From NCBI RefSeq assembly GCF_015160875.1, contig NZ_CP063374.1, positions 992,001 through 1,056,000 on the forward strand: DNA of 64,000 bases, written 5' to 3'. Both the position numbers and the translations under genes were made by a program. Numbering within the stretch: position 1 is the first letter of the stretch; each line of letters begins with the position of its first letter. Positions 1-64,000 of the stretch are shown here, in pieces. The notes below the pieces were generated by a model that was not told where the DNA came from, did no database searches, and saw nothing but the letters and a program-made list of their open reading frames with translations. Source of the DNA: Streptomyces chromofuscus. Its GTDB lineage: Bacteria > Actinomycetota > Actinomycetes > Streptomycetales > Streptomycetaceae.

Positions 1-243
1 CAACGCGACGGGTACGGCGGCCCGTTCCGCGGCGGCGACGGCGGCCCGGGCGAGCGGGAGCAGTCGGCCGTAGCGGAACGTGACGGCGTTCTCGCTGACT
101 TGGAGGACGACGGGGCTCGGGACCGATTCGGCGCCGGCGACGACGGCCTCGACGTGTTCCAGCGTGATGATGTTGAAGGCGGCGACGGCGGAGCGGGCCT
201 CGGCGGCGCGCCTGACGAGTTCGCCGGTGGTCACGAGGGGCAC
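1..243 (-). CDS. Class II (zinc) aldolase, N-terminal part, cut by window edge
   Basis: The first 81 residues of a minus-strand gene are visible; the rest lies beyond position 1. The start MPLVTTGELV, followed by AFNIITLEHVEAVV, is the typical beginning of fructose-bisphosphate or tagatose-bisphosphate class II aldolases (GatY/KbaY/Fba family), cytoplasmic enzymes that cleave ketose bisphosphates to dihydroxyacetone phosphate and an aldehyde. The GTG at 243 was chosen because AAGGAG lies five bases upstream; a second GTG at 234 has no such site. It lies 242 bp downstream of the SIS-domain gene on the same strand, so both probably belong to one sugar-phosphate catabolic unit under the divergent DeoR regulator. 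The zinc ligands and catalytic residues are outside the window, so the substrate cannot be told. Confidence 0.8.
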   Translation of the reverse strand, partial: MPLVTTGELVRRAAEARSAVAAFNIITLEHVEAVVAGAESVPSPVVLQVSENAVTFRYGRLLPLARAAVAAAERAAVPVAL

Positions 244-485
244 GGCTTCTCCTTGCTGCTGCGCAGGATCACGCGGGCGGGGCGGCACGGCCGCCTCTCC
301 TTCCGGGCACGGGTCACCGGACCACGGGGTCGGAGGCGGAAGGGCCCGCCTCTCGGGCAGGGCTCACCGGAGCGCTCTGGGGCACGGGAACGCAACGGCC
401 CCCGTCGGGCGGACGCGGCTCACCGGACCAGGCGGGCAGGGACGGCGGGCCACCTCTCGCGCGCCCGGCTCACCGGACGGCACGG
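244..485. repeat. Spacer with short recurring motifs
   Basis: The 242 bp between the SIS gene and the aldolase gene hold no convincing reading frame. The motif TCACCGGA recurs about four times at irregular spacing (near 318, 366, 420 and 471), usually preceded by a CCTCTC- or CGGGC-like stretch. I see no clear terminator, so read-through into the aldolase gene is possible. Confidence 0.45.
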
Positions 486-1394
486 TCAGTGGCGGCCGGC
501 CCGCCGCACCGGCTCGGCTCGGAGGATCACCGAGCGGGTGAGGTGGCGGGGCCGGTCGGGGTCGAGACCCTGGGCCGTCGCCACCGCGACGGCGAGGCGC
601 TGGGCGCGGACGAGTTCGGCGAGCGGGTCCAGGCCGCCCTCCACCCACTGCCCGCCGGTGGCCCGCACCTGTGCGGCGAGTCCCTCGGGCGCGGCACCGA
701 GCATCCAGGTGGCCGTGCCGCGGGTGGTGATGCTGAGGGGGCCGTGCCGGTACTCCATCGCCGGGTAGGACTCGGTCCAGGCCTGGGCCGCCTCGCGCAT
801 CTTCAGGGCCGCCTCGTGGGCGAGTCCCACGGTCCAGCCGGTGCCGAGGAAGGTGAACTGGGAGCTGTCCACGAGCCCTTCGGGCAGGCCGGTGTCCAGC
901 GCGGTGCGGGCGTCCTCGACCACGGCGTCGGTGTGCAGGCCGAGGTGCGCGCGGAGCAGGGTGAGCGCGGTGGTGGCGAAGCGGGTCTGCACGACCGACC
1001 GCTCGTCGGCGAAGTCGAGTACGGCCACGTCGTCGGCGGCGTCCATGACGGGCGTGTGCGGGTCGGCGGTGATCGCCGAGGTGCGGGTACGTCCGTGCAG
1101 CTTCCGCAGCAGGTCGAGCACCTCGGTGGTGGTGCCGGAGCGGCTGAGGGCGAGGATCCGGTCGTAGGTCCGGCCGTGAGGGAACTCCGAGGCGGCGAAG
1201 GCGTCCGTCTCGCCCTGCCCGGCGCCCTCGCGCAAGGCGGCGGCGGACTGCGCCATGAAGTACGAGGTGCCGCATCCGACGATCGCGACCCGCTCCCCCG
1301 CCGCCGGCAGCGCCGCGCGGAGCTTGGGTGCGAGCTCCGCGGCCCGGGTCCAGCACTCCGGCTGGCTGCGCAGCTCCTCCTCGACATGTGTCAT
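486..1394 (-). CDS. SIS-domain sugar-phosphate isomerase/deaminase-like protein
   Basis: This 302-residue cytoplasmic protein has two SIS domains as in AgaS and the GlmS isomerase half, which isomerise or deaminate amino-sugar or ketose phosphates. The first domain shows VAIVGCGTSYFMAQS and then LSRSGTTTEV, the phosphosugar-binding serine/threonine loop; the second shows TFLGTGWTVGLAHEAALKMRE, the counterpart of the GlmS pattern ending in EAALKLKE. No glutaminase domain is present, so it is not GlmS itself. The ATG at 1394 follows a GGGAGGGG ribosome site; longer frames begin inside the promoter region. The gene is divergent from a DeoR regulator and precedes a class II aldolase, suggesting catabolism of an amino sugar such as GalNAc or GlcNAc phosphate or of tagatose phosphate. 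The exact substrate is inference. Confidence 0.85.
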   Translation of the reverse strand: MTHVEEELRSQPECWTRAAELAPKLRAALPAAGERVAIVGCGTSYFMAQSAAALREGAGQGETDAFAASEFPHGRTYDRILALSRSGTTTEVLDLLRKLHGRTRTSAITADPHTPVMDAADDVAVLDFADERSVVQTRFATTALTLLRAHLGLHTDAVVEDARTALDTGLPEGLVDSSQFTFLGTGWTVGLAHEAALKMREAAQAWTESYPAMEYRHGPLSITTRGTATWMLGAAPEGLAAQVRATGGQWVEGGLDPLAELVRAQRLAVAVATAQGLDPDRPRHLTRSVILRAEPVRRAGRH

Positions 1395-1510
1395 GCCGTG
1401 CCCCTCCCTGCACGTGATTGTTCCTGCAAGATACAGCGCGCTTTCGAGCAGGATCAAGCAATCCGATGAACAGAGTGCTGCGCTAGGGTCACCCGGTACG
1501 AGGAACGCGG
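1395..1510. promoter_or_regulatory. Divergent promoter region of SIS gene and DeoR gene
   Basis: This 116-bp spacer separates two divergent starts. A TAGGGT hexamer at 1484-1489 is a plausible -10 for the regulator gene. The spacer is unusually A/T-rich for this genome and contains GCAAGAT, GCAGGAT and AAGCAATC elements that may be half-sites for the DeoR protein. The operator assignment is inference. Confidence 0.4.
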
Positions 1511-2302
1511 ATGGAGGTGCGGATGTCGCGGGACGCCCGCTGGAAGGCGCTGCTGGAACTGCTCGTCGAGCGCGGCCGGCTGGACGTCGAGGAGGCCGCC
1601 GCCGAACTGGAGGTGTCGGCGGCGACGATCCGCCGGGACTTCGACCGGCTCGCCGAGCAGCAGATGCTGGTCCGCACGCGTGGCGGCGCGGTCGTGCACG
1701 GGGTGTCGTACGAGCTGCCCCTGCGGTACAAGACGGCTCGCCGCGCCTCCGAGAAGCAGCGCATCGCCCGGGCGGTCGCGGACCTGGTCGCGCCCGGCGA
1801 GGCGGTCGGGCTGACCGGCGGCACGACCACCACCGAGGTGGCGCGGGCCCTGGCCGTGCGCGGCGACCTCGCGTCCGGCTCGCCCGCGCTCACCGTCGTC
1901 ACCAACGCGCTGAACATCGCCAACGAGCTGGCCGTCCGACCCCAGTTCAAGATCGTCGTGACGGGCGGGGTGGCCCGCGCCCAGTCGTACGAGCTCATCG
2001 GGCCGCTCGCGGACGGGGTGCTCGGCCAGATCACGCTGGACGTGGCGGTGCTCGGGGTCGTCGCCCTGGACGTCGTGGACGGGGCCGCGGCCCACGACGA
2101 GGCGGAGGCCGGGATCAACCGGCTGCTGTGCGAGCGCGCCGAGCGGGTGGTCGTCGCGGCCGACTCCAGCAAGCTGGGACGGCGCGCCTTCGCCCGCATC
2201 TGCGGCATCGAGCTGGTGGACACGCTGGTCACGGACACGGCGGCGGACGCGGAGACCGTGCGGCGGTTCGAGGAGGCGGGGGTGCGGGTGGTCGCGGTCT
2301 GA
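1511..2302 (+). CDS. DeoR/GlpR-family transcriptional regulator
   Basis: 263 residues. The N-terminus (about residues 5-60) is a DeoR winged helix: RWKALLELLVERGRLDVEE, then VSAATIRRDFDRLAEQ, the recognition helix. The C-terminal DeoRC domain (about 80-250) has the sugar-phosphate sensor motifs GLTGGTTTTEVARAL, VVTNALNIANEL and VVAADSSKLGRRAF. Family members bind a phosphorylated sugar and usually repress adjacent catabolic genes. It is divergent from the SIS/aldolase genes, which are its probable targets. The next in-frame ATG at 1523 (MSRDARW) is an alternative start; neither has a strong ribosome site. A tandem repeat follows downstream. Confidence 0.88.
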   Translation: MEVRMSRDARWKALLELLVERGRLDVEEAAAELEVSAATIRRDFDRLAEQQMLVRTRGGAVVHGVSYELPLRYKTARRASEKQRIARAVADLVAPGEAVGLTGGTTTTEVARALAVRGDLASGSPALTVVTNALNIANELAVRPQFKIVVTGGVARAQSYELIGPLADGVLGQITLDVAVLGVVALDVVDGAAAHDEAEAGINRLLCERAERVVVAADSSKLGRRAFARICGIELVDTLVTDTAADAETVRRFEEAGVRVVAV

Positions 2303-2352
2303 CCGGGCCCCCGGACGCGGGCCGACCTGGCATGATCGCTGTCTGATCGGTC

Positions 2353-2595
2353 CACCCGGCGTGGGGCGCCTCGCGTGCCCAGTCGGCGTGCGGTGTCCCT
2401 GCACGCCCACCTGGCGCAGGTCCCTGCACGCACACCCGGGCGTGGGGCGCCTCGCGTGCCCAGTCGGCGTGCGGTGCGCTGCATGCCCACCTGGCGCGGG
2501 TCCCTGCACGCCCACCCGGGCGTGGGGCGCCTCGCGTGCCCAGTCGGCGTGCGCGCTGCATGCCCACCCCCGGCTCAGTGCCCAGCGCGCCCACC
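2353..2595. repeat. Three copies of an ~80-bp tandem repeat
   Basis: A block beginning CACCCGGGCGTGGGGCGCC and running through CCCAGTCGGCGTGC occurs at about 2353, 2433 and 2513, a period of 80-81 bp with few differences; the intervening part (CCCACCTGGCGCGGGTCCCTG) is also repeated. All frames are open through it because of base composition, but no start, ribosome site or known domain supports a gene. The rest of the 2303-2757 spacer holds only the upstream region of the GH15 gene. Confidence 0.8.
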
Positions 2596-2757
2596 CGGTG
2601 CACGCGTCCCGCGCACCGGTCCGGCGTGCGCGCCGTGCAGCCACTTCACCCGGGTCCTCACCCCTGATCCGCCGGAGCCCTCGTTCGACCCGCCCGCCCG
2701 TCCGATCGCGCCTAAGCTGGAAGTCGCGCTGTAGGGCCCATCCGGGAGGCGGCGACG

Positions 2758-4590
2758 ATGGTCGGAACACCGAGCGACGGGACGTCCGGACGCCCCCGCT
2801 ACCTGCCGATCGCCGAGCACGGCCTGATCGGCGATCTGCGCAGCGTCGCCCTCGTGGGCACCGACGGCACGATCGACTGGTACTGCTGCCCGGCGTTCGA
2901 CGCGCCGAGCGTCTTCGCGTCGATCCTGGACGCCGAGCGGGGCGGCTGCTTCGAGCTGGCGGCGGCCGTGCCCGCCCGGACCAAACAGTTCTACTTCCCC
3001 GACACCAACGTCCTGATCACCCGCTTCTTCACCGACGACGGAGTCGGCGAGGTGCAGGACTTCATGCCGATCACCGGCGAGTCGCGCGAGGCGGCCCGGC
3101 ACCGGCTGATCCGGCGTGTGCTGTGCGTGCGCGGTTCCATCCCGTTCCACGCGCGGGTGGCGCCCCGATTCGACTACGGCACCCAACCGCACACCGTGCA
3201 CATGGTCGGCGCCGTGGCGGTGTTCGAGTCCGAGAAGATGTCGCTGGGGCTCACCGCGACGGTCCCCCTGGAGGCCGACGAGTTCGACGCGCACGGCGAC
3301 TTCAAGCTTTCCGAGGGCGAGTCGGCGGTGTTCGCGCTGGACCGGGTCGGCGGCGACGTGACGCCGCGCTGCTGCCCGAACCAGGAGGCGGAGGAGCAGT
3401 TCGCGGCGACGGTGGCGTACTGGCGGCGCTGGCTGTCCGCCTCCAAGTACCGGGGCCGCTGGCGCGAGATGGTGCACCGCTCCGCGCTCACCCTGAAGCT
3501 GCTCACCTACGCGCCCACCGGCGCGATCGTGGCGGCGCCGACCACCAGCCTGCCCGAGGACCTGGGCGGCGAACGCAACTGGGACTACCGGTACGTCTGG
3601 GTGCGCGACGCCGCGTTCTGCGTGTACGCGCTGCTGCGGCTGGGCTTCACCGACGAGGCCACCGAGTTCATGGCGTTCCTGACCCGGCACATCAGTCCCG
3701 GCGACGGCAAGCCCTCGGGCCCGCTGCAGATCATGTACGGCATCGACGGCCGCACCGACCTGCCCGAACGTGAACTCGAACACTGGGAGGGACACGAGGG
3801 TTCGGCCCCGGTCCGGGTCGGCAACGCCGCCGCCGACCAGCTCCAGCTCGACATCTACGGCGCGCTCATCGACTCGATCTACCTGTACGACAAGTGGGCG
3901 CAGCCGATCTCCAGCGCCCAGTGGGACGACGTGTGCGCGCTGGTCGACTGGGTGTGCGAGAACTGGGACCAGCCGGACGAGGGCATCTGGGAGACCCGCG
4001 GCGGCCGCAAGAAGTTCCTGTACTCGCGGCTGATGTGCTGGGTGGCGATCGAGCGGGCCGTCCGGATGGCCAACCGGCGCGGTCTGCCCGCGGACATCGT
4101 CCGGTGGCGGGGCGTGCGCGACACGATCTACCGGCGGATCATGAGCCACGGCTGGTCCGAGCGGCGGCAGGCGTTCGTCCAGCACGAGGACGACGAGGTG
4201 CTCGACGCGGCGGTGCTGATGATGCCGCTGTCGAAGTTCATCGCGCCCACGGACCCCAAGTGGCTGTCCACCCTGGACGCCCTCACCCAGGACCTGGTGT
4301 CCGACTCGCTGGTCTACCGCTACGACCCGGTGGCCAGCCCCGACGGCCTACGCGGCGACGAGGGCACGTTCTCGATCTGCTCGTTCTGGTACGTCGAGGC
4401 CATGGTGCGTGCGGGTCGGGTCGACGAGGCGCGGCTGGCGTTCGAGAAGATGGTGACCTACGCCAACCATCTCGGTCTGTACGCCGAGGAGATCAGCCAT
4501 ACCGGTGAGCAACAGGGCAACTTCCCGCAGGCGTTCACGCATCTCGCGCTCATCAGCGCGGCGTTCAACCTGGACAAGGCCCTCGGCTGA
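2758..4590 (+). CDS. Glycoside hydrolase family 15 protein (glucoamylase/trehalase-like)
   Basis: 610 residues, normal for actinobacterial GH15 proteins, without a signal peptide, so cytoplasmic. The N-terminal beta-sandwich starts with YLPIAEHGLIGDLRSVALV and GTIDWYCCPAFDAPSVFA. The (alpha/alpha)6 catalytic domain has RNWDYRYVWVRDAAF, the probable general acid in PDEGIWETRGG and the probable base in YAEEISHTGEQQGNFPQAF. Relatives hydrolyse trehalose or maltodextrin-type alpha-glucosides; mycobacterial GH15 trehalase is the best known. The ATG at 2758 follows GGGAGG with eight bases between. The gene stands alone between a repeat region and a convergent secreted enzyme gene. Substrate choice cannot be told from sequence. 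Confidence 0.88.
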   Translation: MVGTPSDGTSGRPRYLPIAEHGLIGDLRSVALVGTDGTIDWYCCPAFDAPSVFASILDAERGGCFELAAAVPARTKQFYFPDTNVLITRFFTDDGVGEVQDFMPITGESREAARHRLIRRVLCVRGSIPFHARVAPRFDYGTQPHTVHMVGAVAVFESEKMSLGLTATVPLEADEFDAHGDFKLSEGESAVFALDRVGGDVTPRCCPNQEAEEQFAATVAYWRRWLSASKYRGRWREMVHRSALTLKLLTYAPTGAIVAAPTTSLPEDLGGERNWDYRYVWVRDAAFCVYALLRLGFTDEATEFMAFLTRHISPGDGKPSGPLQIMYGIDGRTDLPERELEHWEGHEGSAPVRVGNAAADQLQLDIYGALIDSIYLYDKWAQPISSAQWDDVCALVDWVCENWDQPDEGIWETRGGRKKFLYSRLMCWVAIERAVRMANRRGLPADIVRWRGVRDTIYRRIMSHGWSERRQAFVQHEDDEVLDAAVLMMPLSKFIAPTDPKWLSTLDALTQDLVSDSLVYRYDPVASPDGLRGDEGTFSICSFWYVEAMVRAGRVDEARLAFEKMVTYANHLGLYAEEISHTGEQQGNFPQAFTHLALISAAFNLDKALG

Positions 4591-4641
4591 CCGGCCTGCC
4601 CCGAGGGCCGACCGGCCTGTCCCAAGGGCCGACCGGCCGCC
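4580..4641. repeat. Three ~21-bp repeats spanning the GH15 stop codon
   Basis: The gene end CCCTCGGCTGACCGGCCTG (4580-4599, containing the stop codon) is followed by two similar units, CCCGAGGGCCGACCGGCCTGT and CCCAAGGGCCGACCGGCC, at 4600 and 4621. The repeat therefore appears to be derived from the coding end, as in two other spacers of this window. Confidence 0.6.
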
Positions 4642-4663
4642 CCCTGGGGCGGGCCGGCCGGTC
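4631..4663. terminator. Bidirectional hairpin between convergent genes
   Basis: GACCGGCC (4631-4638) pairs with GGCCGGTC (4656-4663), with GCCCC/GGGGC pairing inside. It lies between the GH15 stop and the stop of the convergent phosphodiester glycosidase gene and could end both transcripts. There is no U-tract, as is usual in Streptomyces. Confidence 0.55.
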
Positions 4664-4682
4664 AGCGGGGTGGAGGACGTCG

Positions 4683-5942
4683 TCAGTCGCGGAGGACCAG
4701 GACGTCGCCGACGGGCCGCTGGGTCGTGCCGCTCGGCTGGTTCACCAGCTCACCGCGGACGGACATGGTGGTCGAGCCGCCGCCGTCGAGGTTGACCGCG
4801 TCGTGCATGCCCAGCGCCTGGGCGACGGCCGCGGTCTCGTCCATCGTGGTGCCGACGCTGGTCGTCATGCGGCCGTCGATGGTCGCGAGGACGATCGTGC
4901 CGTCCTGCGTCGTACCGGCGATGGTGCGGGGGTTGCGGGCGAAGAAGCTGCCCGAACCGTCCGGGACCACGATCTCGCCGCCGGCCGTGAGCCGGTAACG
5001 GCCGTTGACGCCGGACAGACTCTTGCGCACCGGGACCCTCTCGCCCTTCTCGTCGACGAGGTCGGACCTGGTCTGCAGGCAGCCACCCCCGGCCACCTGC
5101 CGCAGGGTGGCCACCTCGCGCCCGGTCGCCTGGAGGGACGTCTGACCGGCGGTCAGCTGCGTGCCCCGGGTCGCCGCGGTGCGCACCACGCAGCCGCGCC
5201 GGTCGAGGACCACCTCGACGCCGGCGCCGGACGGGGTGGAGGCGGCGAATTCGGGCGTGAAGCGGACGACGTCACCGGGCTGGGTGCACTGGGTCTGGTC
5301 CGGGAGGGTGGTGCAGCCGGCGGGGACGACCGGCGGGTGGTTGAGGTACTCCAGCGGCAGGCTCGCCCCGGTCTCGCGGTTGCGCACGCTGCCGGTCCAG
5401 CTGAGCTTGCCCATGAGGACCCGGTCGCTGCGGGAGTCCACGACGAAGTTGACCTCGGCGGGGTCGCTGGTCGGCTCGCTGAGCAGCTTGCCGCCGTACA
5501 GGCCGAGCCCCACCGGGTCGCCCGGGTACTGGGGGTTGGCGGTGAAGGTGAAGAAGGAGGCGTTGACTCCCGCGAGCGCGCCGGCGGCGCCGACGAGGTC
5601 GGTGGTGTTCTCGGTGCGGGCAAGGTCGGGGCCGTAGACGGCCTCCAGGTGACCGCCGGCCTTGCGCGGGTCGATGGTCAGGACGTTGACCACCCACGGG
5701 CCGCGGGTCGTGGTGTTGATCTGGTCGGCCGGGGCGGGCTCGGTGCCCCGGACGATACGGGTGAGGGTGACGCCGTCGGCGAGGGCGTGGCTGGTACGGG
5801 TCTCCACGAGGTCGGCGTCGCCCAGGGGCAGGCCCGGGTCGTTGTCCGCGGCCTGGGCGGAGGGTGCGGACAGGAAGGCCAGGGCGGCGGCGGTGGCCGC
5901 GGCGGCACGCGACAGTCCGGCTCGGTACGAGGTCGTTGTCAT
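4683..5942 (-). CDS. Secreted phosphodiester glycosidase (NAGPA-domain) protein
   Basis: 419 residues from the ATG at 5942. A signal peptide is visible: a short basic start (MTTTSYRAGLSR), an alanine-rich core and the cleavage-like site PSAQA-AD. The C-terminal half is a NAGPA domain (phosphodiester alpha-GlcNAcase, DUF2233-like) with GVNASFF near the start and the family-typical end AQALGMHDAVNLDGGGSTTM. The best-known member removes GlcNAc from mannose-6-phosphate; bacterial members act outside the cell on glycosyl phosphodiesters, possibly wall teichoic or polysaccharide material. Six cysteines suggest disulfide bridges in the exported protein. The frame runs further upstream to 6128, but the signal peptide fixes the start. 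The ribosome site is weak. Substrate unknown. Confidence 0.82.
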   Translation of the reverse strand: MTTTSYRAGLSRAAAATAAALAFLSAPSAQAADNDPGLPLGDADLVETRTSHALADGVTLTRIVRGTEPAPADQINTTTRGPWVVNVLTIDPRKAGGHLEAVYGPDLARTENTTDLVGAAGALAGVNASFFTFTANPQYPGDPVGLGLYGGKLLSEPTSDPAEVNFVVDSRSDRVLMGKLSWTGSVRNRETGASLPLEYLNHPPVVPAGCTTLPDQTQCTQPGDVVRFTPEFAASTPSGAGVEVVLDRRGCVVRTAATRGTQLTAGQTSLQATGREVATLRQVAGGGCLQTRSDLVDEKGERVPVRKSLSGVNGRYRLTAGGEIVVPDGSGSFFARNPRTIAGTTQDGTIVLATIDGRMTTSVGTTMDETAAVAQALGMHDAVNLDGGGSTTMSVRGELVNQPSGTTQRPVGDVLVLRD

Positions 5943-6410
5943 GCTCGCGAGGCTGCGAGCCGCAAGCAACGGCCGCCATTGCGCAAGTTGGCCCCGCACC
6001 ACCGTTCCGGTTAACAACGGCCCCCACCGGGCGACAAGTTGCCCGGGAGGTGACGGCCATGGGGTACGGCGTGTTGCCTGCCGGTGAAGGGACTGGACCC
6101 GGGCCGGCTCGCGGCGACGCGCCGTCAAGTCCCCGCCCTCTCAAGCGTGGTCGTCTCCATGAAGGACACAGTAGAGCGATGCCGGGGCTCGTCGAGCACA
6201 TTGTCGGCCAGGCTCGTGCGACCGGTTCGTGCGCATGTCCGCCGTGCCGGTGCGCTGGTTCCGGCCGGCACGGAGGCGTCGCCCTGCGCCGGCCGGCTGC
6301 CGCGGCCGTCATGGGTGGACCGACTCGGCGCCCGGTCCACGGGGGTGCGTGGTCCGGGCGCCGAGGGTGACGTCCGTTTCCCGTCGCCGGCCGGCGGGCC
6401 GGCGTGAGGT
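5943..6410. other. Intergenic region, no gene seen
   Basis: These 468 bp hold the upstream region of the secreted glycosidase gene and the downstream region of the GAPDH gene. Apart from the hairpin at 6324-6365 and a smaller GCCGGCCGGCGGGCC inverted repeat near 6386-6401, I see no conserved frame with a ribosome site. A/T-richer stretches near 6010 (GGTTAACAAC) and 6150-6180 may carry promoters. Confidence 0.5.
6324..6365 (-). terminator. Strong hairpin downstream of GAPDH gene
   Basis: CTCGGCGCCCGGTCCAC (6324-6340) and GTGGTCCGGGCGCCGAG (6349-6365) pair at 16 of 17 positions around an eight-base loop. It begins 46 bases past the GAPDH stop codon on the minus strand and is the clearest intrinsic terminator in this part of the window. 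Confidence 0.75.
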
Positions 6411-7856
6411 TCAGGCCACCGGGGCGGGATAGGTCGGGTACTCGACTCCGGAGACGTACTGGACGACGCGGACGACCTGGCAGGAGTAGCCGAACTCGTT
6501 GTCGTACCAGAGGTAGAGGATCGCGTTGTCGCCCTCGACCTTGGTGGCGCCGGCGTCGACGATCGAGGCATGGCGCGAGCCGATGAAGTCGCTGGAGACC
6601 GCGTCGGGGGCGCTGGTGAAGTCGATCTGGCGCTTGAGCGGCGAGGTCAGCGACACCTCGCGCAGGTGGTCGAGGACCTCCTCGCGGGTGGTCTCGCGGG
6701 CGAGTTGGAGGTTGAGGATCGCGATCGAGACGTCCGGCACCGGGACGCGGATCGAGCTGCCGGTGATCCTCGCCTTGAGGTCGGGCAGCGCCTTGGCGAC
6801 GGCGGAGGCGGCGCCGGTCTCGGTGATGACCATGTTGAGCGGCGCGGACCGGCCGCGACGGTCGGCCTTGTGGTAGTTGTCCAGCAGGTTCTGGTCGTTG
6901 GTGAACGAGTGGACGGTCTCCACGTGGCCGCGCAGCACGCCGAACTCGTCGTCCATCGCCTTCAGCGGCGGGACGATCGCGTTGGTGGTGCAGGACGCGC
7001 AGGACAGGACGTCCTCGTCCGGCTTGAGGGTGTCGTGGTTGACGCCGTGCACGATGTTCGGGACGTCGCCCTTGCCGGGCGCGGTCAGCACGACCTTGGC
7101 GACACCGGGCCTGAGGTGCTTGGACAGCCCTTCGCGGTCGCGCCACTTGCCGGTGTTGTCGATGAGGATGGCGTCCTTGATGCCGTACGCCGTGTAGTCC
7201 ACCGACGTCGGGTCGTCGGAGTAGATCACCTTGATCTCGTTGCCGTTGGCGACGATCGTGCTGTTGGCCTCGTCGACGGTGATCGTGCCCTGGAACTGGC
7301 CGTGGATGGAGTCGCGGCGCAGCAGCGAGGCGCGCTTGACGATGTCCTGCTCTCCGCCACCCCGGACGACGATGGCGCGCAGCCGCAGCCCGTTGCCGGA
7401 ACCGGCCTTCTCGATCAGCAGGCGGGCGACGAGCCGGCCGATGCGGCCGAAGCCGTAGAGCACGACGTCGCGCGGCTCGCGGCGCCCGATCCTGTCGGCG
7501 CCGGTGGCCCCGGCGACGGCCTCCGCGGTGAACTCCTCGACGCCGAGGCCGCGGTCGTCCGTCTTGTACGTGGCGGCGAGCATGCCGATGTCGATCTGGG
7601 ACGGACCCAGGTCGAGGGTGGTGAGCGCCTTGAGGAAGGGCATCGTCTCGGTGACCGAGAGTTCGGCGCCGGCGATCTGGCGGGCGAACCGGTGGGCTTT
7701 GAGGATGCTGATGACCGACTTGTTCACCAAGGAGCGGCTGTGCAACAGGACGGTGACATCCCGCTCGCGGTGCAGCTTCCCGATGATCGGAATCATCGAC
7801 TCCGCGATCTCCTCGCGGTTCTTCCAGTTGGTGAACGAGTCGTCGTTGACAGTCAC
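6411..7856 (-). CDS. gap: Glyceraldehyde-3-phosphate dehydrogenase with long N-terminal extension (Gap2-type)
   Basis: 481 residues, about 130 to 150 longer than ordinary GAPDH, matching the Streptomyces Gap2 form. The enzyme oxidises glyceraldehyde 3-phosphate to 1,3-bisphosphoglycerate with NAD(P) in the cytoplasm. The dinucleotide-binding loop YGFGRIGR is at about residues 134-141 and the catalytic cysteine is in SCASCTTN (about Cys289), with the C-terminal LYLWYDNEFGYS signature. Residues 1-125 form an extra, mostly helical segment (IAESMIPIIGKLHRERDVTV and on) that I cannot assign to a named domain. The GTG start at 7856 has only a weak AAAGATAGG site. No other glycolytic gene is adjacent; the direction of use (glycolytic or gluconeogenic) is unknown. 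Confidence 0.92.
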   Translation of the reverse strand: MTVNDDSFTNWKNREEIAESMIPIIGKLHRERDVTVLLHSRSLVNKSVISILKAHRFARQIAGAELSVTETMPFLKALTTLDLGPSQIDIGMLAATYKTDDRGLGVEEFTAEAVAGATGADRIGRREPRDVVLYGFGRIGRLVARLLIEKAGSGNGLRLRAIVVRGGGEQDIVKRASLLRRDSIHGQFQGTITVDEANSTIVANGNEIKVIYSDDPTSVDYTAYGIKDAILIDNTGKWRDREGLSKHLRPGVAKVVLTAPGKGDVPNIVHGVNHDTLKPDEDVLSCASCTTNAIVPPLKAMDDEFGVLRGHVETVHSFTNDQNLLDNYHKADRRGRSAPLNMVITETGAASAVAKALPDLKARITGSSIRVPVPDVSIAILNLQLARETTREEVLDHLREVSLTSPLKRQIDFTSAPDAVSSDFIGSRHASIVDAGATKVEGDNAILYLWYDNEFGYSCQVVRVVQYVSGVEYPTYPAPVA

Positions 7857-8056
7857 GGGCCTATCTTTCGAGCTAGGTGGCGCTCATATGCTAACCACAC
7901 CACCGCTTCGCTCATTCACCAGGTGGACGCGTGGGGTTTCCCGGTCGGCCGGGCGTCACGACCGTCCCCGGGAACCGAGCAGCCGGCGGGCACCGCCCGT
8001 CGACCGGTCCAAAAACACGTGGCGGGCCCGACGAGGCGTCGCTACGCTCTCGCGCG

Positions 8057-8113
8057 ATGACGACTCATTCCCTTGGCAGATTGGGGGTCCCGTCCGCGTC
8101 AGGTGAGTGCTGA
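8057..8113 (+). CDS. Possible 18-codon upstream frame coupled to the next gene
   Basis: An ATG at 8057 opens an 18-residue frame (MTTHSLGRLGVPSASGEC) whose stop overlaps the start of the next gene as TGATG. TACGCT at 8043-8048 is a possible -10 box, placing transcription start close to this ATG, so the message could be leaderless with the short frame coupling ribosomes to the main gene. The family is not recognised and its expression is inference. Confidence 0.3.
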   Translation: MTTHSLGRLGVPSASGEC

Positions 8114-9369
8114 TGCTCACCGCGACCGGGAACCGGGATGCCCGCCTTTCCCTCTGGCTGCGCGTGCGCGAGTGCGCCGTGCCGCCCTCCATGATCGAGA
8201 CCGCGACCGCCCGCCGTCACGCCGGGGACTGGGCGGGAGCGTGCGCCGCCGCAGGCATCGACGTCGACCTCGACCTGCGTGGCGCGGCGCGTACGCACGG
8301 CCGGGAACTGGCGGCACGGCTGCGGGCCGATCTGCGCCGTCTGGCCCCGGATCTGCTGCGCTGGCACATGCCGAGAATCGCGCCCGACGGGGTGCTGCGC
8401 CCGGGTCTGACCATCGCCCTGGCACGGTACGACGCCGAAGGCGACGACGCGGAGCCGGCCCACCTCGTGGCCCGGACGCCGCCTGCCTGGGCGGACGCCG
8501 GGCAGCGGTTCAGCCTCGCGTTGTGGGACGGCTCCCGGTCCGAAGCCGGGGCCCGCCGTCACCCGCACCCGCATCCCAGCCGACGCTTCCGCCTCGACCT
8601 GCACCGTCATCTCTGGGACGCGCACAGGGCGGAGGAGCTGCGGACGCGGTCGGGGGCCGACCGGCCGCCGGGCGACGGCTGTCGCGCCGAGGAACCGGAT
8701 CTTCGCGGGCACGGCTGTGCCGTCGACCGGTGGGCGGCCGAGGCCGGCATCGTGCTCCGGGCCGAGGGGCGGTCCGCCGGTTCCGTCGCCGTGCGGCTCG
8801 GGACACGGCGACGGCTGGTCCTCGACCACGACGCGGCGGCGCCGGCCCTGCGGATCTCGGCGCCCTCCTCGGGCGGTGACACCTCCGCGCTGCCGGTCCT
8901 CCCCGACGCGGCGACCTGGGTGCCGCCCGACCTGGAGCTGGTCCGCGCCGGTCTGACCGAGGCGCACCAGTTGCATCCGCTGGTCGCCGCGGCGTTGCTG
9001 CCGGACCACCCGCCGCTCCGTCCGTCCCCTCCCCTGCCGCCCGCAGGCTCGCCGGGGCAGCCGCGGCTCGTGCAGTGCCGAGGGGCTCAGCACCGTATCG
9101 GCCTGGTCGACGGCGAGCCGACCCCGCTGGACCACGACCCGGCCGAGATCCGCCGCGAGGAACTGCTCGCCGAGCTGACCGGAACTCCCCTGCCCTGCCT
9201 GCAGGCCGTCGACGCGGCGCGCGAGGAACGGGAGGCGGCCGCTCGACAGCGGATCACCTACGGCCTGTACAGGGCGGGCCTGTTCGGCCCCGGACCCGGC
9301 GACCTCCGCCCGGGTCGGCGCCGTCCCCGGGACCACCGCACGCACCCGCGCCACGCGACGCGCCCCTGA
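8113..9369 (+). CDS. Hypothetical protein, first gene of MoxR/VWA module
   Basis: 418 residues, no signal peptide or membrane segment, no domain I recognise. It is rich in Arg, Ala, Pro and His (RRHPHPHPSRR near the middle) and ends in a basic, disordered tail. Two patches look folded: LRADLRRLAPDLLRWHMPRIAPDG near residue 80 and a C-terminal helix around AREEREAAARQRITYGLYRAG. The ATG at 8113 is preferred over the GTG at 8107 because AGGTGA ends six bases upstream. It precedes an AAA+ ATPase gene by 79 bp on the same strand; MoxR genes are often accompanied by such poorly conserved partners, so a role as substrate, adaptor or regulator of the module is an inference from context only. Confidence 0.7.
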   Translation: MLTATGNRDARLSLWLRVRECAVPPSMIETATARRHAGDWAGACAAAGIDVDLDLRGAARTHGRELAARLRADLRRLAPDLLRWHMPRIAPDGVLRPGLTIALARYDAEGDDAEPAHLVARTPPAWADAGQRFSLALWDGSRSEAGARRHPHPHPSRRFRLDLHRHLWDAHRAEELRTRSGADRPPGDGCRAEEPDLRGHGCAVDRWAAEAGIVLRAEGRSAGSVAVRLGTRRRLVLDHDAAAPALRISAPSSGGDTSALPVLPDAATWVPPDLELVRAGLTEAHQLHPLVAAALLPDHPPLRPSPPLPPAGSPGQPRLVQCRGAQHRIGLVDGEPTPLDHDPAEIRREELLAELTGTPLPCLQAVDAAREEREAAARQRITYGLYRAGLFGPGPGDLRPGRRRPRDHRTHPRHATRP

Positions 9370-9448
9370 CCACGCCCACCGGCCCGTCGGCCCGCCCCCC
9401 TCGCTCCTCTCCCAGCTTCAGCTCACTACGACCCGAAGGTGACCAACC

Positions 9449-10723
9449 ATGCCCACGCACACCCCGTCCCGCTCGACACCGTCCTCCCGACCGGCCGCCG
9501 CCGAGGCGCATCCCTCCCCACTGGTGGTGGCCGACGCGCTGTCGACCCTCCTGCGCACCACCGCCACCGAACCCCGCACCGACCCCCAACTGGAAGCCCT
9601 GACCCTGGCCGTCGCCGCCGACCTTCCCGTGCTCCTGTGGGGCGAGCCGGGCATCGGCAAGACCGCGGCCCTCACCCAGCTCGCCGCGACCCTGGACCTT
9701 CCGCTGACCACGGTCGTCGCCAGCGTCCACGAGCCGTCCGACTTCTCCGGGCTGCCCGTCGTCGGGGACGATCCCGCCGCGCAGGGCGTCCCGATGGCCC
9801 CGCCGGACTGGGCGGTGCGCCTCGTACGGGCCGGCCGCGGGCTGCTGTTCCTCGACGAGTTGTCCACCGCGGCACCCGCCGTGCAGGCCGCCCTGCTCCG
9901 CCTGGTCCTCGAACGACGGGTCGGCGCCCTGCGGTTGCCGCCGGACGTGCGCGTCGTGGCGGCCGCCAATCCGCCATCCTCGGCGGCCGACGGCTGGGAG
10001 CTGAGCCCGCCGCTGGCCAACCGGTTCGTCCATCTCCAGTGGACCCACGACCACGAGGTCGTCGTACGCGGCCTGGGTGGGACATGGCCCCGGGCGACAC
10101 TGCCCCGGCTCGACCCGGAGAAGCTGCCGGAGGCCGTGGACTTCGCCCGCCGCGCGGTGTGCGGCCTGCTCAGCGCACGTCCGAAGCTCGTGCACCAGCT
10201 GCCCAGCACCGAGACACGCCGGGGTGGGGCCTGGCCGTCGCCCCGGAGCTGGGAGACGGCCCTGCGCCTGATCGCCTTCGCGACCGCGGCCAGTACCTCC
10301 CGGGAGGTGCTGTCCCTGCTCGTCAGGGGCGCCGTCGGCGACGGTCCGGGGCTGGAGCTGCTGGCGAGCCTGGACCGGATGGACCTGCCCGATCCCGAGG
10401 ACCTCCTCGCCGACCCGGCGGGCGCCGTGCTGCCCGAGCGGGGGGACCTGCGCCAGGCCGTCCTCGACGGCGTGGTCGCGGCGGTCCGCAGGCACCCGGA
10501 CAGGTCCCGCTGGGACGCGGCGTGGGCGCTCCTGGTGCGGGCGGTGGAGACCGGGGCTCCGGACCTGGTGGTCGTCCCCGCGACCACCCTCGCCACGCTG
10601 CGCCGGGAGGACTGGGACGTGCCCGCATCGATCGAGCGGCTCGCCGGAGTTGTCTCCCTGTCCCGGCGCGCGGACCGGGCCGCCGCCCGGGTGGCCGCCG
10701 TCCCCGCGCAGGCCGGCCGATGA
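9449..10723 (+). CDS. MoxR-type AAA+ ATPase
   Basis: 424 residues. Walker A GEPGIGKT (about 65-72), Walker B LLFLDEL (about 132-138), sensor 1 VVAAANP and the arginine-finger region PPLANRFVHLQW identify a AAA+ module of the MoxR/RavA branch, which works as a hexameric chaperone-like ATPase together with VWA-domain proteins. The C-terminal third is helical and less conserved. The start at 9449 follows AAGGTGA. The stop overlaps the start of the next gene (ATGA at 10720-10723), so the ATPase and the metallopeptidase/VWA protein are translated together, strongly implying a physical complex. The client is unknown. Confidence 0.88.
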   Translation: MPTHTPSRSTPSSRPAAAEAHPSPLVVADALSTLLRTTATEPRTDPQLEALTLAVAADLPVLLWGEPGIGKTAALTQLAATLDLPLTTVVASVHEPSDFSGLPVVGDDPAAQGVPMAPPDWAVRLVRAGRGLLFLDELSTAAPAVQAALLRLVLERRVGALRLPPDVRVVAAANPPSSAADGWELSPPLANRFVHLQWTHDHEVVVRGLGGTWPRATLPRLDPEKLPEAVDFARRAVCGLLSARPKLVHQLPSTETRRGGAWPSPRSWETALRLIAFATAASTSREVLSLLVRGAVGDGPGLELLASLDRMDLPDPEDLLADPAGAVLPERGDLRQAVLDGVVAAVRRHPDRSRWDAAWALLVRAVETGAPDLVVVPATTLATLRREDWDVPASIERLAGVVSLSRRADRAAARVAAVPAQAGR

Positions 10724-11985
10724 ACCCGTCCGCACCGGGGACGCTGGACCTCGACAAGCTGTTCGCCGCCCGGCTCCAGGCCGCCCGGGCCCGCCCCTAC
10801 CTGGCGACCGCGCTGTTCGCCCTGCACCCGGTGGCGTCGCGGCAGGTGTCGACGATGGCCGTCGACCCGCACTGGCGGTGCTACGTCTCGCCGGCGTTCG
10901 TGGACCGGACCCCGGTCGAGGAACTGGCGGGCGTGTGGGTGCACGAGGTGTCGCACCTGCTGCGCGACCACCACGGACGCAGCGACCGCGTCGCGCGCGA
11001 ACGCGGGCTGAGCGGCCCCGGGGAACGGCTGCGGATGAACATCGCCGCTGACCTCGAGATCAACGACGACGTGTTCGGCGACGGACTGGTCCGCCCCGAG
11101 GGCGCGGTCGAGCCGCGGTCCCTGATGCTGCCCGAGGGGCAGCTCTTGGAGGACTACCTGCGTCAGTTCCGGCTCGGGCCGCGCCTGCAGCACCTCGCCT
11201 GGCTGGACTGCGGCAGCGGCGCCGACGGACTCGAACGTGCCTGGGACCTGGGACCCGACGGCGCGCACGGCCTCAGCGCGCAGGAGCGGGACGCGGTGCG
11301 GTTCCGGGTGGCCCAGGGCATCAACGGCCGCCCGGGCAGCGCCCCGCGGGGATGGCGGCGGTGGGCGGAGGAGGCCTTCCAACCGCCGCAGCCCTGGCGT
11401 GAGTTGCTGGGCGCGGCGGTGCGCTCGGCCACCTCCGGCCCGGGCGTCGGCGAGGACTACACCTACGGCCGTCCGGCGCGGCGCTCGGCCGGCGTGCCCG
11501 GCGCCGTGCTGCCGAGCCTGCGCCGCAGGCCGCCGCGCGTGTGCGTGGTCATCGACACCTCCGCCTCGGTCAGCGACGCCGAGTTGGGCGGCGCGCTCCG
11601 CGAGGTGGCGGCGATCACCCGAGCCGTGGGCGGGCGGCGGGACCTGATCACCGTGCTCTCGTGCGACGCGGCCGCCCGGTTCGTGGCCCCGCTGTGCCGC
11701 GACGAGGGGATCGGGCTGGTGGGCGGCGGCGGGACGGATCTGCGCACGGGCTTCGCCAAGGCGCTGCGGACCCGGCCCCGCCCGGACGCCCTCGTGGTCC
11801 TGACCGACGGCCGGACGCCCTGGCCGAGCACGCGGCCACCGTGCCGGACGGTGGTGGGTCTCTTCCCCCGGCAGCACACGTCCCGGCCGGGGGACGACGA
11901 GGACGATCCCGAGTACGTCCCGGACTCACCGCCGGAGTGGGCCCGGGTGGTGGTCATCGGGTCGCCGGCACCCGGCGCTCGGTGA
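10720..11985 (+). CDS. HExxH metallopeptidase-like protein with C-terminal VWA domain (DUF2201 type)
   Basis: 421 residues, cytoplasmic. The N-terminal half has a zinc-peptidase-like HEVSH at about 75-79 followed by LRDHHGRSD. The C-terminal domain is a VWA-like fold with a complete metal-ion-dependent adhesion site: DTSAS (about 279-283), a threonine in GGGGTDLRTGF (about 336-346) and an aspartate in LVVLTDGRTPW (about 358-368). Proteins of this build pair with MoxR ATPases. The start codon overlaps the ATPase stop. VWA partners usually bind the client through the metal site while the ATPase remodels it; whether the HExxH site is a working protease is untested. A hairpin follows the gene. 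Confidence 0.85.
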   Translation: MNPSAPGTLDLDKLFAARLQAARARPYLATALFALHPVASRQVSTMAVDPHWRCYVSPAFVDRTPVEELAGVWVHEVSHLLRDHHGRSDRVARERGLSGPGERLRMNIAADLEINDDVFGDGLVRPEGAVEPRSLMLPEGQLLEDYLRQFRLGPRLQHLAWLDCGSGADGLERAWDLGPDGAHGLSAQERDAVRFRVAQGINGRPGSAPRGWRRWAEEAFQPPQPWRELLGAAVRSATSGPGVGEDYTYGRPARRSAGVPGAVLPSLRRRPPRVCVVIDTSASVSDAELGGALREVAAITRAVGGRRDLITVLSCDAAARFVAPLCRDEGIGLVGGGGTDLRTGFAKALRTRPRPDALVVLTDGRTPWPSTRPPCRTVVGLFPRQHTSRPGDDEDDPEYVPDSPPEWARVVVIGSPAPGAR

Positions 11986-12007
11986 GTGCCCGTGGAGCGC
12001 GCGTGGA

Positions 12008-12031
12008 GCGCCCCGGGGAAGCACGGGGCGC
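12008..12031 (+). terminator. Hairpin after the MoxR/VWA module
   Basis: GCGCCCCG (12008-12015) and CGGGGCGC (12024-12031) form a perfect eight-base stem with an eight-base loop, 22 bases after the stop codon of the VWA gene. Confidence 0.6.
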
Positions 12032-12074
12032 GCAGGGCTTCGAGCCGTCGCGTCCGGGACACGGTTCCGGCCCC

Positions 12075-12111
12075 TTGCCCCGCTCCCCGTCACCGACCTA
12101 ACCTCACTTTG
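12075..12111 (+). promoter_or_regulatory. Promoter, probably giving a leaderless transcript
   Basis: TTGCCC (12075-12080) and TAACCT (12099-12104) are separated by 18 bases. A start six or seven bases beyond the -10 box falls on the GTG at 12111, and no ribosome site precedes that GTG, so leaderless translation is likely. Confidence 0.5.
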
Positions 12112-13316
12112 TGCCGCCAATAAACAAAACCCGTTCGCACAACGCCGTGCCGGGCAACGACCATGGACTCACCCGCCTCCGCATCGCCCTGACCACCTTC
12201 TTCGCCCTCGACGGCTTCGTCTTCGCCGGCTGGGTCGTCCGCATCCCCGCCATCAAGGAACAGACCGGCGCCTCCGCCAGCACCCTCGGGCTCGCCCTGC
12301 TCTGCGTCTCCGCCGGCGCGGTGGTCACGATGATGCTCACCGGACGCCTGTGCCGTCGCTTCGGCAGCCACCCGGTGACCGTGGTCTGCGCCGTCCTGCT
12401 CTCCCTCACCGTCGCCCTGCCGCCGCTCACCCACTCCGTGACCGCCCTCGGCGCCGTACTGCTGCTCTTCGGCGCGGCCTACGGCGGCATCAACGTCGCC
12501 TTCAACAGCGCCGCCGTCGATCTCGTCACCGCCCTGCGGCGACCGGTGATGCCCAGCTTCCACGCCGCCTTCAGCCTCGGCGGCATGGTCGGCGCCGGCC
12601 TCGGCGCACTGGTCGCAGGGTCCCTCTCCCCCACCCGGCACCTGCTCGGGCTCACCCTCGTCGGCCTGCTGGTCACCGCCCTGGCGGGACCGACGCTGCT
12701 GCGCCGGAAACCGCCGTCGCCGCCGGAACGGATGCCGTCCGACGTGCGGGCTCCCCGTCGGACCGGTGCGCGGACCCGCGGCCTCGTGCTCGTCTTCGGC
12801 CTGATCGCGCTCTGCACGGCCTACGGCGAAGGCGCCTTGGCCGACTGGGGCGCCCTGCACCTGGAGCAGGACCTGCACGCCTCGCCCGGGGTGGCGGCCG
12901 TCGGCTACTCCTGCTTCGCCCTCGCCATGACGGTGGGCCGGCTCACCGGGACCGCGCTGCTCGAACGCCTCGGCCGCACCCGCACCGTGATCGCCGGCGG
13001 CACGACCGCGGCGGCCGGGATGCTGGTCGGCTCGCTCGCGAACTCCCTGTGGGCCGCGCTCCTCGGCTTCGCGGTCGCCGGGCTCGGTCTGGCCAACCTC
13101 TTCCCGGTGGCCGTCGAACGGGCGGGCGCGCTCGCCGGCCCGAGCGGCGTCGCCACGGCGTCGACACTCGGGTACGGCGGCATGCTGCTCGGGCCGCCCG
13201 CCATCGGGTTCATGGCCGACTGGTTCTCACTGCCGACCGCGCTGACGAGCGTGGCGGTACTGGCGGGCATCGCCGCCGTGATCGGGTTCGCCACGCGTGG
13301 GGTGGCCGAGCGCTGA
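12111..13316 (+). CDS. MFS transporter
   Basis: 401 residues with about twelve hydrophobic helices. The N-terminal half reads ALTTFFALDGFVFAGWVVRIPAIKEQTG and has the MFS loop 2-3 pattern as GRLCRRFGSHPV; the second half repeats it as TGTALLERLGRTRTV. The arrangement resembles the YbjJ/sugar-efflux type of MFS proteins, but substrates of these are mostly unknown. The protein sits in the cytoplasmic membrane. The GTG at 12111 is taken as start because of the promoter placed directly before it; GTG at 12147 (MPGNDHG) is an alternative. No neighbouring gene suggests the cargo. Confidence 0.82.
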   Translation: MPPINKTRSHNAVPGNDHGLTRLRIALTTFFALDGFVFAGWVVRIPAIKEQTGASASTLGLALLCVSAGAVVTMMLTGRLCRRFGSHPVTVVCAVLLSLTVALPPLTHSVTALGAVLLLFGAAYGGINVAFNSAAVDLVTALRRPVMPSFHAAFSLGGMVGAGLGALVAGSLSPTRHLLGLTLVGLLVTALAGPTLLRRKPPSPPERMPSDVRAPRRTGARTRGLVLVFGLIALCTAYGEGALADWGALHLEQDLHASPGVAAVGYSCFALAMTVGRLTGTALLERLGRTRTVIAGGTTAAAGMLVGSLANSLWAALLGFAVAGLGLANLFPVAVERAGALAGPSGVATASTLGYGGMLLGPPAIGFMADWFSLPTALTSVAVLAGIAAVIGFATRGVAER

Positions 13317-13464
13317 TACGTCGAGGAGGGCGGGGCCGAGACGTCGACCGCCCGGCAGGGCACCCGGGGCGCAGCGACGCGTACGTGAATCCGCCGAATT
13401 GCACCAGGTGGCACAGCAAAAAACGCTCCCCCTCGACCGCGCTCCATGCGGCAGACTCACCCGC

Positions 13465-14232
13465 ATGGAGACCGCCGACTTCATCAACACCCTCGACCGG
13501 GAAGGCCGGTTGCTCGCCGCGGCCGCCGCCGAGGCCGGGACCGACGCCAAGGTGCCGACCTGCCCGGACTGGCAGGTCAGTGACCTGCTGCGGCACACGG
13601 GCATGGTGCACCGCTGGGCGACCGCCTTCGTCGCCGAGGCGCGGACCTCGTACCAGCCCGGAGAGGAACTGCCCGACCTCGACGACGACGACCTGCTGAG
13701 CTGGTACCGGGAGGCGCACCGCCGGCTCGTGGACACCCTCACCACCGCGCCGCCCGACGTGCAGTGCTGGCAGGTGCTGCCCGCCCCGTCCCCGCTCCTT
13801 TGCTGGGCGCGGCGGCAGGCGCACGAGACAACGGTGCACCGCGTCGACGCCGAGGCGGCGCGCGGCGGTTCACTCACGGAGATCGCCCGCGACGTCGCCC
13901 TGGACGGCATCGACGAACTGCTGCGCGGCTTCCACGCGCGCCGTAAGAGCGCTGTACGCACCGAGGAACCGAGGGTGCTGCGGGTACGGGTGACCGACGG
14001 CGGCGAGGTGGACGACGCCGGCGACGCGGACGACGCGGTGTGGACCGTACGACTGTCCGCGGAACCGCCCGTGACCGAGCGGAACGACGCCGGTTCCGCC
14101 GACTGCGAGCTCAGCGGACCGGCCGTACGGCTCTATCTCTCGCTGTGGAACCGGCTGCCGTTCCCCGAGGTCGTCGGGGACGGCGCGCTGGCCGACCTGT
14201 GGCGGGAGAAGTCCGGGATCGTCTGGAGCTGA
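13465..14232 (+). CDS. Maleylpyruvate isomerase-family (mycothiol-dependent type) protein
   Basis: 255 residues. The N-terminal DinB-like four-helix domain begins ADFINTLDREGRLLAAAAAEAG and has the typical VPTCPDWQVSDLLRHTGMVHRW; the metal-site histidines are probably those in the RHTGMVHRW and QAHETTVHRVDAEAA segments. The C-terminal half resembles the SCP2-like part (LYLSLWNRLPF). Proteins of this family use mycothiol, the actinobacterial thiol, in isomerisation or transfer reactions, but most are uncharacterised. The ATG at 13465 was chosen because homologous sequence begins there; a longer frame from 13297 would overlap the previous gene. No partner gene is adjacent. Confidence 0.82.
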   Translation: METADFINTLDREGRLLAAAAAEAGTDAKVPTCPDWQVSDLLRHTGMVHRWATAFVAEARTSYQPGEELPDLDDDDLLSWYREAHRRLVDTLTTAPPDVQCWQVLPAPSPLLCWARRQAHETTVHRVDAEAARGGSLTEIARDVALDGIDELLRGFHARRKSAVRTEEPRVLRVRVTDGGEVDDAGDADDAVWTVRLSAEPPVTERNDAGSADCELSGPAVRLYLSLWNRLPFPEVVGDGALADLWREKSGIVWS

Positions 14233-14311
14233 GCGCCGGCGGCGTGACCGCCACCCGGCACGGCGCGCCGCCGTGAGCGAGGTCAGCCGCCGCTGGTCGC
14301 GGGCGCCCGGC

Positions 14312-14701
14312 TCAGTCCGCCAGCATCCGTGTCAGGACCGCGCGCTGCACCGGCAGCACCTCGCCGTGCAGGGCGCGCCCCTTCTGCGTGAGCGCCACGC
14401 GGACCCCGCGCCGGTCCTCGGGACACATGGCGCGTTCCAGGAGCCCGCCCTTCTCCAGTCGGGCGATCAGCCGGGACAGCGCGCTCTGGCTGAGGTGCAC
14501 CCGCTCGGAGATCTCCTGGACGCGCAGTGAGCAGGCGCCGGACGCGGGGCCGGAGACGAGCACGTCGAGCACCTCGAAGTCGCTGGCACACAGGCCGTGT
14601 TGGTGCAGTTCGCGGTCAATCTCGCACTGCGTGCGCGCATGCAGGGCCAGGATGTCCCGCCACTGCTCGACGAGCGCCTGCTCGACCTTCTCCGCCGCCA
14701 T
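14312..14701 (-). CDS. MarR-family transcriptional regulator
   Basis: 129 residues with the MarR winged helix: LRVQEISERVHLSQSALSRLIARLEKGGLL (recognition helix and turn), the wing MCPEDRRGVRVALTQKGRAL and flanking dimerisation helices. Such dimeric repressors often respond to phenolic or drug-like ligands and control an adjacent efflux gene. It is divergent from a drug-efflux-type MFS gene 85 bp away, with palindromes in the shared promoter, which makes that transporter the probable target and autorepression likely. The ligand is unknown. Confidence 0.88.
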   Translation of the reverse strand: MAAEKVEQALVEQWRDILALHARTQCEIDRELHQHGLCASDFEVLDVLVSGPASGACSLRVQEISERVHLSQSALSRLIARLEKGGLLERAMCPEDRRGVRVALTQKGRALHGEVLPVQRAVLTRMLAD

Positions 14702-14730
14702 GACCGCACCGTAGCAGAGAGCCGAAATCT

Positions 14731-14780
14731 ATTGCACCATCATTAAATGCGCTTGCAATGGATGCATGTGCATGTAGTCT
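14731..14780. promoter_or_regulatory. MarR operator and MFS promoter
   Basis: ATTGCA (14731-14736) and TGCAAT (14754-14759) form an inverted repeat, and ATGCATGTGCAT (14762-14773) is a second near-palindrome. TTGCAA (14753-14758) and TAGTCT (14775-14780), spaced 16 bases, make a promoter for the MFS gene whose start point would be at or just before the ATG at 14787. A MarR dimer on the first palindrome would cover the -35 box. Confidence 0.6.
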
Positions 14781-14786
14781 CGCGCC

Positions 14787-16298
14787 ATGACTTCTCCGCT
14801 CACCACTTCGGCGCCCGAGGGGCGCTGGACCCCTCGCCTGTGGGGCACCCTGCTGGTGCTCTGCGCCGCGATGTTCCTCGACGCGCTGGACGTCTCGATG
14901 GTCGGCGTCGCCCTGCCGTCCATCGGCTCCGATCTCGGTCTGTCCACCTCGGCCCTGCAATGGGTCGTCAGCGGCTACATCCTCGGCTACGGCGGCCTGC
15001 TCCTGCTCGGCGGACGCACCGCGGACCTGCTCGGCCGGCGCCAGGTGTTCCTCGTGGCCCTGGGCGTGTTCGCTCTCGCCTCACTGCTCGGCGGTCTCGT
15101 CGACTCCGGCCCGCTGCTGATCGCCAGCCGCTTCATCAAGGGTCTCAGCGCGGCCTTCACCGCCCCCGCCGGCCTGTCGATCATCACGACGACGTTCCCC
15201 GAGGGCCCGCTGCGCAATCGCGCCCTGTCCATCTACACCACCTGCGCCGCCACCGGCTTCTCGATGGGCCTGGTGCTGTCCGGCCTGCTCACCGAGGCCA
15301 GTTGGCGCCTGACCATGCTGCTGCCCGCGCCGATCGCCCTGATAGCCCTGGTCGCCGGCCTGAAACTGCTGCCGCGCAGCTCCCGCGAACGCGACCACAA
15401 CGGCTACGACATCCCCGGCGCCGTCATCGGCACCGCCTCGATGCTGCTGCTGGTCTTCACCGTCGTCCAGGCGCCGGAGGTCGGCTGGGCCTCCGCCCGC
15501 ACCCTGCTGTCGTTCCTCGCCGTCGCGGTCCTTCTGACGGTGTTCGTCGTGATCGAGCGGCGCTCCCCCGGACCGCTGGTCCGGCTCGGTGTGCTGCGTT
15601 CGGGCACCCAGATCCGCGCGCAGCTCGGGGCCATGACCTTCTTCGGCTCCTACGTCGGCTTCCAGTTCCTGGTCACGCTCTACATGCAGTCCCTGCTCGG
15701 CTGGTCCGCGCTGCACACGGCGCTCGCGTTCCTGCCTGCGGGCGCGCTGGTGGCGCTGTCGTCGACGAGCGTGGGCTCGATCGTGGACCGGTTCGGCACG
15801 CAGCGCCTCCTCGCGGTGGGCTTCGCGCTGATGGTCGTCGGCTACGCGCTGTTCCTCGGCGTCGACCTCGACCCGGTCTACGCCGCCGCCATCCTGCCGA
15901 GCATGCTGCTGATCGGCGCGGCCTGCGCGCTGGTCTTCCCGTCGCTCAACATCCAGGCCACCAACGGGGTCGACGACCACGAGCAGGGCATGGTCTCCGG
16001 CCTGCTGAACACATCCGTACAGGTCGGCGGCGCGATCTTCCTCGCCGTGGTGACGGCGGTGGTGACCGCGGGCGCCCCGGCGGACCCCACCCCGCAGGCC
16101 GTCCTCGACAGCTACCGGCCGGGCCTGGTCGTGGTGGCGGCAATCGCCGTCGCGGGCCTGCTGATCGCCCTGACGGGCCTGCGGACGAAGCGTGCGCAGC
16201 CGTCGGTCGTGGCCGCCCGGTCCGTGGTGAAGGTGTCCGGGGTGGAGGAGTCCGGGGTGGAGGGGACGGAAGCGGAGCGCGTTCCGGTCCGCGACTAG
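14787..16298 (+). CDS. DHA2/EmrB-type MFS drug efflux transporter
   Basis: 503 residues with about fourteen membrane helices, the DHA2 drug:proton antiporter layout. Motif C-like ALPSIGSDLGLSTSALQWVVSGYIL and the loop 2-3 motif GGRTADLLGRRQVF are present in the first half. Such proteins export drugs or secondary metabolites in exchange for protons across the cytoplasmic membrane. Expression is probably controlled by the divergent MarR protein. There is no ribosome site before the ATG and the promoter lies about 7 bases upstream, so translation may be leaderless. The soluble tail contains a short duplicated VSGVEESGVEG-like stretch. Confidence 0.9.
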   Translation: MTSPLTTSAPEGRWTPRLWGTLLVLCAAMFLDALDVSMVGVALPSIGSDLGLSTSALQWVVSGYILGYGGLLLLGGRTADLLGRRQVFLVALGVFALASLLGGLVDSGPLLIASRFIKGLSAAFTAPAGLSIITTTFPEGPLRNRALSIYTTCAATGFSMGLVLSGLLTEASWRLTMLLPAPIALIALVAGLKLLPRSSRERDHNGYDIPGAVIGTASMLLLVFTVVQAPEVGWASARTLLSFLAVAVLLTVFVVIERRSPGPLVRLGVLRSGTQIRAQLGAMTFFGSYVGFQFLVTLYMQSLLGWSALHTALAFLPAGALVALSSTSVGSIVDRFGTQRLLAVGFALMVVGYALFLGVDLDPVYAAAILPSMLLIGAACALVFPSLNIQATNGVDDHEQGMVSGLLNTSVQVGGAIFLAVVTAVVTAGAPADPTPQAVLDSYRPGLVVVAAIAVAGLLIALTGLRTKRAQPSVVAARSVVKVSGVEESGVEGTEAERVPVRD

Positions 16299-16546
16299 CG
16301 TCTGTCCGGCGGCTGGGGTCCCCCGTCCGGCGGATCGAGTCTCCCTACCGGCCGATCGAGTCCCGCGTCCGGCGGGATGAGGCCCAGAGGCCCCGACGGT
16401 TCCTGAGCGGCGCTGCAGTTGAGGGGGCGCGGCTCGTGCGGCTGCACGTCGGAACGGAGGCCCGGCAGCGGCCGGGAAGCCGAATCCAACAGGTGCCCTG
16501 CGGGGCCTACTTGCTCCGCAGGGCGCCCGCCTGTTTGATGCGCGTC

Positions 16547-16831
16547 ATGGAGAGCTACGGGGGACGGCGTACGCAGGCCGAGCGGGACGCGATCACCGTC
16601 GAGATCGGGTACGCGCTGTGCAGCGCGGCGTTCGCGGCGGCCGTGGTCTTCGGGGCGGTCGCCGGTCCGGCGTGGCTCTTCGGACTGCCCCGCGCGGTGG
16701 ACACGGCGCTGGTCCGGGCGGGTCTGGCCCTCGGGCTGGTGCTGTTCGTCGTACGAGTGATCGCCGTACTGGTCCGTTTCCGGCACGCAACTCAGCCGAG
16801 CCAGCCCGGCCGCACCAGCCCCGACTCGTAG
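16547..16831 (+). CDS. Small two-helix membrane protein
   Basis: 94 residues starting MESYGGRRTQAERDAITVE. Two hydrophobic segments (GYALCSAAFAAAVVFGAVAG at about 25-44 and ALGLVLFVVRVIAVLVRF at about 61-78) are joined by a short loop. The opening RRTQAERDAITVEIGYAL recurs in small Streptomyces membrane proteins that I believe are grouped as DUF6332; no function is known. Its last 40 bases overlap the 3' end of the convergent response-regulator gene. No clear ribosome site precedes the ATG, and the 16299-16546 spacer upstream holds CGGCGGATCGAGTC-like repeats but no other gene. Confidence 0.7.
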   Translation: MESYGGRRTQAERDAITVEIGYALCSAAFAAAVVFGAVAGPAWLFGLPRAVDTALVRAGLALGLVLFVVRVIAVLVRFRHATQPSQPGRTSPDS

Positions 16832-17457
16832 GCCAGCACCACCAACTGGGCCCTGTCCCGCGCGCCCAGCTTCACCATCGTGCGGCTGACGTGGGTCTTC
16901 GCGGTGAGAGGGCTGACGACCAGACGGCGGGCGATCTCCTCGTTGGACAGGCCGATGCCGACCAGGGCCATCACCTCCCGCTCCCGCTCGGTGAGTCCGG
17001 CGAGGGCGCCGACGGCCGCGGGCTCCTTGGAGCGGGCCGCGAACTCGGCGATGAGCCGCCGCGTCACACCCGGTGAGAGCAGCGCGTCGCCTGCGACCAC
17101 CGCCCGTACCGCGCGCAGCAGTTCGTCCGGTTCCGTGTCCTTGACCAGGAAGCCGGAGGCGCCGGAGCGGATCGCCTCGAAGACGTACTCGTCCAGTTCG
17201 AAGGTGGTCAGCATCACCACCTTGACGTCCTTCAGGGCCGCGTCCTCGGTGATGCGCCGGGTCGCGGCCAGCCCGTCGAGGAGGGGCATGCGGATGTCCA
17301 TCAGGACGACGTCGGGCCGCAGTGCGCGCACCGTGCGCAACGCCTCCTCACCGTCGGCGGCCTCCCCTGCCACCTCGATGTCCGGCTGCGCGTCCAGCAG
17401 CGCCTTGAAGCCGGCCCGGACCAGTGCCTGGTCGTCGGCGAGGGTTACGCGGATCAC
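16792..17457 (-). CDS. NarL/LuxR-type response regulator
   Basis: 221 residues. The receiver domain (about 1-120) has the acidic pair in LADDQ, the phosphoacceptor Asp54 in VVLMDIRMP, the threonine of VVMLTTFE and the lysine of FLVKDTEPDELL. The C-terminal LuxR helix-turn-helix (about 150-210) reads LTEREREVMALVGIGLSNEEIARRL and SPLTAKTHVSRTM. It would be phosphorylated by the sensor kinase encoded just upstream; the GTG start overlaps the kinase stop (GTGA at 17454-17457), so the pair is translationally coupled. Targets are not evident from the neighbours. Confidence 0.93.
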   Translation of the reverse strand: MIRVTLADDQALVRAGFKALLDAQPDIEVAGEAADGEEALRTVRALRPDVVLMDIRMPLLDGLAATRRITEDAALKDVKVVMLTTFELDEYVFEAIRSGASGFLVKDTEPDELLRAVRAVVAGDALLSPGVTRRLIAEFAARSKEPAAVGALAGLTEREREVMALVGIGLSNEEIARRLVVSPLTAKTHVSRTMVKLGARDRAQLVVLAYESGLVRPGWLG

Positions 17458-18836
17458 CGGTCGTCGTCCTTTCGCGTGAGCGGCAGGGTGGCGAGCACCC
17501 GGAAGCCGCCGTCGGGTCGCGGGCCCGCCTCGATCGAGCCACCCAGCGCGGCGGCCCGTTCCCGCATTCCGGCCAGTCCGTTGCCGCTGCCGCCCGCGTC
17601 GGCGCCGGTCGCCGGCCCGTCGTCGTCGACGCGCAGCCGCAGCGCGCCGCCCGTGTGATCCAGGCGCACGCGCGCGTGCCGCGACCCGGAGTGCCGTACG
17701 ACGTTGGTGAGGGCCTCCTGGACGATCCGGAACGCGGCGAGATCCGTTCCGGGCTGCAGGCGGGGCGCCTCGCCCTCGACCGTGACGGTCAGCCCGGTGC
17801 TCGCCGCCTGTTCGACCAGTTCGGGCAGCCGGTCCAGGCCGGGTGCCGGAGTGCGCGGCGCGTCCCCCGGCATGCGCAGGGTGTCGAGCACCTGGCGGAC
17901 CTCGCCGAGCGCCTCCTTGCTGGCGGCCTTGATGGTGGTGAGTGCGCTGCGCGCCTGCTCCGGGTCGCTGTCGAGGAGGGCGAGACCGACGCCCGCCTGC
18001 ACGTTGATCACGGAGATGCTGTGCGCGAGCACGTCGTGCAGTTCGCGCGCGATCCGCAAGCGCTCCTCGTCGGCCCGCCGCCGTGCCGCCTGCGCCCGCT
18101 CGGCCCGCTCGCGCGCCCACTGCTCACGCCGGGTCCGGACCAGCTCCGACAGCGCCACGACCGCGACCACCCAGGTGGCGATCACGATCTCCTGCGTCCA
18201 GGCGGCGGGCGCGTCCCCGGAGGGCGGCAGCCACCGGTAGAGCCAGTGCGCGACCAGCACGTGCGCCGCCCACAACAGGCCCAGCGCCGCCCATGCGGCC
18301 CTGCGGTGCCCGGCGACGATCGCGCTGAAACAGGCGACGGCGACCATGAGCAGCACCGGCCCGTACGGATACCCGGCGCCCAGGTACACCGCCACGGCCG
18401 CCGCGTTCCCGAACACCACGGCCACCGGGAAACGATGCCGCCACAGCAGCACCCCCGCCGCCACGACCAGCAGCACGCGCGCGAAGGGGTCGAGGGCCGC
18501 CCGCTCGCCCTGCTGGGCGTGCGCGGCGAAGGAGGAGCCCACAAGCACGAAGGCGGTGAGCAGCACGGTGGATCGCCAGGGCCAGCGCCTCGACCACCCC
18601 TCACCCCACGGCTGCGGCCGATTCGCATCCGACGGCCCCGGCTGCCTCTCGTCCCACGGTCCCGGCCGCCTCCCGCCCCACGGTCCCGGCCGCCTCCCGC
18701 CCCACGGTCCCGGCCGCCTCCCGCCCCACGGTTCCGGCCGCCTCTCGTCCCCGTGGGCCGGCCGCGACGGCCCGTGCCGCCACCACCCGCCACCACCCCC
18801 GCGACGACGCCCTGGCTGCTCCTCCATGTCCGCCAC
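17454..18836 (-). CDS. NarL-family sensor histidine kinase with proline-rich N-terminal repeats
   Basis: 460 residues. The cytoplasmic N-terminus (about 25-70) contains four copies of GGRRPGPW followed by degenerate DERQPGPS and ANRPQPWG units. Four or five membrane helices follow (about 90-235), then the HisKA_3 phosphoacceptor helix RIARELHDVLAHSISVI and a HATPase domain with EALTNVVRHSG and GNGLAGMRERAAALGG. Together with the downstream response regulator it forms a DesK/NarL-like two-component system. GTG at 18836 and ATG at 18827 (MEEQPG) are both possible starts. The repeats resemble intrinsically disordered protein-binding or polymer-interacting tails; their role is unknown. Confidence 0.88.
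   Translation of the reverse strand: MADMEEQPGRRRGGGGGWWRHGPSRPAHGDERRPEPWGGRRPGPWGGRRPGPWGGRRPGPWDERQPGPSDANRPQPWGEGWSRRWPWRSTVLLTAFVLVGSSFAAHAQQGERAALDPFARVLLVVAAGVLLWRHRFPVAVVFGNAAAVAVYLGAGYPYGPVLLMVAVACFSAIVAGHRRAAWAALGLLWAAHVLVAHWLYRWLPPSGDAPAAWTQEIVIATWVVAVVALSELVRTRREQWARERAERAQAARRRADEERLRIARELHDVLAHSISVINVQAGVGLALLDSDPEQARSALTTIKAASKEALGEVRQVLDTLRMPGDAPRTPAPGLDRLPELVEQAASTGLTVTVEGEAPRLQPGTDLAAFRIVQEALTNVVRHSGSRHARVRLDHTGGALRLRVDDDGPATGADAGGSGNGLAGMRERAAALGGSIEAGPRPDGGFRVLATLPLTRKDDDR
18652..18747. repeat. Four 24-bp tandem repeats inside the kinase gene
   Basis: Units beginning CCCCACGGTCCCGGCCGCC start at about 18652, 18676, 18700 and 18724 with exact 24-bp spacing and very few differences. 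The unit is in frame and encodes the octapeptide GGRRPGPW, so copy number can change by slippage without breaking the kinase. Confidence 0.9.
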
Positions 18837-18997
18837 GCTAGACCGCCCCCGCGCCGGAGGGCGTCAGCCGGGCGAGGTGATCACACGTACTCCCACCGAA
18901 GTACGCTTCCACCGAAGCCGTACCTCGGCCCCCACAGGGGCCAACGCATCGGCCCATGCTCCGGCCCACCGGGGGGTCGATGCTCGTGGGCCAGGGT

Positions 18998-19202
18998 TCA
19001 GCCGGTGAACGCGTCGCTGATCACCCGGTACGCGTACCGGAGAAGACCTCCGAGGACGGCGAGCCTCACGAGGGCCAGGCACGGCGCTCCCGGCGCGCGT
19101 CGCGAGGGAGTCGCAGACCACGGCCCGGGAGGGATTCTCCGGGTCGTGCATGACCTCGATCCGCCGGGCGTGGCTGTTGGTGCGGTCGGCGTGCGAGCTC
19201 AC
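18998..19202 (-). pseudogene. Possible small membrane protein gene with one frameshift
   Basis: A minus-strand frame from GTG 19202 (or ATG 19151, MHDPENPSRAVV) reads DSLATRAGSA up to about 19083. After a one-base shift it continues as LALVRLAVLGGLLRYAYRVISDAFTG and stops at 18998, a plausible membrane helix and C-terminus. In the present frame no sensible protein results. This may be a decayed gene or a sequence error; the family is not recognised. The rest of the 18837-19230 spacer shows nothing I can support. Confidence 0.35.
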
Positions 19203-19230
19203 CGGCCCGACGCAGTGCCCGGACACCAGG

Positions 19231-20043
19231 TCAGGCCCCGGGCCCGCGCCCCCTACCGCCGGGCCCGCGCCCCCTACCGCCGGTGCCGCTCCCCGTGCCA
19301 TTGCCGCTGCTCTGACGCCCCCGGCTCTGCGCCGCCCGGCCCTCCTGCGGGTAGACGAGGCCGACGGTGTGGGCGAGCTGTCCCACGGCGTGCCGGAAGA
19401 ACGGCTCGCGCTCCTCCACGATCCTGGTGAACTGCCCGAACACCTCGAACCCCACCAGCCCGTACAGCTGCGCCCACGCCGCCACCAGCGTCACCACCGC
19501 CTCGGGCGGCAGATCGGGCGCGAGATCCGCGGCCATCCGCACCGCCTCCGGCCTCACGTCCTCCGCCAACCGCGGCTTGGCCAGGCCGAGCCCTTGGTGC
19601 GCGTCCCGCACGATGGCGATGAGCAGGTGCCCGACCCGGGCTGCGGGCGGAACCGTCGTCCGGGGCGCCGTGTACCCGGGAACCGGCGACCCGTAGATCA
19701 ACGCGTACTCGTGCGGATGCGCCAGAGCCCAGCCGCGCACCGCCTCGCAGACCTTCATCCAGCGCTGCACCGGGCCGGCGTCCGCGACCTCGTCGTGCGC
19801 GGCCTCCGCGGCGGCGCCGAGGGAGTCGTAGGCGTCGATGATGAGCGCGGTGAGGAGTTCGTCGCGACTGGGGAAGTAACGGTAGACGGCGGAGGAGACC
19901 ATGCCGAGCTCGCGGGCGACGGCGCGCAGGGAGAGCTTGACGGCACCCTCGGCCGCGAGCTGTCTACGGGCCTCGTCCTTGATGGCCGCGGTGACTTCGA
20001 TCCTGGCTCGGGCACGTGCGCCGTGGGGAGTGCTGCTGGTCAT
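19231..20043 (-). CDS. TetR-family transcriptional regulator
   Basis: 270 residues from the ATG at 20043; a frame extends further upstream but runs through the operator array. The N-terminal helix-turn-helix (about 20-65) reads LSLRAVARELGMVSSAVYRYFPSRDELLTALI. The C-terminal domain has the WHG-type features GWALAHPHEYALIYGSPVPGY and VTLVAAWAQLYGLVGFEVFGQF. The last 25 residues are low-complexity Gly/Arg/Ser (GGRGRGPG twice, from a tandem DNA repeat). It is divergent from a deazaflavin-dependent oxidoreductase gene, separated by 366 bp packed with palindromes, so autorepression and control of that gene are likely. The ligand is unknown. Confidence 0.9.
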   Translation of the reverse strand: MTSSTPHGARARARIEVTAAIKDEARRQLAAEGAVKLSLRAVARELGMVSSAVYRYFPSRDELLTALIIDAYDSLGAAAEAAHDEVADAGPVQRWMKVCEAVRGWALAHPHEYALIYGSPVPGYTAPRTTVPPAARVGHLLIAIVRDAHQGLGLAKPRLAEDVRPEAVRMAADLAPDLPPEAVVTLVAAWAQLYGLVGFEVFGQFTRIVEEREPFFRHAVGQLAHTVGLVYPQEGRAAQSRGRQSSGNGTGSGTGGRGRGPGGRGRGPGA

Positions 20044-20066
20044 GGGGGGAGGATGCCATGTTCTAC

Positions 20067-20390
20067 GGAGCAGTGCACTCGAAAGTGAGCAGCGCTCCGA
20101 ACTCGGAGCGGTGTTCTGCATTCGGAGCAGCGCTCTCGGAAGTAAGCGCGCCCGCCCTCCGCCCACCCGAGCGGGAGCAGCGCTCTCGATCGAGACGGCA
20201 CCTGATCGTCCCGACCGAGAGGCCCTTCACGACCGAAGAAACGCCCACCCACCCCAAGTGAAAGCGCCGCCTGAGACCAAAAGAACACCCAAGCCGCCTG
20301 AAACGAGAGCACCGCTCTTGCTACAGAGCACCGCTCTCCCCCAGACTGAGCCCCAAGCGAGAGCACCGCTCTCGCGTCCTGCACCGCTGT
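20067..20390. promoter_or_regulatory. Array of about nine related palindromes between TetR and oxidoreductase genes
   Basis: The best copies, GAGAGCACCGCTCTC (20359-20373) and GAGAGCACCGCTCTT (20305-20319), are 15-bp palindromes. Others lie at about 20067-20080, 20087-20097, 20105-20118, 20125-20137, 20175-20187, 20325-20338 and 20381-20390, with the core GAGCRSCGCTC more or less kept. This fits a TetR operator repeated many times. Which copies overlap the promoters cannot be fixed by eye. Confidence 0.7.
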
Positions 20391-20409
20391 CACGTCCCAG
20401 GAGCACGCC

Positions 20410-20994
20410 ATGTCCACGCACGTCCAGAAGCCCGGCTGGTTCACGGTCAACATCTTCAACCGCGCGGTCGCGTGGCTGACCCGCCGCGGCATCAGCATCT
20501 GGGGCTCCCGCGTCCTCGCCGTGCGCGGCCGCAAGAGCGGCACCTGGCGCACTACGCCCGTGAACCTGCTGACGGTCGACGGCCGGCAGTACCTCGTGGC
20601 CCCCCGCGGCCACGTCCAGTGGACGCACAACATGCGCGCCGCGGGCGGCGGGGAACTGCGACTCGGCGCCAACGTGGACACCTTCACGGCGACCGAGGTC
20701 GCCGACGACGACAAGCCCCCGCTCCTGCGCGCCTATCTCAAGCGCTGGAAGGCCGAAGTGGGCGCCTTCTTCAAGGGCGTCGGCCCCAACTCCTCCGACG
20801 AGGAACTGCGCCGAATCGCCCCCGACCACCCCATCTTCGAGGTCACCTACACGAACGCGCCAGCCCCCACGGGCACCGCCGACGCCAGGAGCACCAACGA
20901 CGCGACCGCCGCCGGGGCCACCACCGCCACCAAGGCCACCAACGCCGTCAACGACGTCAACGACGTCAACGACGTCAAGGACCTCAAGAACTGA
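20410..20994 (+). CDS. Deazaflavin (F420)-dependent nitroreductase-family oxidoreductase
   Basis: 194 residues. The core (about 10-150) is a Ddn-like split beta-barrel: FNRAVAWLTRRGISIWGSRVLAVRGRKSGTWRTTPVNLL, then GRQYLVAPRGHVQWTHNMRAAGGGEL, the typical F420-binding pattern. Members reduce or detoxify substrates such as quinones and nitro compounds with F420H2. After about residue 155 the sequence becomes a low-complexity tail rich in Thr, Ala, Asn and Asp with three NDV units encoded by a nine-base repeat. The last 11 bases overlap the convergent reductase gene. The palindrome array upstream suggests strong control by the divergent TetR protein. Confidence 0.88.
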   Translation: MSTHVQKPGWFTVNIFNRAVAWLTRRGISIWGSRVLAVRGRKSGTWRTTPVNLLTVDGRQYLVAPRGHVQWTHNMRAAGGGELRLGANVDTFTATEVADDDKPPLLRAYLKRWKAEVGAFFKGVGPNSSDEELRRIAPDHPIFEVTYTNAPAPTGTADARSTNDATAAGATTATKATNAVNDVNDVNDVKDLKN

Positions 20995-22234
20995 CCTCGT
21001 CGGCCTCAGCGGCCGTCCCGCCCGCAACCCGGCGGTCCAGCGCGGTCAGGGCGCGCTGGGCCATCGGATGGGTGCGCACGATCTCGCCGAGCGACGTCGC
21101 ACCGCGCGTGATGTCCATGAACGCCTTCCAGGCCGGCCGGAACCCGGTCAGGATCGCGTGGATGAGTCCGGGCCGCCGTTCGAACACCGTCAGCAGCCGC
21201 TTGCCGACCGCCATCTCCACACCCAGCCCGGCCTTGATCGCGAACGCGTAGTTCAGGGCCTGCCTGCGCGTGTCCACCGCGTCGTGCGCCTCGGCGATCC
21301 GTACCGCCCACTCCCCCGCGAGCCGCCCCGACCGCAGCGCGAACGAGATGCCCTCCCGCGTCCACGGCTCCAGCAGCCCCGCCGCGTCCCCGCACACCAG
21401 CACGCGCCCGCGCGACAGCGGCGAGTCGTCGGCGCGGCAGCGGGTCAGGTGCCCGGAGGAGATGCTCGGCTCGAAACCGGCGAGTCCCAGCCGCCCGACG
21501 AAGTCCGCCAAGTACCGCTTGGTCGCGGCGCCTTCGCCGCGCGCCGAGATCACTCCAACCGTCAGCGTGTCGCCCTTGGGGAAGACCCACCCGTAACTGC
21601 CCGGGATCGGGCCCCAGTCGATGAGGACCCGCCCCTGCCAGTCCTCCGCGACCGTGTCCGGCACCGGGATCTCCAGCTCCAGGCCGAGATCGACCTGCTC
21701 GAGCTTGACCCCGACGTGGGCGCCTATGCGGCTGGCGCTGCCGTCCGCGCCGACCACGGCCCGTGCCAGCAGCGTCTCACCGCCCTGCAGCACCACGGCG
21801 ACCGTGCGCCGGTCCGGCACCGCCGAGCCGTGCTGCTCGACCCGTGACACCGTGACGCCCGTGCGCAGCTCGGCGCCCGCCTTCTGCGCGTGCTCGACGA
21901 GCTGCTGGTCGAACTCGGGCCGGTTGATCAGCCCGAAGAGCATCTGCCTGGACCGCCGGGTGCGGCTGAAGCGGCCGTTGTGGGAGAACGTCACCGCGTG
22001 CACCCGGTCGCGCAGCGGCAGTTCGAACCCGGGCGGCAGCGCGTCGCGCGAGGGGCCGATGATGCCGCCGCCGCACGTCTTGTAGCGGGGCAGCTCGGCC
22101 TTCTCCAGCAGCAGGACGCGCCGTCCCGCGACCGCCGCCGCGTAGGCCGCCGAGGCCCCCGCGGGTCCCGCGCCCACCACGACGACGTCCCACACCTGCT
22201 GCCCGTCGTCCGCCGAAGAGTTCTCGCTGCTCAC
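20984..22234 (-). CDS. Geranylgeranyl reductase-family FAD protein
   Basis: 416 residues. The FAD-binding motif VVVVGAGPAGASAAYAAA is at about 18-35, the family motif ELPRYKTCGGGI at about 47-58, and the second FAD motif GRVLVCGDAAGLLEPWTREGI at about 285-305. Such enzymes reduce isoprenoid double bonds, for example in menaquinone side chains or archaeal-type lipids; in Streptomyces the usual candidates are menaquinone or terpenoid chains. The ATG at 22234 opens the divergent spacer shared with the M20 peptidase gene. Its end overlaps the convergent deazaflavin oxidoreductase gene. Substrate unknown. Confidence 0.88.
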   Translation of the reverse strand: MSSENSSADDGQQVWDVVVVGAGPAGASAAYAAAVAGRRVLLLEKAELPRYKTCGGGIIGPSRDALPPGFELPLRDRVHAVTFSHNGRFSRTRRSRQMLFGLINRPEFDQQLVEHAQKAGAELRTGVTVSRVEQHGSAVPDRRTVAVVLQGGETLLARAVVGADGSASRIGAHVGVKLEQVDLGLELEIPVPDTVAEDWQGRVLIDWGPIPGSYGWVFPKGDTLTVGVISARGEGAATKRYLADFVGRLGLAGFEPSISSGHLTRCRADDSPLSRGRVLVCGDAAGLLEPWTREGISFALRSGRLAGEWAVRIAEAHDAVDTRRQALNYAFAIKAGLGVEMAVGKRLLTVFERRPGLIHAILTGFRPAWKAFMDITRGATSLGEIVRTHPMAQRALTALDRRVAGGTAAEADEVSS

Positions 22235-22458
22235 GATGGTCTACTGCTCCCGATCCGCCGCCTGCCGATCTGTCCCCCGCATCCTACGGCGGTGATCGCC
22301 GCGGGCCGCTGTGGGAGGATCGGCACCGTATGCGCCCCGCACACCAGGACGCGCCTGCACTCGCGCGGTCCCGGACGCCCGACAGAGCATCCGCCCGTGC
22401 GCAGGAAAGTGAATCCCGTACAGAGAAATACAACGTCGCACCTACGAGGAGCGTGCCC

Positions 22459-23814
22459 ATGTCGTCGAATCCGGTCGCCGAGACCGTCGCCTCGCTGATG
22501 CCCAGGGCGAAGGAGGAGCTGGCCGAGCTGGTGGCCTTCAAGTCGGTGGCGGACTTCGACCAGTTCCCGCGCAGTGAGAGCGAGGGGGCCGCGAGCTGGG
22601 TCGCTGACGCGCTGCGGGCCGAGGGCTTCGAGGACGTGGCGCTGCTCGACACCCCGGACGGGACGCAGTCGGTGTACGGCTACCTGCCCGGCCCGGCGGG
22701 CGCGAGGACCGTGCTGCTCTACGCCCACTACGACGTGCAGCCGCCGCTGGACGAGTCCGGCTGGACGACGCCGCCGTTCGAGCTGACCGAGCGGGACGGC
22801 CGCTGGTACGGCCGTGGCGCCGCCGACTGCAAGGGCGGGGTGATCATGCACCTGCTGGCGCTGCGCGCCCTCAAGGCCAACGGCGGCGTGCCCGTGCACG
22901 TCAAGGTGATCGCCGAGGGCTCGGAGGAGATGGGCACGGGCGGCCTGGAGCGCTACGCGGAGGAGCACCCGGAGCTGCTCGCGGCCGACACGATCGTGAT
23001 CGGCGACGCGGGCAACTTCCGCGTCGGACTGCCCACGGTGACCTCGACCCTGCGCGGTATGACGCTCCTGCGCGTCCGGGTCGACACGCTGGCGGGCAAC
23101 CTGCACTCCGGCCAGTTCGGCGGCGCCGCGCCGGACGCGCTGGCCGCGCTGATCCGCGTACTGGACTCGCTGCGCGCCGAGGACGGTTCGACGACGGTCG
23201 AGGGGCTGGCCTCCGAGGAGCGGTGGGACGGCCTCCAGTACGACGAGGGGCAGTTCCGCGAGGACGCCAAGGTGCTGGACGGGGTCGGGCTGATCGGCTC
23301 CGGTACGGTCGCCGACCGTATCTGGGCGCGCCCGGCCGTCACCGTCCTCGGCATCGACTGCCCGCCGGTCGTCGGCGCCACCCCGTCCGTGCAGGCGAGC
23401 GCTCGCGCGCTGGTCAGCCTGCGGGTGCCGCCGGGCGTGGACGCCGCCGAGGCGACCAAGCTGCTCCAGGCGCACATCGAGGCGCACACGCCGTGGGGCG
23501 CCCGGGTGAGCACCGAGCAGATCGGTCAGGGCCAGGCGTTCCGCGCGGACACGTCGAGCCCGGCGTACCAGGCGATGGCCGACGCGATGGCAGTGGCGTA
23601 CCCGGGGCAGGAGATGCAGTACGCCGGCCAGGGCGGCTCCATCCCGCTGTGCAACACCCTCGCCGCGCTCTACCCCCGCGCGGAGATCCTGCTCATCGGC
23701 CTGAGCGAGCCGGAGGCCCAGATCCACGCCGTGAACGAGAGCGTGTCCCCGGAGGAACTCGAGCGGCTCTCCGTGGCGGAGGCGCTCTTCCTGCGCAACT
23801 ACGCGGCGGGCTGA
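22459..23814 (+). CDS. M20-family dipeptidase
   Basis: 451 residues, cytoplasmic. Di-zinc site motifs: YAHYDVQPP (His and following Asp), GRGAADCKGG (bridging Asp), EGSEEMGTGG (catalytic and ligand Glu), IGDAG and a late histidine in AQIHAVNES. The insert between them is the dimerisation (lid) domain with GNLHSGQFGG. Members hydrolyse dipeptides or related amides. The ATG at 22459 follows GAGGA; a longer frame from 22330 lacks support. It is divergent from the geranylgeranyl reductase gene and followed by a hairpin. Confidence 0.9.
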   Translation: MSSNPVAETVASLMPRAKEELAELVAFKSVADFDQFPRSESEGAASWVADALRAEGFEDVALLDTPDGTQSVYGYLPGPAGARTVLLYAHYDVQPPLDESGWTTPPFELTERDGRWYGRGAADCKGGVIMHLLALRALKANGGVPVHVKVIAEGSEEMGTGGLERYAEEHPELLAADTIVIGDAGNFRVGLPTVTSTLRGMTLLRVRVDTLAGNLHSGQFGGAAPDALAALIRVLDSLRAEDGSTTVEGLASEERWDGLQYDEGQFREDAKVLDGVGLIGSGTVADRIWARPAVTVLGIDCPPVVGATPSVQASARALVSLRVPPGVDAAEATKLLQAHIEAHTPWGARVSTEQIGQGQAFRADTSSPAYQAMADAMAVAYPGQEMQYAGQGGSIPLCNTLAALYPRAEILLIGLSEPEAQIHAVNESVSPEELERLSVAEALFLRNYAAG

Positions 23815-23851
23815 GCCCCTGGCCCCACCTGATGGCGGACGGGCCGGGGGA

Positions 23852-23880
23852 ACCGGCCGGACGGCGATCGTCCGGCCGGT
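23852..23880 (+). terminator. Perfect hairpin after dipeptidase gene
   Basis: ACCGGCCGGACG (23852-23863) and CGTCCGGCCGGT (23869-23880) form a perfect 12-base stem with loop GCGAT, 37 bases past the stop. The rest of the spacer up to 24089 shows no gene. Confidence 0.8.
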
Positions 23881-24089
23881 GACCCGCCGTCGGCGCGGCG
23901 GGCATGCCGGTCGCCCGTGTCGGTGCCGTCCTCGTGCACGGCGGGCCGGGTCACCGGGTCGACGACTGCGCCGAGGCCCGCCGCACCGGCGGCCGGCTCG
24001 CGGACGTGCTGCGCACCGCCCGACAGGACCGCCATGACTCACGGCGGCCGAAGTACGGCGCGGCAGCCCCGCAAACGCGTCGCCGGCCC

Positions 24090-25130
24090 TCAGCCGACCG
24101 GAACCCCCGCCTCCAGGTACAGCGCCGCGCCGCGCTCCCGGGCCCGCAGCGCCCAGCGCAGCCGCTCGTAGCGGACCGGCGGCAGCAGTCCGGCCGCCTC
24201 CTCCTCGGTGACGAAACGCCACCCGCGCAGTTCGGGGCCGGGCAGGAGTAACCGCCGTGCCTTCTCGCTGTCGAGGCTTCCGCCGTCGAAGAGGAGGCGC
24301 AGTCCGCCGTACCCGGGAGGCGCGGGCGGCTCCCAGTCGACGACGAGCAGGCGCGGTACGTCGTCCAGGTGCAGCCCGGTCTCCTCGGCGACCTCGCGGA
24401 TGCCGGCGCGGGCGGGCGCCTCGCCGGGTTCGACGACGCCGCCGGGGAACTCCCAGCCGGCCTTGTAGGTCGGGTCGACGAGCAGCACGCGGTCCTGCTC
24501 GTCGAAGAGGAGGACGCCGGCTGCGAGTGTCTCGGCGGTGGGTTCGGGGGTCTGCACGATGTCGCAGACGGGCACGGCACCGGAGCCGACCGCCTCGGCG
24601 ATCCGGGCGGCGGTCTCGTGGGGGGTGAGGGCGCCGTTGTCGACCGGGTGGGCGTCGGCGGTGAGCCAGGAGGCGAGGGCGGACTTGTACGGCTCGATCT
24701 GGTCGTACGACCACTGCCGCACCCGTATCTCGCCGTCGGGCAGGTCCTCGGGTATCTCACGGTCGGCTATCCGCTCGCGCAGGATCGTTTCGGCCGGGGC
24801 GAGGAGCACATGCCGGACGGTGATCCGGCGGGCGGCGAGACCGCCGAAGATCTCGTCCCGGTACTCCTGGCGCAGCAGGGTCATGGGCACGACGAGCGTG
24901 CCGCCGAGGTCGGCGAGCATCGCGGCGGCCGTGTCGATGACGAGGCGGCGCCAGATCGGCAGATCCTGGAAGTCGCCGACCTCGGCGAGGCGTTTGGCCG
25001 GCAGCAGGTGCGCGAGTGTGCCGCCGATGACCTCGGGGTCGAAGAGCGTGCTGTTCGGGATCAGGTCGATCAGTTCCCGTGCGGTGGTGGTCTTCCCCGC
25101 ACCGAACGCGCCGTTGATCCAGACGATCAC
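24090..25130 (-). CDS. P-loop kinase (TmrB/zeta-like) fused to a Nudix hydrolase
   Basis: 346 residues with two domains. Residues 1-180 are a small P-loop NTPase: Walker A NGAFGAGKTTTAREL, FDPEVIGGTL, and a lid-like arginine-rich RERIADREIP region; this resembles TmrB and zeta-toxin-type kinases. Residues about 205-340 are a Nudix domain with a full box, from GGVVEPGEAPARAG to IREVAEETGL, matching G-x5-E-x7-RE-x2-EE-x-G. Nudix enzymes cleave nucleoside diphosphate linkages. A kinase joined to a pyrophosphatase suggests the two act on the same or linked nucleotide-like compounds, which is inference. It has its own short transcription unit with weak start signals. Confidence 0.85.
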   Translation of the reverse strand: MIVWINGAFGAGKTTTARELIDLIPNSTLFDPEVIGGTLAHLLPAKRLAEVGDFQDLPIWRRLVIDTAAAMLADLGGTLVVPMTLLRQEYRDEIFGGLAARRITVRHVLLAPAETILRERIADREIPEDLPDGEIRVRQWSYDQIEPYKSALASWLTADAHPVDNGALTPHETAARIAEAVGSGAVPVCDIVQTPEPTAETLAAGVLLFDEQDRVLLVDPTYKAGWEFPGGVVEPGEAPARAGIREVAEETGLHLDDVPRLLVVDWEPPAPPGYGGLRLLFDGGSLDSEKARRLLLPGPELRGWRFVTEEEAAGLLPPVRYERLRWALRARERGAALYLEAGVPVG

Positions 25131-25272
25131 GGTTCCCCCTCTTCTGTTGGCCCCCTGTGCCTTGCCCGCTCAACCCTGCCACGGAAACCAGCCCCAGTTG
25201 AGGGTGCACAAGCGGAAGCGCCGGCGCCCCTTGACCGGGGTCCGGCGCTTCGCCGTGTCGGTGTCCGCCGTC

Positions 25273-25503
25273 TCAGCGGCGCTTGTGACCCCGCTGTCCG
25301 CTGCCCGTGTCGCTCCGGTCGCCCCCGAGTGCGTCGTCGTCCAGGAGGCTTTCGTCGGTGGCGATGGTCTTGTCGAGCTTCTTGAGGGTGTCGCCGACGT
25401 TGAGGTTGCCCAGCCCCTCACCGAGGGCGTGGGAGGGGGTGACCGCCGCGACGACGAAGCCGGTGGCGAGGGAGGCGATGGCGAGCATGCTGCGCTTCTT
25501 CAT
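25273..25503 (-). CDS. Small secreted protein
   Basis: 76 residues starting MKKRSMLAIASLATGFVVAA, a clear signal peptide with a cleavage-like site near PSHA-LG. The mature part is about 50 residues, acidic and then basic (LGNLNVGDTLKKLDKTIATD, ending GQRGHKRR). No cysteines and no known domain. The frame continues upstream to 25542 but the lysine-rich start fits best. Small exported proteins of this kind are common in Streptomyces; function unknown. Confidence 0.7.
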   Translation of the reverse strand: MKKRSMLAIASLATGFVVAAVTPSHALGEGLGNLNVGDTLKKLDKTIATDESLLDDDALGGDRSDTGSGQRGHKRR

Positions 25504-25715
25504 GCCCCGATCAACTGATGTACCCGGGCCGGGGTCACGCACGGATACGGTTCCCCGGGCTCCGACTGCCGGCGCGGTTCCGGCTGAACGTTCCTGCCGC
25601 CGAACCTGTCACAGCTCTGCCGACGCGCCACTCACACGACTGCCTGTCACAAGCCTGCCGCCTCGCCCCTCGCAAACCTGCCCGTCACAACCTGCCGAAG
25701 CGCGCCTCGCACCCC

Positions 25716-26669
25716 TCACACACCCGCCGCCGCGGCGTCCGCCCTCCTGCCCAGCGCCGCCGCGGCGGCCCCGACCAGACCCGCGTCGGTGCCCATCTGG
25801 GCGGGCACCACGCTCAGACGCCGGACGAACGACAGGGTCGCGTAGTCGGCGAGGGTCTTGCGCAGCGGCGCGAAGAGCACCTCGCCCGCCTTGCCCACTC
25901 CCCCGCCGATCACGGCGATGTCGATCTCGACCAGGGTCGCGGTGGCCGCGATGCCGGCGGCCAGGGCCTGGGCGGCTCGTTCGAAGGAGGCCACGGCGAC
26001 CGGGTCGCCCGCGCGGGCGGCGGCAGCCACCGCGGCGGCGGAGGTGTCGCCGTCGGGGCCGGGCACCCAGCCGGCCTCCACAGCGCGCCGGGCGATGTTG
26101 GGGCCGCTGGCGATCCGCTCCACGCAGCCGCGCGCACCGCAGGGGCAGGGGTCGCCGTCGAGGTCGACGCTGATGTGCCCGATGTGCCCCGCGTTGCCGG
26201 TGGGGCCGGGGTGCAGGCGTCCGTTGAGGACGAGGCCGCCCCCGACGCCGGTGGAGACGACCATGCAGAGCGCATTGTCGTGGCCGCGTGCCGCGCCCTG
26301 CCAGTGTTCGGCGGCGGTGATGGCCACGCCGTCGCCGATCAGCTCGACGGGCAGTCCGCCGGCCGCAGCCCGCACCCGGGACACCAGCGGATAGTCCCGC
26401 CAGCCGGGCACGTTCACCGGGCTGACCGTGCCCGCGGAGGCGTCCACCGGGCCCGCGCTGCCGATGCCCACCGCCTCGGCGCGGGCCCACAGCGGGGACG
26501 CGGTGAGCTCGCCGATCACCTCCTCGACGGCCCGCATCACGGTGTCGCCGTCCTGCTGGGCGGGTGTGGGGCGCTGCGCGCGCACCACGATCCGGCCGCC
26601 GCCGTCCACCAGCGCGCCTGCGATCTTGGTGCCGCCGATGTCGAGCGCTGCCACGAGGTCGGTGTGCAT
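25716..26669 (-). CDS. ROK-family sugar kinase
   Basis: 317 residues, cytoplasmic. The phosphate loop ALDIGGTKIAGAL is at about 8-20, the ROK signature runs from GGGLVLNGRLHPGPTGNAG into HIGHISVD, and the zinc motif is CPCGARGCVE with the histidine just before it. ROK kinases phosphorylate glucose, N-acetylmannosamine, allose and similar sugars with ATP. The ATG at 26669 follows GGGGGA. It is divergent from a LacI-family gene, and the shared spacer contains a clean LacI-type palindrome, so the two very likely form a regulator-target pair. The sugar is not determined. Confidence 0.9.
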   Translation of the reverse strand: MHTDLVAALDIGGTKIAGALVDGGGRIVVRAQRPTPAQQDGDTVMRAVEEVIGELTASPLWARAEAVGIGSAGPVDASAGTVSPVNVPGWRDYPLVSRVRAAAGGLPVELIGDGVAITAAEHWQGAARGHDNALCMVVSTGVGGGLVLNGRLHPGPTGNAGHIGHISVDLDGDPCPCGARGCVERIASGPNIARRAVEAGWVPGPDGDTSAAAVAAAARAGDPVAVASFERAAQALAAGIAATATLVEIDIAVIGGGVGKAGEVLFAPLRKTLADYATLSFVRRLSVVPAQMGTDAGLVGAAAAALGRRADAAAAGV

Positions 26670-26764
26670 CAGTGTGGGATCCCCCGTCAACCTTGGGAAA
26701 AGGACCGGCCGGCCCGCGGTGGGGCGCGGGCCGGGAAGTGCGCTGGACAGTGTCTCCCGCTGCT

Positions 26765-26776
26765 GACAACGTTGTC
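26765..26776. promoter_or_regulatory. LacI-type operator
   Basis: GACAACGTTGTC is a perfect 12-bp palindrome with the central CG step typical of LacI/GalR operators. It lies in the spacer between the ROK kinase and LacI genes; a weaker GGACAGTGTC occurs just before it at about 26745. Confidence 0.7.
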
Positions 26777-26813
26777 CAGGCTCTATGCTCGACGCCACAT
26801 CCTCATACAAACC

Positions 26814-27896
26814 ATGGACCGACGCATCCCCGTGGACCACAGGACAGGACGCCGCACAGTGCCCGAAACCCACCGCCTCACCGGAACCCGCTATGGAAAC
26901 CGGCCCACGATGAAGGACGTAGCGGCCCGAGCAGGAGTCGGACTGAAGACGGTTTCGCGGGTCGTGAACGGGGAGCCGGGGGTGACCCCGGAGACCGAAC
27001 GGCGTGTCCAGGAGGCCATCGAGGCGCTCGGTTTCCGCCGCAACGACAGCGCGCGGGTGCTGCGCAAAGGCCGTACGGCGAGCATCGGGCTGGTCCTCGA
27101 GGACCTCGCCGACCCGTTCTACGGCCCGCTGAGCCGCGCCGTGGAGGAGGTGGCCCGCGCCCACGGCGCCCTGCTGATCAACGGCTCCAGCGCCGAGGAC
27201 CCGGACCGCGAGCAGGAACTGGTGCTGGCGTTGTGCGCGCGGCGGGTGGACGGGCTCGTGGTCATCCCGGCGGGCGACGACCATCGCTATCTGGAGCCCG
27301 AGCTGAAGGCGGGCGTCGCCACGGTGTTCGTGGACCGTCCGGCCGGGAAGATCGACGCCGACGTCGTCCTGTCGGACAACTACGGAGGCGCCCGCGACGG
27401 CGTCGCCCACCTCATCGCGCACGGGCACCGGCGGATCGGCTTCATCGGCGACATGCCCCGCATCCACACCGCCGCCGAGCGTCTGCGCGGCTACCGGGCG
27501 GCCATGGAGGACGCCGGCATACCGGTCGAGGACGCCTGGATGTCCCTGGGGGCCACCGATCCGCTGCGCGTGCGGCGCGCGGCCGAGGAGATGCTGACCG
27601 GCCCGTCCCCCGTCACCGCGATCTTCGCGGGCAACAACCGGGTGACGGTCACCGTGATCCGGGTCCTGGCCGAGCATCCGCGCCGGGTCGCGTTCGTCGG
27701 CTTCGACGACATCGAGCTGGCCGACCTGCTCCAGCCGGGCGTCACGGTCGTCGCGCAGGACGCGGCGACGCTGGGCCGCACGGCCGCGGAACGGCTGTTC
27801 CGCCAGCTGGACGGCTCCCTGGCCCTCCCGGACAGGATCGAACTCCCGACGCGGCTGATCACCCGCGGCTCGGGGGAACTGCCGCCGGCGGACTGA
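26814..27896 (+). CDS. LacI-family transcriptional regulator
   Basis: 360 residues from the ATG at 26814; GTG 26859 is an alternative. The LacI helix-turn-helix with hinge reads TMKDVAARAGVGLKTVSRVV followed by NGEPGVTPETERRVQEAI. The periplasmic-binding-protein-like domain contains SIGLVLEDLADPFYG, LVVIPAGDD, FVDRP, RIGFIGD, FAGNNRVTVTVIRVL and VAFVGFDDIELADLL. It should bind the nearby GACAACGTTGTC palindrome and control both itself and the ROK kinase, released by a sugar or sugar phosphate. The first 25 residues before the HTH are not typical and support the GTG alternative. Confidence 0.9.
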   Translation: MDRRIPVDHRTGRRTVPETHRLTGTRYGNRPTMKDVAARAGVGLKTVSRVVNGEPGVTPETERRVQEAIEALGFRRNDSARVLRKGRTASIGLVLEDLADPFYGPLSRAVEEVARAHGALLINGSSAEDPDREQELVLALCARRVDGLVVIPAGDDHRYLEPELKAGVATVFVDRPAGKIDADVVLSDNYGGARDGVAHLIAHGHRRIGFIGDMPRIHTAAERLRGYRAAMEDAGIPVEDAWMSLGATDPLRVRRAAEEMLTGPSPVTAIFAGNNRVTVTVIRVLAEHPRRVAFVGFDDIELADLLQPGVTVVAQDAATLGRTAAERLFRQLDGSLALPDRIELPTRLITRGSGELPPAD

Positions 27897-28161
27897 GCGG
27901 GCGGTGCTCGACGGGGGGTGAGCGGGCGTGCTCACGGCGGGCCGAGCGGCCCGCGCGCGTGATCACTCCGCGGGAAGGATCGCGTGTGCTCGCCGCGGGC
28001 CGAGCAGCCGGTGGACGTGACCGGTCCACGGACGGAGAGCGCGGTGGTCGCCGACCACGCGCAGAGGCTCATGCGAGTGCACTCACGCGAACCAGGCACT
28101 GACGGCCTCCCGAGCCACCGCGAGGCGGCTTACGGTGCGCGCCGTCCCCAAGGACCACGGG
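27897..28161. other. Intergenic, no gene seen
   Basis: After the LacI stop there are short GTGAGCGGGCG- and CGGGCCGAGC-type repeats but no hairpin of note and no supported frame. The 28-bp array follows. Confidence 0.45.
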
Positions 28162-28540
28162 CCACGGCGTCCCCGCCGGAGACCACCGGCCACGTGTGCG
28201 CGCCGCAGAACATGGGCCGCGGCGTCCCCGCAGCAGACCACAAGCCGCAGCGTCCCCGCAGCAGACAACGGGCCGCAGCGTCCGCGCCTCAGACCACAAG
28301 CCGCAGCGTCCCCGCAGCAGACCGCGCGCCGCGGCGTCCCCGCAGCAAGCCACAGGCCGCAGCGTCCGCGCCTCAGACCACAAGCCGCAGCGTCCCCGCA
28401 GCAGACCGCGCGCCGCGGCGTCCCCGCAGCAGACCACCGGCCGCAGCATCCCCGCAGCAGACCACAAGCCGCGGCGTCCCCGCAGCAGACCGCGCGCCGC
28501 GGCGTCCCGGCAGCAGACCACCGGCCGCGGTGTCCGTGCC
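28162..28540. repeat. 28-bp tandem array, about 13 units
   Basis: Units of 28 bp begin near 28162 and 28190, then exactly at 28217, 28245, 28273, 28301, 28329, 28357, 28385, 28413, 28441, 28469 and 28497. The consensus starts CCGCAGCGTCCCCGCAGCAG and ends in a more variable seven-base part (CCACAAG, CCGCGCG or CCACCGG). Higher-order alternation is visible: the CACAAG and GCGCG end types follow one another repeatedly. Since 28 is not a multiple of three, no frame gives a simple repeat, and no gene is supported. The flank 28541-28709 is the downstream end of the lyase gene. Confidence 0.9.
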
Positions 28541-28709
28541 GCCCGGAGGGCACCGCTGCCCCACCCCGCCCCGCCTGTGATACGTCCAGCGACATATCGG
28601 CAAGTCGGCATATTGGCACGTCGGGCGTGTGTCTGCACGTCGGCCTGCCCATCACCCCGGAGAACCGACGACGGCGCGGTGCCGGTCGCGTCCGTGGCGC
28701 GCCCGCGAT

Positions 28710-30014
28710 CTACTTGGCGGACGCCGTGAGGTCGCCCCATCGGGGCGCGGCGAAGCCTTCCAGGTCGGCCCGTGTCAGCCCGGTCAGCCGGGCGACCTCG
28801 GCGATGTCGAGGGCGCCGCAGTCCAGGCCGCGCAGCAGGTAACCGCTGAGGGCCTTGGCGGTGGCGGGCTCGTCCATGACGTCGCCGCCGGCCCGGTTGG
28901 CGTAGCGGGCGAGGCGGCCGGCGGCCTGTTCGAAGCCCTCGCGGTAGAAGGCGAAGACGGCCGCGTAGCGGGTCGGTATGTGGCCGGGGTGCATGTCCCA
29001 GCCCTGGTAGTAGGCGCGGGCCAGGGCGCGGCGGGTGAGACCGTAGTGCAGCCGCCAGGCGTCGTGGACCTTCGCGGTCGGGCCGACCGGCAGGACGTTG
29101 GTGGAGCCGTCGGAGACGCGGACACCGGTGCCCGCGGCGGCGACCTGCATGATCGCCTTGGCGTGGTCGGCGGCCGGATGGTCGCCGGCCTGGTAGGCGG
29201 CGGACACGCCGAGACAGGCGCTGTAGTCGAAGGTGCCGTAGTGCAGCCCGGTGGCGCGGCCCTCGGCGGCTTGGATCATCCGGGCGACGGTGGCGGTGCC
29301 GTCGGCGGCCAGGATGGACTGGCTGGTCTCGATCTGGATTTCGAAGCCGAGCCGGCCGGGCTCCAGGGCGTGCGCCTTCTCGAAGGCCTCCAGCAGCCGG
29401 ACCATGGCGGTGACCTGCTCGGAGCAGGTCACCTTCGGCAGGGTGAGCACCAGCCCGTCGGGCAGGCCGCCGGCCCTCATCAGGCCGGTGAGGAAGATGT
29501 CGAGGGTGCGGATGCCCCGGTCGCGCACCGGCGCCTCCATGCACTTCATGCGGATGCCCATGTACGGCGCCGCGGTGCCGTTCGCGTACGCCTGCGCGAT
29601 CAGTCGTGCCGCGCGGGCGGCCGCCTCGTCCTCCTCGGTGTCGGGGCGGGGGCCGTAGCCGTCCTCGAAGTCGACGCGCAGGTCCTCGACGGGCTCGCGT
29701 CCCAGCTTGGCGCGCACGCGCGCGTAGACGGGTTCGGCGAGGTCGTCGGCGAGTCCCAGGACGGCGGCGAACGACGCGGCGTCCGGGGCGTGTTCGTCGA
29801 GGGCGGCGAGTGCCCGGTCGCCCCAGGAGCGGACGGTGTCGGTGGCGAAGGCGTCACCGGGGACGTAGACGGTGTGGACGGGCTGACGGGTGCCGGGGTC
29901 TCCGGGGTAGCGGCGCTCCAGTTCGGCGTCGACCGGCGCGAGGGAGGCGCTGATCTCCGCGCTGACCGTGCCCGCGAGGCTCGTCGCGATGTGCTCCTGC
30001 CGGCCCTGACCCAT
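28710..30014 (-). CDS. CitE/HpcH-like aldolase/lyase family protein (DUF6986 type)
   Basis: 434 residues. The TIM-barrel motifs of the HpcH/HpaI and CitE group are visible: VDFEDGYGPRPDTEEDEAA (acidic metal-binding segment), GIRMKCMEAP, LVLTLPKV, FEIQIETSQSIL and GRATGLHYGTFDYSA. The family cleaves or forms C-C bonds next to carboxylates, often with acyl-CoA or malate-like substrates; DUF6986 members are not characterised as far as I know. The gene stands alone; its promoter region carries a TTCCG-N5-CGGAA palindrome 16 bases before the start codon. That suggests an IclR- or TetR-like repressor encoded elsewhere. Annotation as lyase is by fold. Confidence 0.8.
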   Translation of the reverse strand: MGQGRQEHIATSLAGTVSAEISASLAPVDAELERRYPGDPGTRQPVHTVYVPGDAFATDTVRSWGDRALAALDEHAPDAASFAAVLGLADDLAEPVYARVRAKLGREPVEDLRVDFEDGYGPRPDTEEDEAAARAARLIAQAYANGTAAPYMGIRMKCMEAPVRDRGIRTLDIFLTGLMRAGGLPDGLVLTLPKVTCSEQVTAMVRLLEAFEKAHALEPGRLGFEIQIETSQSILAADGTATVARMIQAAEGRATGLHYGTFDYSACLGVSAAYQAGDHPAADHAKAIMQVAAAGTGVRVSDGSTNVLPVGPTAKVHDAWRLHYGLTRRALARAYYQGWDMHPGHIPTRYAAVFAFYREGFEQAAGRLARYANRAGGDVMDEPATAKALSGYLLRGLDCGALDIAEVARLTGLTRADLEGFAAPRWGDLTASAK

Positions 30015-30030
30015 CCCACACCCTCCTATT

Positions 30031-30045
30031 TTCCGCTATACGGAA
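30031..30045. promoter_or_regulatory. TTCCG-N5-CGGAA palindrome upstream of lyase gene
   Basis: TTCCGCTATACGGAA is a perfect-armed 15-bp inverted repeat in an A/T-rich stretch just upstream of the minus-strand lyase gene; AATCCGTAGAAT follows at 30050-30061. The spacing and arms resemble operators of IclR-family repressors. No matching regulator is encoded nearby. Confidence 0.55.
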
Positions 30046-30207
30046 TCAACAATCCGTAGAATGAAGCTATCCGGGGATCTTCCGCCTGGTCAACACCCCT
30101 TCCTTGCCGGGCCACCCGACCTTTCGGCATGTTCACGTCCATCTCATGGAGCGGTAGAACACTCTCGTACGCCGACTCTCCCGGCCGCCCCCGTCGAAGG
30201 AGCCTCC

Positions 30208-31137
30208 GTGCCGAACCAGAGCCGAGTCACACGCCGCCTGGGCCTGAAGACAGCGTTGGCCGCCGCGGCCGCCGTACCCCTCTCCAGTACAGCACTGTCG
30301 CCCTCGGCGGCCTCGGCGGAGGAGCGCGACGTCGTGCCGGCGGCGGAGCGCGGCGGCCGCCGGCTGGAGACCATGTCCTTCAACCTGCGTTTCGCGAGTA
30401 CCACCGAACCCAACAGCTGGGCCGTGCGCAGACCCGTGATGCGCGAGCTGCTGCGCCGCGATCGCCCGCACCTCCTCGGTACCCAGGAGGGGCTCTACCA
30501 GCAGCTGCTGGACATCGAGACCGACCTCGGCCCGTACTACGACTGGATCGGCACCGGGCGTGCGGGCGGCAGCCGCGACGAGTTCATGGCGATCTACTAC
30601 GACACCCGGCGCCTCGCCCCGCTGGAGTACGACCACTTCTGGCTCTCCGACACCCCGGACGTGATCGGTTCGAACACCTGGGGCGGCGGCTCCATCCGCA
30701 TGGTCACCTGGGTCCGCTTCCGCGATCTGCGCGACGGCGGCCGCCAGTTCTACTTCCTCGACACCCACCTGGACAACCGCAGCCAGGACGCACGCGCGCG
30801 TGCCGCCGCGCTGATCGTGCAGCGGATCGCCGGACTGGACCGCTCGCTTCCGCTGCTGGTGACCGGCGACTTCAACGTCGCCGCGCACAAGAACCCGGTC
30901 TACGACACGATGCTGGGCGCCGGACTCGTCGACACCTGGGAGACGGCCGCCGAGCGCGGCGACCTGTACGCGACCTTCCACGGCTACCGGCCGCTGACGC
31001 CGGACGGCGACCGCATCGACTGGATCCTCGCCTCGCCCGGCGTCACCGTGCACCGGGCGGACATCAACACCTTCTCGGTGGACGGCCAGTTCCCCAGCGA
31101 CCACCTGCCCGTGCAGGCGTCGCTGACCCTGGGATGA
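30208..31137 (+). CDS. Secreted endonuclease/exonuclease/phosphatase-family hydrolase
   Basis: 309 residues from the GTG at 30208, which follows AAGGAG by six bases. A twin-arginine-like start (SRVTRRLGLK) and an Ala-rich core ending PSAASA-EE indicate export. The EEP domain shows MSFNLRF, HLLGTQEGL (metal-binding Glu), FLDTHLDNRS (catalytic His region), LVTGDFNVA (Asp and Asn), RIDWILA and the final SDHLPV (Asp-His). Such enzymes hydrolyse phosphodiesters or phosphomonoesters, from sphingomyelin-like lipids to nucleic acids or inositol phosphates. Substrate undetermined. Confidence 0.88.
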   Translation: MPNQSRVTRRLGLKTALAAAAAVPLSSTALSPSAASAEERDVVPAAERGGRRLETMSFNLRFASTTEPNSWAVRRPVMRELLRRDRPHLLGTQEGLYQQLLDIETDLGPYYDWIGTGRAGGSRDEFMAIYYDTRRLAPLEYDHFWLSDTPDVIGSNTWGGGSIRMVTWVRFRDLRDGGRQFYFLDTHLDNRSQDARARAAALIVQRIAGLDRSLPLLVTGDFNVAAHKNPVYDTMLGAGLVDTWETAAERGDLYATFHGYRPLTPDGDRIDWILASPGVTVHRADINTFSVDGQFPSDHLPVQASLTLG

Positions 31138-31140
31138 GCC

Positions 31141-31176
31141 GAGACCCCCGTGACCGGCGACGGTCGCGGGGGCCTC
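31141..31176. terminator. Bidirectional hairpin between convergent genes
   Basis: GAGACCCCCG (31141-31150) pairs with CGGGGGCCTC (31167-31176) apart from one mismatch, with ACCG/CGGT pairing inside. It fills the 56-bp gap between the EEP gene and the convergent etfA gene. Confidence 0.75.
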
Positions 31177-31193
31177 GTACAGCGTGCGGACGA

Positions 31194-32156
31194 TCAGCCC
31201 TTGCGGGCCTTGATCTCCTCGGTCAGCTGCGGGACGACGTCGAACAGGTCGCCGACGACGCCGTAGTCGACCAGCTCGAAGATCGGCGCCTCGGCGTCCT
31301 TGTTGACCGCCACGATCGTCTTCGAGGTCTGCATGCCGGCCCGGTGCTGGATGGCGCCGGAGATGCCGGAGGCGATGTAGAGCTGCGGCGAGACGGACTT
31401 GCCGGTCTGGCCGACCTGGTTGGTGTGCGGGTACCAGCCCGCGTCCACCGCGGCACGCGAGGCGCCGACGGCCGCGCCGAGCGAGTCGGCAAGGGCCTCG
31501 ATGAGCGCGAAGTTGTCCGCGCCGCCCACGCCACGGCCGCCGGAGACCACGATCGCGGCCTCGGTCAGCTCCGGGCGGCCGGTCGACTCACGCGCCGTGC
31601 GCGAGGTGATCTTGGTGCCGGTGGCCTTGTCGGAGAAGGTCACCGACAGCGCCTCGACGGCGCCGGCCGCCGGCGCGGCTTCCACGGCGGCGCTGTTCGG
31701 CTTGACCATGATGACCGGCGTGCCCTTGGTGACACGGGACTTGGTGGAGTAGGACGCGGCGAACACCGACTGGGTGGCCACCGGGCCCTCGTCGCCGGCC
31801 TCCAGGTCGACGGCGTCGGTGATGATGCCGGAGCCGATGCGCAGCGCCAGGCGGGCCGCGATCTCCTTGCCCTCGGCGGAGGACGGCACCAGCACGGCGG
31901 CCGGGGAGACGGCCTCGACGGCGGCCTGGAGGGCGTCGACCTTCGGGACGACCAGGTAGTCGGCGTACTCGGCGGCCTCGTGCGTGAGGACCTTGACCGC
32001 GCCGTGCTCGGCGAGCGCGGCGACGGTGTCGGCGGCGCCGTTGCCCAGGGCGACGGCGACGGGCTCGCCGATGCGGCGGGCCAGGGTCAGCAGCTCCAGG
32101 GTGGGCTTGCGGACGGCACCGTCCACGTGGTCGACGTAGACGAGAACTTCAGCCAT
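31194..32156 (-). CDS. etfA: Electron transfer flavoprotein alpha subunit
   Basis: 320 residues, usual length. The C-terminal FAD domain has [59 protein letters not shown] and [23 protein letters not shown], the classical alpha-subunit signature. With the beta subunit it carries electrons from acyl-CoA dehydrogenases to ETF:quinone oxidoreductase in the cytoplasm. It is the second gene of etfBA, 61 bp after etfB. An acyl-CoA dehydrogenase gene is present elsewhere in the window (61394-63082) and could be one of its electron donors, but the two are not linked. Confidence 0.96.
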
Positions 32157-32217
32157 GGGACTTCTTCTCTCCTGCTTGCGAAGTGTGAGGGGCGGTCAGC
32201 GAAGTCGAGCTCAGGGC

Positions 32218-33003
32218 TCAGATGAACTTCTGGCTCGCGAGGAACTCAGCGAGCTGCTTGCCGCCCTCGCCCTCGTCCTTGACGATCGTGCCGGCGGTGC
32301 GGGCCGGACGCTCCGTCGCGGCGTCGACCGTCGTGTACGCGTTCTCCAGGCCGACCTCGTCGGCGTCGATGTCCAGGTCGGACAGGTCCCAGGACTCCAC
32401 GGGCTTCTTCTTGGCCGCCATGATGCCCTTGAAGGACGGGTAACGCGCCTCGCCCGACTGGTCGGTGACGGAGACGACCGCCGGAAGCGAAGCCTGAAGC
32501 TGCTCCGAGGCCGTGTCACCGTCACGGCGGCCCGTGACCGTGCCGTCCTCGACGGAGACCTCGGACAGCAGGGTGACCTGCGGGACACCCAGACGCTCGG
32601 CCAGCAGCGCCGGCACGACGCCCATGGTGCCGTCGGTGGAGGCCATACCGGAGATGACCAGGTCGTAACCGGCCTTCTCGATCGCCTTGGCCAGCACCAG
32701 GGAGGTGCCGATGGCGTCGGTCCCGTGCAGGTCGTCGTCCTCGACGTGGATCGCCTTGTCGGCGCCCATCGACAGCGCCTTGCGCAGGGCGTCCTTGGCG
32801 TCCTCCGGGCCCACGGTCAGCACGGTGACCTCGGCGTCGTCGGCGTCCTCGGCGATCTGCAGCGCCTGCTCGACGGCGTACTCGTCCAGCTCGGAGAGCA
32901 GACCGTCCACGTCGTCCCGGTCGACGGTCAGGTCATCGGCGAAGTGCCGGTCGCCAGTGGCGTCGGGCACGTACTTCACAGTGACAACGATCCTCAAGCT
33001 CAC
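32218..33003 (-). CDS. etfB: Electron transfer flavoprotein beta subunit
   Basis: 261 residues. Starts MSLRIVVTVKYVPDATGDR and shows the beta-subunit AMP-binding and recognition-loop segments VEQALQIAEDADDAEVTVLTVGPEDA, SMGADKAIHVEDD, YDLVISGMASTDGTMGVVPALLAERLG and ARYPSFKGIMAAKKKPVESWDLSDL. It forms the heterodimer with EtfA and is the docking surface for dehydrogenases. First gene of the operon; its promoter region contains a short inverted repeat suitable for a TetR-like fatty-acid regulator. Confidence 0.96.
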   Translation of the reverse strand: MSLRIVVTVKYVPDATGDRHFADDLTVDRDDVDGLLSELDEYAVEQALQIAEDADDAEVTVLTVGPEDAKDALRKALSMGADKAIHVEDDDLHGTDAIGTSLVLAKAIEKAGYDLVISGMASTDGTMGVVPALLAERLGVPQVTLLSEVSVEDGTVTGRRDGDTASEQLQASLPAVVSVTDQSGEARYPSFKGIMAAKKKPVESWDLSDLDIDADEVGLENAYTTVDAATERPARTAGTIVKDEGEGGKQLAEFLASQKFI

Positions 33004-33107
33004 GCCGGCTCTCCTACTGCATCGTCAATTTCAGGCTGCCTTCTTGCAGGCAGCATAGGCGCCCCTGGCGGCGGATCCCGGTCGGGGCGCCGCGCGCTCC
33101 GAGCGAG

Positions 33108-33124
33108 ATATTACTCGTCAGTAC
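33108..33124 (-). promoter_or_regulatory. Candidate operator upstream of etfBA
   Basis: TTACTCGTCAGTAC (33111-33124) has TACT/AGTA arms around a four-base centre and overlaps a TAATAT box on the minus strand (33108-33113). Fatty-acid-degradation repressors of the TetR family often bind comparable inverted repeats; the assignment here is inference. Confidence 0.4.
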
Positions 33125-33211
33125 ATCCAGTTCCTGCCCGCTAAGCAAGCGCTTTGAACTGTGACCTTCGCAACGCAGCGTAACCGGAACTGGACCGTTC
33201 CGCAGGTCCGC

Positions 33212-33727
33212 TCACTCCCGCAACGCGGTGAAACGTCCCTGGTGGTACAGCAGCGGCCGGCCCGCGCCGGCCGGGTCGCCGCCGACGACCTCCGCGATCA
33301 CGAGACGGTGATCACCCGCGGGCACGCGCGCGTGCACCCTGCACACCAGCCAGGCCGGCACACCGTCGAGCACGGGCACGCCTTCGGGGCCGTCACGCCA
33401 GACGGTGGGCGGGCCGAACCGGTCGGCGCCGCTGCGCGCGAAGGTGGCGGCCATCTCCTGCTGGTGCTCGCCGAGTATGTGCACGCCTATGTGGGCGGCC
33501 CCGGAGAGCACCGCCCAGCTGGACGAGGCGGTGCGGGTGTTGAAGGAGAGCAGCGGCGGTTCGGCGGAGACCGAGGCGAGGGAGGTGGCGGTAAAGCCGA
33601 CCGGGCCGGAGTCGCCCCGCGCGGTGATCACCGCCACGCCGGCCGCGTGCTGCCGGAAGACGGCACGGAAAAGGTCGGTGGCGGCGGCGCGCGGGGAGGA
33701 GGCGGCTGGGTCGGGGGTGGCCGGCAT
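33212..33727 (-). CDS. Flavin reductase-like protein (FMN-binding split barrel)
   Basis: 171 residues from the ATG at 33727, preceded by GAAGGTCA. The fold signature is complete: FRAVFRQHAAGVAVITARGDSGPVGFTATSLASVSAEPPLLSFNTR, VHILGEHQQEMAATFA and the late DHRLVIAEV. Such proteins supply reduced FMN to two-component monooxygenases, or are the reductase half of alkanesulfonate or aromatic oxygenases. A 36-residue leader peptide of the cysteine-attenuator type lies 40 bp upstream, pointing to sulfur-responsive control and possibly a role in sulfur-source use. No monooxygenase gene is adjacent. Confidence 0.88.
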   Translation of the reverse strand: MPATPDPAASSPRAAATDLFRAVFRQHAAGVAVITARGDSGPVGFTATSLASVSAEPPLLSFNTRTASSSWAVLSGAAHIGVHILGEHQQEMAATFARSGADRFGPPTVWRDGPEGVPVLDGVPAWLVCRVHARVPAGDHRLVIAEVVGGDPAGAGRPLLYHQGRFTALRE

Positions 33728-33767
33728 GGAGTGACCTTCTGCGGGGGGCGAGCGGATCCTGGGTCGT

Positions 33768-33878
33768 CTAGCGACCCGGACAGCGCGCGCTCGCGGTGCG
33801 GACGAGGTCGACGTGGACCCGGCCGAAGCGAAGGACTTCCGATGGCATACGGTCAAGCTGACGATAGATGCTGCGCAC
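33768..33878 (-). CDS. Putative cis-acting leader peptide (actinobacterial sulfur/cysteine attenuator type)
   Basis: A 36-residue frame starting GTG at 33878, preceded by an excellent GGGAGGAA ribosome site. Its end carries HVDLVRTASARC close to the stop, matching the recurrent H-x-DL-x-R-x-AS-A-x-C pattern of leader peptides found upstream of sulfur-metabolism genes in Streptomyces and mycobacteria, where ribosome stalling at cysteine codons governs the downstream gene. The cysteine codon TGT is four codons before the TAG stop, and the flavin reductase ATG follows after 40 bases. Here an N-terminal stretch MRSIYRQLDRMPSEV precedes the motif. Function is inferred from the pattern. Confidence 0.75.
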   Translation of the reverse strand: MRSIYRQLDRMPSEVLRFGRVHVDLVRTASARCPGR

Positions 33879-33945
33879 AGTCAAATTCCTCCCGTGATCC
33901 AGGACAGACGACTGAGACCCGTGCGCCCGGTTTCACACCACTTGC

Positions 33946-34272
33946 TCACACCACGTGTCCGAGCGCGGCGATCACATCGGCCTTGTGCGGCTGCCCCGTG
34001 GCGCGCCGCACGATCCGGCCGTCGGCGTCCAGCACCAGCACGGTCGGGGTTCTGACGATGCCCAGGGCGCGCACGAGGTGCAGACGCGCCTCGGCGTCGA
34101 TCTCGACGTGCGTGACGCCGGGGACCAGTCGTGCCACCTCACCGAGGATGCGCCGGGTCGCCCGGCAGGGCGCGCAGAAGGCGCTGGAGAACTGCACCAG
34201 TGTGGCGCGCTCACCGAGTTCGGCACCCAGCTCGGCCGCGCCGAGCCGCTCGCCCTCGTCCCGCACGCGCAC
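33946..34272 (-). CDS. Thioredoxin-family protein
   Basis: 108 residues. The thioredoxin fold is complete with active site SSAFCAPCRATRRIL (CxxC at about 33-36), the cis-proline in VRTPTVLVLD and the C-terminal helix HKADVIAALG. The CAPC dipeptide differs from the general reductant CGPC, suggesting a specialised redox partner. GTG at 34272 is used; another GTG at 34266 is possible. It lies 67 bp upstream of the leader peptide on the same strand, and 106 bp from the divergent, broken DUF4395 gene. Thioredoxin and DUF4395 genes commonly sit together in Streptomyces. Confidence 0.85.
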   Translation of the reverse strand: MRVRDEGERLGAAELGAELGERATLVQFSSAFCAPCRATRRILGEVARLVPGVTHVEIDAEARLHLVRALGIVRTPTVLVLDADGRIVRRATGQPHKADVIAALGHVV

Positions 34273-34378
34273 CCACCACCCGTCCTGTCACTCGTTTCGT
34301 CCTGACCGGTACAAGCGTTATCGCGACCGCAACGATTCCCGCCCCCCGGGGGTCCTTTCGCTGCGGAATCCTGAGGTC

Positions 34379-34797
34379 ATGGAGATCGGCGTGAGGGGAC
34401 CACGCTTCGGGGCGGCCGTGACGAGCGCCGTTCTGACGGTCGTTCTGTTCACCCATAGCGCCTGGCTGCTGGCGGCGCAGACGCTGGTGTTCGCGTGGGG
34501 CGCGGGCGGGCGGCGTGGGCCACGCGCCGTACGGCTGGGCGTTCGACCATGTCGTACGGCGCCGGATCGCTCCGGCGGTGGAAGTTCGAGGCGTCCGAAC
34601 CGTCCCGGTTCGCCCAGGCGGTGGGGCTGGTGTTCGCCGGAGTCGGCCTGGTCGGCTACACGCTGGGGCCCGTCTGGCTGGGCGTGGCGGCGACCGGGGC
34701 CGCGCTCGCCGCCGCCTTCGTCAACGCGGTGTCGGGGTTCCGCGCGGCCTGCCGGATGTATCTGCTCGCTCGGCGGGTCGCCGTCCCAACGGAGTAA
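34379..34797 (+). pseudogene. DUF4395 membrane protein gene with two frameshifts
   Basis: The protein can be read in three successive frames: from ATG 34379 (MEIGVRGPRFGAAVTSAVLT to about FAWGAGGR, first two helices), then near 34510 a one-base shift into VGHAPYGWAFDHVVRRRIAP, then near 34575 another into WKFEASEPSRFAQAVGLVFA and the remaining helices, ending RRVAVPTE at 34797. Together these segments make a normal-length DUF4395 protein (about 138 residues) with an intact order of motifs. In the sequence as given, none of the frames is functional. Both shifts correspond to one extra base (or two missing) in GC-rich runs, so true decay and sequencing error are both possible. Confidence 0.75.
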
Positions 34798-34984
34798 AGG
34801 CGCCGCAAAAGCACGAGGTGGGCGGATACGCGGACGTGACGAGGATCTCGCCGCGCCCGGGCACCAGGACTGGCTACCCGCCCGTTCTTGGGGCACCATC
34901 TGCGAGATGCCGTAAACCTACGGCTGCGTAACTTTCTGGCCGGGAGCACTTTCCCGAGCGGAGCAGGAAGGGTCCACCCCGCCC

Positions 34985-35713
34985 ATGGCAGAACTCGTCT
35001 ACCGTCCCGTCGTCGGTCTCGCGCGGACCTTGTTCAAGGTCTGGGACCTGAAGATCGACTGCCAGGGGTCGCACAACATCCCGCGCGCGGGCGGCGCAGT
35101 GCTGGTGAGCAATCACATCAGCTATCTGGACTTCGTCTTCAACGGTCTGGCGGCGCTCCCGCAGAAGCGCCTGGTGCGCTTCATGGCGAAGGAGTCGGTC
35201 TTCCGCCACCGCGTCTCCGGTCCGCTGATGCGCGGCATGCGGCACATCCCGGTGGACCGCAAGCAGGGCGAGGCGGCCTATCGGCACGCTCTGGACTCGC
35301 TGCGCTCCGGCGAGATCGTCGGCGTGTTCCCGGAGGCCACGATCTCGCAGTCGTTCACCCTCAAGAGCTTCAAGTCGGGTGCGGCGCGCCTGGCTCAGGA
35401 GGCGGGCGTCCCGCTGATCCCGATGGCGGTGTGGGGCACGCAGCGGCTGTGGACCAAGGGCCACCCGCGCAACTTCAAGCGCAGCCACATCCCGGTCACG
35501 ATCCGGGTCGGCGAGGCCGTCGAAGCCCCTCGCGACCAGTACGCGGGCGCCATCACCCGCCGACTGCGCGAGCACGTCCAGGAGATGCTGGACGCGGCCC
35601 AGCGCGCCTACCCCGGTCGCCCCCGCGGCGCGGACGACACCTGGTGGCTCCCCGCCCACCTCGGCGGCACGGCCCCCACCCCGGAACAGGTCCGCGAGTC
35701 CGAGACCCGCTGA
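34985..35713 (+). CDS. 1-acyl-sn-glycerol-3-phosphate acyltransferase (PlsC family)
   Basis: 242 residues. The HX4D catalytic motif is NHISYLD (about 40-46); further blocks are RFMAKES, GGI-like MRHIPVDR and VGVFPEATISQS, followed by PLIPMAVWGTQRLW. These enzymes transfer an acyl chain to lysophosphatidic acid or related lipids at the inner face of the membrane. The ATG at 34985 is preceded by GCAGGAAGGG. It is not in an operon. Several PlsC paralogues are usual in Streptomyces, so the acceptor lipid is uncertain. Confidence 0.9.
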   Translation: MAELVYRPVVGLARTLFKVWDLKIDCQGSHNIPRAGGAVLVSNHISYLDFVFNGLAALPQKRLVRFMAKESVFRHRVSGPLMRGMRHIPVDRKQGEAAYRHALDSLRSGEIVGVFPEATISQSFTLKSFKSGAARLAQEAGVPLIPMAVWGTQRLWTKGHPRNFKRSHIPVTIRVGEAVEAPRDQYAGAITRRLREHVQEMLDAAQRAYPGRPRGADDTWWLPAHLGGTAPTPEQVRESETR

Positions 35714-35845
35714 CGGCCGCCCCGCGCGGCACGAACCGGCGCACGCGCCCGGCGCTTGCACCGCTGCCCCCGCCCCCTGGACGACCGGTCCACCCGCGGC
35801 TACGTTCCCGTACAGACCACGTCGCGGGGAGGGGGCCCGAGTTCC

Positions 35846-36068
35846 GTGCCGGCCGAAATCGCTGCGGGCGTGATCGTCGAAGCCGTCGCGGGAACCGCCC
35901 GGTGGCTCAAGCGCGAGTCGGCGGGCGCGGACGGCACAACAGGCTGTCGTGCGCTGGTTCGACACGTACCAGCTCTCCGCTCCGCCGGACGACGCCCTCG
36001 CACTGCCGGACGGTGTGCCCGCCCAGCCGGTTGAGGAAAGCGCGGCCGGCGCGTGGGCCTTGGCGTAG
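35846..36068 (+). pseudogene. Truncated 5' fragment of an unrecognised gene with one frameshift
   Basis: GTG 35846, after a GGGGAGGG run, begins MPAEIAAGVIVEAVAGTARW and reads sensibly to about 35935. One base later the frame continues as QQAVVRWFDTYQLSAPPDDA and then LPDGVPAQPVEESAAGAWALA before a stop at 36066. That stop lies inside DNA that reads on the other strand as the broken transglutaminase gene, so the 3' part has been lost at a junction near 36050. Charge and helix pattern suggest the N-terminus of a larger, perhaps NACHT-like, protein, but I cannot identify it. Confidence 0.5.
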
Positions 36069-36340
36069 CAGATGCCCGTGCGCCGCTCCAGGACGTCGGA
36101 CGCGCGCCAGGTGACACGGAGGTCGCCGGAGTCCTGGGAGTGCGGGACGGCGTCGCGCACGAACTCGAACGTCATCCGCGCACAGTCATACGAGTCTTCG
36201 GCCGATGCCGCCAACCGGGCAGCCGCCCTCCGCACCCGCGGATGATCGTGGTCGATGGCCTCGCCGGCAGCCAAGTAGGCGGTCAAGTCGGGGGTTTCCT
36301 GGATCAGCTCCGTGCCCGCAGAGCATAGAAACGCGATCAC
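36050..36340 (-). pseudogene. Transglutaminase-like protein, 3' truncated
   Basis: On the minus strand the sequence reads ETPDLTAYLAAGEAIDHDHP, then YDCARMTFEFVRDAVPHSQD and RASDVLERRTGICYAKAHA, the typical first half of small transglutaminase-like proteins; the catalytic cysteine is in GICYAKAHA. After that motif the sequence becomes the reverse of the neighbouring gene fragment, so the His and Asp of the triad are missing. The likely native start before ELIQETPDL reads ACG instead of ATG; the GTG at 36340 is only a frame opening. The gene is dead as it stands. Confidence 0.7.
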
Positions 36341-36396
36341 CCGAACGTCAATGACTCTTCAGATGACCGCATATCCATGCAATTTGTCGGTCGCGT

Positions 36397-37467
36397 CTAC
36401 CGCGCCATCTCCTCCTTGAGCGCCGCGACGAAGGCGTCGACGTCGTCCTCCGTGGTGTCGAAGGAGCACATCCAGCGCACGTCACCGGCGGCCTCGTCCC
36501 AGAAGTAGAACCGGAACCGCTTCTGCAGGCGCTCGCTCACGTCGTGCGGCAGCCGCGCGAAGACGGCGTTGGCCTGCACCGGGTAGAGCAGCTCGACGCC
36601 GTGCACCGCCCGTACGCCCTCGGCGAGCCGCTGGGCCATCTCGTTGGAGTGGCGGGCGTTGCGCAGCCACAGGTCCCCGGCGAGCAACGCCTCCAGCTGC
36701 ACCGACACGAAACGCATCTTGGAGGCGAGCTGCATGGACAGCTTGCGCAGGTGCTTCATGTGACTGACGGCGTCCTGGTTGACGACCACGACCGCCTCAC
36801 CGAACAGGGCGCCGTTCTTGGTGCCGCCCAGGGAGAGGATGTCGACGCCGGCCGCGTTGGTGAAGGTCCGCATCGGGACGTCCAGGGAGGCGGCGGCGTT
36901 GGCGAGGCGGGAGCCGTCCAGGTGGACCTTCATCCCGTGTGCGTGGGCGTGCTCGCAGATGGCGCGGATCTCGTCCGGCGTGTAGACCGTGCCGAGTTCC
37001 GTGGCCTGGGTGATGGACACGACCTGCGGCATCGCGCGGTGCTCGTCTTCCCAGCCCCAGGCCTGCTTGTCGATCAGCTCGGGGGTGAGCTTGCCGTCCG
37101 GCGTCGGCACGGTGAGCAGCTTCAGGCCGCCCATACGCTCGGGGGCGCCGCCCTCATCGACGTTGATGTGCGCGCTCTCGGCGCAGATCACCGCACCCCA
37201 GCGGTCGGTGACCGCCTGGAGGGCGACCACGTTGGCGCCGGTGCCGTTGAACACCGGGAACGCCTCCGCGGTGGCCCCGAAGTGGCTGCGGACGACACGC
37301 TGGAGATTGTCGGTGTACGCGTCCCCGCCGTACGCGACCTGGTGCCCGCCGTTGGCCACGGCCAGGGCGGCGAGCACCTCCGGATGCACTCCGGCGTAGT
37401 TGTCACTGGCGAAACCGCGGACCTCCGGGTCGTGATGGCGACGCGCGTCGGTCTTCGGGGGATTCAC
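36397..37467 (-). CDS. ltaE: Low-specificity L-threonine aldolase (PLP)
   Basis: 356 residues from GTG 37467, which overlaps the SDR stop (GTGA). Fold-type I PLP enzyme: FASDNYAGVHPEVLAAL, FNGTGANVVALQ, SAHINVDEGGAPE, HLDGSRLANAA and the PLP lysine in LSLGGTKNGALFGE. It splits threonine or allo-threonine to glycine and acetaldehyde, or related beta-hydroxy amino acids. It is the last gene of a tightly overlapping DUF6421-SDR-aldolase operon, which suggests work on a beta-hydroxy amino acid in concert with the SDR enzyme rather than general glycine supply. That link is inference. Confidence 0.9.
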   Translation of the reverse strand: MNPPKTDARRHHDPEVRGFASDNYAGVHPEVLAALAVANGGHQVAYGGDAYTDNLQRVVRSHFGATAEAFPVFNGTGANVVALQAVTDRWGAVICAESAHINVDEGGAPERMGGLKLLTVPTPDGKLTPELIDKQAWGWEDEHRAMPQVVSITQATELGTVYTPDEIRAICEHAHAHGMKVHLDGSRLANAAASLDVPMRTFTNAAGVDILSLGGTKNGALFGEAVVVVNQDAVSHMKHLRKLSMQLASKMRFVSVQLEALLAGDLWLRNARHSNEMAQRLAEGVRAVHGVELLYPVQANAVFARLPHDVSERLQKRFRFYFWDEAAGDVRWMCSFDTTEDDVDAFVAALKEEMAR

Positions 37468-38258
37468 GGCTTCTCGGTGAGCCACAGACGTTGTCCGTTC
37501 ACTTCGGCGGCGGGCTTGTCCCAGACACCGGCGATCGCCTCCGCCAGATCCTCGACGTCGGTGAAGCCCGCGAACTTCGCGTGGGGCCGGTCGGCGCGCA
37601 TGGCCTCGTGCACCAGTGCCTTCACCACCAGGATGGCAGCCGCCGCGTTCGGCCCCTGCTCGCCCCCGGCCTTGGCGAAGTAGTCGGCCATGGCCAGGGT
37701 CCACGCCTCGGCTGCGGCCTTCGCGGCGGCGTACGCGGCGTTGCCCGCGGTGGGCTTGCTGGCGCCCGCGGCGCTGATCAGCACGTACCGGCCGCGGTCG
37801 CTGCGCTGGAGCGCCTCGTGGAAGGCGAGGGAGGTGTGCTGGACGGTGCGGATGAGCAGCAGCTCCAGCAGGTCCCAGTCGTCGAGCCGCGTCTTGGTGA
37901 AGGTCTCGCTGCCACGCCAGCCGCCCACCAGGTGGACCAGGCCGTCCACGCGCCCGAAGTCCTTCTCGATGCGGCCGGCCCACTCCTCGGCGGCCTTCAG
38001 ATCGAGCAGGTCGACGGTGTCACCGACGACGGTGGCGCCGCCGTGCGCGTAGCTGGCCGCGTCCACGGCCTCCGCCAGGCGCTCCGGGTCGTTGTCCGAT
38101 CCGACGACGATCGCGCCCGCTTCGGCCAGCCGGTGCAGCGTCGCCCGGCCTGCGGGTCCGCCCGCGCCGGCCACTGCGATCACCGCACCGCTGAGAGCCC
38201 CGTTCCCCACCATGTTCCTCGCCTCCTGAGCAGTGTCGCCGGTGTCGCGGTCGCTCAC
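37464..38258 (-). CDS. Short-chain dehydrogenase/reductase
   Basis: 264 residues. The nucleotide-binding turn is AVAGAGGPAGRATLHRLAEAG, a variant of TGxxxGxG; the acidic SDNDPERL suggests NAD preference. The catalytic serine is in YVLISAAGASKPT and the YxxxK pair is in NAAYAAAKAAAEAW. It oxidises or reduces a hydroxyl/keto group. Both ends overlap neighbours: its ATG overlaps the DUF6421 stop (ATGA at 38255-38258) and its stop overlaps the aldolase start. The GGxG spacing and the ending NGQRLWLTEKP are typical of a conserved Streptomyces orthologue group with no assigned substrate. Confidence 0.88.
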   Translation of the reverse strand: MSDRDTGDTAQEARNMVGNGALSGAVIAVAGAGGPAGRATLHRLAEAGAIVVGSDNDPERLAEAVDAASYAHGGATVVGDTVDLLDLKAAEEWAGRIEKDFGRVDGLVHLVGGWRGSETFTKTRLDDWDLLELLLIRTVQHTSLAFHEALQRSDRGRYVLISAAGASKPTAGNAAYAAAKAAAEAWTLAMADYFAKAGGEQGPNAAAAILVVKALVHEAMRADRPHAKFAGFTDVEDLAEAIAGVWDKPAAEVNGQRLWLTEKP

Positions 38259-39652
38259 GCGGCCACCCGTTCGGCGGTGTCCGCCGTGATGCCCTTGGTG
38301 GAGGCAATCACGTTCTTGAGCTTCTTGGACAGCGCCTCATAGAACATGCTCAGCGGAAACTCGTCCGGAAGCACGTCATCGACCAGCTTGCGCGGCGGCT
38401 GGGTCAGGTCCAGGGCGTCGGGGCCCTTGGCCCACTTGGAGCCCGGGTGCGGGGCGAGGTAGGTGGAGACCAGCTCGTACCCGGCGAACCAGTGCACGAG
38501 CTTCGGGCGGTCGATGCCGTCCCGGTAGAGCTTCTCGATCTCGGCGCACAGCTGGTTGGTGACCTGCGGCGCGCGCTCCCAGTCGATGGACAGCTTGTTG
38601 TCGGTCCAGCGGACCACGTCGTGCTTGTGCAGGTGGGCGAAGAGCAGCTGGCCGCCGAGACCGTCGTAGTTGCGGACCCGCTCGCCGGTGACCGGGAAGC
38701 GGAACATGCGGTCGAACAGGACCGCGTACTGCACGTCACGGGCCTGCGGGACGCCTTCGCCGGCCAGCTTCACGGCCTCCTTGAAGGCGGTGAGGTCGCA
38801 GCGCAGCTCCTCCAGGCCGTACATCCAGAACGGCTGGCGCTGCTTGATCATGAACGGGTCGAACGGCAGGTCGCCGTGGCTGTGCGTGCGGTCGTGGACC
38901 ATGTCCCACAGCACGAAGGCCTCTTCGCAGCGCTTCTGGTCGTGGACCATGGCGGCGATGTCCTCGGGCAGCTCCAGCCCCAGCAGGCCGACGGCGGCCT
39001 CGGTGACCCGGCGGAAGCGGGCCGCCTCGCGGTCGCAGAAGATGCCGCCCCAGGTGAAGCGCTCGGGGGCCTCGCGCACGGCGATCGTCTCGGGGAAGAG
39101 GACGGCGGAGTTCGTGTCGTACCCGGCCGTGAAGTCCTCGAAGGTGATGCCGCAGAACAGCGGGTTGTCGTAGCGGGTGCGCTCCAGCTCGGCCAGCCAG
39201 TCCGGCCAGACCATGCGCAGGACGACCGCTTCGAGGTTGCGGTCGGGGTTGCCGTTCTGCGTGTACATCGGGAAGACGACCAGGTGCTGGAGGCCGTCCT
39301 GGCGGTCGGCGGCGGGCTGGAACGCGAGCAGCGAGTCCAGGAAGTCCGGCACCTCGAAGCCGCCGTCGGCCCAGCGGCGCAGGTCCCGCACGAGGGCCCC
39401 GTGGTAGGCGGCGTCGTGGGGCAGCAGCGGGGAGAGCTCCTCGACGGCGTCGACGACGCGGCGTACGGCCAGTTCGGCCTCCGAGCGGTCCGGGGCGCCC
39501 TCGGCGTCGAAGTCGATCGACCCGTCCTTGGTCTGCCATGGCCGGACCCGCTCCACGGCATCCTTGAGCACGGGCCACGCCGGGTGCTCCACCACCCTGG
39601 TCACGGGAGGAACCTTCGCCTCCGAACCCACCTGCACAAGAATTTCCGTCAT
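38255..39652 (-). CDS. DUF6421 family protein, first gene of three-gene operon
   Basis: 465 residues, soluble, no signal peptide. I recognise it as the DUF6421 family, which has no known activity. Visible conserved-looking segments include VVFPMYTQNGNPDRNLEAVV, FEDFTAGYDTNSAVLFPET, a histidine-rich WDMVHDRTHSHGDLPFDPFM that could bind a metal, and FDRMFRFPVTGERVRNYDG. The ATG at 39652 follows GTGGAGGATGGGAC. It overlaps the SDR gene by four bases, so all three proteins are made in proportion and probably act in one pathway. The promoter holds a CGTAT/ATACG palindrome. Confidence 0.82.
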   Translation of the reverse strand: MTEILVQVGSEAKVPPVTRVVEHPAWPVLKDAVERVRPWQTKDGSIDFDAEGAPDRSEAELAVRRVVDAVEELSPLLPHDAAYHGALVRDLRRWADGGFEVPDFLDSLLAFQPAADRQDGLQHLVVFPMYTQNGNPDRNLEAVVLRMVWPDWLAELERTRYDNPLFCGITFEDFTAGYDTNSAVLFPETIAVREAPERFTWGGIFCDREAARFRRVTEAAVGLLGLELPEDIAAMVHDQKRCEEAFVLWDMVHDRTHSHGDLPFDPFMIKQRQPFWMYGLEELRCDLTAFKEAVKLAGEGVPQARDVQYAVLFDRMFRFPVTGERVRNYDGLGGQLLFAHLHKHDVVRWTDNKLSIDWERAPQVTNQLCAEIEKLYRDGIDRPKLVHWFAGYELVSTYLAPHPGSKWAKGPDALDLTQPPRKLVDDVLPDEFPLSMFYEALSKKLKNVIASTKGITADTAERVAA

Positions 39653-39689
39653 GTCCCATCCTCCACGGGAGAACCTCGCGTAAGGAGAC

Positions 39690-39701
39690 CGTATACATAC
39701 G
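39690..39701 (-). promoter_or_regulatory. Palindrome in DUF6421 operon promoter
   Basis: CGTATACATACG (arms CGTAT and ATACG around AC) lies about 40 bases before the DUF6421 start codon on the minus strand. It may be an operator or may include the -10 box; A/T-rich DNA continues to about 39745. Confidence 0.4.
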
Positions 39702-39901
39702 AGGTTTCACCCAGCAAGGGGGCCCTCGGGAAATTATTCTGCGACACCCCCACCTTCACCGCACTTTTTCCTGCGGGCAACGGGGAAGGCGCGGGCGGAT
39801 CTCCCCGCCGCCACCTCTCCCCGGCACGCCCTCGGGCGGCTACGGTCCACAAGGGGCCTCGGTGGCCCCCACCGCCGCCGTCGACGGAAGCGAGTCGAAC
39901 C

Positions 39902-40585
39902 TTGAACTTCCTCACCATCGGGCACCGCGGAGTCATGGGTGTCGAACCCGAGAACACCCTCCGGTCCTTTGTCGCCGCCCAGGAGGCCGGACTCGACGCG
40001 ATCGAACTCGACCTCCATCTGAGCAAGGACGGGGCCCTCGTCGTCATGCACGACACCGACGTGGACCGTACGACGGACGGCTCCGGGCCGATCGCCGAGA
40101 AGACCCTCGCCGAACTGCGCGCCCTGGACGCCGGCCGGGGCGAACGCGTCCCGGTGTTCGAGGAGGTTGTGGACGCGGTCCGGGCGCCGCTGCAGGCCGA
40201 GATCAAGGACGTGCAGGCGGCGAGGGCGCTCGCCGCCGTACTGCGGGAGCGCGACCTGGCCGGCCGGGTCGAGGTGTCCTCGTTCCACGACGAGGCGATC
40301 GCCGAGACCGCCCGGCTGGTGCCCGGCGTACGCACCGCGCTCGTCGCGAGCCGGTACGGCACGGACGTCGTGGAACGCGCCGTCGAGGCCGGTGCGGCGA
40401 CCGTCTGCCTCGACATCCGGCGGCTCACCCTGGAGATCGTCGAGCACGCGCGCGCGGCGGGCCTGCGGATCATCGGCTGGGTGGTCAACACGCAGGAGAA
40501 CCTGCGCCTGGTACGGGCGCTGGAACTGGACGGCGCGACGACCGACTACCCGGAGATCAAGCGCACCGGCCGGTTCACGGCATAG
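39902..40585 (+). CDS. Glycerophosphodiester phosphodiesterase
   Basis: 227 residues beginning at a TTG (39902), because the protein homology starts at NFLTIGHRG and no ATG or GTG is in frame nearby; GGAAGCGAG is the likely ribosome site. GDPD motifs: GHRGVMGVEPENTLRSF, ELDLHLSKDGALVVMHD, DRTTDGSG, LQAEIKD, SSFHDEAI and GWVVNT. It hydrolyses glycerophosphodiesters to glycerol 3-phosphate and an alcohol, here inside the cell since no signal peptide is seen. It ends four bases from the convergent GNAT gene, without a terminator between. Confidence 0.9.
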   Translation: MNFLTIGHRGVMGVEPENTLRSFVAAQEAGLDAIELDLHLSKDGALVVMHDTDVDRTTDGSGPIAEKTLAELRALDAGRGERVPVFEEVVDAVRAPLQAEIKDVQAARALAAVLRERDLAGRVEVSSFHDEAIAETARLVPGVRTALVASRYGTDVVERAVEAGAATVCLDIRRLTLEIVEHARAAGLRIIGWVVNTQENLRLVRALELDGATTDYPEIKRTGRFTA

Positions 40586-40588
40586 GGG

Positions 40589-41131
40589 CTACGCGAGTTC
40601 CTTCACCAGCAGTTCGAACTGAAGGTCGTCGCGCTGCGGGATGCCGAACCGCTCGTCGCCGTAGGGGAAGGGGGTCATCCGTCCCGTACGACGGTAGCCG
40701 CGCCGCTCGTACCAGGCGATGAGGTCCTCGCGCACGGAGATCACGGTCATGTGCATCTCCGTGGCGCCCCATTCCGCGCGGACCCGCCGCTCCGCCTCCG
40801 CGATGATGCTCTTGCCGAGGCCGGAGCCCTGGAGCCGGGGGCTGACCGCGAACATGCCGAAATAGGCGTGCGCGCCACGGCGTTCGAGCTGGCAGCAGGC
40901 GACGACGGCGCCGTCCCGCTCCGCCGTCAGCAGCCTGCTGTCCGGCGCCTTGATCACGGTCAGCACACCCTCCGGGTCGGTCCGCTGCCCCTGCAGGATG
41001 TCCGCCTCGGTGGTCCACCCGGCCCGGCTGGAGTCGCCCCGGTACGCCGACTGGATCAGCGCCACCAGCGTGTCCACGTCGGTGTCGATGGCGTCGCGGA
41101 AGGTCAGTCCGTGGGCGGTGGCGCTGTCCAT
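40589..41131 (-). CDS. GNAT-family N-acetyltransferase
   Basis: 180 residues from ATG 41131. The acetyl-CoA loop is SPRLQGSGLGKSIIAEAERR; the preceding strand AYFGMFAVSP and the late LIAWYERRGYRRTGR complete the GNAT fold. Acceptor unknown. It is divergent from a VOC gene 75 bp away and convergent with the GDPD gene. Confidence 0.88.
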   Translation of the reverse strand: MDSATAHGLTFRDAIDTDVDTLVALIQSAYRGDSSRAGWTTEADILQGQRTDPEGVLTVIKAPDSRLLTAERDGAVVACCQLERRGAHAYFGMFAVSPRLQGSGLGKSIIAEAERRVRAEWGATEMHMTVISVREDLIAWYERRGYRRTGRMTPFPYGDERFGIPQRDDLQFELLVKELA

Positions 41132-41205
41132 GGGGGGTGTCTCTCCGATTTTCCGGCGCGGCTGGGACATCGACGAGCGTAATCCTGCCACTAGGCTCCG
41201 GGTGC

Positions 41206-41598
41206 ATGGTGCACGTACTGAGCGGCCGGATCCTGCTCCGCCCCACCGACCCCGAGCGGTCCCGTGTCTTCTACGGCGAGCAGCTGGGCCTCGCCGTCTA
41301 CCGCGAGTTCGGCACGGGGCCGGAACGCGGCACCGTGTACTTCATCGGCGGCGGCCACCTGGAGGTCTCCGGCCGCTCCGAGACCCCGCCGTCCCCGGCG
41401 GTACGGCTGTGGCTCCAGGTCGAGGACGTGTCCGCCGCGCACGACGAACTGCGCGGCAAGGGCGTGGAGATCGTCCGGCCGCCGGTCCGGGAGCCGTGGG
41501 GGCTGATCGAGATGTGGATCGCGGATCCCGACGGCGTGCCGATCGTGCTGGTGGAGGTGCCGGCCGAGCACCCGATCCGGTACCGGCCGGGCATCTGA
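41206..41598 (+). CDS. VOC-family (glyoxalase/dioxygenase fold) protein
   Basis: 130 residues. One VOC domain: RILLRPTDPERSRVFYGEQLGLAVYREFG, TVYFIGGGHLEVS, VRLWLQVEDVSAAHDELRGKGVEIVRPP, and WGLIEMWIADPDGVPIVLVE. The last block carries the usual Glu/Asp metal-site region. TAGGCT at 41192-41197 is a possible -10 very close to the ATG. Function could be antibiotic binding, lyase or dioxygenase; not resolved. Confidence 0.87.
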   Translation: MVHVLSGRILLRPTDPERSRVFYGEQLGLAVYREFGTGPERGTVYFIGGGHLEVSGRSETPPSPAVRLWLQVEDVSAAHDELRGKGVEIVRPPVREPWGLIEMWIADPDGVPIVLVEVPAEHPIRYRPGI

Positions 41599-41832
41599 CG
41601 ACGTCTCACGCCGGGCGGCGCTCCCGGCGCGGTGCAGGTCGGCTCCCGCGATCACGAGTGCCGGTGGCCGCTGTCAGTGGCCGGGACCAGTGCCGCGGCA
41701 GGCAACGTTTTGCCCGGCAAGGAGCGGCGTCCGGTGCGTGCTCTCGGCGTGCCGGGCGGCGCGACGGGGTGAACGTCGCCTGTCGCGGCACTAGCGTGCT
41801 GGTGGAGGTCCTCGCTGCGGAAGGAACGTCCG

Positions 41833-42597
41833 ATGAAGCTCGACAAACCGGTGATCGGCGGGCCCTGCTGGGTCGAACTGGGCACCGATGACATGGAGGC
41901 GGCCAAGGCGTTCTACGCCGAGCTGTTCGGCTGGCGGTCGGAGACGGACCCGCGTCAGGAGGCGGGCGGCTACACGGTCGCGCACCTGGGGGACGCGGCG
42001 GTGGCCGCGCTGACGCCGCTGTACCAGGAGGGGCAGCCGGTGGCGTGGACCGTGTCGTTCGCCGTCCGGGACGCCGACGAGACCGGACGGCAGGTGACGG
42101 TGGCCGGCGGCACGGTGCTGATGGGCCCGGTGGACGTGTTCGACATGGGCCGCTTCGCGGTGGCCGCCGACCCGTCCGGGGCCGCCTTCGCGCTGTGGCA
42201 GCCACGGTCCTTCGAGGGGGCCGCGCTGTTCAGCGCGCCCGGCGCGCTGGGCTGGGTGGAACTGCTCACCCGGGAGCCCGCACACGCGCGCGACTTCTAC
42301 ACGACCGTCTTCGGCTGGACCGTCAACGCCTCGGAGCGGTACACCCAGTGGGGCCTCGCGGGCCAGGACTTCGGCGGCATGATGGTCATGGACGACAAGT
42401 TCCCGCCCGAGGTGCCGCCGCACTGGCTGCCGTACTTCGCGGTGGCCGACGTCGACGCCGCCACCGCGACGGCGACCGGGGCGGGCGGGACGGTCCTGAT
42501 GGAGCCCACCTCCCTGCCAGACGGTCCGCGGATCGCGGTGCTGCGCGATACGCGGGGCGCGGTCTTCGGCGTCTACCTGGCGGGGGAGCGGGGCTGA
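41833..42597 (+). CDS. Two-domain VOC protein
   Basis: 254 residues made of two VOC domains (about 8-120 and 135-252), each with the WVEL...DxxxAxxFY start: CWVELGTDDMEAAKAFYAELFGW and GWVELLTREPAHARDFYTTVFGW. Similar proteins in Streptomyces are often called hydroxylases or bleomycin-resistance-like, without proof. The start follows GGAAGGAACG. The second copy diverges more at the ends of the strands. It stands alone; the 41599-41832 spacer contains a possible TAGCGT -10 near 41793. Confidence 0.86.
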   Translation: MKLDKPVIGGPCWVELGTDDMEAAKAFYAELFGWRSETDPRQEAGGYTVAHLGDAAVAALTPLYQEGQPVAWTVSFAVRDADETGRQVTVAGGTVLMGPVDVFDMGRFAVAADPSGAAFALWQPRSFEGAALFSAPGALGWVELLTREPAHARDFYTTVFGWTVNASERYTQWGLAGQDFGGMMVMDDKFPPEVPPHWLPYFAVADVDAATATATGAGGTVLMEPTSLPDGPRIAVLRDTRGAVFGVYLAGERG

Positions 42598-42669
42598 CCC
42601 GACGGCCGGGGTTCCCTCTCGCGGCGCAACCGGTTCCTGGCGTCGCGGGCACCGACCGCTCGACGTCCC

Positions 42670-43308
42670 TCACCCCCGCAGCGCGCCCGGACGCCCCTCC
42701 AACTGTCCGAGCAACTCACCCAGCAGTCCGGCGAGTTCGTCCTGCCGCGTGCTGTCCAGTCCGGACAGTACGGCGCTCTCGTAGGCGAGCTGCTCGGGCA
42801 GGACGGCGTCGACGAGGTCGCGTCCGGCGTCCGTGAGGCGGAGGTGGGCGACGCGGCGGTCCCGGTCGTCGCCCCGCCGTTCGACCAGGGCGCGCTCGGT
42901 GAGCTGCTTGAGCCGCTTGGTGACGGCGGCCCCGGAGGAGAACGTCTCGCGGGCCAATTCGCTGGGCGTCAGCTCGTGCCCGGTGCGGCGCAGCGCCCCG
43001 AGCAGGTCGAACTCCGACCGGCTGAGCCCGGCCCGGCGCAGCGGCGCGTCCTCGGCCTGCTGGAGCAGCGCGGCACAGCGGTTGACCCGGCCGATGATCT
43101 CCATGGGGCCGGTGTCGAGATCGGGCCGCACGGTCTGCCACTGGGCGACGACACCGGCGACGGTGTCACGACGGCCGGCACCGCCGGGGCGGGGCACTTC
43201 GGTCGTGTGATGCGGGTCGGCGGTGACACCGGGGTGGGCCGTTCCGCCCGGGACGGGCCGTCCCGCCGCGTCTCCCCCGTCGGCCCCCCACACGTTCGTC
43301 CCCGTCAT
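42670..43308 (-). CDS. MarR-family regulator with extended N-terminus
   Basis: 212 residues. The winged helix is in residues about 100-165: LTPSELARETFSSGAAVTKRLKQLTERAL, then ERRGDDRDRRVAHLRLTDAGRDLV. The first 60 residues are a flexible Gly/Pro/Ala extension absent from typical MarR proteins (about 150 residues); an internal ATG at 43104 (MEIIGRVNRC) would give the usual length. The start at 43308 overlaps the FUSC gene stop as ATGA, supporting translation of the long form by coupling. The target could be the FUSC gene upstream of it. Confidence 0.85.
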   Translation of the reverse strand: MTGTNVWGADGGDAAGRPVPGGTAHPGVTADPHHTTEVPRPGGAGRRDTVAGVVAQWQTVRPDLDTGPMEIIGRVNRCAALLQQAEDAPLRRAGLSRSEFDLLGALRRTGHELTPSELARETFSSGAAVTKRLKQLTERALVERRGDDRDRRVAHLRLTDAGRDLVDAVLPEQLAYESAVLSGLDSTRQDELAGLLGELLGQLEGRPGALRG

Positions 43309-44874
43309 GGCCGTGCGTCCTCCGTCGTCCTGTCGGCGTCCTGGTCAAGGAGCAGTCCCTGGCGTCGTAGCGTCGCCGCGAGCGTACGGTGTCCTGCCTG
43401 CTCGGCGGCGACGACCCGCTCCTGGGGCAGGGCGCGTGGCCACCACTCGCCGGACGCGGCGTCCGCGGTGGCGCGCAGCTCGACGAGGGCGGCGGCGAGG
43501 GCGCGGCGGACGGCTCCCAGCGCGTCGGCGGTCGGCTGCGGCTCGGCCGGCAGACGGGCGGTGCGCTCGCGGACCCGTTCGGTGGCGGTCAGGGCGGGCT
43601 CGAGGCGGGCACCGGCGCTCCGGTTGGTGACGGCGACCGCGGCGGCGAAGCCGACCAGCGCGCCGACGAAGGTGTCCACGACCCGTTCGGCGATCAGCGC
43701 ACCGGGGTTCTGGAAGCCGGTGAACTCGGTGATCAGCAGCGCCATCGGCGTGACGCAGACGCTGCCGAGCCAGTAGTTGCGGCTGATCAGCGCCTCGGCG
43801 CCGAAACGGCAGGCGAGGCAGCACGGCACGAGCACCGTCCGGCCGAGGTGGACGAGCGGGACGAGGGCGGCGAACACGAGCACGCCGACGAGGTTGCCGA
43901 CGACGCGCTGCACGGCCCGGTTCCAGGTGAGGGTGACGTCGGCCTGGTAGAGGGCGGACGCCGTGACCAGCGCCCAGTGGGGACGGCCGAGGCCGAAGGC
44001 CAGGGACGCGTAGTCGGCGAGGGCACAGCCGAGGGCGGTGCGCGCGGCGATCGGGCCGAGGGGCGCGAGGGCGCGCCACAACGGCGGACGCGGGGCGGCC
44101 GGCTCCAGGTCCACGCCGGACAGTTCCTCGCCGTCCCGGCCCCCGGCGTACGGCACGGGCCGGGCTCCGCGCCGCTCACGGGCCCGGGCGCGCAGCCGTG
44201 CCGGGTCGGTCTCTGTGGGAGCGGCGAGCGCGACCTCGGCGCGGACGACGAGGGCGCGCAGGGCACGCCGGGTCGTGGGGCGGTTCCCGGCGGACAGCAG
44301 CGACTGCCGGGCGACCTGCACGGCGGCGGCCGCGGCGGCGCGGGCCCGGGCGTGCCCCTCTCCGGTGCCGCGTGTGTCGGCGTACGCGGCGGCGGTGTTC
44401 AGGGCCTGGGCGGTGGCGCGGCGCTCCGGTCCGTGCGGCCGGACCAGGCCCGGCGCCATGCCGACGAGCCAGGCCCACGCGCCGGCGGCGACGCCCAGCG
44501 TCAGGGCCCGGGCACCTGCTCCAGGGACTGCGGGGCGAACAGCGCGGCGGAGCTGACGAAGGTGAGGACGACGTTGCCGGGCGGGCCGAGCCGGGTGGCG
44601 TCGCAGAGCGTCTTCTGGGCGGCGGCCAGGAGGGCGCCGACGGTGACCAGCACGACGGCGTGGTGAGCGCCGCGGTGACCAGCGCGACGGCGAGTCCGCC
44701 GGGCATGCCGAGCACGACCCACGCATGCACCCGGGCACGGGCGGCGTAGGGACGGTCGTGGGCGTACAGGGCGCACAGGGAGCCGGCCGACGCACAGCAC
44801 ACCGGCGAGCGGGAGCCGGCGTAGGCGCCGGGTCCCGGGGTGGGGGTCGCAGGGGTGGGTGTCGCACTGCTCAT
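43305..44874 (-). pseudogene. FUSC-family membrane protein gene with two frameshifts
   Basis: From ATG 44874 the first frame encodes a start rich in Ser/Pro/Thr and the helix HAWVVLGMPGGLAVALVTAA. Near 44662 a missing base shifts to AVVLVTVGALLAAAQKTLCD through FVSSAALFAPQSLEQVPG. Near 44508 a second missing base shifts to ALTLGVAAGAWAWLVGMAPG and the rest, including the C-terminal FUSC block HWALVTASALYQADVTLTWN and RVVGNLVGVLVFA. Joined, the pieces give a normal FUSC/aromatic-acid-exporter-like protein of about 520 residues with two sets of helices. As given, the gene is broken. It overlaps the MarR gene by four bases. Confidence 0.75.
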
Positions 44875-45038
44875 GCAGGAATGTCAGCAGGTGTTGTACC
44901 AGTAAACGAATGCGCGAACGATTCCCGCTCCGCCGAGCGCTCCCCGCGTACACCCTTGCGCTCGCGTGAGCGCCACACAAACCGGGCATCCCTATGAACC
45001 GGGCACATCTTGACCCACCGTCGAGCGGGGAGGTGCGG

Positions 45039-45581
45039 ATGCACGGACCGGCCACGTCGGGATGGCTGCTGGTCGCGCTGTGCGCGGCGACCGGCGCCTA
45101 CTGTCTGCTGCGCCTGCGCAGCGGTGTCGAGGAGCAGCGCCGTACCGCCGGGGACGAGGCGCTGATGGGCTTCGGCATGGCCGCGATGGCCGTTCCGGCG
45201 GCGGTCTACACCCCGCCGCAGTGGGCCTGGCCCGTCTACGCGGTCGTCTTCGGCGCGGCGGGGCTGCGCGCCCTGTGGGCGGCGCGCACCGGCGGGCACC
45301 ACCTGCACCACCTGGTGGGCGCCTCGGCCATGGTCTACATGGCGTGGGCGATGGCCGCCGCACCGGGGCACGGTCACGGCGGCTCCGGACTCCCGCCGGT
45401 GACCGGCGCCCTGCTGCTCTACTTCACCGGGTACGTCCTGCTGGGCGGGGCCCGGCTCGTCCCGGTGCCCGCCGTGGCGGGCGGCCCGCATCCCGCCGGA
45501 TGGGGCGACCGGCCGGAACTGGCGCGGGCCTGCCGCCTGTCGATGAGCATCGCCATGGTCGCGATGCTCCTCACGCTGTGA
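45039..45581 (+). CDS. DUF5134-family membrane protein
   Basis: 180 residues from the ATG at 45039, behind GGGGAGG. Five or six hydrophobic helices are visible (GWLLVALCAATGAYCLL; ALMGFGMAAMAVPAAVY; WPVYAVVFGAAGL; MVYMAWAMAAA; TGALLLYFTGYVLLGGARL; MSIAMVAMLLTL). Histidines cluster in GGHHLHHLVG and APGHGHGG, as in other DUF5134 proteins, which often accompany DUF305 or M56 proteins; a metal link is possible but unproven. It is followed 104 bp later by an M56 peptidase gene. Confidence 0.8.
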   Translation: MHGPATSGWLLVALCAATGAYCLLRLRSGVEEQRRTAGDEALMGFGMAAMAVPAAVYTPPQWAWPVYAVVFGAAGLRALWAARTGGHHLHHLVGASAMVYMAWAMAAAPGHGHGGSGLPPVTGALLLYFTGYVLLGGARLVPVPAVAGGPHPAGWGDRPELARACRLSMSIAMVAMLLTL

Positions 45582-45685
45582 GAACCCACCCCGTGCGCCG
45601 CGCCGTCGTGAGCGCGGCCGTGGTCTGCGTCACTTGACGGAAGGAGTCGTACCCCTGAGTAGCCTGCCGCTCATAGGGTGTCCCC

Positions 45686-46627
45686 ATGATGGTCCCCGCG
45701 GCCCTGCTGCTGCTCGGCGCCCTGACCGCCGTCCTGGCCCCGCGGCTGCTCGCCCGGGCCGACTGGCCGGACCGCGAACCGGTGGTGGCCCTGTGGGTGT
45801 GGCAGTGCGTGGTGGCGGGCGTCCTGCTGTGCTGCGCGCTGTCGATGACGCTCAGCGCGGCGGCGGCCTGGCAGGCGGTGCGTGGGCACGTGTTCGCGCC
45901 GGCGCCGAGTGCGGTCGTCGAGGCGTACGCGCTGGGTGCGGCCGTCCCGTGGGCGGCGGCGACCGCGGTGTCGCTCGCGTGCGGCGCGGTGTGGAGCGCG
46001 GCGATGCTGGTCCGGGAGGTCGTACGGGCCCGTGCGCTGCGGCGGCGACAGCGGGCCGAACTGCTCGTTCGCGCGCCGCTGTTGCCCGGCGAGGAACCCG
46101 CCGGCGGACGGCTCGTCGTCCTGGAGGGTGAGCGGCCGGACGCCTGGTGGCTGCCCGGCGCGGCGCCCCGGCTCGTCGTCACCACCGCCGCGTTGCGCCG
46201 GCTGAAAGGGCGGCAGCTGGACGCCGTCCTCGCGCACGAGCAGGGCCACGCGCGGGCCCGGCACCACTGGCTGCTGCACTGCTCGGCCGCGCTGGCGGGC
46301 GGGTTCCCCCAGGTGCCGGTGTTCGCCGCGTTCCGCGACGAGATGCACCGGCTGGTGGAACTCGCGGCGGACGACGCGGCCTCCCGCCGCTTCGGCCGGC
46401 TGACCACCGCCCTCGCACTGGTGGAACTCAACGAGGACCGAGGCGTGTTCGGTCCGGGCCCGGCCGGGCACGCGCACGTGCCGCAGCGGGTGCACCGCCT
46501 GCTCACTCCCCCGGCCCGCCTGACCGCGGCCCGCCGCCTGCGCCTGACGGCGACGGCGGCCCTGGTGCCGGTGGTGCCGGTACTGGTGACGTTCGTACCG
46601 GCGTTGCGGGCGCTGGGACAACCGTAG
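45686..46627 (+). CDS. M56-family membrane metallopeptidase
   Basis: 313 residues. Three N-terminal membrane helices (about 3-22, 38-58, 80-105) precede a cytoplasmic zinc-peptidase domain with AVLAHEQGHARARHHWL (HExxH) and the third ligand region LVELAADDAASRRFG, then a last C-terminal helix. The family includes BlaR1/MecR1, but no penicillin-binding sensor and no BlaI-type repressor is encoded next to it. Streptomyces carry several such stand-alone members of unknown target. Two tandem ATGs begin the gene; the second (45689) is equally possible. Confidence 0.87.
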   Translation: MMVPAALLLLGALTAVLAPRLLARADWPDREPVVALWVWQCVVAGVLLCCALSMTLSAAAAWQAVRGHVFAPAPSAVVEAYALGAAVPWAAATAVSLACGAVWSAAMLVREVVRARALRRRQRAELLVRAPLLPGEEPAGGRLVVLEGERPDAWWLPGAAPRLVVTTAALRRLKGRQLDAVLAHEQGHARARHHWLLHCSAALAGGFPQVPVFAAFRDEMHRLVELAADDAASRRFGRLTTALALVELNEDRGVFGPGPAGHAHVPQRVHRLLTPPARLTAARRLRLTATAALVPVVPVLVTFVPALRALGQP

Positions 46628-46745
46628 CCGCGCGGCAACACCTCGGGGCCCGATCCCGGCAATCGGGCGTTCATATCAAGCCTTCCCACGCCTCAGCACC
46701 CTCGGACATTGGCTTAAGACCCCAAGAGTCGGCAAAGATCGCACT

Positions 46746-47417
46746 ATGCACATCCCGTCCGTCGACTCCCCGCCCCGTCCGCCCGACCTCCGCACGGCCG
46801 TCCGCGCGGCGATGGCGCTGGCGTCGGTCTCGCTGCTGCTCCTCGTCCTGGTCGCCGCCGAGTGGGGCCCGGTGATCGCCCTGGACGTCGAGATCTCACG
46901 GGCCGCCCACGGGCGGGCGGTCGAGGACTCCGGGCTCACGCAGATGTGCCGGATCCTCACGGACTGGGTGTGGGACCCGCTCACGATGCGCATCCTGTGC
47001 ACCGCTGTGGTGTTGTGGCTGGTGGTGCGGTACGCGGCGTGGTGGACGGCGCTGTGGCTGGTGGTCACGGTGGCGCTGAGCACCGGTGTGCAACAGACCA
47101 TGAAGGCCGTGGTCGGCCGGGAGCGCCCCGACTGGCCCGACCCCGTCGACTCGGCCCACTACGCGGCCTTCCCGTCCGGCCACGCCATGACCGCCACGGT
47201 CGTCCTGGGCCTGCTGCTGTGGCTGCTCCACCACCACGGCGCCCCTCGAGCCCTCTTCCGCACGGCCGTCGCCGTGGCCGTGGTCTCGGTGGCCGGCGTC
47301 GGCGTGACCCGCGTGTGGCTCGGCGTGCACTGGCCGACGGACGTGGTCGGCGGCTGGCTGCTCGGGGCGGCGGTGGTGGCCCTGGCGGTGGCGGCCCACA
47401 AACGGCGGCACCCCTGA
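46746..47417 (+). CDS. PAP2-superfamily phosphatase
   Basis: 223 residues with about six membrane helices. The three phosphatase motifs are KAVVGRERP, AFPSGHAMTATV and TRVWLGVHWPTDVVGG, with the catalytic histidines in the second and third. Members remove phosphate from membrane lipids such as undecaprenyl pyrophosphate or phosphatidic acid at the outer face of the membrane. It is a single gene; the 46628-46745 spacer shows no terminator or further frame. Confidence 0.9.
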   Translation: MHIPSVDSPPRPPDLRTAVRAAMALASVSLLLLVLVAAEWGPVIALDVEISRAAHGRAVEDSGLTQMCRILTDWVWDPLTMRILCTAVVLWLVVRYAAWWTALWLVVTVALSTGVQQTMKAVVGRERPDWPDPVDSAHYAAFPSGHAMTATVVLGLLLWLLHHHGAPRALFRTAVAVAVVSVAGVGVTRVWLGVHWPTDVVGGWLLGAAVVALAVAAHKRRHP

Positions 47418-47550
47418 CCGGGCCGGCGGTGCTCCGAGGGCTCCCGGCGTACGTCGTCCCGTGCGTCCTTCGCGTGCGCGTGCGCGTCCGGGACAGCACG
47501 CGCACGGTTCCCGGCACGGGGCGTCGAGCGGCGGCCCCTAGGATCACCGC

Positions 47551-48240
47551 ATGACCGCCGTTCTGTTCGACTTCTCCGGAACCCTCTTCCGCGTCGAGTC
47601 CACCGAGACCTGGCTGCGTGCGGTACTCGCCGAGGCCCGGGTCGTCCTGTCCGAGCAGGAGTTCACCAAGACCGCGCAGGCCCTGGAGGCGGCGGGCGCG
47701 CTGCCCGGCGGCGCGGCCCCGCAGCACGTCCCCGCGGAGCTCGCCGCGGTGTGGGAGGTCCGCGACCGGACCCCGGAGGAGCACCGGGCCGCCTTCACCG
47801 GCCTCTCCCGCCGGGTACCGCTGCCCGACCCCCGCCTGCACGACGCCCTCTACGAGCGCCACATGTCGCCGGACGCGTGGACGCCGTACCCGGACGCCGC
47901 CGAGGTGCTGGGCGCGCTGCGGGAGCGCGGGATCGGCGTCGGTGTGGTCAGCAACATCGGCTGGGACCTGCGTCCGGTCTTCCGCGCGCACGGGCTCGAC
48001 CGGTACGTGGACACGTACGTCCTGTCGTACGAGCACCGCATGCACAAGCCGGATCCGCGGCTGTTCGCGGCCGCCTGCGCCGATCTCGGCGCGGACCCGC
48101 GGGAGGTGCTGATGGTGGGCGACGACCGGCGGGCGGACGGCGGTGCGGCGGCGCTGGGCTGCGCGGTGCACTTCGTGGACCATCTGCCGGCCGACCGCCG
48201 ACCGGACGGGCTGCGCCCGGTGCTCGACCTGGTGCGCTGA
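47551..48240 (+). CDS. HAD-family hydrolase with altered first motif
   Basis: 229 residues. Motif I is VLFDFSGTLFR: the nucleophile Asp is present, but the usual second Asp of DxD is Ser, so the general acid of ordinary phosphatases is missing. Motif II is VGVVSNIGWDLR, the lysine is in YEHRMHKPDPR and motif IV is VLMVGDDRRADGGAA. The cap region (about 20-95) is helical. Without the second Asp it may act slowly, differently (as in dehalogenase- or phosphonatase-like variants) or as a binding protein. The start at 47551 lies ten bases after a CCTAGGATC -10-like box. Confidence 0.85.
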   Translation: MTAVLFDFSGTLFRVESTETWLRAVLAEARVVLSEQEFTKTAQALEAAGALPGGAAPQHVPAELAAVWEVRDRTPEEHRAAFTGLSRRVPLPDPRLHDALYERHMSPDAWTPYPDAAEVLGALRERGIGVGVVSNIGWDLRPVFRAHGLDRYVDTYVLSYEHRMHKPDPRLFAAACADLGADPREVLMVGDDRRADGGAAALGCAVHFVDHLPADRRPDGLRPVLDLVR

Positions 48241-48380
48241 CCCCGGGACGGGTCCCCCCGGCCCGGCGGGGTGCGCCGACCCGCCACATCACCGCCCACC
48301 CCGGACGATCCCCCGCGTCGCCCGGGGCAGGACGGCACCACCGGCAGCGGCCGCTCAGGGGCCGGAACCGACGTTCTGAG

Positions 48381-48404
48381 TATAGTTGGCTGGCAGCCAG
48401 TCAA
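48381..48404 (+). promoter_or_regulatory. -10 box and palindromic operator of TetR gene
   Basis: TATAGT (48381-48386) is followed at once by TTGGCTGGCAGCCAGTCAA (48386-48404), a near-perfect 19-bp palindrome with TTGRCTGGC arms. A repressor dimer here would cover the start of transcription. The AGGAG ribosome site and ATG follow. Confidence 0.65.
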
Positions 48405-48419
48405 CGCAGGAGTTACAGC

Positions 48420-49223
48420 ATGACCCCCCGTAGCGCCTCGGTCAATGAAGAGTTGCGGCGGCGTTCCCGGGAGCGGCTTCTGCAGGCGGCGGTCGAGCTG
48501 GTGAGCGAGCGCGGGTACGAGGCGACGACGCTCGCGGACATCGCGGACCGGGCCGGGTCGGCGCGGGGACTGGTGTCCTACTACTTCCCTGGCAAGCGCC
48601 AGTTGGTCCAGTCCGCGGTGCACCGGCTGATGCACCGCACGCTCGAGGAGGCTCTGGAGCGCGAGCCGCGCACCGAGGACGGCCGGGAGCGGATGGCGCG
48701 GGCCATCGACGCCGTCCTGGGGCTGGCCCGGGACCGCACCGTGCTGATGCGCCAGCACATGGCCGGGCTGCTGGACACCGAGGGGTTCGTGCAGTGCCCC
48801 GAGCAGCAGCGGCTCGCCGAACTGCTGCGGGACACCGTCGCCCGGCACGGCTCGGGCGACATCGGGGCCGACTACCCCATGCTGCGCGCGCTGCTGATGG
48901 GCTCGGTCTACGCGATGGTGCTGCCGAACGTGGGGATGCCGATCACCCCCTTGCGCGCCGAGCTGTTCCGGCGCTACCGGCTCGACTGGGAGCAGGGTGT
49001 CCCGCCGGACGCCGAGGCGCCCGGCGGGACCTGTGACACGGACGTGTCCCGGTTCTTCGCCACGGGAACGGCCCGGGCGACCGGGACGGCCGGACCCACC
49101 GGAACGGCCGGACCCACCGGAACGAGCGGGGCGTCCGAACCGACCGGTACCGGCGGAGCGGCCCGGACGCGGGGCGCGCCCGTGCCGCCCACCGGCCATC
49201 AGTCCCTGTCGGAATCGAAGTAG
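48420..49223 (+). CDS. TetR-family regulator with Thr/Gly-rich tail
   Basis: 267 residues. The helix-turn-helix is ATTLADIADRAGSARGLVSYYFPGKRQLVQSAV (about 38-70); the ligand domain follows to about 200. The last 60 residues are a low-complexity tail (ATGTAGPTGTAGPTGTSG and similar) coded by near-repeats. The ATG follows AGGAG closely, and an operator-like palindrome sits at its promoter, so it probably represses itself. Its 3' end overlaps the convergent LVIVD-protein gene by 25 bases. Other targets are unknown; the HAD gene just upstream is on the same strand but has its own promoter signals. Confidence 0.88.
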   Translation: MTPRSASVNEELRRRSRERLLQAAVELVSERGYEATTLADIADRAGSARGLVSYYFPGKRQLVQSAVHRLMHRTLEEALEREPRTEDGRERMARAIDAVLGLARDRTVLMRQHMAGLLDTEGFVQCPEQQRLAELLRDTVARHGSGDIGADYPMLRALLMGSVYAMVLPNVGMPITPLRAELFRRYRLDWEQGVPPDAEAPGGTCDTDVSRFFATGTARATGTAGPTGTAGPTGTSGASEPTGTGGAARTRGAPVPPTGHQSLSESK

Positions 49224-50713
49224 TCCGGCTGCGTCTGCACGTTCAGCTCGTCCATCTCGACCCACCGCGCGGGGTCCGTGCGCCGGTCACTGAGCTTCAG
49301 CACGTCGAAGCCCTTGGCGATGTCGTTCGAGTAGATGTAGCCGTTGTAGTAGTACGCCGACCAGGAGCCGCCGGTGGAGATCGTCTCGGTGCTGATCGGG
49401 CCGCGCTCGAAGTAGGCGATCTCCTTGGGGTTGGCGGAGTTGGTGAAGTCCCAGACCGACACGCCACCCTGGTACCAGGCCTGGACCATGATGTCCCTGC
49501 CGTGGACCGGGATCAGCGAGCCGTTGTGGGCGACGCAGTTCTCGGTGTTCGCCTGGTGCCGGGGGATCTTGTAGTAGCTGCGGAAGACGAGCTTGCGCTC
49601 GTCGCCCCGGCCGACGATGTCGTAGATGCCGTCGGCGCCCCGGTTGGGGCCGATCTCCGCGTTGCAGGTGGCCGCGCCGCCACCGCCCAGCTCGTCGGTG
49701 AAGACGACCTTGTTCGCCTTCTGGTTGAACGTCGCCGAGTGCCAGAACGCGAAGTTGACGTTGTCCTGCACCCGGTCGATGACCTTCGGGTGCTCCGGGT
49801 CCGCGACCGACATCAGGATGCCGTCACCCATGCAGGCGCCCGCCGCCAGGTCCTTCGACGGCAGCACCGTGATGTCGTGGCAGCCGGTGGTCTTGGAGAC
49901 GCCCGGGTTGGTGGGTCCGCCCGGGTTGCCGCCGCCGTCGGGGCCTTCGCCGGGGAAGAGCACCGGGAAGCCGACGACCGCCGCCTTCTCGGGGGCGTGC
50001 CGCGGCACCTTGATGACCGAGATGCCGTCGTGCGGCGGCTGGCAGTCGGGGTAGGCGGCGTTGGGCGAGTACGAGGAGACGTAGATGTACACGTTGCGGC
50101 GCTCGGGCAGCAGCGTGTGGGTGTGCGAGCCGCAGGCGGTCTCGACGGCGGCGACGTAGCGCGGGTTGCGCTTGTCGCTGATGTCGAAGACCTTCATGCC
50201 CTCCCAGGAGGACTTCTCGGTCACCGGCTGCGTGGTGCTGTTGCAACTGCTGTCGCTGCGCGAGGAGTCGGTGGACAGGAACAGCAGGTTGCCGGAGACG
50301 GAGATGTCGTTCTGCGAGCCGGGGCACAGCACCTGGGCGACCGTCTTCGGCGCCCTGGGGTTGCTGATGTCGAAGATGCGGAAGCCGTCGTAGTTGCCGG
50401 CGAAGGCGTACCGGCCCTGGAAGGCCAGGTCCGAGTTGGTGCCTGGCAATGCGTCCTTGGGGATGTTGGTGAGGTGCTCGACGTTGGCGGAGTGGACGAT
50501 CTCGTCCTGGCCGGGTATCTCCCCGGACGCCAGCGCCTCGCGCACCTCTGCCTGGGCGCTGCGGGAGACCTCCTTCTCGGCGGGCGGGCCGTCCCCCGGG
50601 TCGGGGGTCGCGATCGCCGGATGGGCCGTCAGCAGGGCGGCCAGGAGGCCGGCCGCGGCGCTGACGACACCCAGCCGTCTGAGCCGGGTGCGGGGATCTT
50701 TCGACAGGGTCAC
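49199..50713 (-). CDS. Secreted LVIVD-repeat (beta-propeller-like) protein
   Basis: 504 residues. A signal peptide runs MTLSKDPRTRLRRLGVVSAA to about HPAIA-TP. The mature protein consists of LVIVD-type repeats: YAFAGNYDGFRIFDISNPRA, LLFLSTDSSR...MKVFDISDKRNP, GCHDITVLPSKDLAAGAC, ILMSVADPEHPKVI, ISVIKVPRH and GVSVWDFTNSANPKEI. Several Cys pairs suggest disulfides. Such exported propellers are common in actinobacteria; proposed roles are in surface or metal-related binding. It is divergent from a DUF305 lipoprotein gene with only 63 bp between the starts, so the two are likely co-regulated. Confidence 0.85.
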   Translation of the reverse strand: MTLSKDPRTRLRRLGVVSAAAGLLAALLTAHPAIATPDPGDGPPAEKEVSRSAQAEVREALASGEIPGQDEIVHSANVEHLTNIPKDALPGTNSDLAFQGRYAFAGNYDGFRIFDISNPRAPKTVAQVLCPGSQNDISVSGNLLFLSTDSSRSDSSCNSTTQPVTEKSSWEGMKVFDISDKRNPRYVAAVETACGSHTHTLLPERRNVYIYVSSYSPNAAYPDCQPPHDGISVIKVPRHAPEKAAVVGFPVLFPGEGPDGGGNPGGPTNPGVSKTTGCHDITVLPSKDLAAGACMGDGILMSVADPEHPKVIDRVQDNVNFAFWHSATFNQKANKVVFTDELGGGGAATCNAEIGPNRGADGIYDIVGRGDERKLVFRSYYKIPRHQANTENCVAHNGSLIPVHGRDIMVQAWYQGGVSVWDFTNSANPKEIAYFERGPISTETISTGGSWSAYYYNGYIYSNDIAKGFDVLKLSDRRTDPARWVEMDELNVQTQPDYFDSDRD

Positions 50714-50776
50714 TGCGTCTTCCCTTCTTCCGTTCGCCAGGAACGGTTCACGGACTCCCGCAGTATCGTCGTCGCC

Positions 50777-51457
50777 ATGCTCAGATCAATAGAGGGAAAC
50801 CGATATGTCACTCAGGTTTTCGTCCGGGCGATGCGCGTGACCGTGCCCCTGACCGCTCTGGCCGTGCTCGGCCTCACGGCCTGCGACTCCGGCGCGGACG
50901 CCGAACCGAACGGGAAGAGCGGCCCGTCGGTGATCGTGCCGGGGGCGCCGGGCGAGGCCAACCGGACCCTTTCCGCCGAGGACGCCGCTCGGCATCGCGC
51001 CGACGACGACTCCCCCAACTCCGCCGACGTCGACTACGCGCGCATGATGATCGAGCACCACTCACAGGCGCTGGACATGACCCAACTCGTCCCCGATCGC
51101 GCCGAGTCGTCGCAGGTGAAGAAGGTCGCCGAGCGCATCGAGGCCGCGCAGCAACCGGAGATCGAGGTCATGCGCGGCTGGCTGAAGGAGCACGGCGAGG
51201 CCGAGCAGGGCGGTGGTCACGACCATGCCACGATGCCGGGCATGGCCACCGAGGCGCAGTTGGCCGAGCTGAAGGCGGCGCGGGGGAAGGCGTTCGACCG
51301 CCTCTTCCTCTCGCTGATGATCACGCACCACGAGGGAGCGATCACCATGGCCGCGGAGGTGAAGGCGCAGGGGAACAACGTCCGGGTCGAGGAGATGGCC
51401 GACGACGTGATCGCCCAGCAGACGAGCGAGATCAGCCGGATGCGCACGATGCTGTGA
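50777..51457 (+). CDS. DUF305 lipoprotein
   Basis: 226 residues from ATG 50777; an internal ATG at 50831 gives a compact lipoprotein signal MRVTVPLTALAVLGLTAC and may be the true start. The lipobox is LTAC. The DUF305 domain follows with paired motifs DVDYARMMIEHHSQALDM and FDRLFLSLMITHHEGAITMA, whose His and Met residues suggest copper or other metal binding; HDHATMPGMA lies between. It would be anchored to the outer face of the membrane. Partner of the divergent LVIVD protein gene. Confidence 0.87.
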   Translation: MLRSIEGNRYVTQVFVRAMRVTVPLTALAVLGLTACDSGADAEPNGKSGPSVIVPGAPGEANRTLSAEDAARHRADDDSPNSADVDYARMMIEHHSQALDMTQLVPDRAESSQVKKVAERIEAAQQPEIEVMRGWLKEHGEAEQGGGHDHATMPGMATEAQLAELKAARGKAFDRLFLSLMITHHEGAITMAAEVKAQGNNVRVEEMADDVIAQQTSEISRMRTML

Positions 51458-51496
51458 GGGACGACCGGCCCGGTCGGCGGCGGGCGTGACGCGGGG

Positions 51497-51718
51497 TCAG
51501 CAGGCCGACGTCGCGGGCTCGCACGACAGCCGCAGCGGCCTGTGGCGGCTGCGCCCGGTCGCGCACGTCACCAGGGGGACCCGGGTCGGCGCCCTTCTGT
51601 TTCGACGTCCCCGCAGGACGAGCGCGATCAGGTCGGCCGGCGACGGCACGGCGGGAAAGGGACCCCTCCGGTACACACGGAACGTGAGCGCGCGATCACA
51701 CTCCATTCGGTGGGACAT
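51497..51718 (-). CDS. Possible small hypothetical protein
   Basis: A 73-residue frame from ATG 51718 (MSHRMECDRALTFRVYRRG, ending EPATSAC) has mostly G/C third positions and so could be coding, but it lacks a ribosome site and any known domain. The surrounding 51458-51852 spacer also holds the promoter of the ferredoxin reductase gene. Kept as a weak candidate. Confidence 0.3.
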   Translation of the reverse strand: MSHRMECDRALTFRVYRRGPFPAVPSPADLIALVLRGRRNRRAPTRVPLVTCATGRSRHRPLRLSCEPATSAC

Positions 51719-51852
51719 GGCGGGACACGCATGGCGTTCCGTGCCCGGCACCCTGTCAGCGGAGCGGTTGCGGTGCAATGCTGGAGCCATCAGCGACCTC
51801 CTGTGCCGCACCGGACGAGCCCCCGGTGCCCACCGGACGAAGGAGTTCCGCC

Positions 51853-53193
51853 GTGCTGCGTGTCGCCGTCGTCGGCTCCGGACCGAGCGGGGTCTACTGC
51901 GCCCAGACCCTCGTCCAGCAGGACCCCACCGTGCTCGTCGACGTGCTGGACCGGCTGCCCTGCCCCTACGGGCTGGTGCGGTACGGGGTGGCGCCCGACC
52001 ACGAGAAGATCAAGTCGCTGCAGAACAATTTGCGCACGGTACTGGAGCACGAGCGGGTGCGCTTCCTCGGCGGTGTGCAGATCGGCTCCGGCGGGGTGCC
52101 GGCCGCCCAGCTGCGGGAGCTGTACCACGCGGTGGTGTACTGCGTGGGCGCCGCCACCGACCGCCACCTCGGCATCCCCGGCGAGGACCTGCCGGGCAGC
52201 TTCTCGGCGACCGAGTTCGTGTCCTGGTACAGCGCCCATCCGGACGCCGTGGCCGACGGTTTCGTGCTCGGCGCGCGGTCGGCCGTGGTCATCGGCGTCG
52301 GGAACGTCGCCGTGGACGTCACCCGGATCCTGGCGCGCGGCGCGGCCGAGCTCAGCTGCACCGACATGCCGCAGGCGGCCCTGAGCGCGCTGACGGCGAG
52401 CCGGGTGAACGCCATCCACATGGTGGGGCGGCGCGGCCCCTCACAGGCCCGCTTCACCACCAAGGAGCTGCGGGAGCTGGGGACCGTACCGGGCGCCGAA
52501 GTGGAGGTGGACGCGGACGAGTTGGCGCTGGACCCGGCGTACGTCGAGCCCTCCGCGCTGCCGGCCGTGCAGCGCCGCAACGTGGAGGTGCTGCGCGGCT
52601 GGGCGGCCGAGCCGGCGAAGGGGCTGCCGCGCCGGATCCGGCTGCGGTTCTTCCTGCGCCCGGTGGAGGTGCTGGCCGACGACGGGCGGGTCGGCGCGGT
52701 GCGGTTCGAGCGGACGCTGCCGGACGGGCGGGGCGGGGTGACCGGGACGGGCCGGTACGAGGACATCGAGGCCCAGCTGGTGCTGCGGTCGGTGGGTTAC
52801 CGCGGAGTGCCGCTGGAGGGGCTGCCGTTCGATCCGGCGACCGGCACCGTGCCGCATCTGGCCGGGCGCGTGGTGCGCGGCGGTGTCGTCGCGCCGGGCG
52901 AGTACGTGGCGGGCTGGATCAAGCGCGGCCCGACGGGCGTCATCGGCACCAACCGCCCGTGCGCCAAGGAGACGGTGCTGTCGCTGGTCGAGGACGCCGC
53001 CGTACTCGTGCGCAAGGAGATTCCCGACGACCCGCTGGGGGCGCTGCGGGCCGCCGGGGTGGAGCCGGTGGAGTGGTCCGGGTGGCGGGCCATCGAGCGG
53101 GCGGAGGCCGAGCTCGGCGCCTCGCTCGGGCGTGGTGTGGTCAAGCTGCCGGACTGGGACTCCCTGCGGGCGGCGGCGCGCGGCGCGTCGTAG
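51853..53193 (+). CDS. FprA-type ferredoxin/adrenodoxin-like NADP reductase
   Basis: 446 residues from GTG 51853, seven bases after AGGAG; the frame continues upstream to 51778 without support. FAD-binding: VAVVGSGPSGVYCAQTLV at the N-terminus; DRLPCPYGLVRYGVAPDHEKIK; NADP-binding: AVVIGVGNVAVDVTRIL and MVGRRGPSQARFTTKEL; C-terminal GWIKRGPTGVIGTNRPCAKE. The enzyme passes electrons from NADPH to ferredoxin, often serving cytochromes P450. No ferredoxin or P450 gene is adjacent. Downstream DNA is a decayed region. Confidence 0.92.
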   Translation: MLRVAVVGSGPSGVYCAQTLVQQDPTVLVDVLDRLPCPYGLVRYGVAPDHEKIKSLQNNLRTVLEHERVRFLGGVQIGSGGVPAAQLRELYHAVVYCVGAATDRHLGIPGEDLPGSFSATEFVSWYSAHPDAVADGFVLGARSAVVIGVGNVAVDVTRILARGAAELSCTDMPQAALSALTASRVNAIHMVGRRGPSQARFTTKELRELGTVPGAEVEVDADELALDPAYVEPSALPAVQRRNVEVLRGWAAEPAKGLPRRIRLRFFLRPVEVLADDGRVGAVRFERTLPDGRGGVTGTGRYEDIEAQLVLRSVGYRGVPLEGLPFDPATGTVPHLAGRVVRGGVVAPGEYVAGWIKRGPTGVIGTNRPCAKETVLSLVEDAAVLVRKEIPDDPLGALRAAGVEPVEWSGWRAIERAEAELGASLGRGVVKLPDWDSLRAAARGAS

Positions 53194-53330
53194 CGCGGCC
53201 GTGCCGCGACGGGTGGCCGCGCCGCGACGGGTGGCCGTGACACACGGAGGCAACACACCGGACATCAACATACCGTTCAAGGCGCATACGGTCTCTGGCT
53301 GTTCGGACGTTCCCGCTCGACGCGATGACC

Positions 53331-53933
53331 AGGCGGAAGGTCGAGCCGCACCCGATGGCGGACAGGCTGTGGGCCGACGGCCTGTCGACCGTGCTCGGCG
53401 GCGTCTTCAACACCTTCCCGTACACGGCGTACGCGCAGAACGTCGGCCTGGTCGGCATGACCCGGGTGCGCAGCCGCTGGGTGGTCGCGGCGGCGGGCGG
53501 CATGCTCGTGCTGCTCGGGCTGCTGCCCAAGCTGGGCGCGGTGGTGGCGGCGATTCCGCCGCCGGTGCTCGGCGGCGCGGGACTGGTGATGTTCGGGACA
53601 GTCGCGGCGAGCGGCCTGAGGACGCCGGCCGAGGCGGAAGGTCGAGCCGCACCCGATGGCGGACAGGCTGTGGGCCGACGGCCTGTCGACCGTGCTCGGC
53701 GGCGTCTTCAACACCTTCCCGTACACGGCGTACGCGCAGAACGTCGGCCTGGTCGGCATGACCCGGGTGCGCAGCCGCTGGGTGGTCGCGGCGGCGGGCG
53801 GCATGCTCGTGCTGCTCGGGCTGCTGCCCAAGCTGGGCGCGGTGGTGGCGGCGATTCCGCCGCCGGTGCTCGGCGGCGCGGGACTGGTGATGTTCGGGAC
53901 GGTCGCGGCGAGCGGCCTGAGGACGCCGGCCGA
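53331..53933. repeat. 301-bp tandem duplication
   Basis: The segment 53331-53631 (starting AGGCGGAAGGTCGAGCCGC) is repeated at 53632-53932. I find a single difference (A at 53600, G at 53901), so the duplication is recent. The junction sequence GCCGGCCGAGG/CGGAAGG shares GAGG or AGG with the right end, consistent with slippage or unequal crossing-over at a short homology. Confidence 0.9.
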
Positions 53934-54132
53934 GGTCGGCTTCAGGGGCAACCACAACCTCACCGTGGTGGCCGTGTCGGTGGCGGTGGGCGCGCTGCCG
54001 GTCGGGGTGCCGACGGTCTACGACCGGTTCCCGGACTGGTTCCAGACCGTCATGCACAGCGGGATCAGCGCGGGCTGCCTCACCGCGATCGTACTCAACC
54101 TGCTCTTCAACCACCTTCCCCTCAGGGACCGT
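53331..54132 (+). pseudogene. 3' remnant of an NCS2 purine/xanthine permease gene with internal duplication
   Basis: Only the C-terminal part of a nucleobase:cation symporter-2 is present: [40 protein letters not shown], helices to [20 protein letters not shown] and [14 protein letters not shown]. The first ~250 residues, with the substrate-binding helices, are gone. The 301-bp segment from [10 protein letters not shown] to SGLRTPAE is repeated directly, and 301 is not a multiple of three, so copy one runs out of frame into copy two. The stop codon is also missing: the frame runs on into the antisense of the ArsR gene. Clearly non-functional. Confidence 0.85.
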
Positions 54133-54630
54133 TCAGCCAGTGAGGCCGAGTCGGGCGGCCTGCCGGTCGGCGGCGGCGGCGGCGGCGAGCAGGCTGTCGA
54201 GGAGTCCGGGAAAGAGATCGTCCAGGTCGTCCCGGCGCAGGCCGTTCATCTTGGCCGTTCCGCGGTAGACCTGCCGGATCACACCGCTCTCGCGCAGTAC
54301 CCGGAAGTGGTGCGTGGTCGTGGACTTGGTGACCGGCAGGTCGAAGTGCGAACAGGAGAGCTCGTCGCCGGCGCCGGCGACGAGCTCGCGCACGATGCGC
54401 AGCCGCATCGGGTCGGAGAGCGCGTGCAGCACGCCTTCCAGCCGGATGTCCTCGCGCGCCGGGTGCGGCAGGGCACGGGTGCTGGTGGTCGGGGCGGCGG
54501 GTGTCAGATCATCATCAACGGCGAGGCCGACGCCGTCCTGCTGGGCCGCGAGCTGTTGCGCAACCCGTCGTGGGCGAGGCACGCGGCACGCGAGCTGGGG
54601 GGCGAGGTCCGGGTGCCGGATCAGTATCAC
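54133..54630 (-). CDS. ArsR-family regulator with a displaced 5' end
   Basis: The reading frame gives 165 residues. Residues from about 42 on ([20 protein letters not shown]) are a normal ArsR protein: [17 protein letters not shown], then [20 protein letters not shown] as recognition helix. Residues 1-41, from GTG 54630, are antisense to an oxidoreductase remnant and not natural. The true ATG seems to have been deleted at a junction near 54507, so translation would need the GTG at 54630 or a CTG at 54507. No cysteine metal box is seen; relatives sit divergent to OYE-type oxidoreductase genes, which fits the remnant beside it. Confidence 0.7.
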
Positions 54631-54642
54631 CGGTCGGTGTGA
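54508..54642 (+). pseudogene. 3' remnant of an old-yellow-enzyme-type oxidoreductase gene
   Basis: The plus strand reads [20 protein letters not shown] followed by [20 protein letters not shown] and a stop at 54640-54642. This is the final 44 residues of YqjM-like NADH:flavin oxidoreductases (the [14 protein letters not shown] block binds FMN phosphate). Everything upstream, about 300 residues, is missing, and the remnant lies antisense to the 5' end of the ArsR frame. It marks the other side of the deletion. Confidence 0.75.
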
Positions 54643-54842
54643 GGCGGCACGGGCGGGCGGCGGGCCACGCCGGTCCCGGCCGCGTGAACCGGTGCGGGCA
54701 GCGGCGCCCGCACCACTCCGGGCAGCGGGGCTTCTGCGGCGGCCCAGGTGGGCGATCCGGCCGGCTGCGGCGCGAGCTGACGGTGGCGGTCTGACGCATC
54801 GTCGGCGCGCCGGGCCTCATGGGCTCGGCCCACGCCCGTCCC

Positions 54843-55110
54843 GGGGGCCGACGCGCCCGAGGACCGTCCTGAGCCGCACAGGGACTCCCGAGCCCGACTC
54901 GCCGACCGACGGCCGCGAGAGCCGTCTTGACCCGCGGACACTGCTGCACCCGACTCACCGACCGACGTGCGCGAAGGCCGCGTTGGACCCTGCACAGGTA
55001 CTCCGGGGCCCAACTCGCCAAGCGACGTGCGCGCGAGTCGCCTTGGCTCGCCACAGACGCTCCCGCGCCCGACTCACCGGCCGACGCGTGCCAGAGCCGT
55101 CTTGAGGCCC
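54843..55110. repeat. ~59-bp degenerate repeats derived from the end of the ATPase gene
   Basis: Units beginning ACTCACCGACCGACG or similar start at about 54897, 54953, 55013 and 55072, with an earlier partial at 54843; spacing is 56-60 bp. The last unit contains the stop and final codons of the P-type ATPase gene (CCAGAGCCGTCTTGAGG, minus strand LKTALARVGR), and AGAGCCGTCTTGA also recurs at 54918. The rest of 54643-54842 has no gene I can support. Confidence 0.65.
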
Positions 55111-58100
55111 TCCGGTGCGCCCTCGCCCAGCCGCACGACCGCCCGCTCGATGTGCGGCAGTGCCCGCTGTCCCGTGACCGCCAGGGCGATGGCCGCGACG
55201 ACGCCCGCCCAGGCGACCGGGCCGAGCGGGGTGCAGCCGAGGGCCTGGCTCACGCCCGGGGTCTCGACCACGGCGACCAGGGCCACGGCGGAGCCGAGGA
55301 CCGTCAGGCGGACCAGGGGGCTCCCACGGCGGTCGGCGAGGGTCTGGGCGAGCTGGGTGCCGACGACCGCGCACAGGGCCATCGTGGTGGTGCGGCGCGC
55401 CGTCCCGGGAGTGAAGCGGCCGATCAGCCAGGCCACGACCGCGCCCAGGCAGGTGGTCATCGCCCGGTGCCGGATCTGCCGCATCAGCGGCGCGCCCAGC
55501 AGCGACGTACCCATCGGCTCGCTGCCCGCGTTCGTCTCCTCGCCCACGTCCTTCTGCGGCGTGACCGCCACCGCCATCGCCGGGAACAGGTCCGTGAACA
55601 GGTTCACCAGCAGCATCTGACGGGTCGACATCGGCGCCGCGCCACCGAGCAGGCTGCCGACGATCCCGAAGCCGACCTCGCCCGCGTTGCCGCCGATCAG
55701 GATGGCGACGGCGTCCGCGACGCTGCGCCACAGGGCTCGTCCCTCGGAGACAGCCTCGACCAGGACCGTCATGTCGCCGTTGGTGAGCACCAGGTCGGCG
55801 GCGTTGCGGGCGGCGGCCGAACCGCGGGCGCTGATGCCCACCCCCACGTCGGCGGCGCGGATGGCGGCCGCGTCGTTGGCCCCGTCGCCCACCATGCCGA
55901 CCACCCGGCCGGACTCCATCAGCGCCTCGACGACCTGGAGCTTCTGCTCCGGCGCGACACGGGCGACCACGCCCACGTCGTGCAGCATCCGGGCGCGCTC
56001 CGAACGGTCGGCGGCGGCGATCTCCTCGCCGGTGACCACGGTGGTGTCCTCCGGCCAGCCCAGCTGAAGGGCGATCGCGCGCGCGGTCTGCGGGTGGTCA
56101 CCGGTGAGCATGACCGGTCGTGCGCCCGCGTCGCGCAGCCCGTGCACGAGTGCGGTGGACGTCTCGCGCGGCACGTCCGCCAGCGCGAGCAGGCCGAGGA
56201 ACTCCAGTCCCTCCAAGGGCTCTTCACCAACCTGCGCGTCCTTCTCCCCCTCGGCCAGCGGCCGTTGCGCGACCGCCAGCACCCGCAGGCCCTCGGCAGC
56301 CAGCTCGTGCGCCTGGTCGTGAGCGTGGTCGGGGACGTCACGGCAGGCCGGCAGCACGGTCTCCGGCGCGCCCTTGACGACGAACATCCGCCTGCCGTCG
56401 CCCGCGTGGCCCACCGCACCGGCATATCCACGGCCCGCCTCGAACGGCCGGCCCTCGGTCTGCACCCACTCGGGGTCGCGCCCGGCCGCGTCCAGGACGG
56501 CCTCGTCGGTGGCGTGCACCGGCGTGTCGGGGCCCTCCTCGGGCTGCGGGCAGGCGCGCACCGCGACCTTCATGGTCACGGTGTCCTTGGCATCGTCGGG
56601 CGGACGGGTCTCGCCGTCGGCGTCGGCCACGCGCACCAGGCGCAGCTTGTTCTCCGTGAGGGTGCCGGTCTTGTCGAAGCAGACCGTGTCCATCCGGCCG
56701 AGCGCCTCCAGCGTGCGCGGCGCCCGCACCAGGACACCCCGCCGGCTCAGCCGGCGGGCGGCCGCCAACTGGGCCACCGTGGCGACCAGCGGCAGGCCCT
56801 CGGGAACCGCGGCCACCGCCACCGCCACGCCACCGCTGACGGCCTCCCGGATCGGCGTGCCGCGCAGCAGCGACAGGCTGGTCACCGCGGCGCCGCCCGC
56901 CATCGTCAACGGCAGTGCCCTGCTGGTGAGTTCCTGCAACCGGGCCTGGACGCCCGCGGCCGGGGGCTTGCGGGCGGCGAGGTGGACGGCGCGGGCCGCC
57001 TCGGTGCGCTCGCCGGTCTCCACGACCACGGCCCGCGCCTGTCCGGCGACGACGGTGGTGCCCTCGAACACCATGCAGCGGCGGTCGGCGACGGAGGCGC
57101 GGGGCGTGGGCTCCGTCTGCTTGTCGACGGGCAGCGACTCACCGGTCAGCGCCGACTCGTCCACCTCCAGGCCGTCCTCCCACAGCAGGCGCGCGTCGGC
57201 CGGTACGACGTCGTCGGCCTTGAGCTCGATCACGTCTCCGGGGTGGAGCCGGGTGGCGTCCACGGTGCGCGCACCGGTCGCGTCACCGTTGGTGACGCGG
57301 GCCTTCTGTTTCTGCTCGGCGACCAGTCCGGCCAACGCCCTTTCGGCGCGCAGCCGTTGCACACCGCCGACCAGGGCGTTCAGGTCGAGGGCGCCGACGA
57401 CCAGCAGGGCGTCCACCATGGAGCCGAGGATCGCGGACGCGGCCGAGCCGACCGCCAGCACGGGCGTGAGCGGATCGTCCAGTTCGCCGCGTACGGCGCG
57501 TCCGAGTTCGAGCGTCCAGCGGACCGGGGCCATCCCGGGGGCGTGCACGGCCGAACGCGCCGCCTTGCGGACCCGGCCGGTGGCCGCGACGACGGCCGTC
57601 GTCTCCTCGTCCGTCCGGCGTTCCAGCCGTTCGCGTACGTCGCTCACCTTGAGGGCGTGCCAGGGCACCCGTGGCCGCGGGTGCGGCGCCCGCGCCACGG
57701 CGACGCCGACGGCCGACCGCGCGCCGCTCAGCAGGGCGAGCGCGGCGCCGATGTCGACGGGCGCGTGCCGCAGGCCGACGAGCGGGATGCCGGTGCCGCG
57801 CCCGGCCTCGCCGACGGCGACCAGCAGTCCGGACAGGGCGGCGCCGGACCGCGCCAGCACCTGGGAGCGCCGGCCGACTCCGCGGGCCGCGGGCACCGCC
57901 CGGAGCAGCCGCCACACGTCGGCCAGTCCGCCCGGCGCGACCAGGTCGGAGCCCCAGGCGACGGCCGCGTCGCCGTCGGCCAGCGCGACGGCCACGTCCC
58001 CGGCGAGCAGCCCTGACAGCGCTTCGGTGTCGTCGGAGGAGGAGGGCCGGGCCACCGTGATGACACCGCCGCGATCCCGCAGCCCTGCCACCACCTCGCC

Positions 58101-59591
58101 GGGCGCCCGGTCCGCGGCGACGATGTGGTCCGCCAGGGCGGTGAACTCGCCGAGCGCGGGGTCCGCGACCACCACGACCCGCAGCCCGGCGCGCCGCGCC
58201 GCGTCGAGGACGGCCTCGGCCATCGGGTCCGCGCTGCCGTCCGCACTGTGCAGGGCGCTCGGATGCAGGAAGACCGTTCGGGCCGTCTCCAGCTGGCGCA
58301 GCCGGTCCATGTCGCGCACCAGCACGCCCGTGCGGGCCAGCGCGCAGCCCAGCACCGCGTGGAAGGCGGCGGGGCCGTAGCGGGCGGCCTTCGGGGAGCC
58401 GGCGAGGACCGCTTCGGCCGCCTCGGCGCCACTGTGCTTGACCAGCAGCGTCGCGGCGGCGCCCAGCACGCTGCCGGTCTCGGCGTGGACGGCGTACTCC
58501 TGGGCGGGCGCGGGACGCAGCGGCGGGCGCGGGAAGCGGTGGGCCGCCACGTCGTCGCGTTCGGGCCGGCACACCTGGTCGTGCACCCAGTCGAAGGCGG
58601 CCCCGCGCGCCAGCGCCTCCGCGAGCTGGAGGGAGCGCAGGATACCGTCCAGCACCAGGGACGTCGGGGTCTGCCCGGCGCCGTGGGCGGCCGCGTTGGC
58701 GACCGCGAGGATCAGGTCGGTACGGGAACGGCCGAACCGGGACCGCATCCAGCCGCGGAACCGGGGGTTCTCACGCAACAGGGTCACGCCCGCGGTCACG
58801 AACCGGGGCGAGGCCGGCAGCCGCAGCATGGACCCGGCGACCGCGGCGACGATGCCCGCGGCGTCGGCCACCATGGCCGCCGACACGGCCCGCACCTCGG
58901 CCGGGTCACCGGGGTGCGCGAACTCCTCGACCGGGAAGTCCGCGGGCACCAGTCGGTGCTGGTCGGCGAGTTCGTTCGCCCGCTCCAGCACCCGGTCGGT
59001 CAAGGCCGCCTCGCCGGCGACGACCACCAGCCGGGCCAGCCCGCCGTCCCAGTACGCGTAGGCGACGTCCGGGTGCTCGGCGAGGGCCTCGGCGACGCGC
59101 CGCGCCGCCCGCGCGGTGGCTGCGGCCCGGCGCGTCCGCTCCGCCCGCTCCGCCTCCCCCGGCTCGGCAGCCGCCTGCTCCGCTTCCCCCGGCGCAGGCG
59201 CCGCTTGTTCCCCCGGCTCGGCAGCCGCACGCTCCGCCGCCTCCCCGGACTCGGGAGCCGCCTGCTCCGCCGCCTCCTTCAGCTCGGGAGCCGCCCGCTC
59301 CGCCTCGGGAGCCACTCGCTCCGCCTCCCGCACCTCGGGAGCCGCCTGCAGCGCCAGATGCACCCGGCTGCCGGCCCTCCAGTGGCGCCCCCCGCCGGGC
59401 AGCGCCCCACGGGCCACCCGCGACACCCGCACCATGGCCTCCGCGCTGCGCACTCCGGCGCGCGCGGTCCCGGCCACGGCGCCGGCGGCCGCCCCGACCG
59501 CCGGCGCGGTGCCGCGTACCAGCAGGCGCGGCCCGGCCATGACGATGTCGGTGACGACCGCCGATGAGCCCGTCAGCAACCAAAGCCCCAT
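55074..59591 (-). CDS. Large cation-translocating P-type ATPase (CtpI-like)
   Basis: 1505 residues. P-type ATPase landmarks are in order: actuator DESALTGESLPVDKQ (about 815), phosphorylation site CFDKTGTLTENK (about 970), VMLTGDHPQTARAI and the hinge MVGDGANDAAAIRAADVGVG (about 1230), then C-terminal membrane helices with EVGFGIVGSLLGG and QMLLVNLFTDLFPA. The N-terminal ~650 residues are an extra region: helices, an Ala/Glu/Pro-rich low-complexity stretch (about 85-155, units such as EAAEQAAPESGEA) and a second, degenerate ATPase-like half with MLRLPASPRF and VFLHPSAL. Size and layout resemble mycobacterial CtpI. It pumps an unknown cation across the membrane. The C-terminal codons seed the downstream repeats. 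Confidence 0.9.
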   Translation of the reverse strand: MGLWLLTGSSAVVTDIVMAGPRLLVRGTAPAVGAAAGAVAGTARAGVRSAEAMVRVSRVARGALPGGGRHWRAGSRVHLALQAAPEVREAERVAPEAERAAPELKEAAEQAAPESGEAAERAAAEPGEQAAPAPGEAEQAAAEPGEAERAERTRRAAATARAARRVAEALAEHPDVAYAYWDGGLARLVVVAGEAALTDRVLERANELADQHRLVPADFPVEEFAHPGDPAEVRAVSAAMVADAAGIVAAVAGSMLRLPASPRFVTAGVTLLRENPRFRGWMRSRFGRSRTDLILAVANAAAHGAGQTPTSLVLDGILRSLQLAEALARGAAFDWVHDQVCRPERDDVAAHRFPRPPLRPAPAQEYAVHAETGSVLGAAATLLVKHSGAEAAEAVLAGSPKAARYGPAAFHAVLGCALARTGVLVRDMDRLRQLETARTVFLHPSALHSADGSADPMAEAVLDAARRAGLRVVVVADPALGEFTALADHIVAADRAPGEVVAGLRDRGGVITVARPSSSDDTEALSGLLAGDVAVALADGDAAVAWGSDLVAPGGLADVWRLLRAVPAARGVGRRSQVLARSGAALSGLLVAVGEAGRGTGIPLVGLRHAPVDIGAALALLSGARSAVGVAVARAPHPRPRVPWHALKVSDVRERLERRTDEETTAVVAATGRVRKAARSAVHAPGMAPVRWTLELGRAVRGELDDPLTPVLAVGSAASAILGSMVDALLVVGALDLNALVGGVQRLRAERALAGLVAEQKQKARVTNGDATGARTVDATRLHPGDVIELKADDVVPADARLLWEDGLEVDESALTGESLPVDKQTEPTPRASVADRRCMVFEGTTVVAGQARAVVVETGERTEAARAVHLAARKPPAAGVQARLQELTSRALPLTMAGGAAVTSLSLLRGTPIREAVSGGVAVAVAAVPEGLPLVATVAQLAAARRLSRRGVLVRAPRTLEALGRMDTVCFDKTGTLTENKLRLVRVADADGETRPPDDAKDTVTMKVAVRACPQPEEGPDTPVHATDEAVLDAAGRDPEWVQTEGRPFEAGRGYAGAVGHAGDGRRMFVVKGAPETVLPACRDVPDHAHDQAHELAAEGLRVLAVAQRPLAEGEKDAQVGEEPLEGLEFLGLLALADVPRETSTALVHGLRDAGARPVMLTGDHPQTARAIALQLGWPEDTTVVTGEEIAAADRSERARMLHDVGVVARVAPEQKLQVVEALMESGRVVGMVGDGANDAAAIRAADVGVGISARGSAAARNAADLVLTNGDMTVLVEAVSEGRALWRSVADAVAILIGGNAGEVGFGIVGSLLGGAAPMSTRQMLLVNLFTDLFPAMAVAVTPQKDVGEETNAGSEPMGTSLLGAPLMRQIRHRAMTTCLGAVVAWLIGRFTPGTARRTTTMALCAVVGTQLAQTLADRRGSPLVRLTVLGSAVALVAVVETPGVSQALGCTPLGPVAWAGVVAAIALAVTGQRALPHIERAVVRLGEGAPEGLKTALARVGR

Positions 59592-59651
59592 TTCACGCCC
59601 TTTGCTTGTGTGTCGGGCGGGCCGGACGACCGGTCTCCGGCCCGCCGTTCC

Positions 59652-60176
59652 CTATGCGCCGCTGGTGGTCGCCTTGCGCCGACCGCTGCTGGACGCACTC
59701 CGTGCGCCGGCCGCTGTCGACTTCCCGGCGCCGGACGTCGTACGCCTGCTCGTCGACGTCGTGCGCCGGCTTGCGGGCGCCGACTTCCCACTGCTGGTCG
59801 CCGTACGCCGGGTGGTGGGCGACTTGACGGCTGTCGCCTCGGCACCGCCCGGCGTCGTGGTCGTCGTGGTGGCCGCTCCGTTGCCCTCGTGCCGGGGCTT
59901 CGGCTGGGTCAGCCACGCCACGCCCGCCATCGTCAGGGCGACGGGCCACTCCACCACGCCCGCGACTCCGAGAATCCCGGCCCCGGTGTACACGGCCACG
60001 CGGCGGCCACGCGGCGACACGGCGCCGACCGCGTCAAGCGCACCGCCGGCCGCCTTGGTCACCATTCCGGCCCCGGGCACCTTGCGCAGCGCCGTCACGG
60101 GTGCGCGCAGTGGTGCCGGGAGCTCGGGCGAGGTCTTCTGCCGTTCCATGACGCTCACGCTCCCTGGCAGATCCAT
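59652..60176 (-). CDS. Small membrane-associated protein upstream of the ATPase
   Basis: 174 residues from ATG 60176, or 165 from ATG 60149 (MERQKTSPELPAP), which has AGGGAG ten bases upstream and is perhaps better. The middle has VAVYTGAGILGVAGVVEWPVAL and TMAGVAWLTQPKP, one or two membrane helices. The last 75 residues are a basic Ser/Thr/Arg/Ala tail (TSSGKSAPASRRTTSTSRR), likely disordered. It lies 60 bp before the ATPase gene on the same strand, so the two are probably an operon and the protein may be an accessory of the pump; this is inference. Confidence 0.75.
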   Translation of the reverse strand: MDLPGSVSVMERQKTSPELPAPLRAPVTALRKVPGAGMVTKAAGGALDAVGAVSPRGRRVAVYTGAGILGVAGVVEWPVALTMAGVAWLTQPKPRHEGNGAATTTTTTPGGAEATAVKSPTTRRTATSSGKSAPASRRTTSTSRRTTSGAGKSTAAGARSASSSGRRKATTSGA

Positions 60177-60571
60177 GTCTCACCCCGACGGGTTCCCTCG
60201 GTACGACGTGTCACCCGCACGAATGAGGGAAACTCCGACAATCCAGACAAATAGAGCCTACGGGAGCTCGCGCCGCGGGGACGCGCAAACCCCGCGGATG
60301 CTCCGGCAAACGGGCACCTCCGCACCCCCACGGCACCTTCCGGCCGCTTTCCACGACCCACCCGGCACGACGACGGCGACGAGCCGACGACGAACGCCTC
60401 GGGCCCGGACGGCACCTACGGCAAGTACGCCACCTCGGACATCACCGACAGGTGATCTCCCCACGGTGAGCGCGGCACAGGTGCCCTCCTCTCGGGAAGT
60501 GCGGCACACGTGCCCAACGGGGAGTGCGGCCCTGCGGAGCGTCTGCGGCGGGACGCTTCGCACGTCCCGCG
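60177..60571. other. Intergenic with a possible 3' coding remnant
   Basis: On the plus strand a frame ends NASGPDGTYGKYATSDITDR at about 60453 and looks protein-like for some 25 residues, but it has no in-frame start codon after the previous stop at 60252. It may be the tail of a deleted gene. Otherwise I see only the promoter region of the small membrane protein (A/T-rich near 60240-60256) and short GTGCGGC repeats before the PaaX gene end. Confidence 0.4.
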
Positions 60572-61318
60572 TCATGTCCGCCGCACGGCCCTCGTCAACT
60601 CCCGCTGGTAGGCGGCGTACGCGGTGCGCAGCGCGGGACCCGGCCAGCCGGCGGGCAGGAGGGCCGGCGGCAGGACGGGGTCGGCGAGCAGGTGGCGCAC
60701 GACGGCCGCGAAGACGGTCAGCCGTTCGGCGGGGCGCTCCGCGCGTGCGGCCCGGTCGAGCAGCGCGCGGGCCGTGGCGGCCCAGTCGCCGAGCGGCCAC
60801 AGCTCCGCCGCCAGGTCGCGTGCCGGCTGCGCGGGCCGGGCCGTGAAGGACTGGAGTACGGCTCCCAGGTCGTCCGGCAACGGCCGGCGCAGGTTGGCGG
60901 GGCGCAGCCAGACGCCCTCGCGGAGCTCGGCGAGCCGCAGGACGGTCAGCCGGGAGCGGAGGTCGGCGCGTTCGGCGGGCCCGCGGCCGATCGCGGTGAT
61001 CACGGCCATCTCCCAGTCCCCGTCCCACGCGCGCTCACCTGGATGCAGGGCGTCGTCCTGCCGGCGTTGGCGCTCCAGCAGCCGGTCGCCGATCCGGTAG
61101 CCGGTGTCCGTGCGCAGCAGGTCCCCGGCGGCCGTCATCCGGCTGAGCGCGGCCCGCAGGGTGGAGCCGCCGACACCGAACGGCTCCACGACGCGGGCGA
61201 GGTCCCGCACCGCCAGCTCGGGCGGGTGGGCGCCGAGCAGCACGCTCAGCACGACGGACCGGGCCGACAGCGGGCGCAGTGCGGCGCCGCCGGGCCGCGT
61301 GGTCTCGTCGATGCGCAT
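60572..61318 (-). CDS. PaaX-family transcriptional regulator
   Basis: 248 residues. The N-terminal winged helix reads SARSVVLSVLLGAHPPELAV and VGGSTLRAALSRMTAAGDLLR; the middle has RAWDGDWEMAVIT, the PaaX-family W-x-G-x-W signature, and the C-terminal domain EGVWLRPANLRRPL and later helices. PaaX proteins repress phenylacetate-type degradation genes and respond to an aryl- or acyl-CoA. It is divergent from an acyl-CoA dehydrogenase gene 75 bp away, the obvious target. TAGGGT lies eight bases before the ATG with CTGCAA 17 bases further up, so the mRNA may be nearly leaderless. Confidence 0.87.
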   Translation of the reverse strand: MRIDETTRPGGAALRPLSARSVVLSVLLGAHPPELAVRDLARVVEPFGVGGSTLRAALSRMTAAGDLLRTDTGYRIGDRLLERQRRQDDALHPGERAWDGDWEMAVITAIGRGPAERADLRSRLTVLRLAELREGVWLRPANLRRPLPDDLGAVLQSFTARPAQPARDLAAELWPLGDWAATARALLDRAARAERPAERLTVFAAVVRHLLADPVLPPALLPAGWPGPALRTAYAAYQRELTRAVRRT

Positions 61319-61393
61319 GGGCACGTACCCTACGGGGCCCCTTCTCGCGTTGCAGTATTGCTGCGGTCGTATCGACGGTGCAACACTCGCCCC
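61319..61393. promoter_or_regulatory. Divergent promoter and possible PaaX operator
   Basis: GTTGCA (about 61348-61353) and TGCAAC (about 61379-61384) form a widely spaced inverted repeat in the 75 bp between the PaaX and acyl-CoA dehydrogenase starts. On the minus strand CTGCAA, a 17-base spacer and TAGGGT form a promoter for the regulator gene that overlaps the left arm. Confidence 0.45.
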
Positions 61394-63082
61394 ATGGTCT
61401 CGACACACGATGGCGCACCCGGCGGCGACACCCACGTCGTCTTCAACCAGCCCCCTGCCCTGGCCCCGTACGACGCGTCCGACGACCGGGCCCTGCTGGA
61501 GGGGCTGCGGCGCGAGGGCGCCGGGTGGGCCGAGGAGGACGTGCGGCGACTCGGTCGGCAGGCCGGCAGCGCGGAGGCGCAGGAGTGGGGTGAGCTGGCC
61601 AACCGGCACGAGCCGGTGCTGCGCACCCACGACCGCTACGGCAACCGGATCGACGAGGTCGACTTCCACCCGAGCTGGCACCATCTGATGCGCGTCGCGG
61701 TGGCCGAGGGCCTGGCGGGCGCCCCGTGGGCCGACGACCGGCCGGGGGCCCACGTCGCGCGCACGGCGGGCGGGCTGGTGTGGGGGCACGCCGAGGCCGG
61801 ACACGGCTGCCCGACGTCGATGACCTACGCCGCCGTCCCCGCGCTGCGCCGCGAGCCGGACCTCGCGAAGGTCTACGAACCGTTGCTGACCAGCCGCGAG
61901 TACGACCCGGAACTCGGTGTTCCGACTCGGAAGAGCGGTCTGCTGGCCGGCATGGGGATGACCGAGAAGCAGGGCGGCTCGGACGTCCGTACGAACACCA
62001 CGACCGCGACGCCCACCGCCGAGCCCGGCGTGTACACCCTGCGCGGGCACAAGTGGTTCACGTCCGCCCCGATGTGCGACGTGTTCCTGGTGCTGGCACA
62101 GGCTCCCGACGGGCTGTCCTGCTTCCTGGTGCCGCGCGTGCTGCCCGACGGCAGCCGCAACGCCTTCCGCATCCAGCGGCTGAAGGACAAGCTCGGCAAC
62201 CGTTCGAACGCCTCCTCGGAGCCGGAGTTCGACGGGACCGTCGCCTGGCTGGTCGGACCCGAGGGACAGGGCGTCAAGACGATCATCGAGATGGTCAACT
62301 GCACCCGCCTGGACTGCGTGATGGCCTCGGCGACGCTGATGCGCAGGACGCTGGTGGAGGCGGGACACCACGCGCGGCACCGCAGCGCGTTCGGGGCACG
62401 GCTGGTGGACCAGCCGCTGATGCGCAACGTGCTGGCCGACCTGGCCCTGGAGTCGGAGGCCGCCACGACGCTCACCCTGCGCCTGGCGGGCGCGGCCGAC
62501 CGGGCGGTGCGCGGGGACACGGGCGAGGCCGCGTTCCGCCGGATCGCCACGGCCGTGGGCAAGTACTGGGTCACCAAGCGCGGCCCGGCCTTCACCGCGG
62601 AGGCCCTCGAGTGCCTGGGCGGCAACGGCTACGTGGAGGACTCGGGCATGCCCCGCCATTACCGCGAGGCGCCGCTGCTGTCCATTTGGGAGGGCTCCGG
62701 GAACGTCAACGCCCTCGACGTGCTGCGCGCGTTGAGCCGCGAGCCGGACACGGCGGAGGCGCTGTTCGCCGAACTGGCGCTGGCGCAGGGCTCGGACGCC
62801 CGGCTGGACGCGGCCGTGACGCGGCTCAAGGGCATGCTCGCGGAGGGCTCGCAGTCGGGGGCACGCCGGCTGGTGGAGTGGATGGCGCTGACCCTTCAGG
62901 GGTCGCTGCTGGTCCGGCACGCTCCGCCCGCGGTCGCCGACGCGTTCTGCGCGACCCGGCTGGGCGGCGACTGGGGACACGCCTTCGGCACCCTGCCCGA
63001 CGGGGCGGGAGTCGACGCGATCCTGGAAAGGGCACTGCCCGCGCCTGATCCGTCGAACACGGCCGCGGCGCAGCTTGCCTGA
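61394..63082 (+). CDS. Acyl-CoA dehydrogenase, AidB-like
   Basis: 562 residues, longer than ordinary acyl-CoA dehydrogenases (about 380) and matching the AidB branch. Features: VVFNQPPALAPYDASDDRAL near the start, GMTEKQGGSDVRTNTTTA (FAD/substrate-binding), LRGHKWFTSAPMCDVFLVLA, NCTRLDCVMASATLMRRTLV and ECLGGNGYVEDSGMPRHYREAP with LLSIWEGSGNVNALDVLR. The active-site glutamate is probably that of IWEGSGN. E. coli AidB is linked to protection from DNA alkylation and oxidises isovaleryl-CoA weakly; the Streptomyces role is unknown. Electrons may go to EtfAB. Controlled presumably by the divergent PaaX protein. Confidence 0.9.
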   Translation: MVSTHDGAPGGDTHVVFNQPPALAPYDASDDRALLEGLRREGAGWAEEDVRRLGRQAGSAEAQEWGELANRHEPVLRTHDRYGNRIDEVDFHPSWHHLMRVAVAEGLAGAPWADDRPGAHVARTAGGLVWGHAEAGHGCPTSMTYAAVPALRREPDLAKVYEPLLTSREYDPELGVPTRKSGLLAGMGMTEKQGGSDVRTNTTTATPTAEPGVYTLRGHKWFTSAPMCDVFLVLAQAPDGLSCFLVPRVLPDGSRNAFRIQRLKDKLGNRSNASSEPEFDGTVAWLVGPEGQGVKTIIEMVNCTRLDCVMASATLMRRTLVEAGHHARHRSAFGARLVDQPLMRNVLADLALESEAATTLTLRLAGAADRAVRGDTGEAAFRRIATAVGKYWVTKRGPAFTAEALECLGGNGYVEDSGMPRHYREAPLLSIWEGSGNVNALDVLRALSREPDTAEALFAELALAQGSDARLDAAVTRLKGMLAEGSQSGARRLVEWMALTLQGSLLVRHAPPAVADAFCATRLGGDWGHAFGTLPDGAGVDAILERALPAPDPSNTAAAQLA

Positions 63083-63554
63083 CGCCGCCACAGTGCGCCG
63101 GACGGGCCGCGGCGGCCACCGCCCTGACTGTCGGCGGGCGCCCTCTCAGCCCGCCTGACCCCGCCGGATCGACCGGGGCGGACTCCGCCCTGTCCAGGCC
63201 GGCAGGTGCGCCTTTCTTCCAGCACGTCTGACGCCGCCCCAGCACCGTGGACCAAGCCGCGGCGGACTCCCCCCGCCCGATCCGGCGAACACCCGTGTCA
63301 CTCGGCCCGCCCTGACGCCGCCACAACGCGTCGGACCAGGCCCCGGCGGAGTCCGCCCCGGTCGATCCGGCGAACGCGCATGTCGCTCGGCCCGCATGAC
63401 GCCGGCACAGCCCATCGGACCAGGCCCCGGCGGACTCCGCCCCGGTCGATCCGGCGAACGCACATGTCGCTCGGCCCGCATGACGCCGGCACAGCCCATC
63501 GGACCAGGCCCCGGCGGACTCCGGCCCGCCGGATCCGGTCGGCGCGCTCGCCGT
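63083..63554. repeat. 84-bp tandem repeats related to the end of the last gene
   Basis: A unit starting TGACGCCGCCACAACGCGTC recurs at 63229, 63313, 63397 and 63481 with 84-bp spacing, with weaker copies at 63080 and 63158. The same sequence, TGGCGCCGCCACAGCGCGTC at 63564, is the 3' end of the minus-strand gene that follows, so the array seems to be built from that coding end; the copy at 63080 overlaps the acyl-CoA dehydrogenase stop. The two best units (63397 and 63481) are almost identical over 60 bases. No gene is supported. Confidence 0.8.
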
Positions 63555-64000
63555 TCAGCCGGTCTGGCGCCGCCACAGCGCGTCGAAGCGGGCCCAGTCG
63601 GCCTCCCACTGGTCCAGGCGCCCGCGTTCCAGTCGGCCGCGCAGGAGGCGGGCGCCGGCGAGCGGCACGGCGGCTGCGCCGACGCCCGCGAGCGTGCCGG
63701 TCAGGTCGGCTCGTACGCGGGCCTCGGACGGGCTGGTGGGCTCGGTCACGAGGCGGCCCTGCCGGTCCGTCCAGACGGTGACCGGCGTGCCGGCGGGGCT
63801 GCCGGGCCTGACCCGCGCCTGGCCGGAACGGTCGGAGCCGTCCGGCGCGGGCCAGCGCACCTCGGCCCACACCCGCTCGGTGCTCGGCGCGCCGGACCTC
63901 GCTGGGGACGGTCCGGGCACCGGCTCGGTCAGCCGCGCCTCGACCGTGCGCCACTCGACGCGCTCCCGGGCCAGCTGCCCTTCGACGGTCCGGCTCACCG
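63555..64000 (-). CDS. Rv1733c-like membrane protein, C-terminal part, cut by window edge
   Basis: About 148 codons are visible before the window ends; a GTG at 63998 is probably internal. The pattern VWAEVRWPAPDGSDRSGQAR, GTPVTVWTDRQGRLVTEPTS, then a membrane helix (LAGVGAAAVPLAGARLL) and the short tail QWEADWARFDALWRRQTG is characteristic of actinobacterial Rv1733c-family proteins, which have an N-terminal helix, an extracellular domain and a second helix. Function unknown. Its last codons are repeated in the 84-bp array downstream. Confidence 0.75.
   Translation of the reverse strand, partial: VSRTVEGQLARERVEWRTVEARLTEPVPGPSPARSGAPSTERVWAEVRWPAPDGSDRSGQARVRPGSPAGTPVTVWTDRQGRLVTEPTSPSEARVRADLTGTLAGVGAAAVPLAGARLLRGRLERGRLDQWEADWARFDALWRRQTG

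Follow-up and report, generated by a model that had tools for sequence, protein, structure and literature searches.

The C-terminal third of gene 1 in a three-gene unit of Streptomyces chromofuscus carries a previously unnamed C-H-H-C module of about 50 residues, and among the actinobacteria sampled this module is confined to genomes that also encode the MoxR-DUF2201 pair found beside it here. The module is the new part of the unit; the pair formed by genes 2 and 3 is already known. Given the linkage of the three genes, the conservation of their motifs and the restricted distribution of the module, we consider it reasonably probable that the unit specifies an ATP-driven remodelling machine together with a dedicated client or adaptor, which would dock onto the machine via the module. 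The window analysed, a stretch of 64,000 nucleotides, lies within a 7.48 Mb chromosome, and the features of the unit are collected in Table 1.

Table 1. Coordinates of the three-gene unit and its features, numbered from the first letter of the window.
Feature	Positions	Strand	Description	Basis or content
Promoter-like region	8019..8048	+	-10 TACGCT (8043-8048); weak -35-like GTGGCG (8019-8024)	Read from sequence
Leader with 18-codon upstream ORF MTTHSLGRLGVPSASGEC*	8057..8113	+	Stop and gene-1 start overlap as TGATG	
Gene 1	8113..9369	+	Third component, 418 aa	C-H-H-C module preceded by an N-terminal region and followed by a shortened C-terminal tail
C-H-H-C module of gene 1	9061..9207	+	C322, H327, H341, E349, C362 (418-aa numbering)	
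Gene 2	9449..10723	+	MoxR/midasin-type AAA+ ATPase, 424 aa	AAA_5, PHROG 1297 and midasin matches
Gene 3	10720..11985	+	DUF2201 protein, zincin-like domain and VWA, 421 aa	PF13203, PF09967
HEVSH motif of gene 3	10942..10956	+	H75-H79	HE..H in 79/79 relatives
VWA domain of gene 3	11539..11859	+	MIDAS D279-S281-S283, T339, D363	
Inverted repeat GCGCCCCG/CGGGGCGC	12008..12031	.	3' of gene 3	Read from sequence

Profile searches agree with the protein identities proposed in the first-pass annotation. The first protein, described there as unrecognised, matches no Pfam family at E<=1, no NCBIfam family and no PADLOC model. Gene 2, with its GEPGIGKT and LLFLDEL motifs, is a MoxR-type AAA+ ATPase by its match to AAA_5 (E 1.4e-9; 38.5 bits, cut-off 22). 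Its match to AAA_3 is borderline (25.9 bits versus a cut-off of 27), and at 17.7 bits it falls below the bpMoxR cut-off of 27 for the MoxR-vWA-beta-propeller class. The closest PDB sequence is midasin (E 2e-13), PHROG 1297 is matched at E 1.6e-49, and GEPGIGK, DE, N174 and R192 are invariant across both clades aligned. Gene 3, with its HEVSH motif, combines the two domains that define a DUF2201 protein, the putative metallopeptidase domain PF13203 (E 5e-25; 89.1 bits, cut-off 23.2) and the VWA-like domain PF09967 (E 6e-13; 49.4 bits, cut-off 26.4). Inspection of the latter reveals a complete MIDAS of the form DTSAS...T...D, whose five positions do not vary when the two clades are aligned; DTSxS is present in 79/79 relatives. 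A second, divergent MoxR and DUF2201 pair lies at 6.81 Mb of the same genome (L058, 8779-11684), followed by a DnaK-like gene (12389-14254).

The reported ATGA overlap between genes 2 and 3 is found at 10720-10723, with most relatives showing the same -4 spacing; in some loci of a second Streptomyces clade all three genes overlap. Two boundaries of the unit required revision. Position 8057, given earlier as the start of the unit, is the ATG of the short upstream ORF, while gene 1 itself begins at 8113. The hairpin said to close the unit was not confirmed, in that folding around 12008-12031 is no better than that of shuffled sequences (z -1.1) and a site scan returned no terminator-like site 3' of gene 3.

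Comparison of 80 loci from named organisms, which include Kitasatospora, Embleya, Nocardia, Micromonospora and Acrocarpospora, indicates that the three genes belong together. The trio occurs in the same order and on the same strand in all 79 complete loci, the remaining locus being cut by a contig end. Within the genus, 82 of 150 genomes have gene 1 and 91 have gene 3, which is present in 81 of the 82 that carry gene 1. The ten genomes that have gene 3 alone appear to represent decay, contig ends or a divergent, truncated locus, one of them being assigned from its position at a contig edge. The first-pass annotation had let its grouping stand or fall on the co-occurrence of gene 1 with the pair, and its proposal that the three proteins act jointly is well supported by both co-occurrence and gene order; contact between the proteins is a further step that we infer.

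Gene 1 is shorter in the window (418 residues, or 420 from an upstream GTG) than in the 80 relatives, where it spans 455-518 residues. Missing from it is an ankyrin-like segment, about 45 residues long, that is present in L088 and the other clade-A sequences aligned; in the second Streptomyces clade, gene 1 is longer and has ankyrin repeats. The C-H-H-C module is intact in the window copy. It consists of a cysteine, four residues and a histidine, followed by G, DH, E and a final cysteine, and the equivalents of the five residues given in Table 1 are invariant across 81 clade-A sequences. The C, H, H and C positions are likewise kept in 80/80 close relatives and 20/20 distant copies. An AlphaFold2 model of a clade-A homologue of gene 1 has a mean pLDDT of 73, falling to about 65-72 across the module, and comparison of this model with the PDB returned no match at E<=0.001 by Foldseek and none at Z>=5 by VIA-align. 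We do not claim a new fold for gene 1, as the Foldseek ranks offered little to test. An internal duplication was also considered and dropped (profile comparison P 0.05 over 27 columns).

The distribution of the module links it to the pair beyond Streptomyces. The gene-1 profile yields weak matches in three distant actinobacteria, G155, G170 and G292. In G155 and G292, one such match lies directly 3' of the DUF2201 gene found there; the domain profile places one at the same position in G170, such that in all three genomes a module gene follows directly downstream of the pair, unlike in the Streptomyces trio. Of the 296 actinobacterial genomes searched, 14 have the module at E <=1e-5, and each of these is among the 30 with PF13203. 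Counting genomes, the probability of this co-restriction is 4e-16, which overstates the evidence since the 14 genomes represent only about four lineages. Consistent with the same pattern, G184, from the same family as G170, has neither the module nor PF13203, and among 24 genomes of the class of G292 the module is confined to G292 itself; the scans of G170's order and class comprised three genomes. Within the genus, the one genome whose gene-1 homologue is not accompanied by gene 3 retains the rest of the protein with a shortened, eroded module. What had been an unknown first partner can thus be described more sharply, as a protein bearing a module that accompanies the pair.

Strong module matches number 7-8 in G155, 11 in G170 and 2 in G292; they are mostly scattered, and the non-module parts of the proteins that carry them differ. 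In L199 and L205 the module is fused to DUF2087 (E 1e-21 to 1e-23). These patterns suggest that the module may serve as a docking tag for the MoxR-DUF2201 machine. Against docking, most module-bearing genes in the distant genomes do not adjoin the core. Since some DUF2201/MoxR pairs (L182-L185) have no detectable module nearby, not every pair in the family depends on it.

In the mechanism that we favor, gene 2 would assemble into a MoxR/midasin-type AAA+ ring, and gene 3, with its zincin-like N-terminal domain, would be the VWA co-factor of that ring. Gene 1 would dock onto gene 3 through the C-H-H-C module, which is probably a small metal-stabilised fold, offering E349 or the Asp of the DH motif as a ligand to the VWA MIDAS. 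The acidic residue of the module is conserved; its position at the MIDAS is a proposal. ATP hydrolysis would then drive remodelling of gene 1 or of a partner bound to it, and in Streptomyces the zincin domain may additionally cut either one. In other actinobacteria, several module-carrying proteins would be served by one core. A bolder form of this idea, which we put forward tentatively and regard as doubtful, is that the module is a portable tag bound by the MIDAS, such that one machine remodels a set of otherwise different proteins, as many as about eleven in a single genome, the DUF2087 fusions included.

The proposed contact has a precedent in CbbO, where the MIDAS of the VWA domain binds a surface carboxylate of Rubisco and CbbQ supplies the force (PMC4660213); NorQ-NorD appears similar (PMC13036017). 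Both systems share with the present unit a MoxR ring and a MIDAS-bearing VWA protein acting on a specific partner. They differ in the N-terminal domain of the VWA protein and in that the partner is here encoded in the unit itself, with a dedicated module.

A closer likeness in domain content is found in group 2.2 jumbo phages, where a MoxR protein and a metallopeptidase-vWA partner have been proposed to function in virion assembly (PMC7824862). Here too, the MoxR AAA+ gene adjoins one for a VWA protein whose N-terminal domain is of the metallopeptidase kind, and the phage families PHROG 1297 and 1314 are both matched, although identity is near 27%. The match of gene 3 to PHROG 1314 is strong (E 1.2e-36), yet that family is labelled an HNH endonuclease, a label that looks wrong. 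No relatives of gene 1 were found in any phage record; in phage MinM2 (L177, 605-5062) a DUF3150 gene lies between the MoxR and VWA-like genes.

The phage comparison bears on whether the unit is instead a regulated protease, in which the machine would deliver gene 1, or its binding partners, to be cut by the zincin domain of gene 3. The same fusion is proposed to process virion proteins in phages (PMC7824862), and HExxH, H84 and D111 are invariant in the Streptomyces members. Conservation of the HExxH site, which the first-pass annotation had made a test of its proposal, holds in 79/79 close relatives and also throughout the second Streptomyces clade. The model of the gene-3 N-terminal domain has BlaR1, selecase and abylysin among its structural neighbours, the top rows being nearly all zinc peptidases, at Z scores of 5-6 that, being below 8, settle no fold and show no function; the VWA half of the model is too poor to be read (mean pLDDT 56). 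In contrast, four distant members, three of them from genomes with the module, carry HHxxH instead of HExxH. These proteins retain both zinc histidines and the conserved Asp further on but lack the catalytic Glu, so that they might coordinate metal with no conventional catalytic base. Because of this substitution, the general function of gene 3 is more likely to be binding or remodelling than proteolysis. That is to say, the zinc-dependent proteolysis suggested earlier is weakened as a general activity, whereas cleavage by gene 3 in Streptomyces is possible, and we regard the protease account of the whole unit as rather unlikely.

A role for the unit in biological conflict, such as anti-phage defence, is suggested by the MoxR-vWA ternary systems, which include VMAP, iSTAND, FtsH and beta-propeller components and are frequent in multicellular actinobacteria (PMC7159879). 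The layout is similar, with MoxR, VWA and a third conserved component in one unit (PMC7159879). The patchy occurrence in the genus (82/150) points the same way, as do the signs that the unit is mobile and decays as one block. No flanking gene is common to more than about 6 of the 80 loci, the window's own flanks are common to none, and the unit resides on Streptomyces linear plasmids in three records examined. In two genomes only fragments of the unit remain, and in another, about 38 kb separates gene 1 from the other two genes, still paired on the opposite strand, as by inversion. Transfer between genera was considered and set aside, as non-Streptomyces members are placed mixed in a tree whose backbone is unsupported.

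Several properties of the unit nonetheless separate it from the published ternary systems, and a conflict role is improbable. Gene 1 has no Pfam match, the bpMoxR score of gene 2 falls short of the cut-off, and gene 3 joins its VWA domain to a zincin domain and has no variable effector; no effector domain was recognised in the unit. Genes 1 and 3 have no PADLOC model, and gene 3 evolves slowly (median divergence 0.18). The immediate neighbours are ordinary metabolic genes, among which the defence-model hits look generic. A defence-island setting was likewise rejected, as a scan of the 127 nearest neighbours gave few, scattered and mostly generic-looking matches to defence models. Finally, movement and decay as a block, together with the one genome that has a gene-1 homologue without the pair, might make gene 1 an independent accessory merely travelling with a chaperone pair, a reading that is very unlikely given that the module is again found next to the pair in three distant genomes whose gene order differs, and is eroded in the sole genome without the core.

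The leader of gene 1 is conserved as well. Mean DNA identity is 0.80-0.98 over the last 60 nt before gene 1 versus about 0.4 in the upstream flank, and reaches 0.98 in the final 20 nt versus 0.41 further upstream. An in-frame stop overlaps the gene-1 ATG in 80/80 loci, and an ATG stands 18 codons before that stop in 70/80. Within the upstream ORF, third codon positions are fixed and second positions variable, while the frame and the ATG are kept. This pattern places selection on the nucleic acid rather than on a peptide. No Rfam family matched the leader, and covariation gave a hairpin no support, in that no pair changed on both sides. At the same distance as the promoter-like region, relatives have cTGrCAg, 17 nt and TAnnnT; a consensus scan found no sigma-70 site at 8019-8048. 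Because the -10-like hexamer stands just 5' of the upstream ATG, the transcript may be leaderless.

Little is settled about how MoxR-VWA machines select the proteins on which they act. If the remodelling machine with its docking module is as we propose, and the module tags many proteins, target choice would be predictable from sequence and testable by single substitutions. It would also provide functions for three families that are now annotated as hypothetical, MoxR-like or VWA-like.
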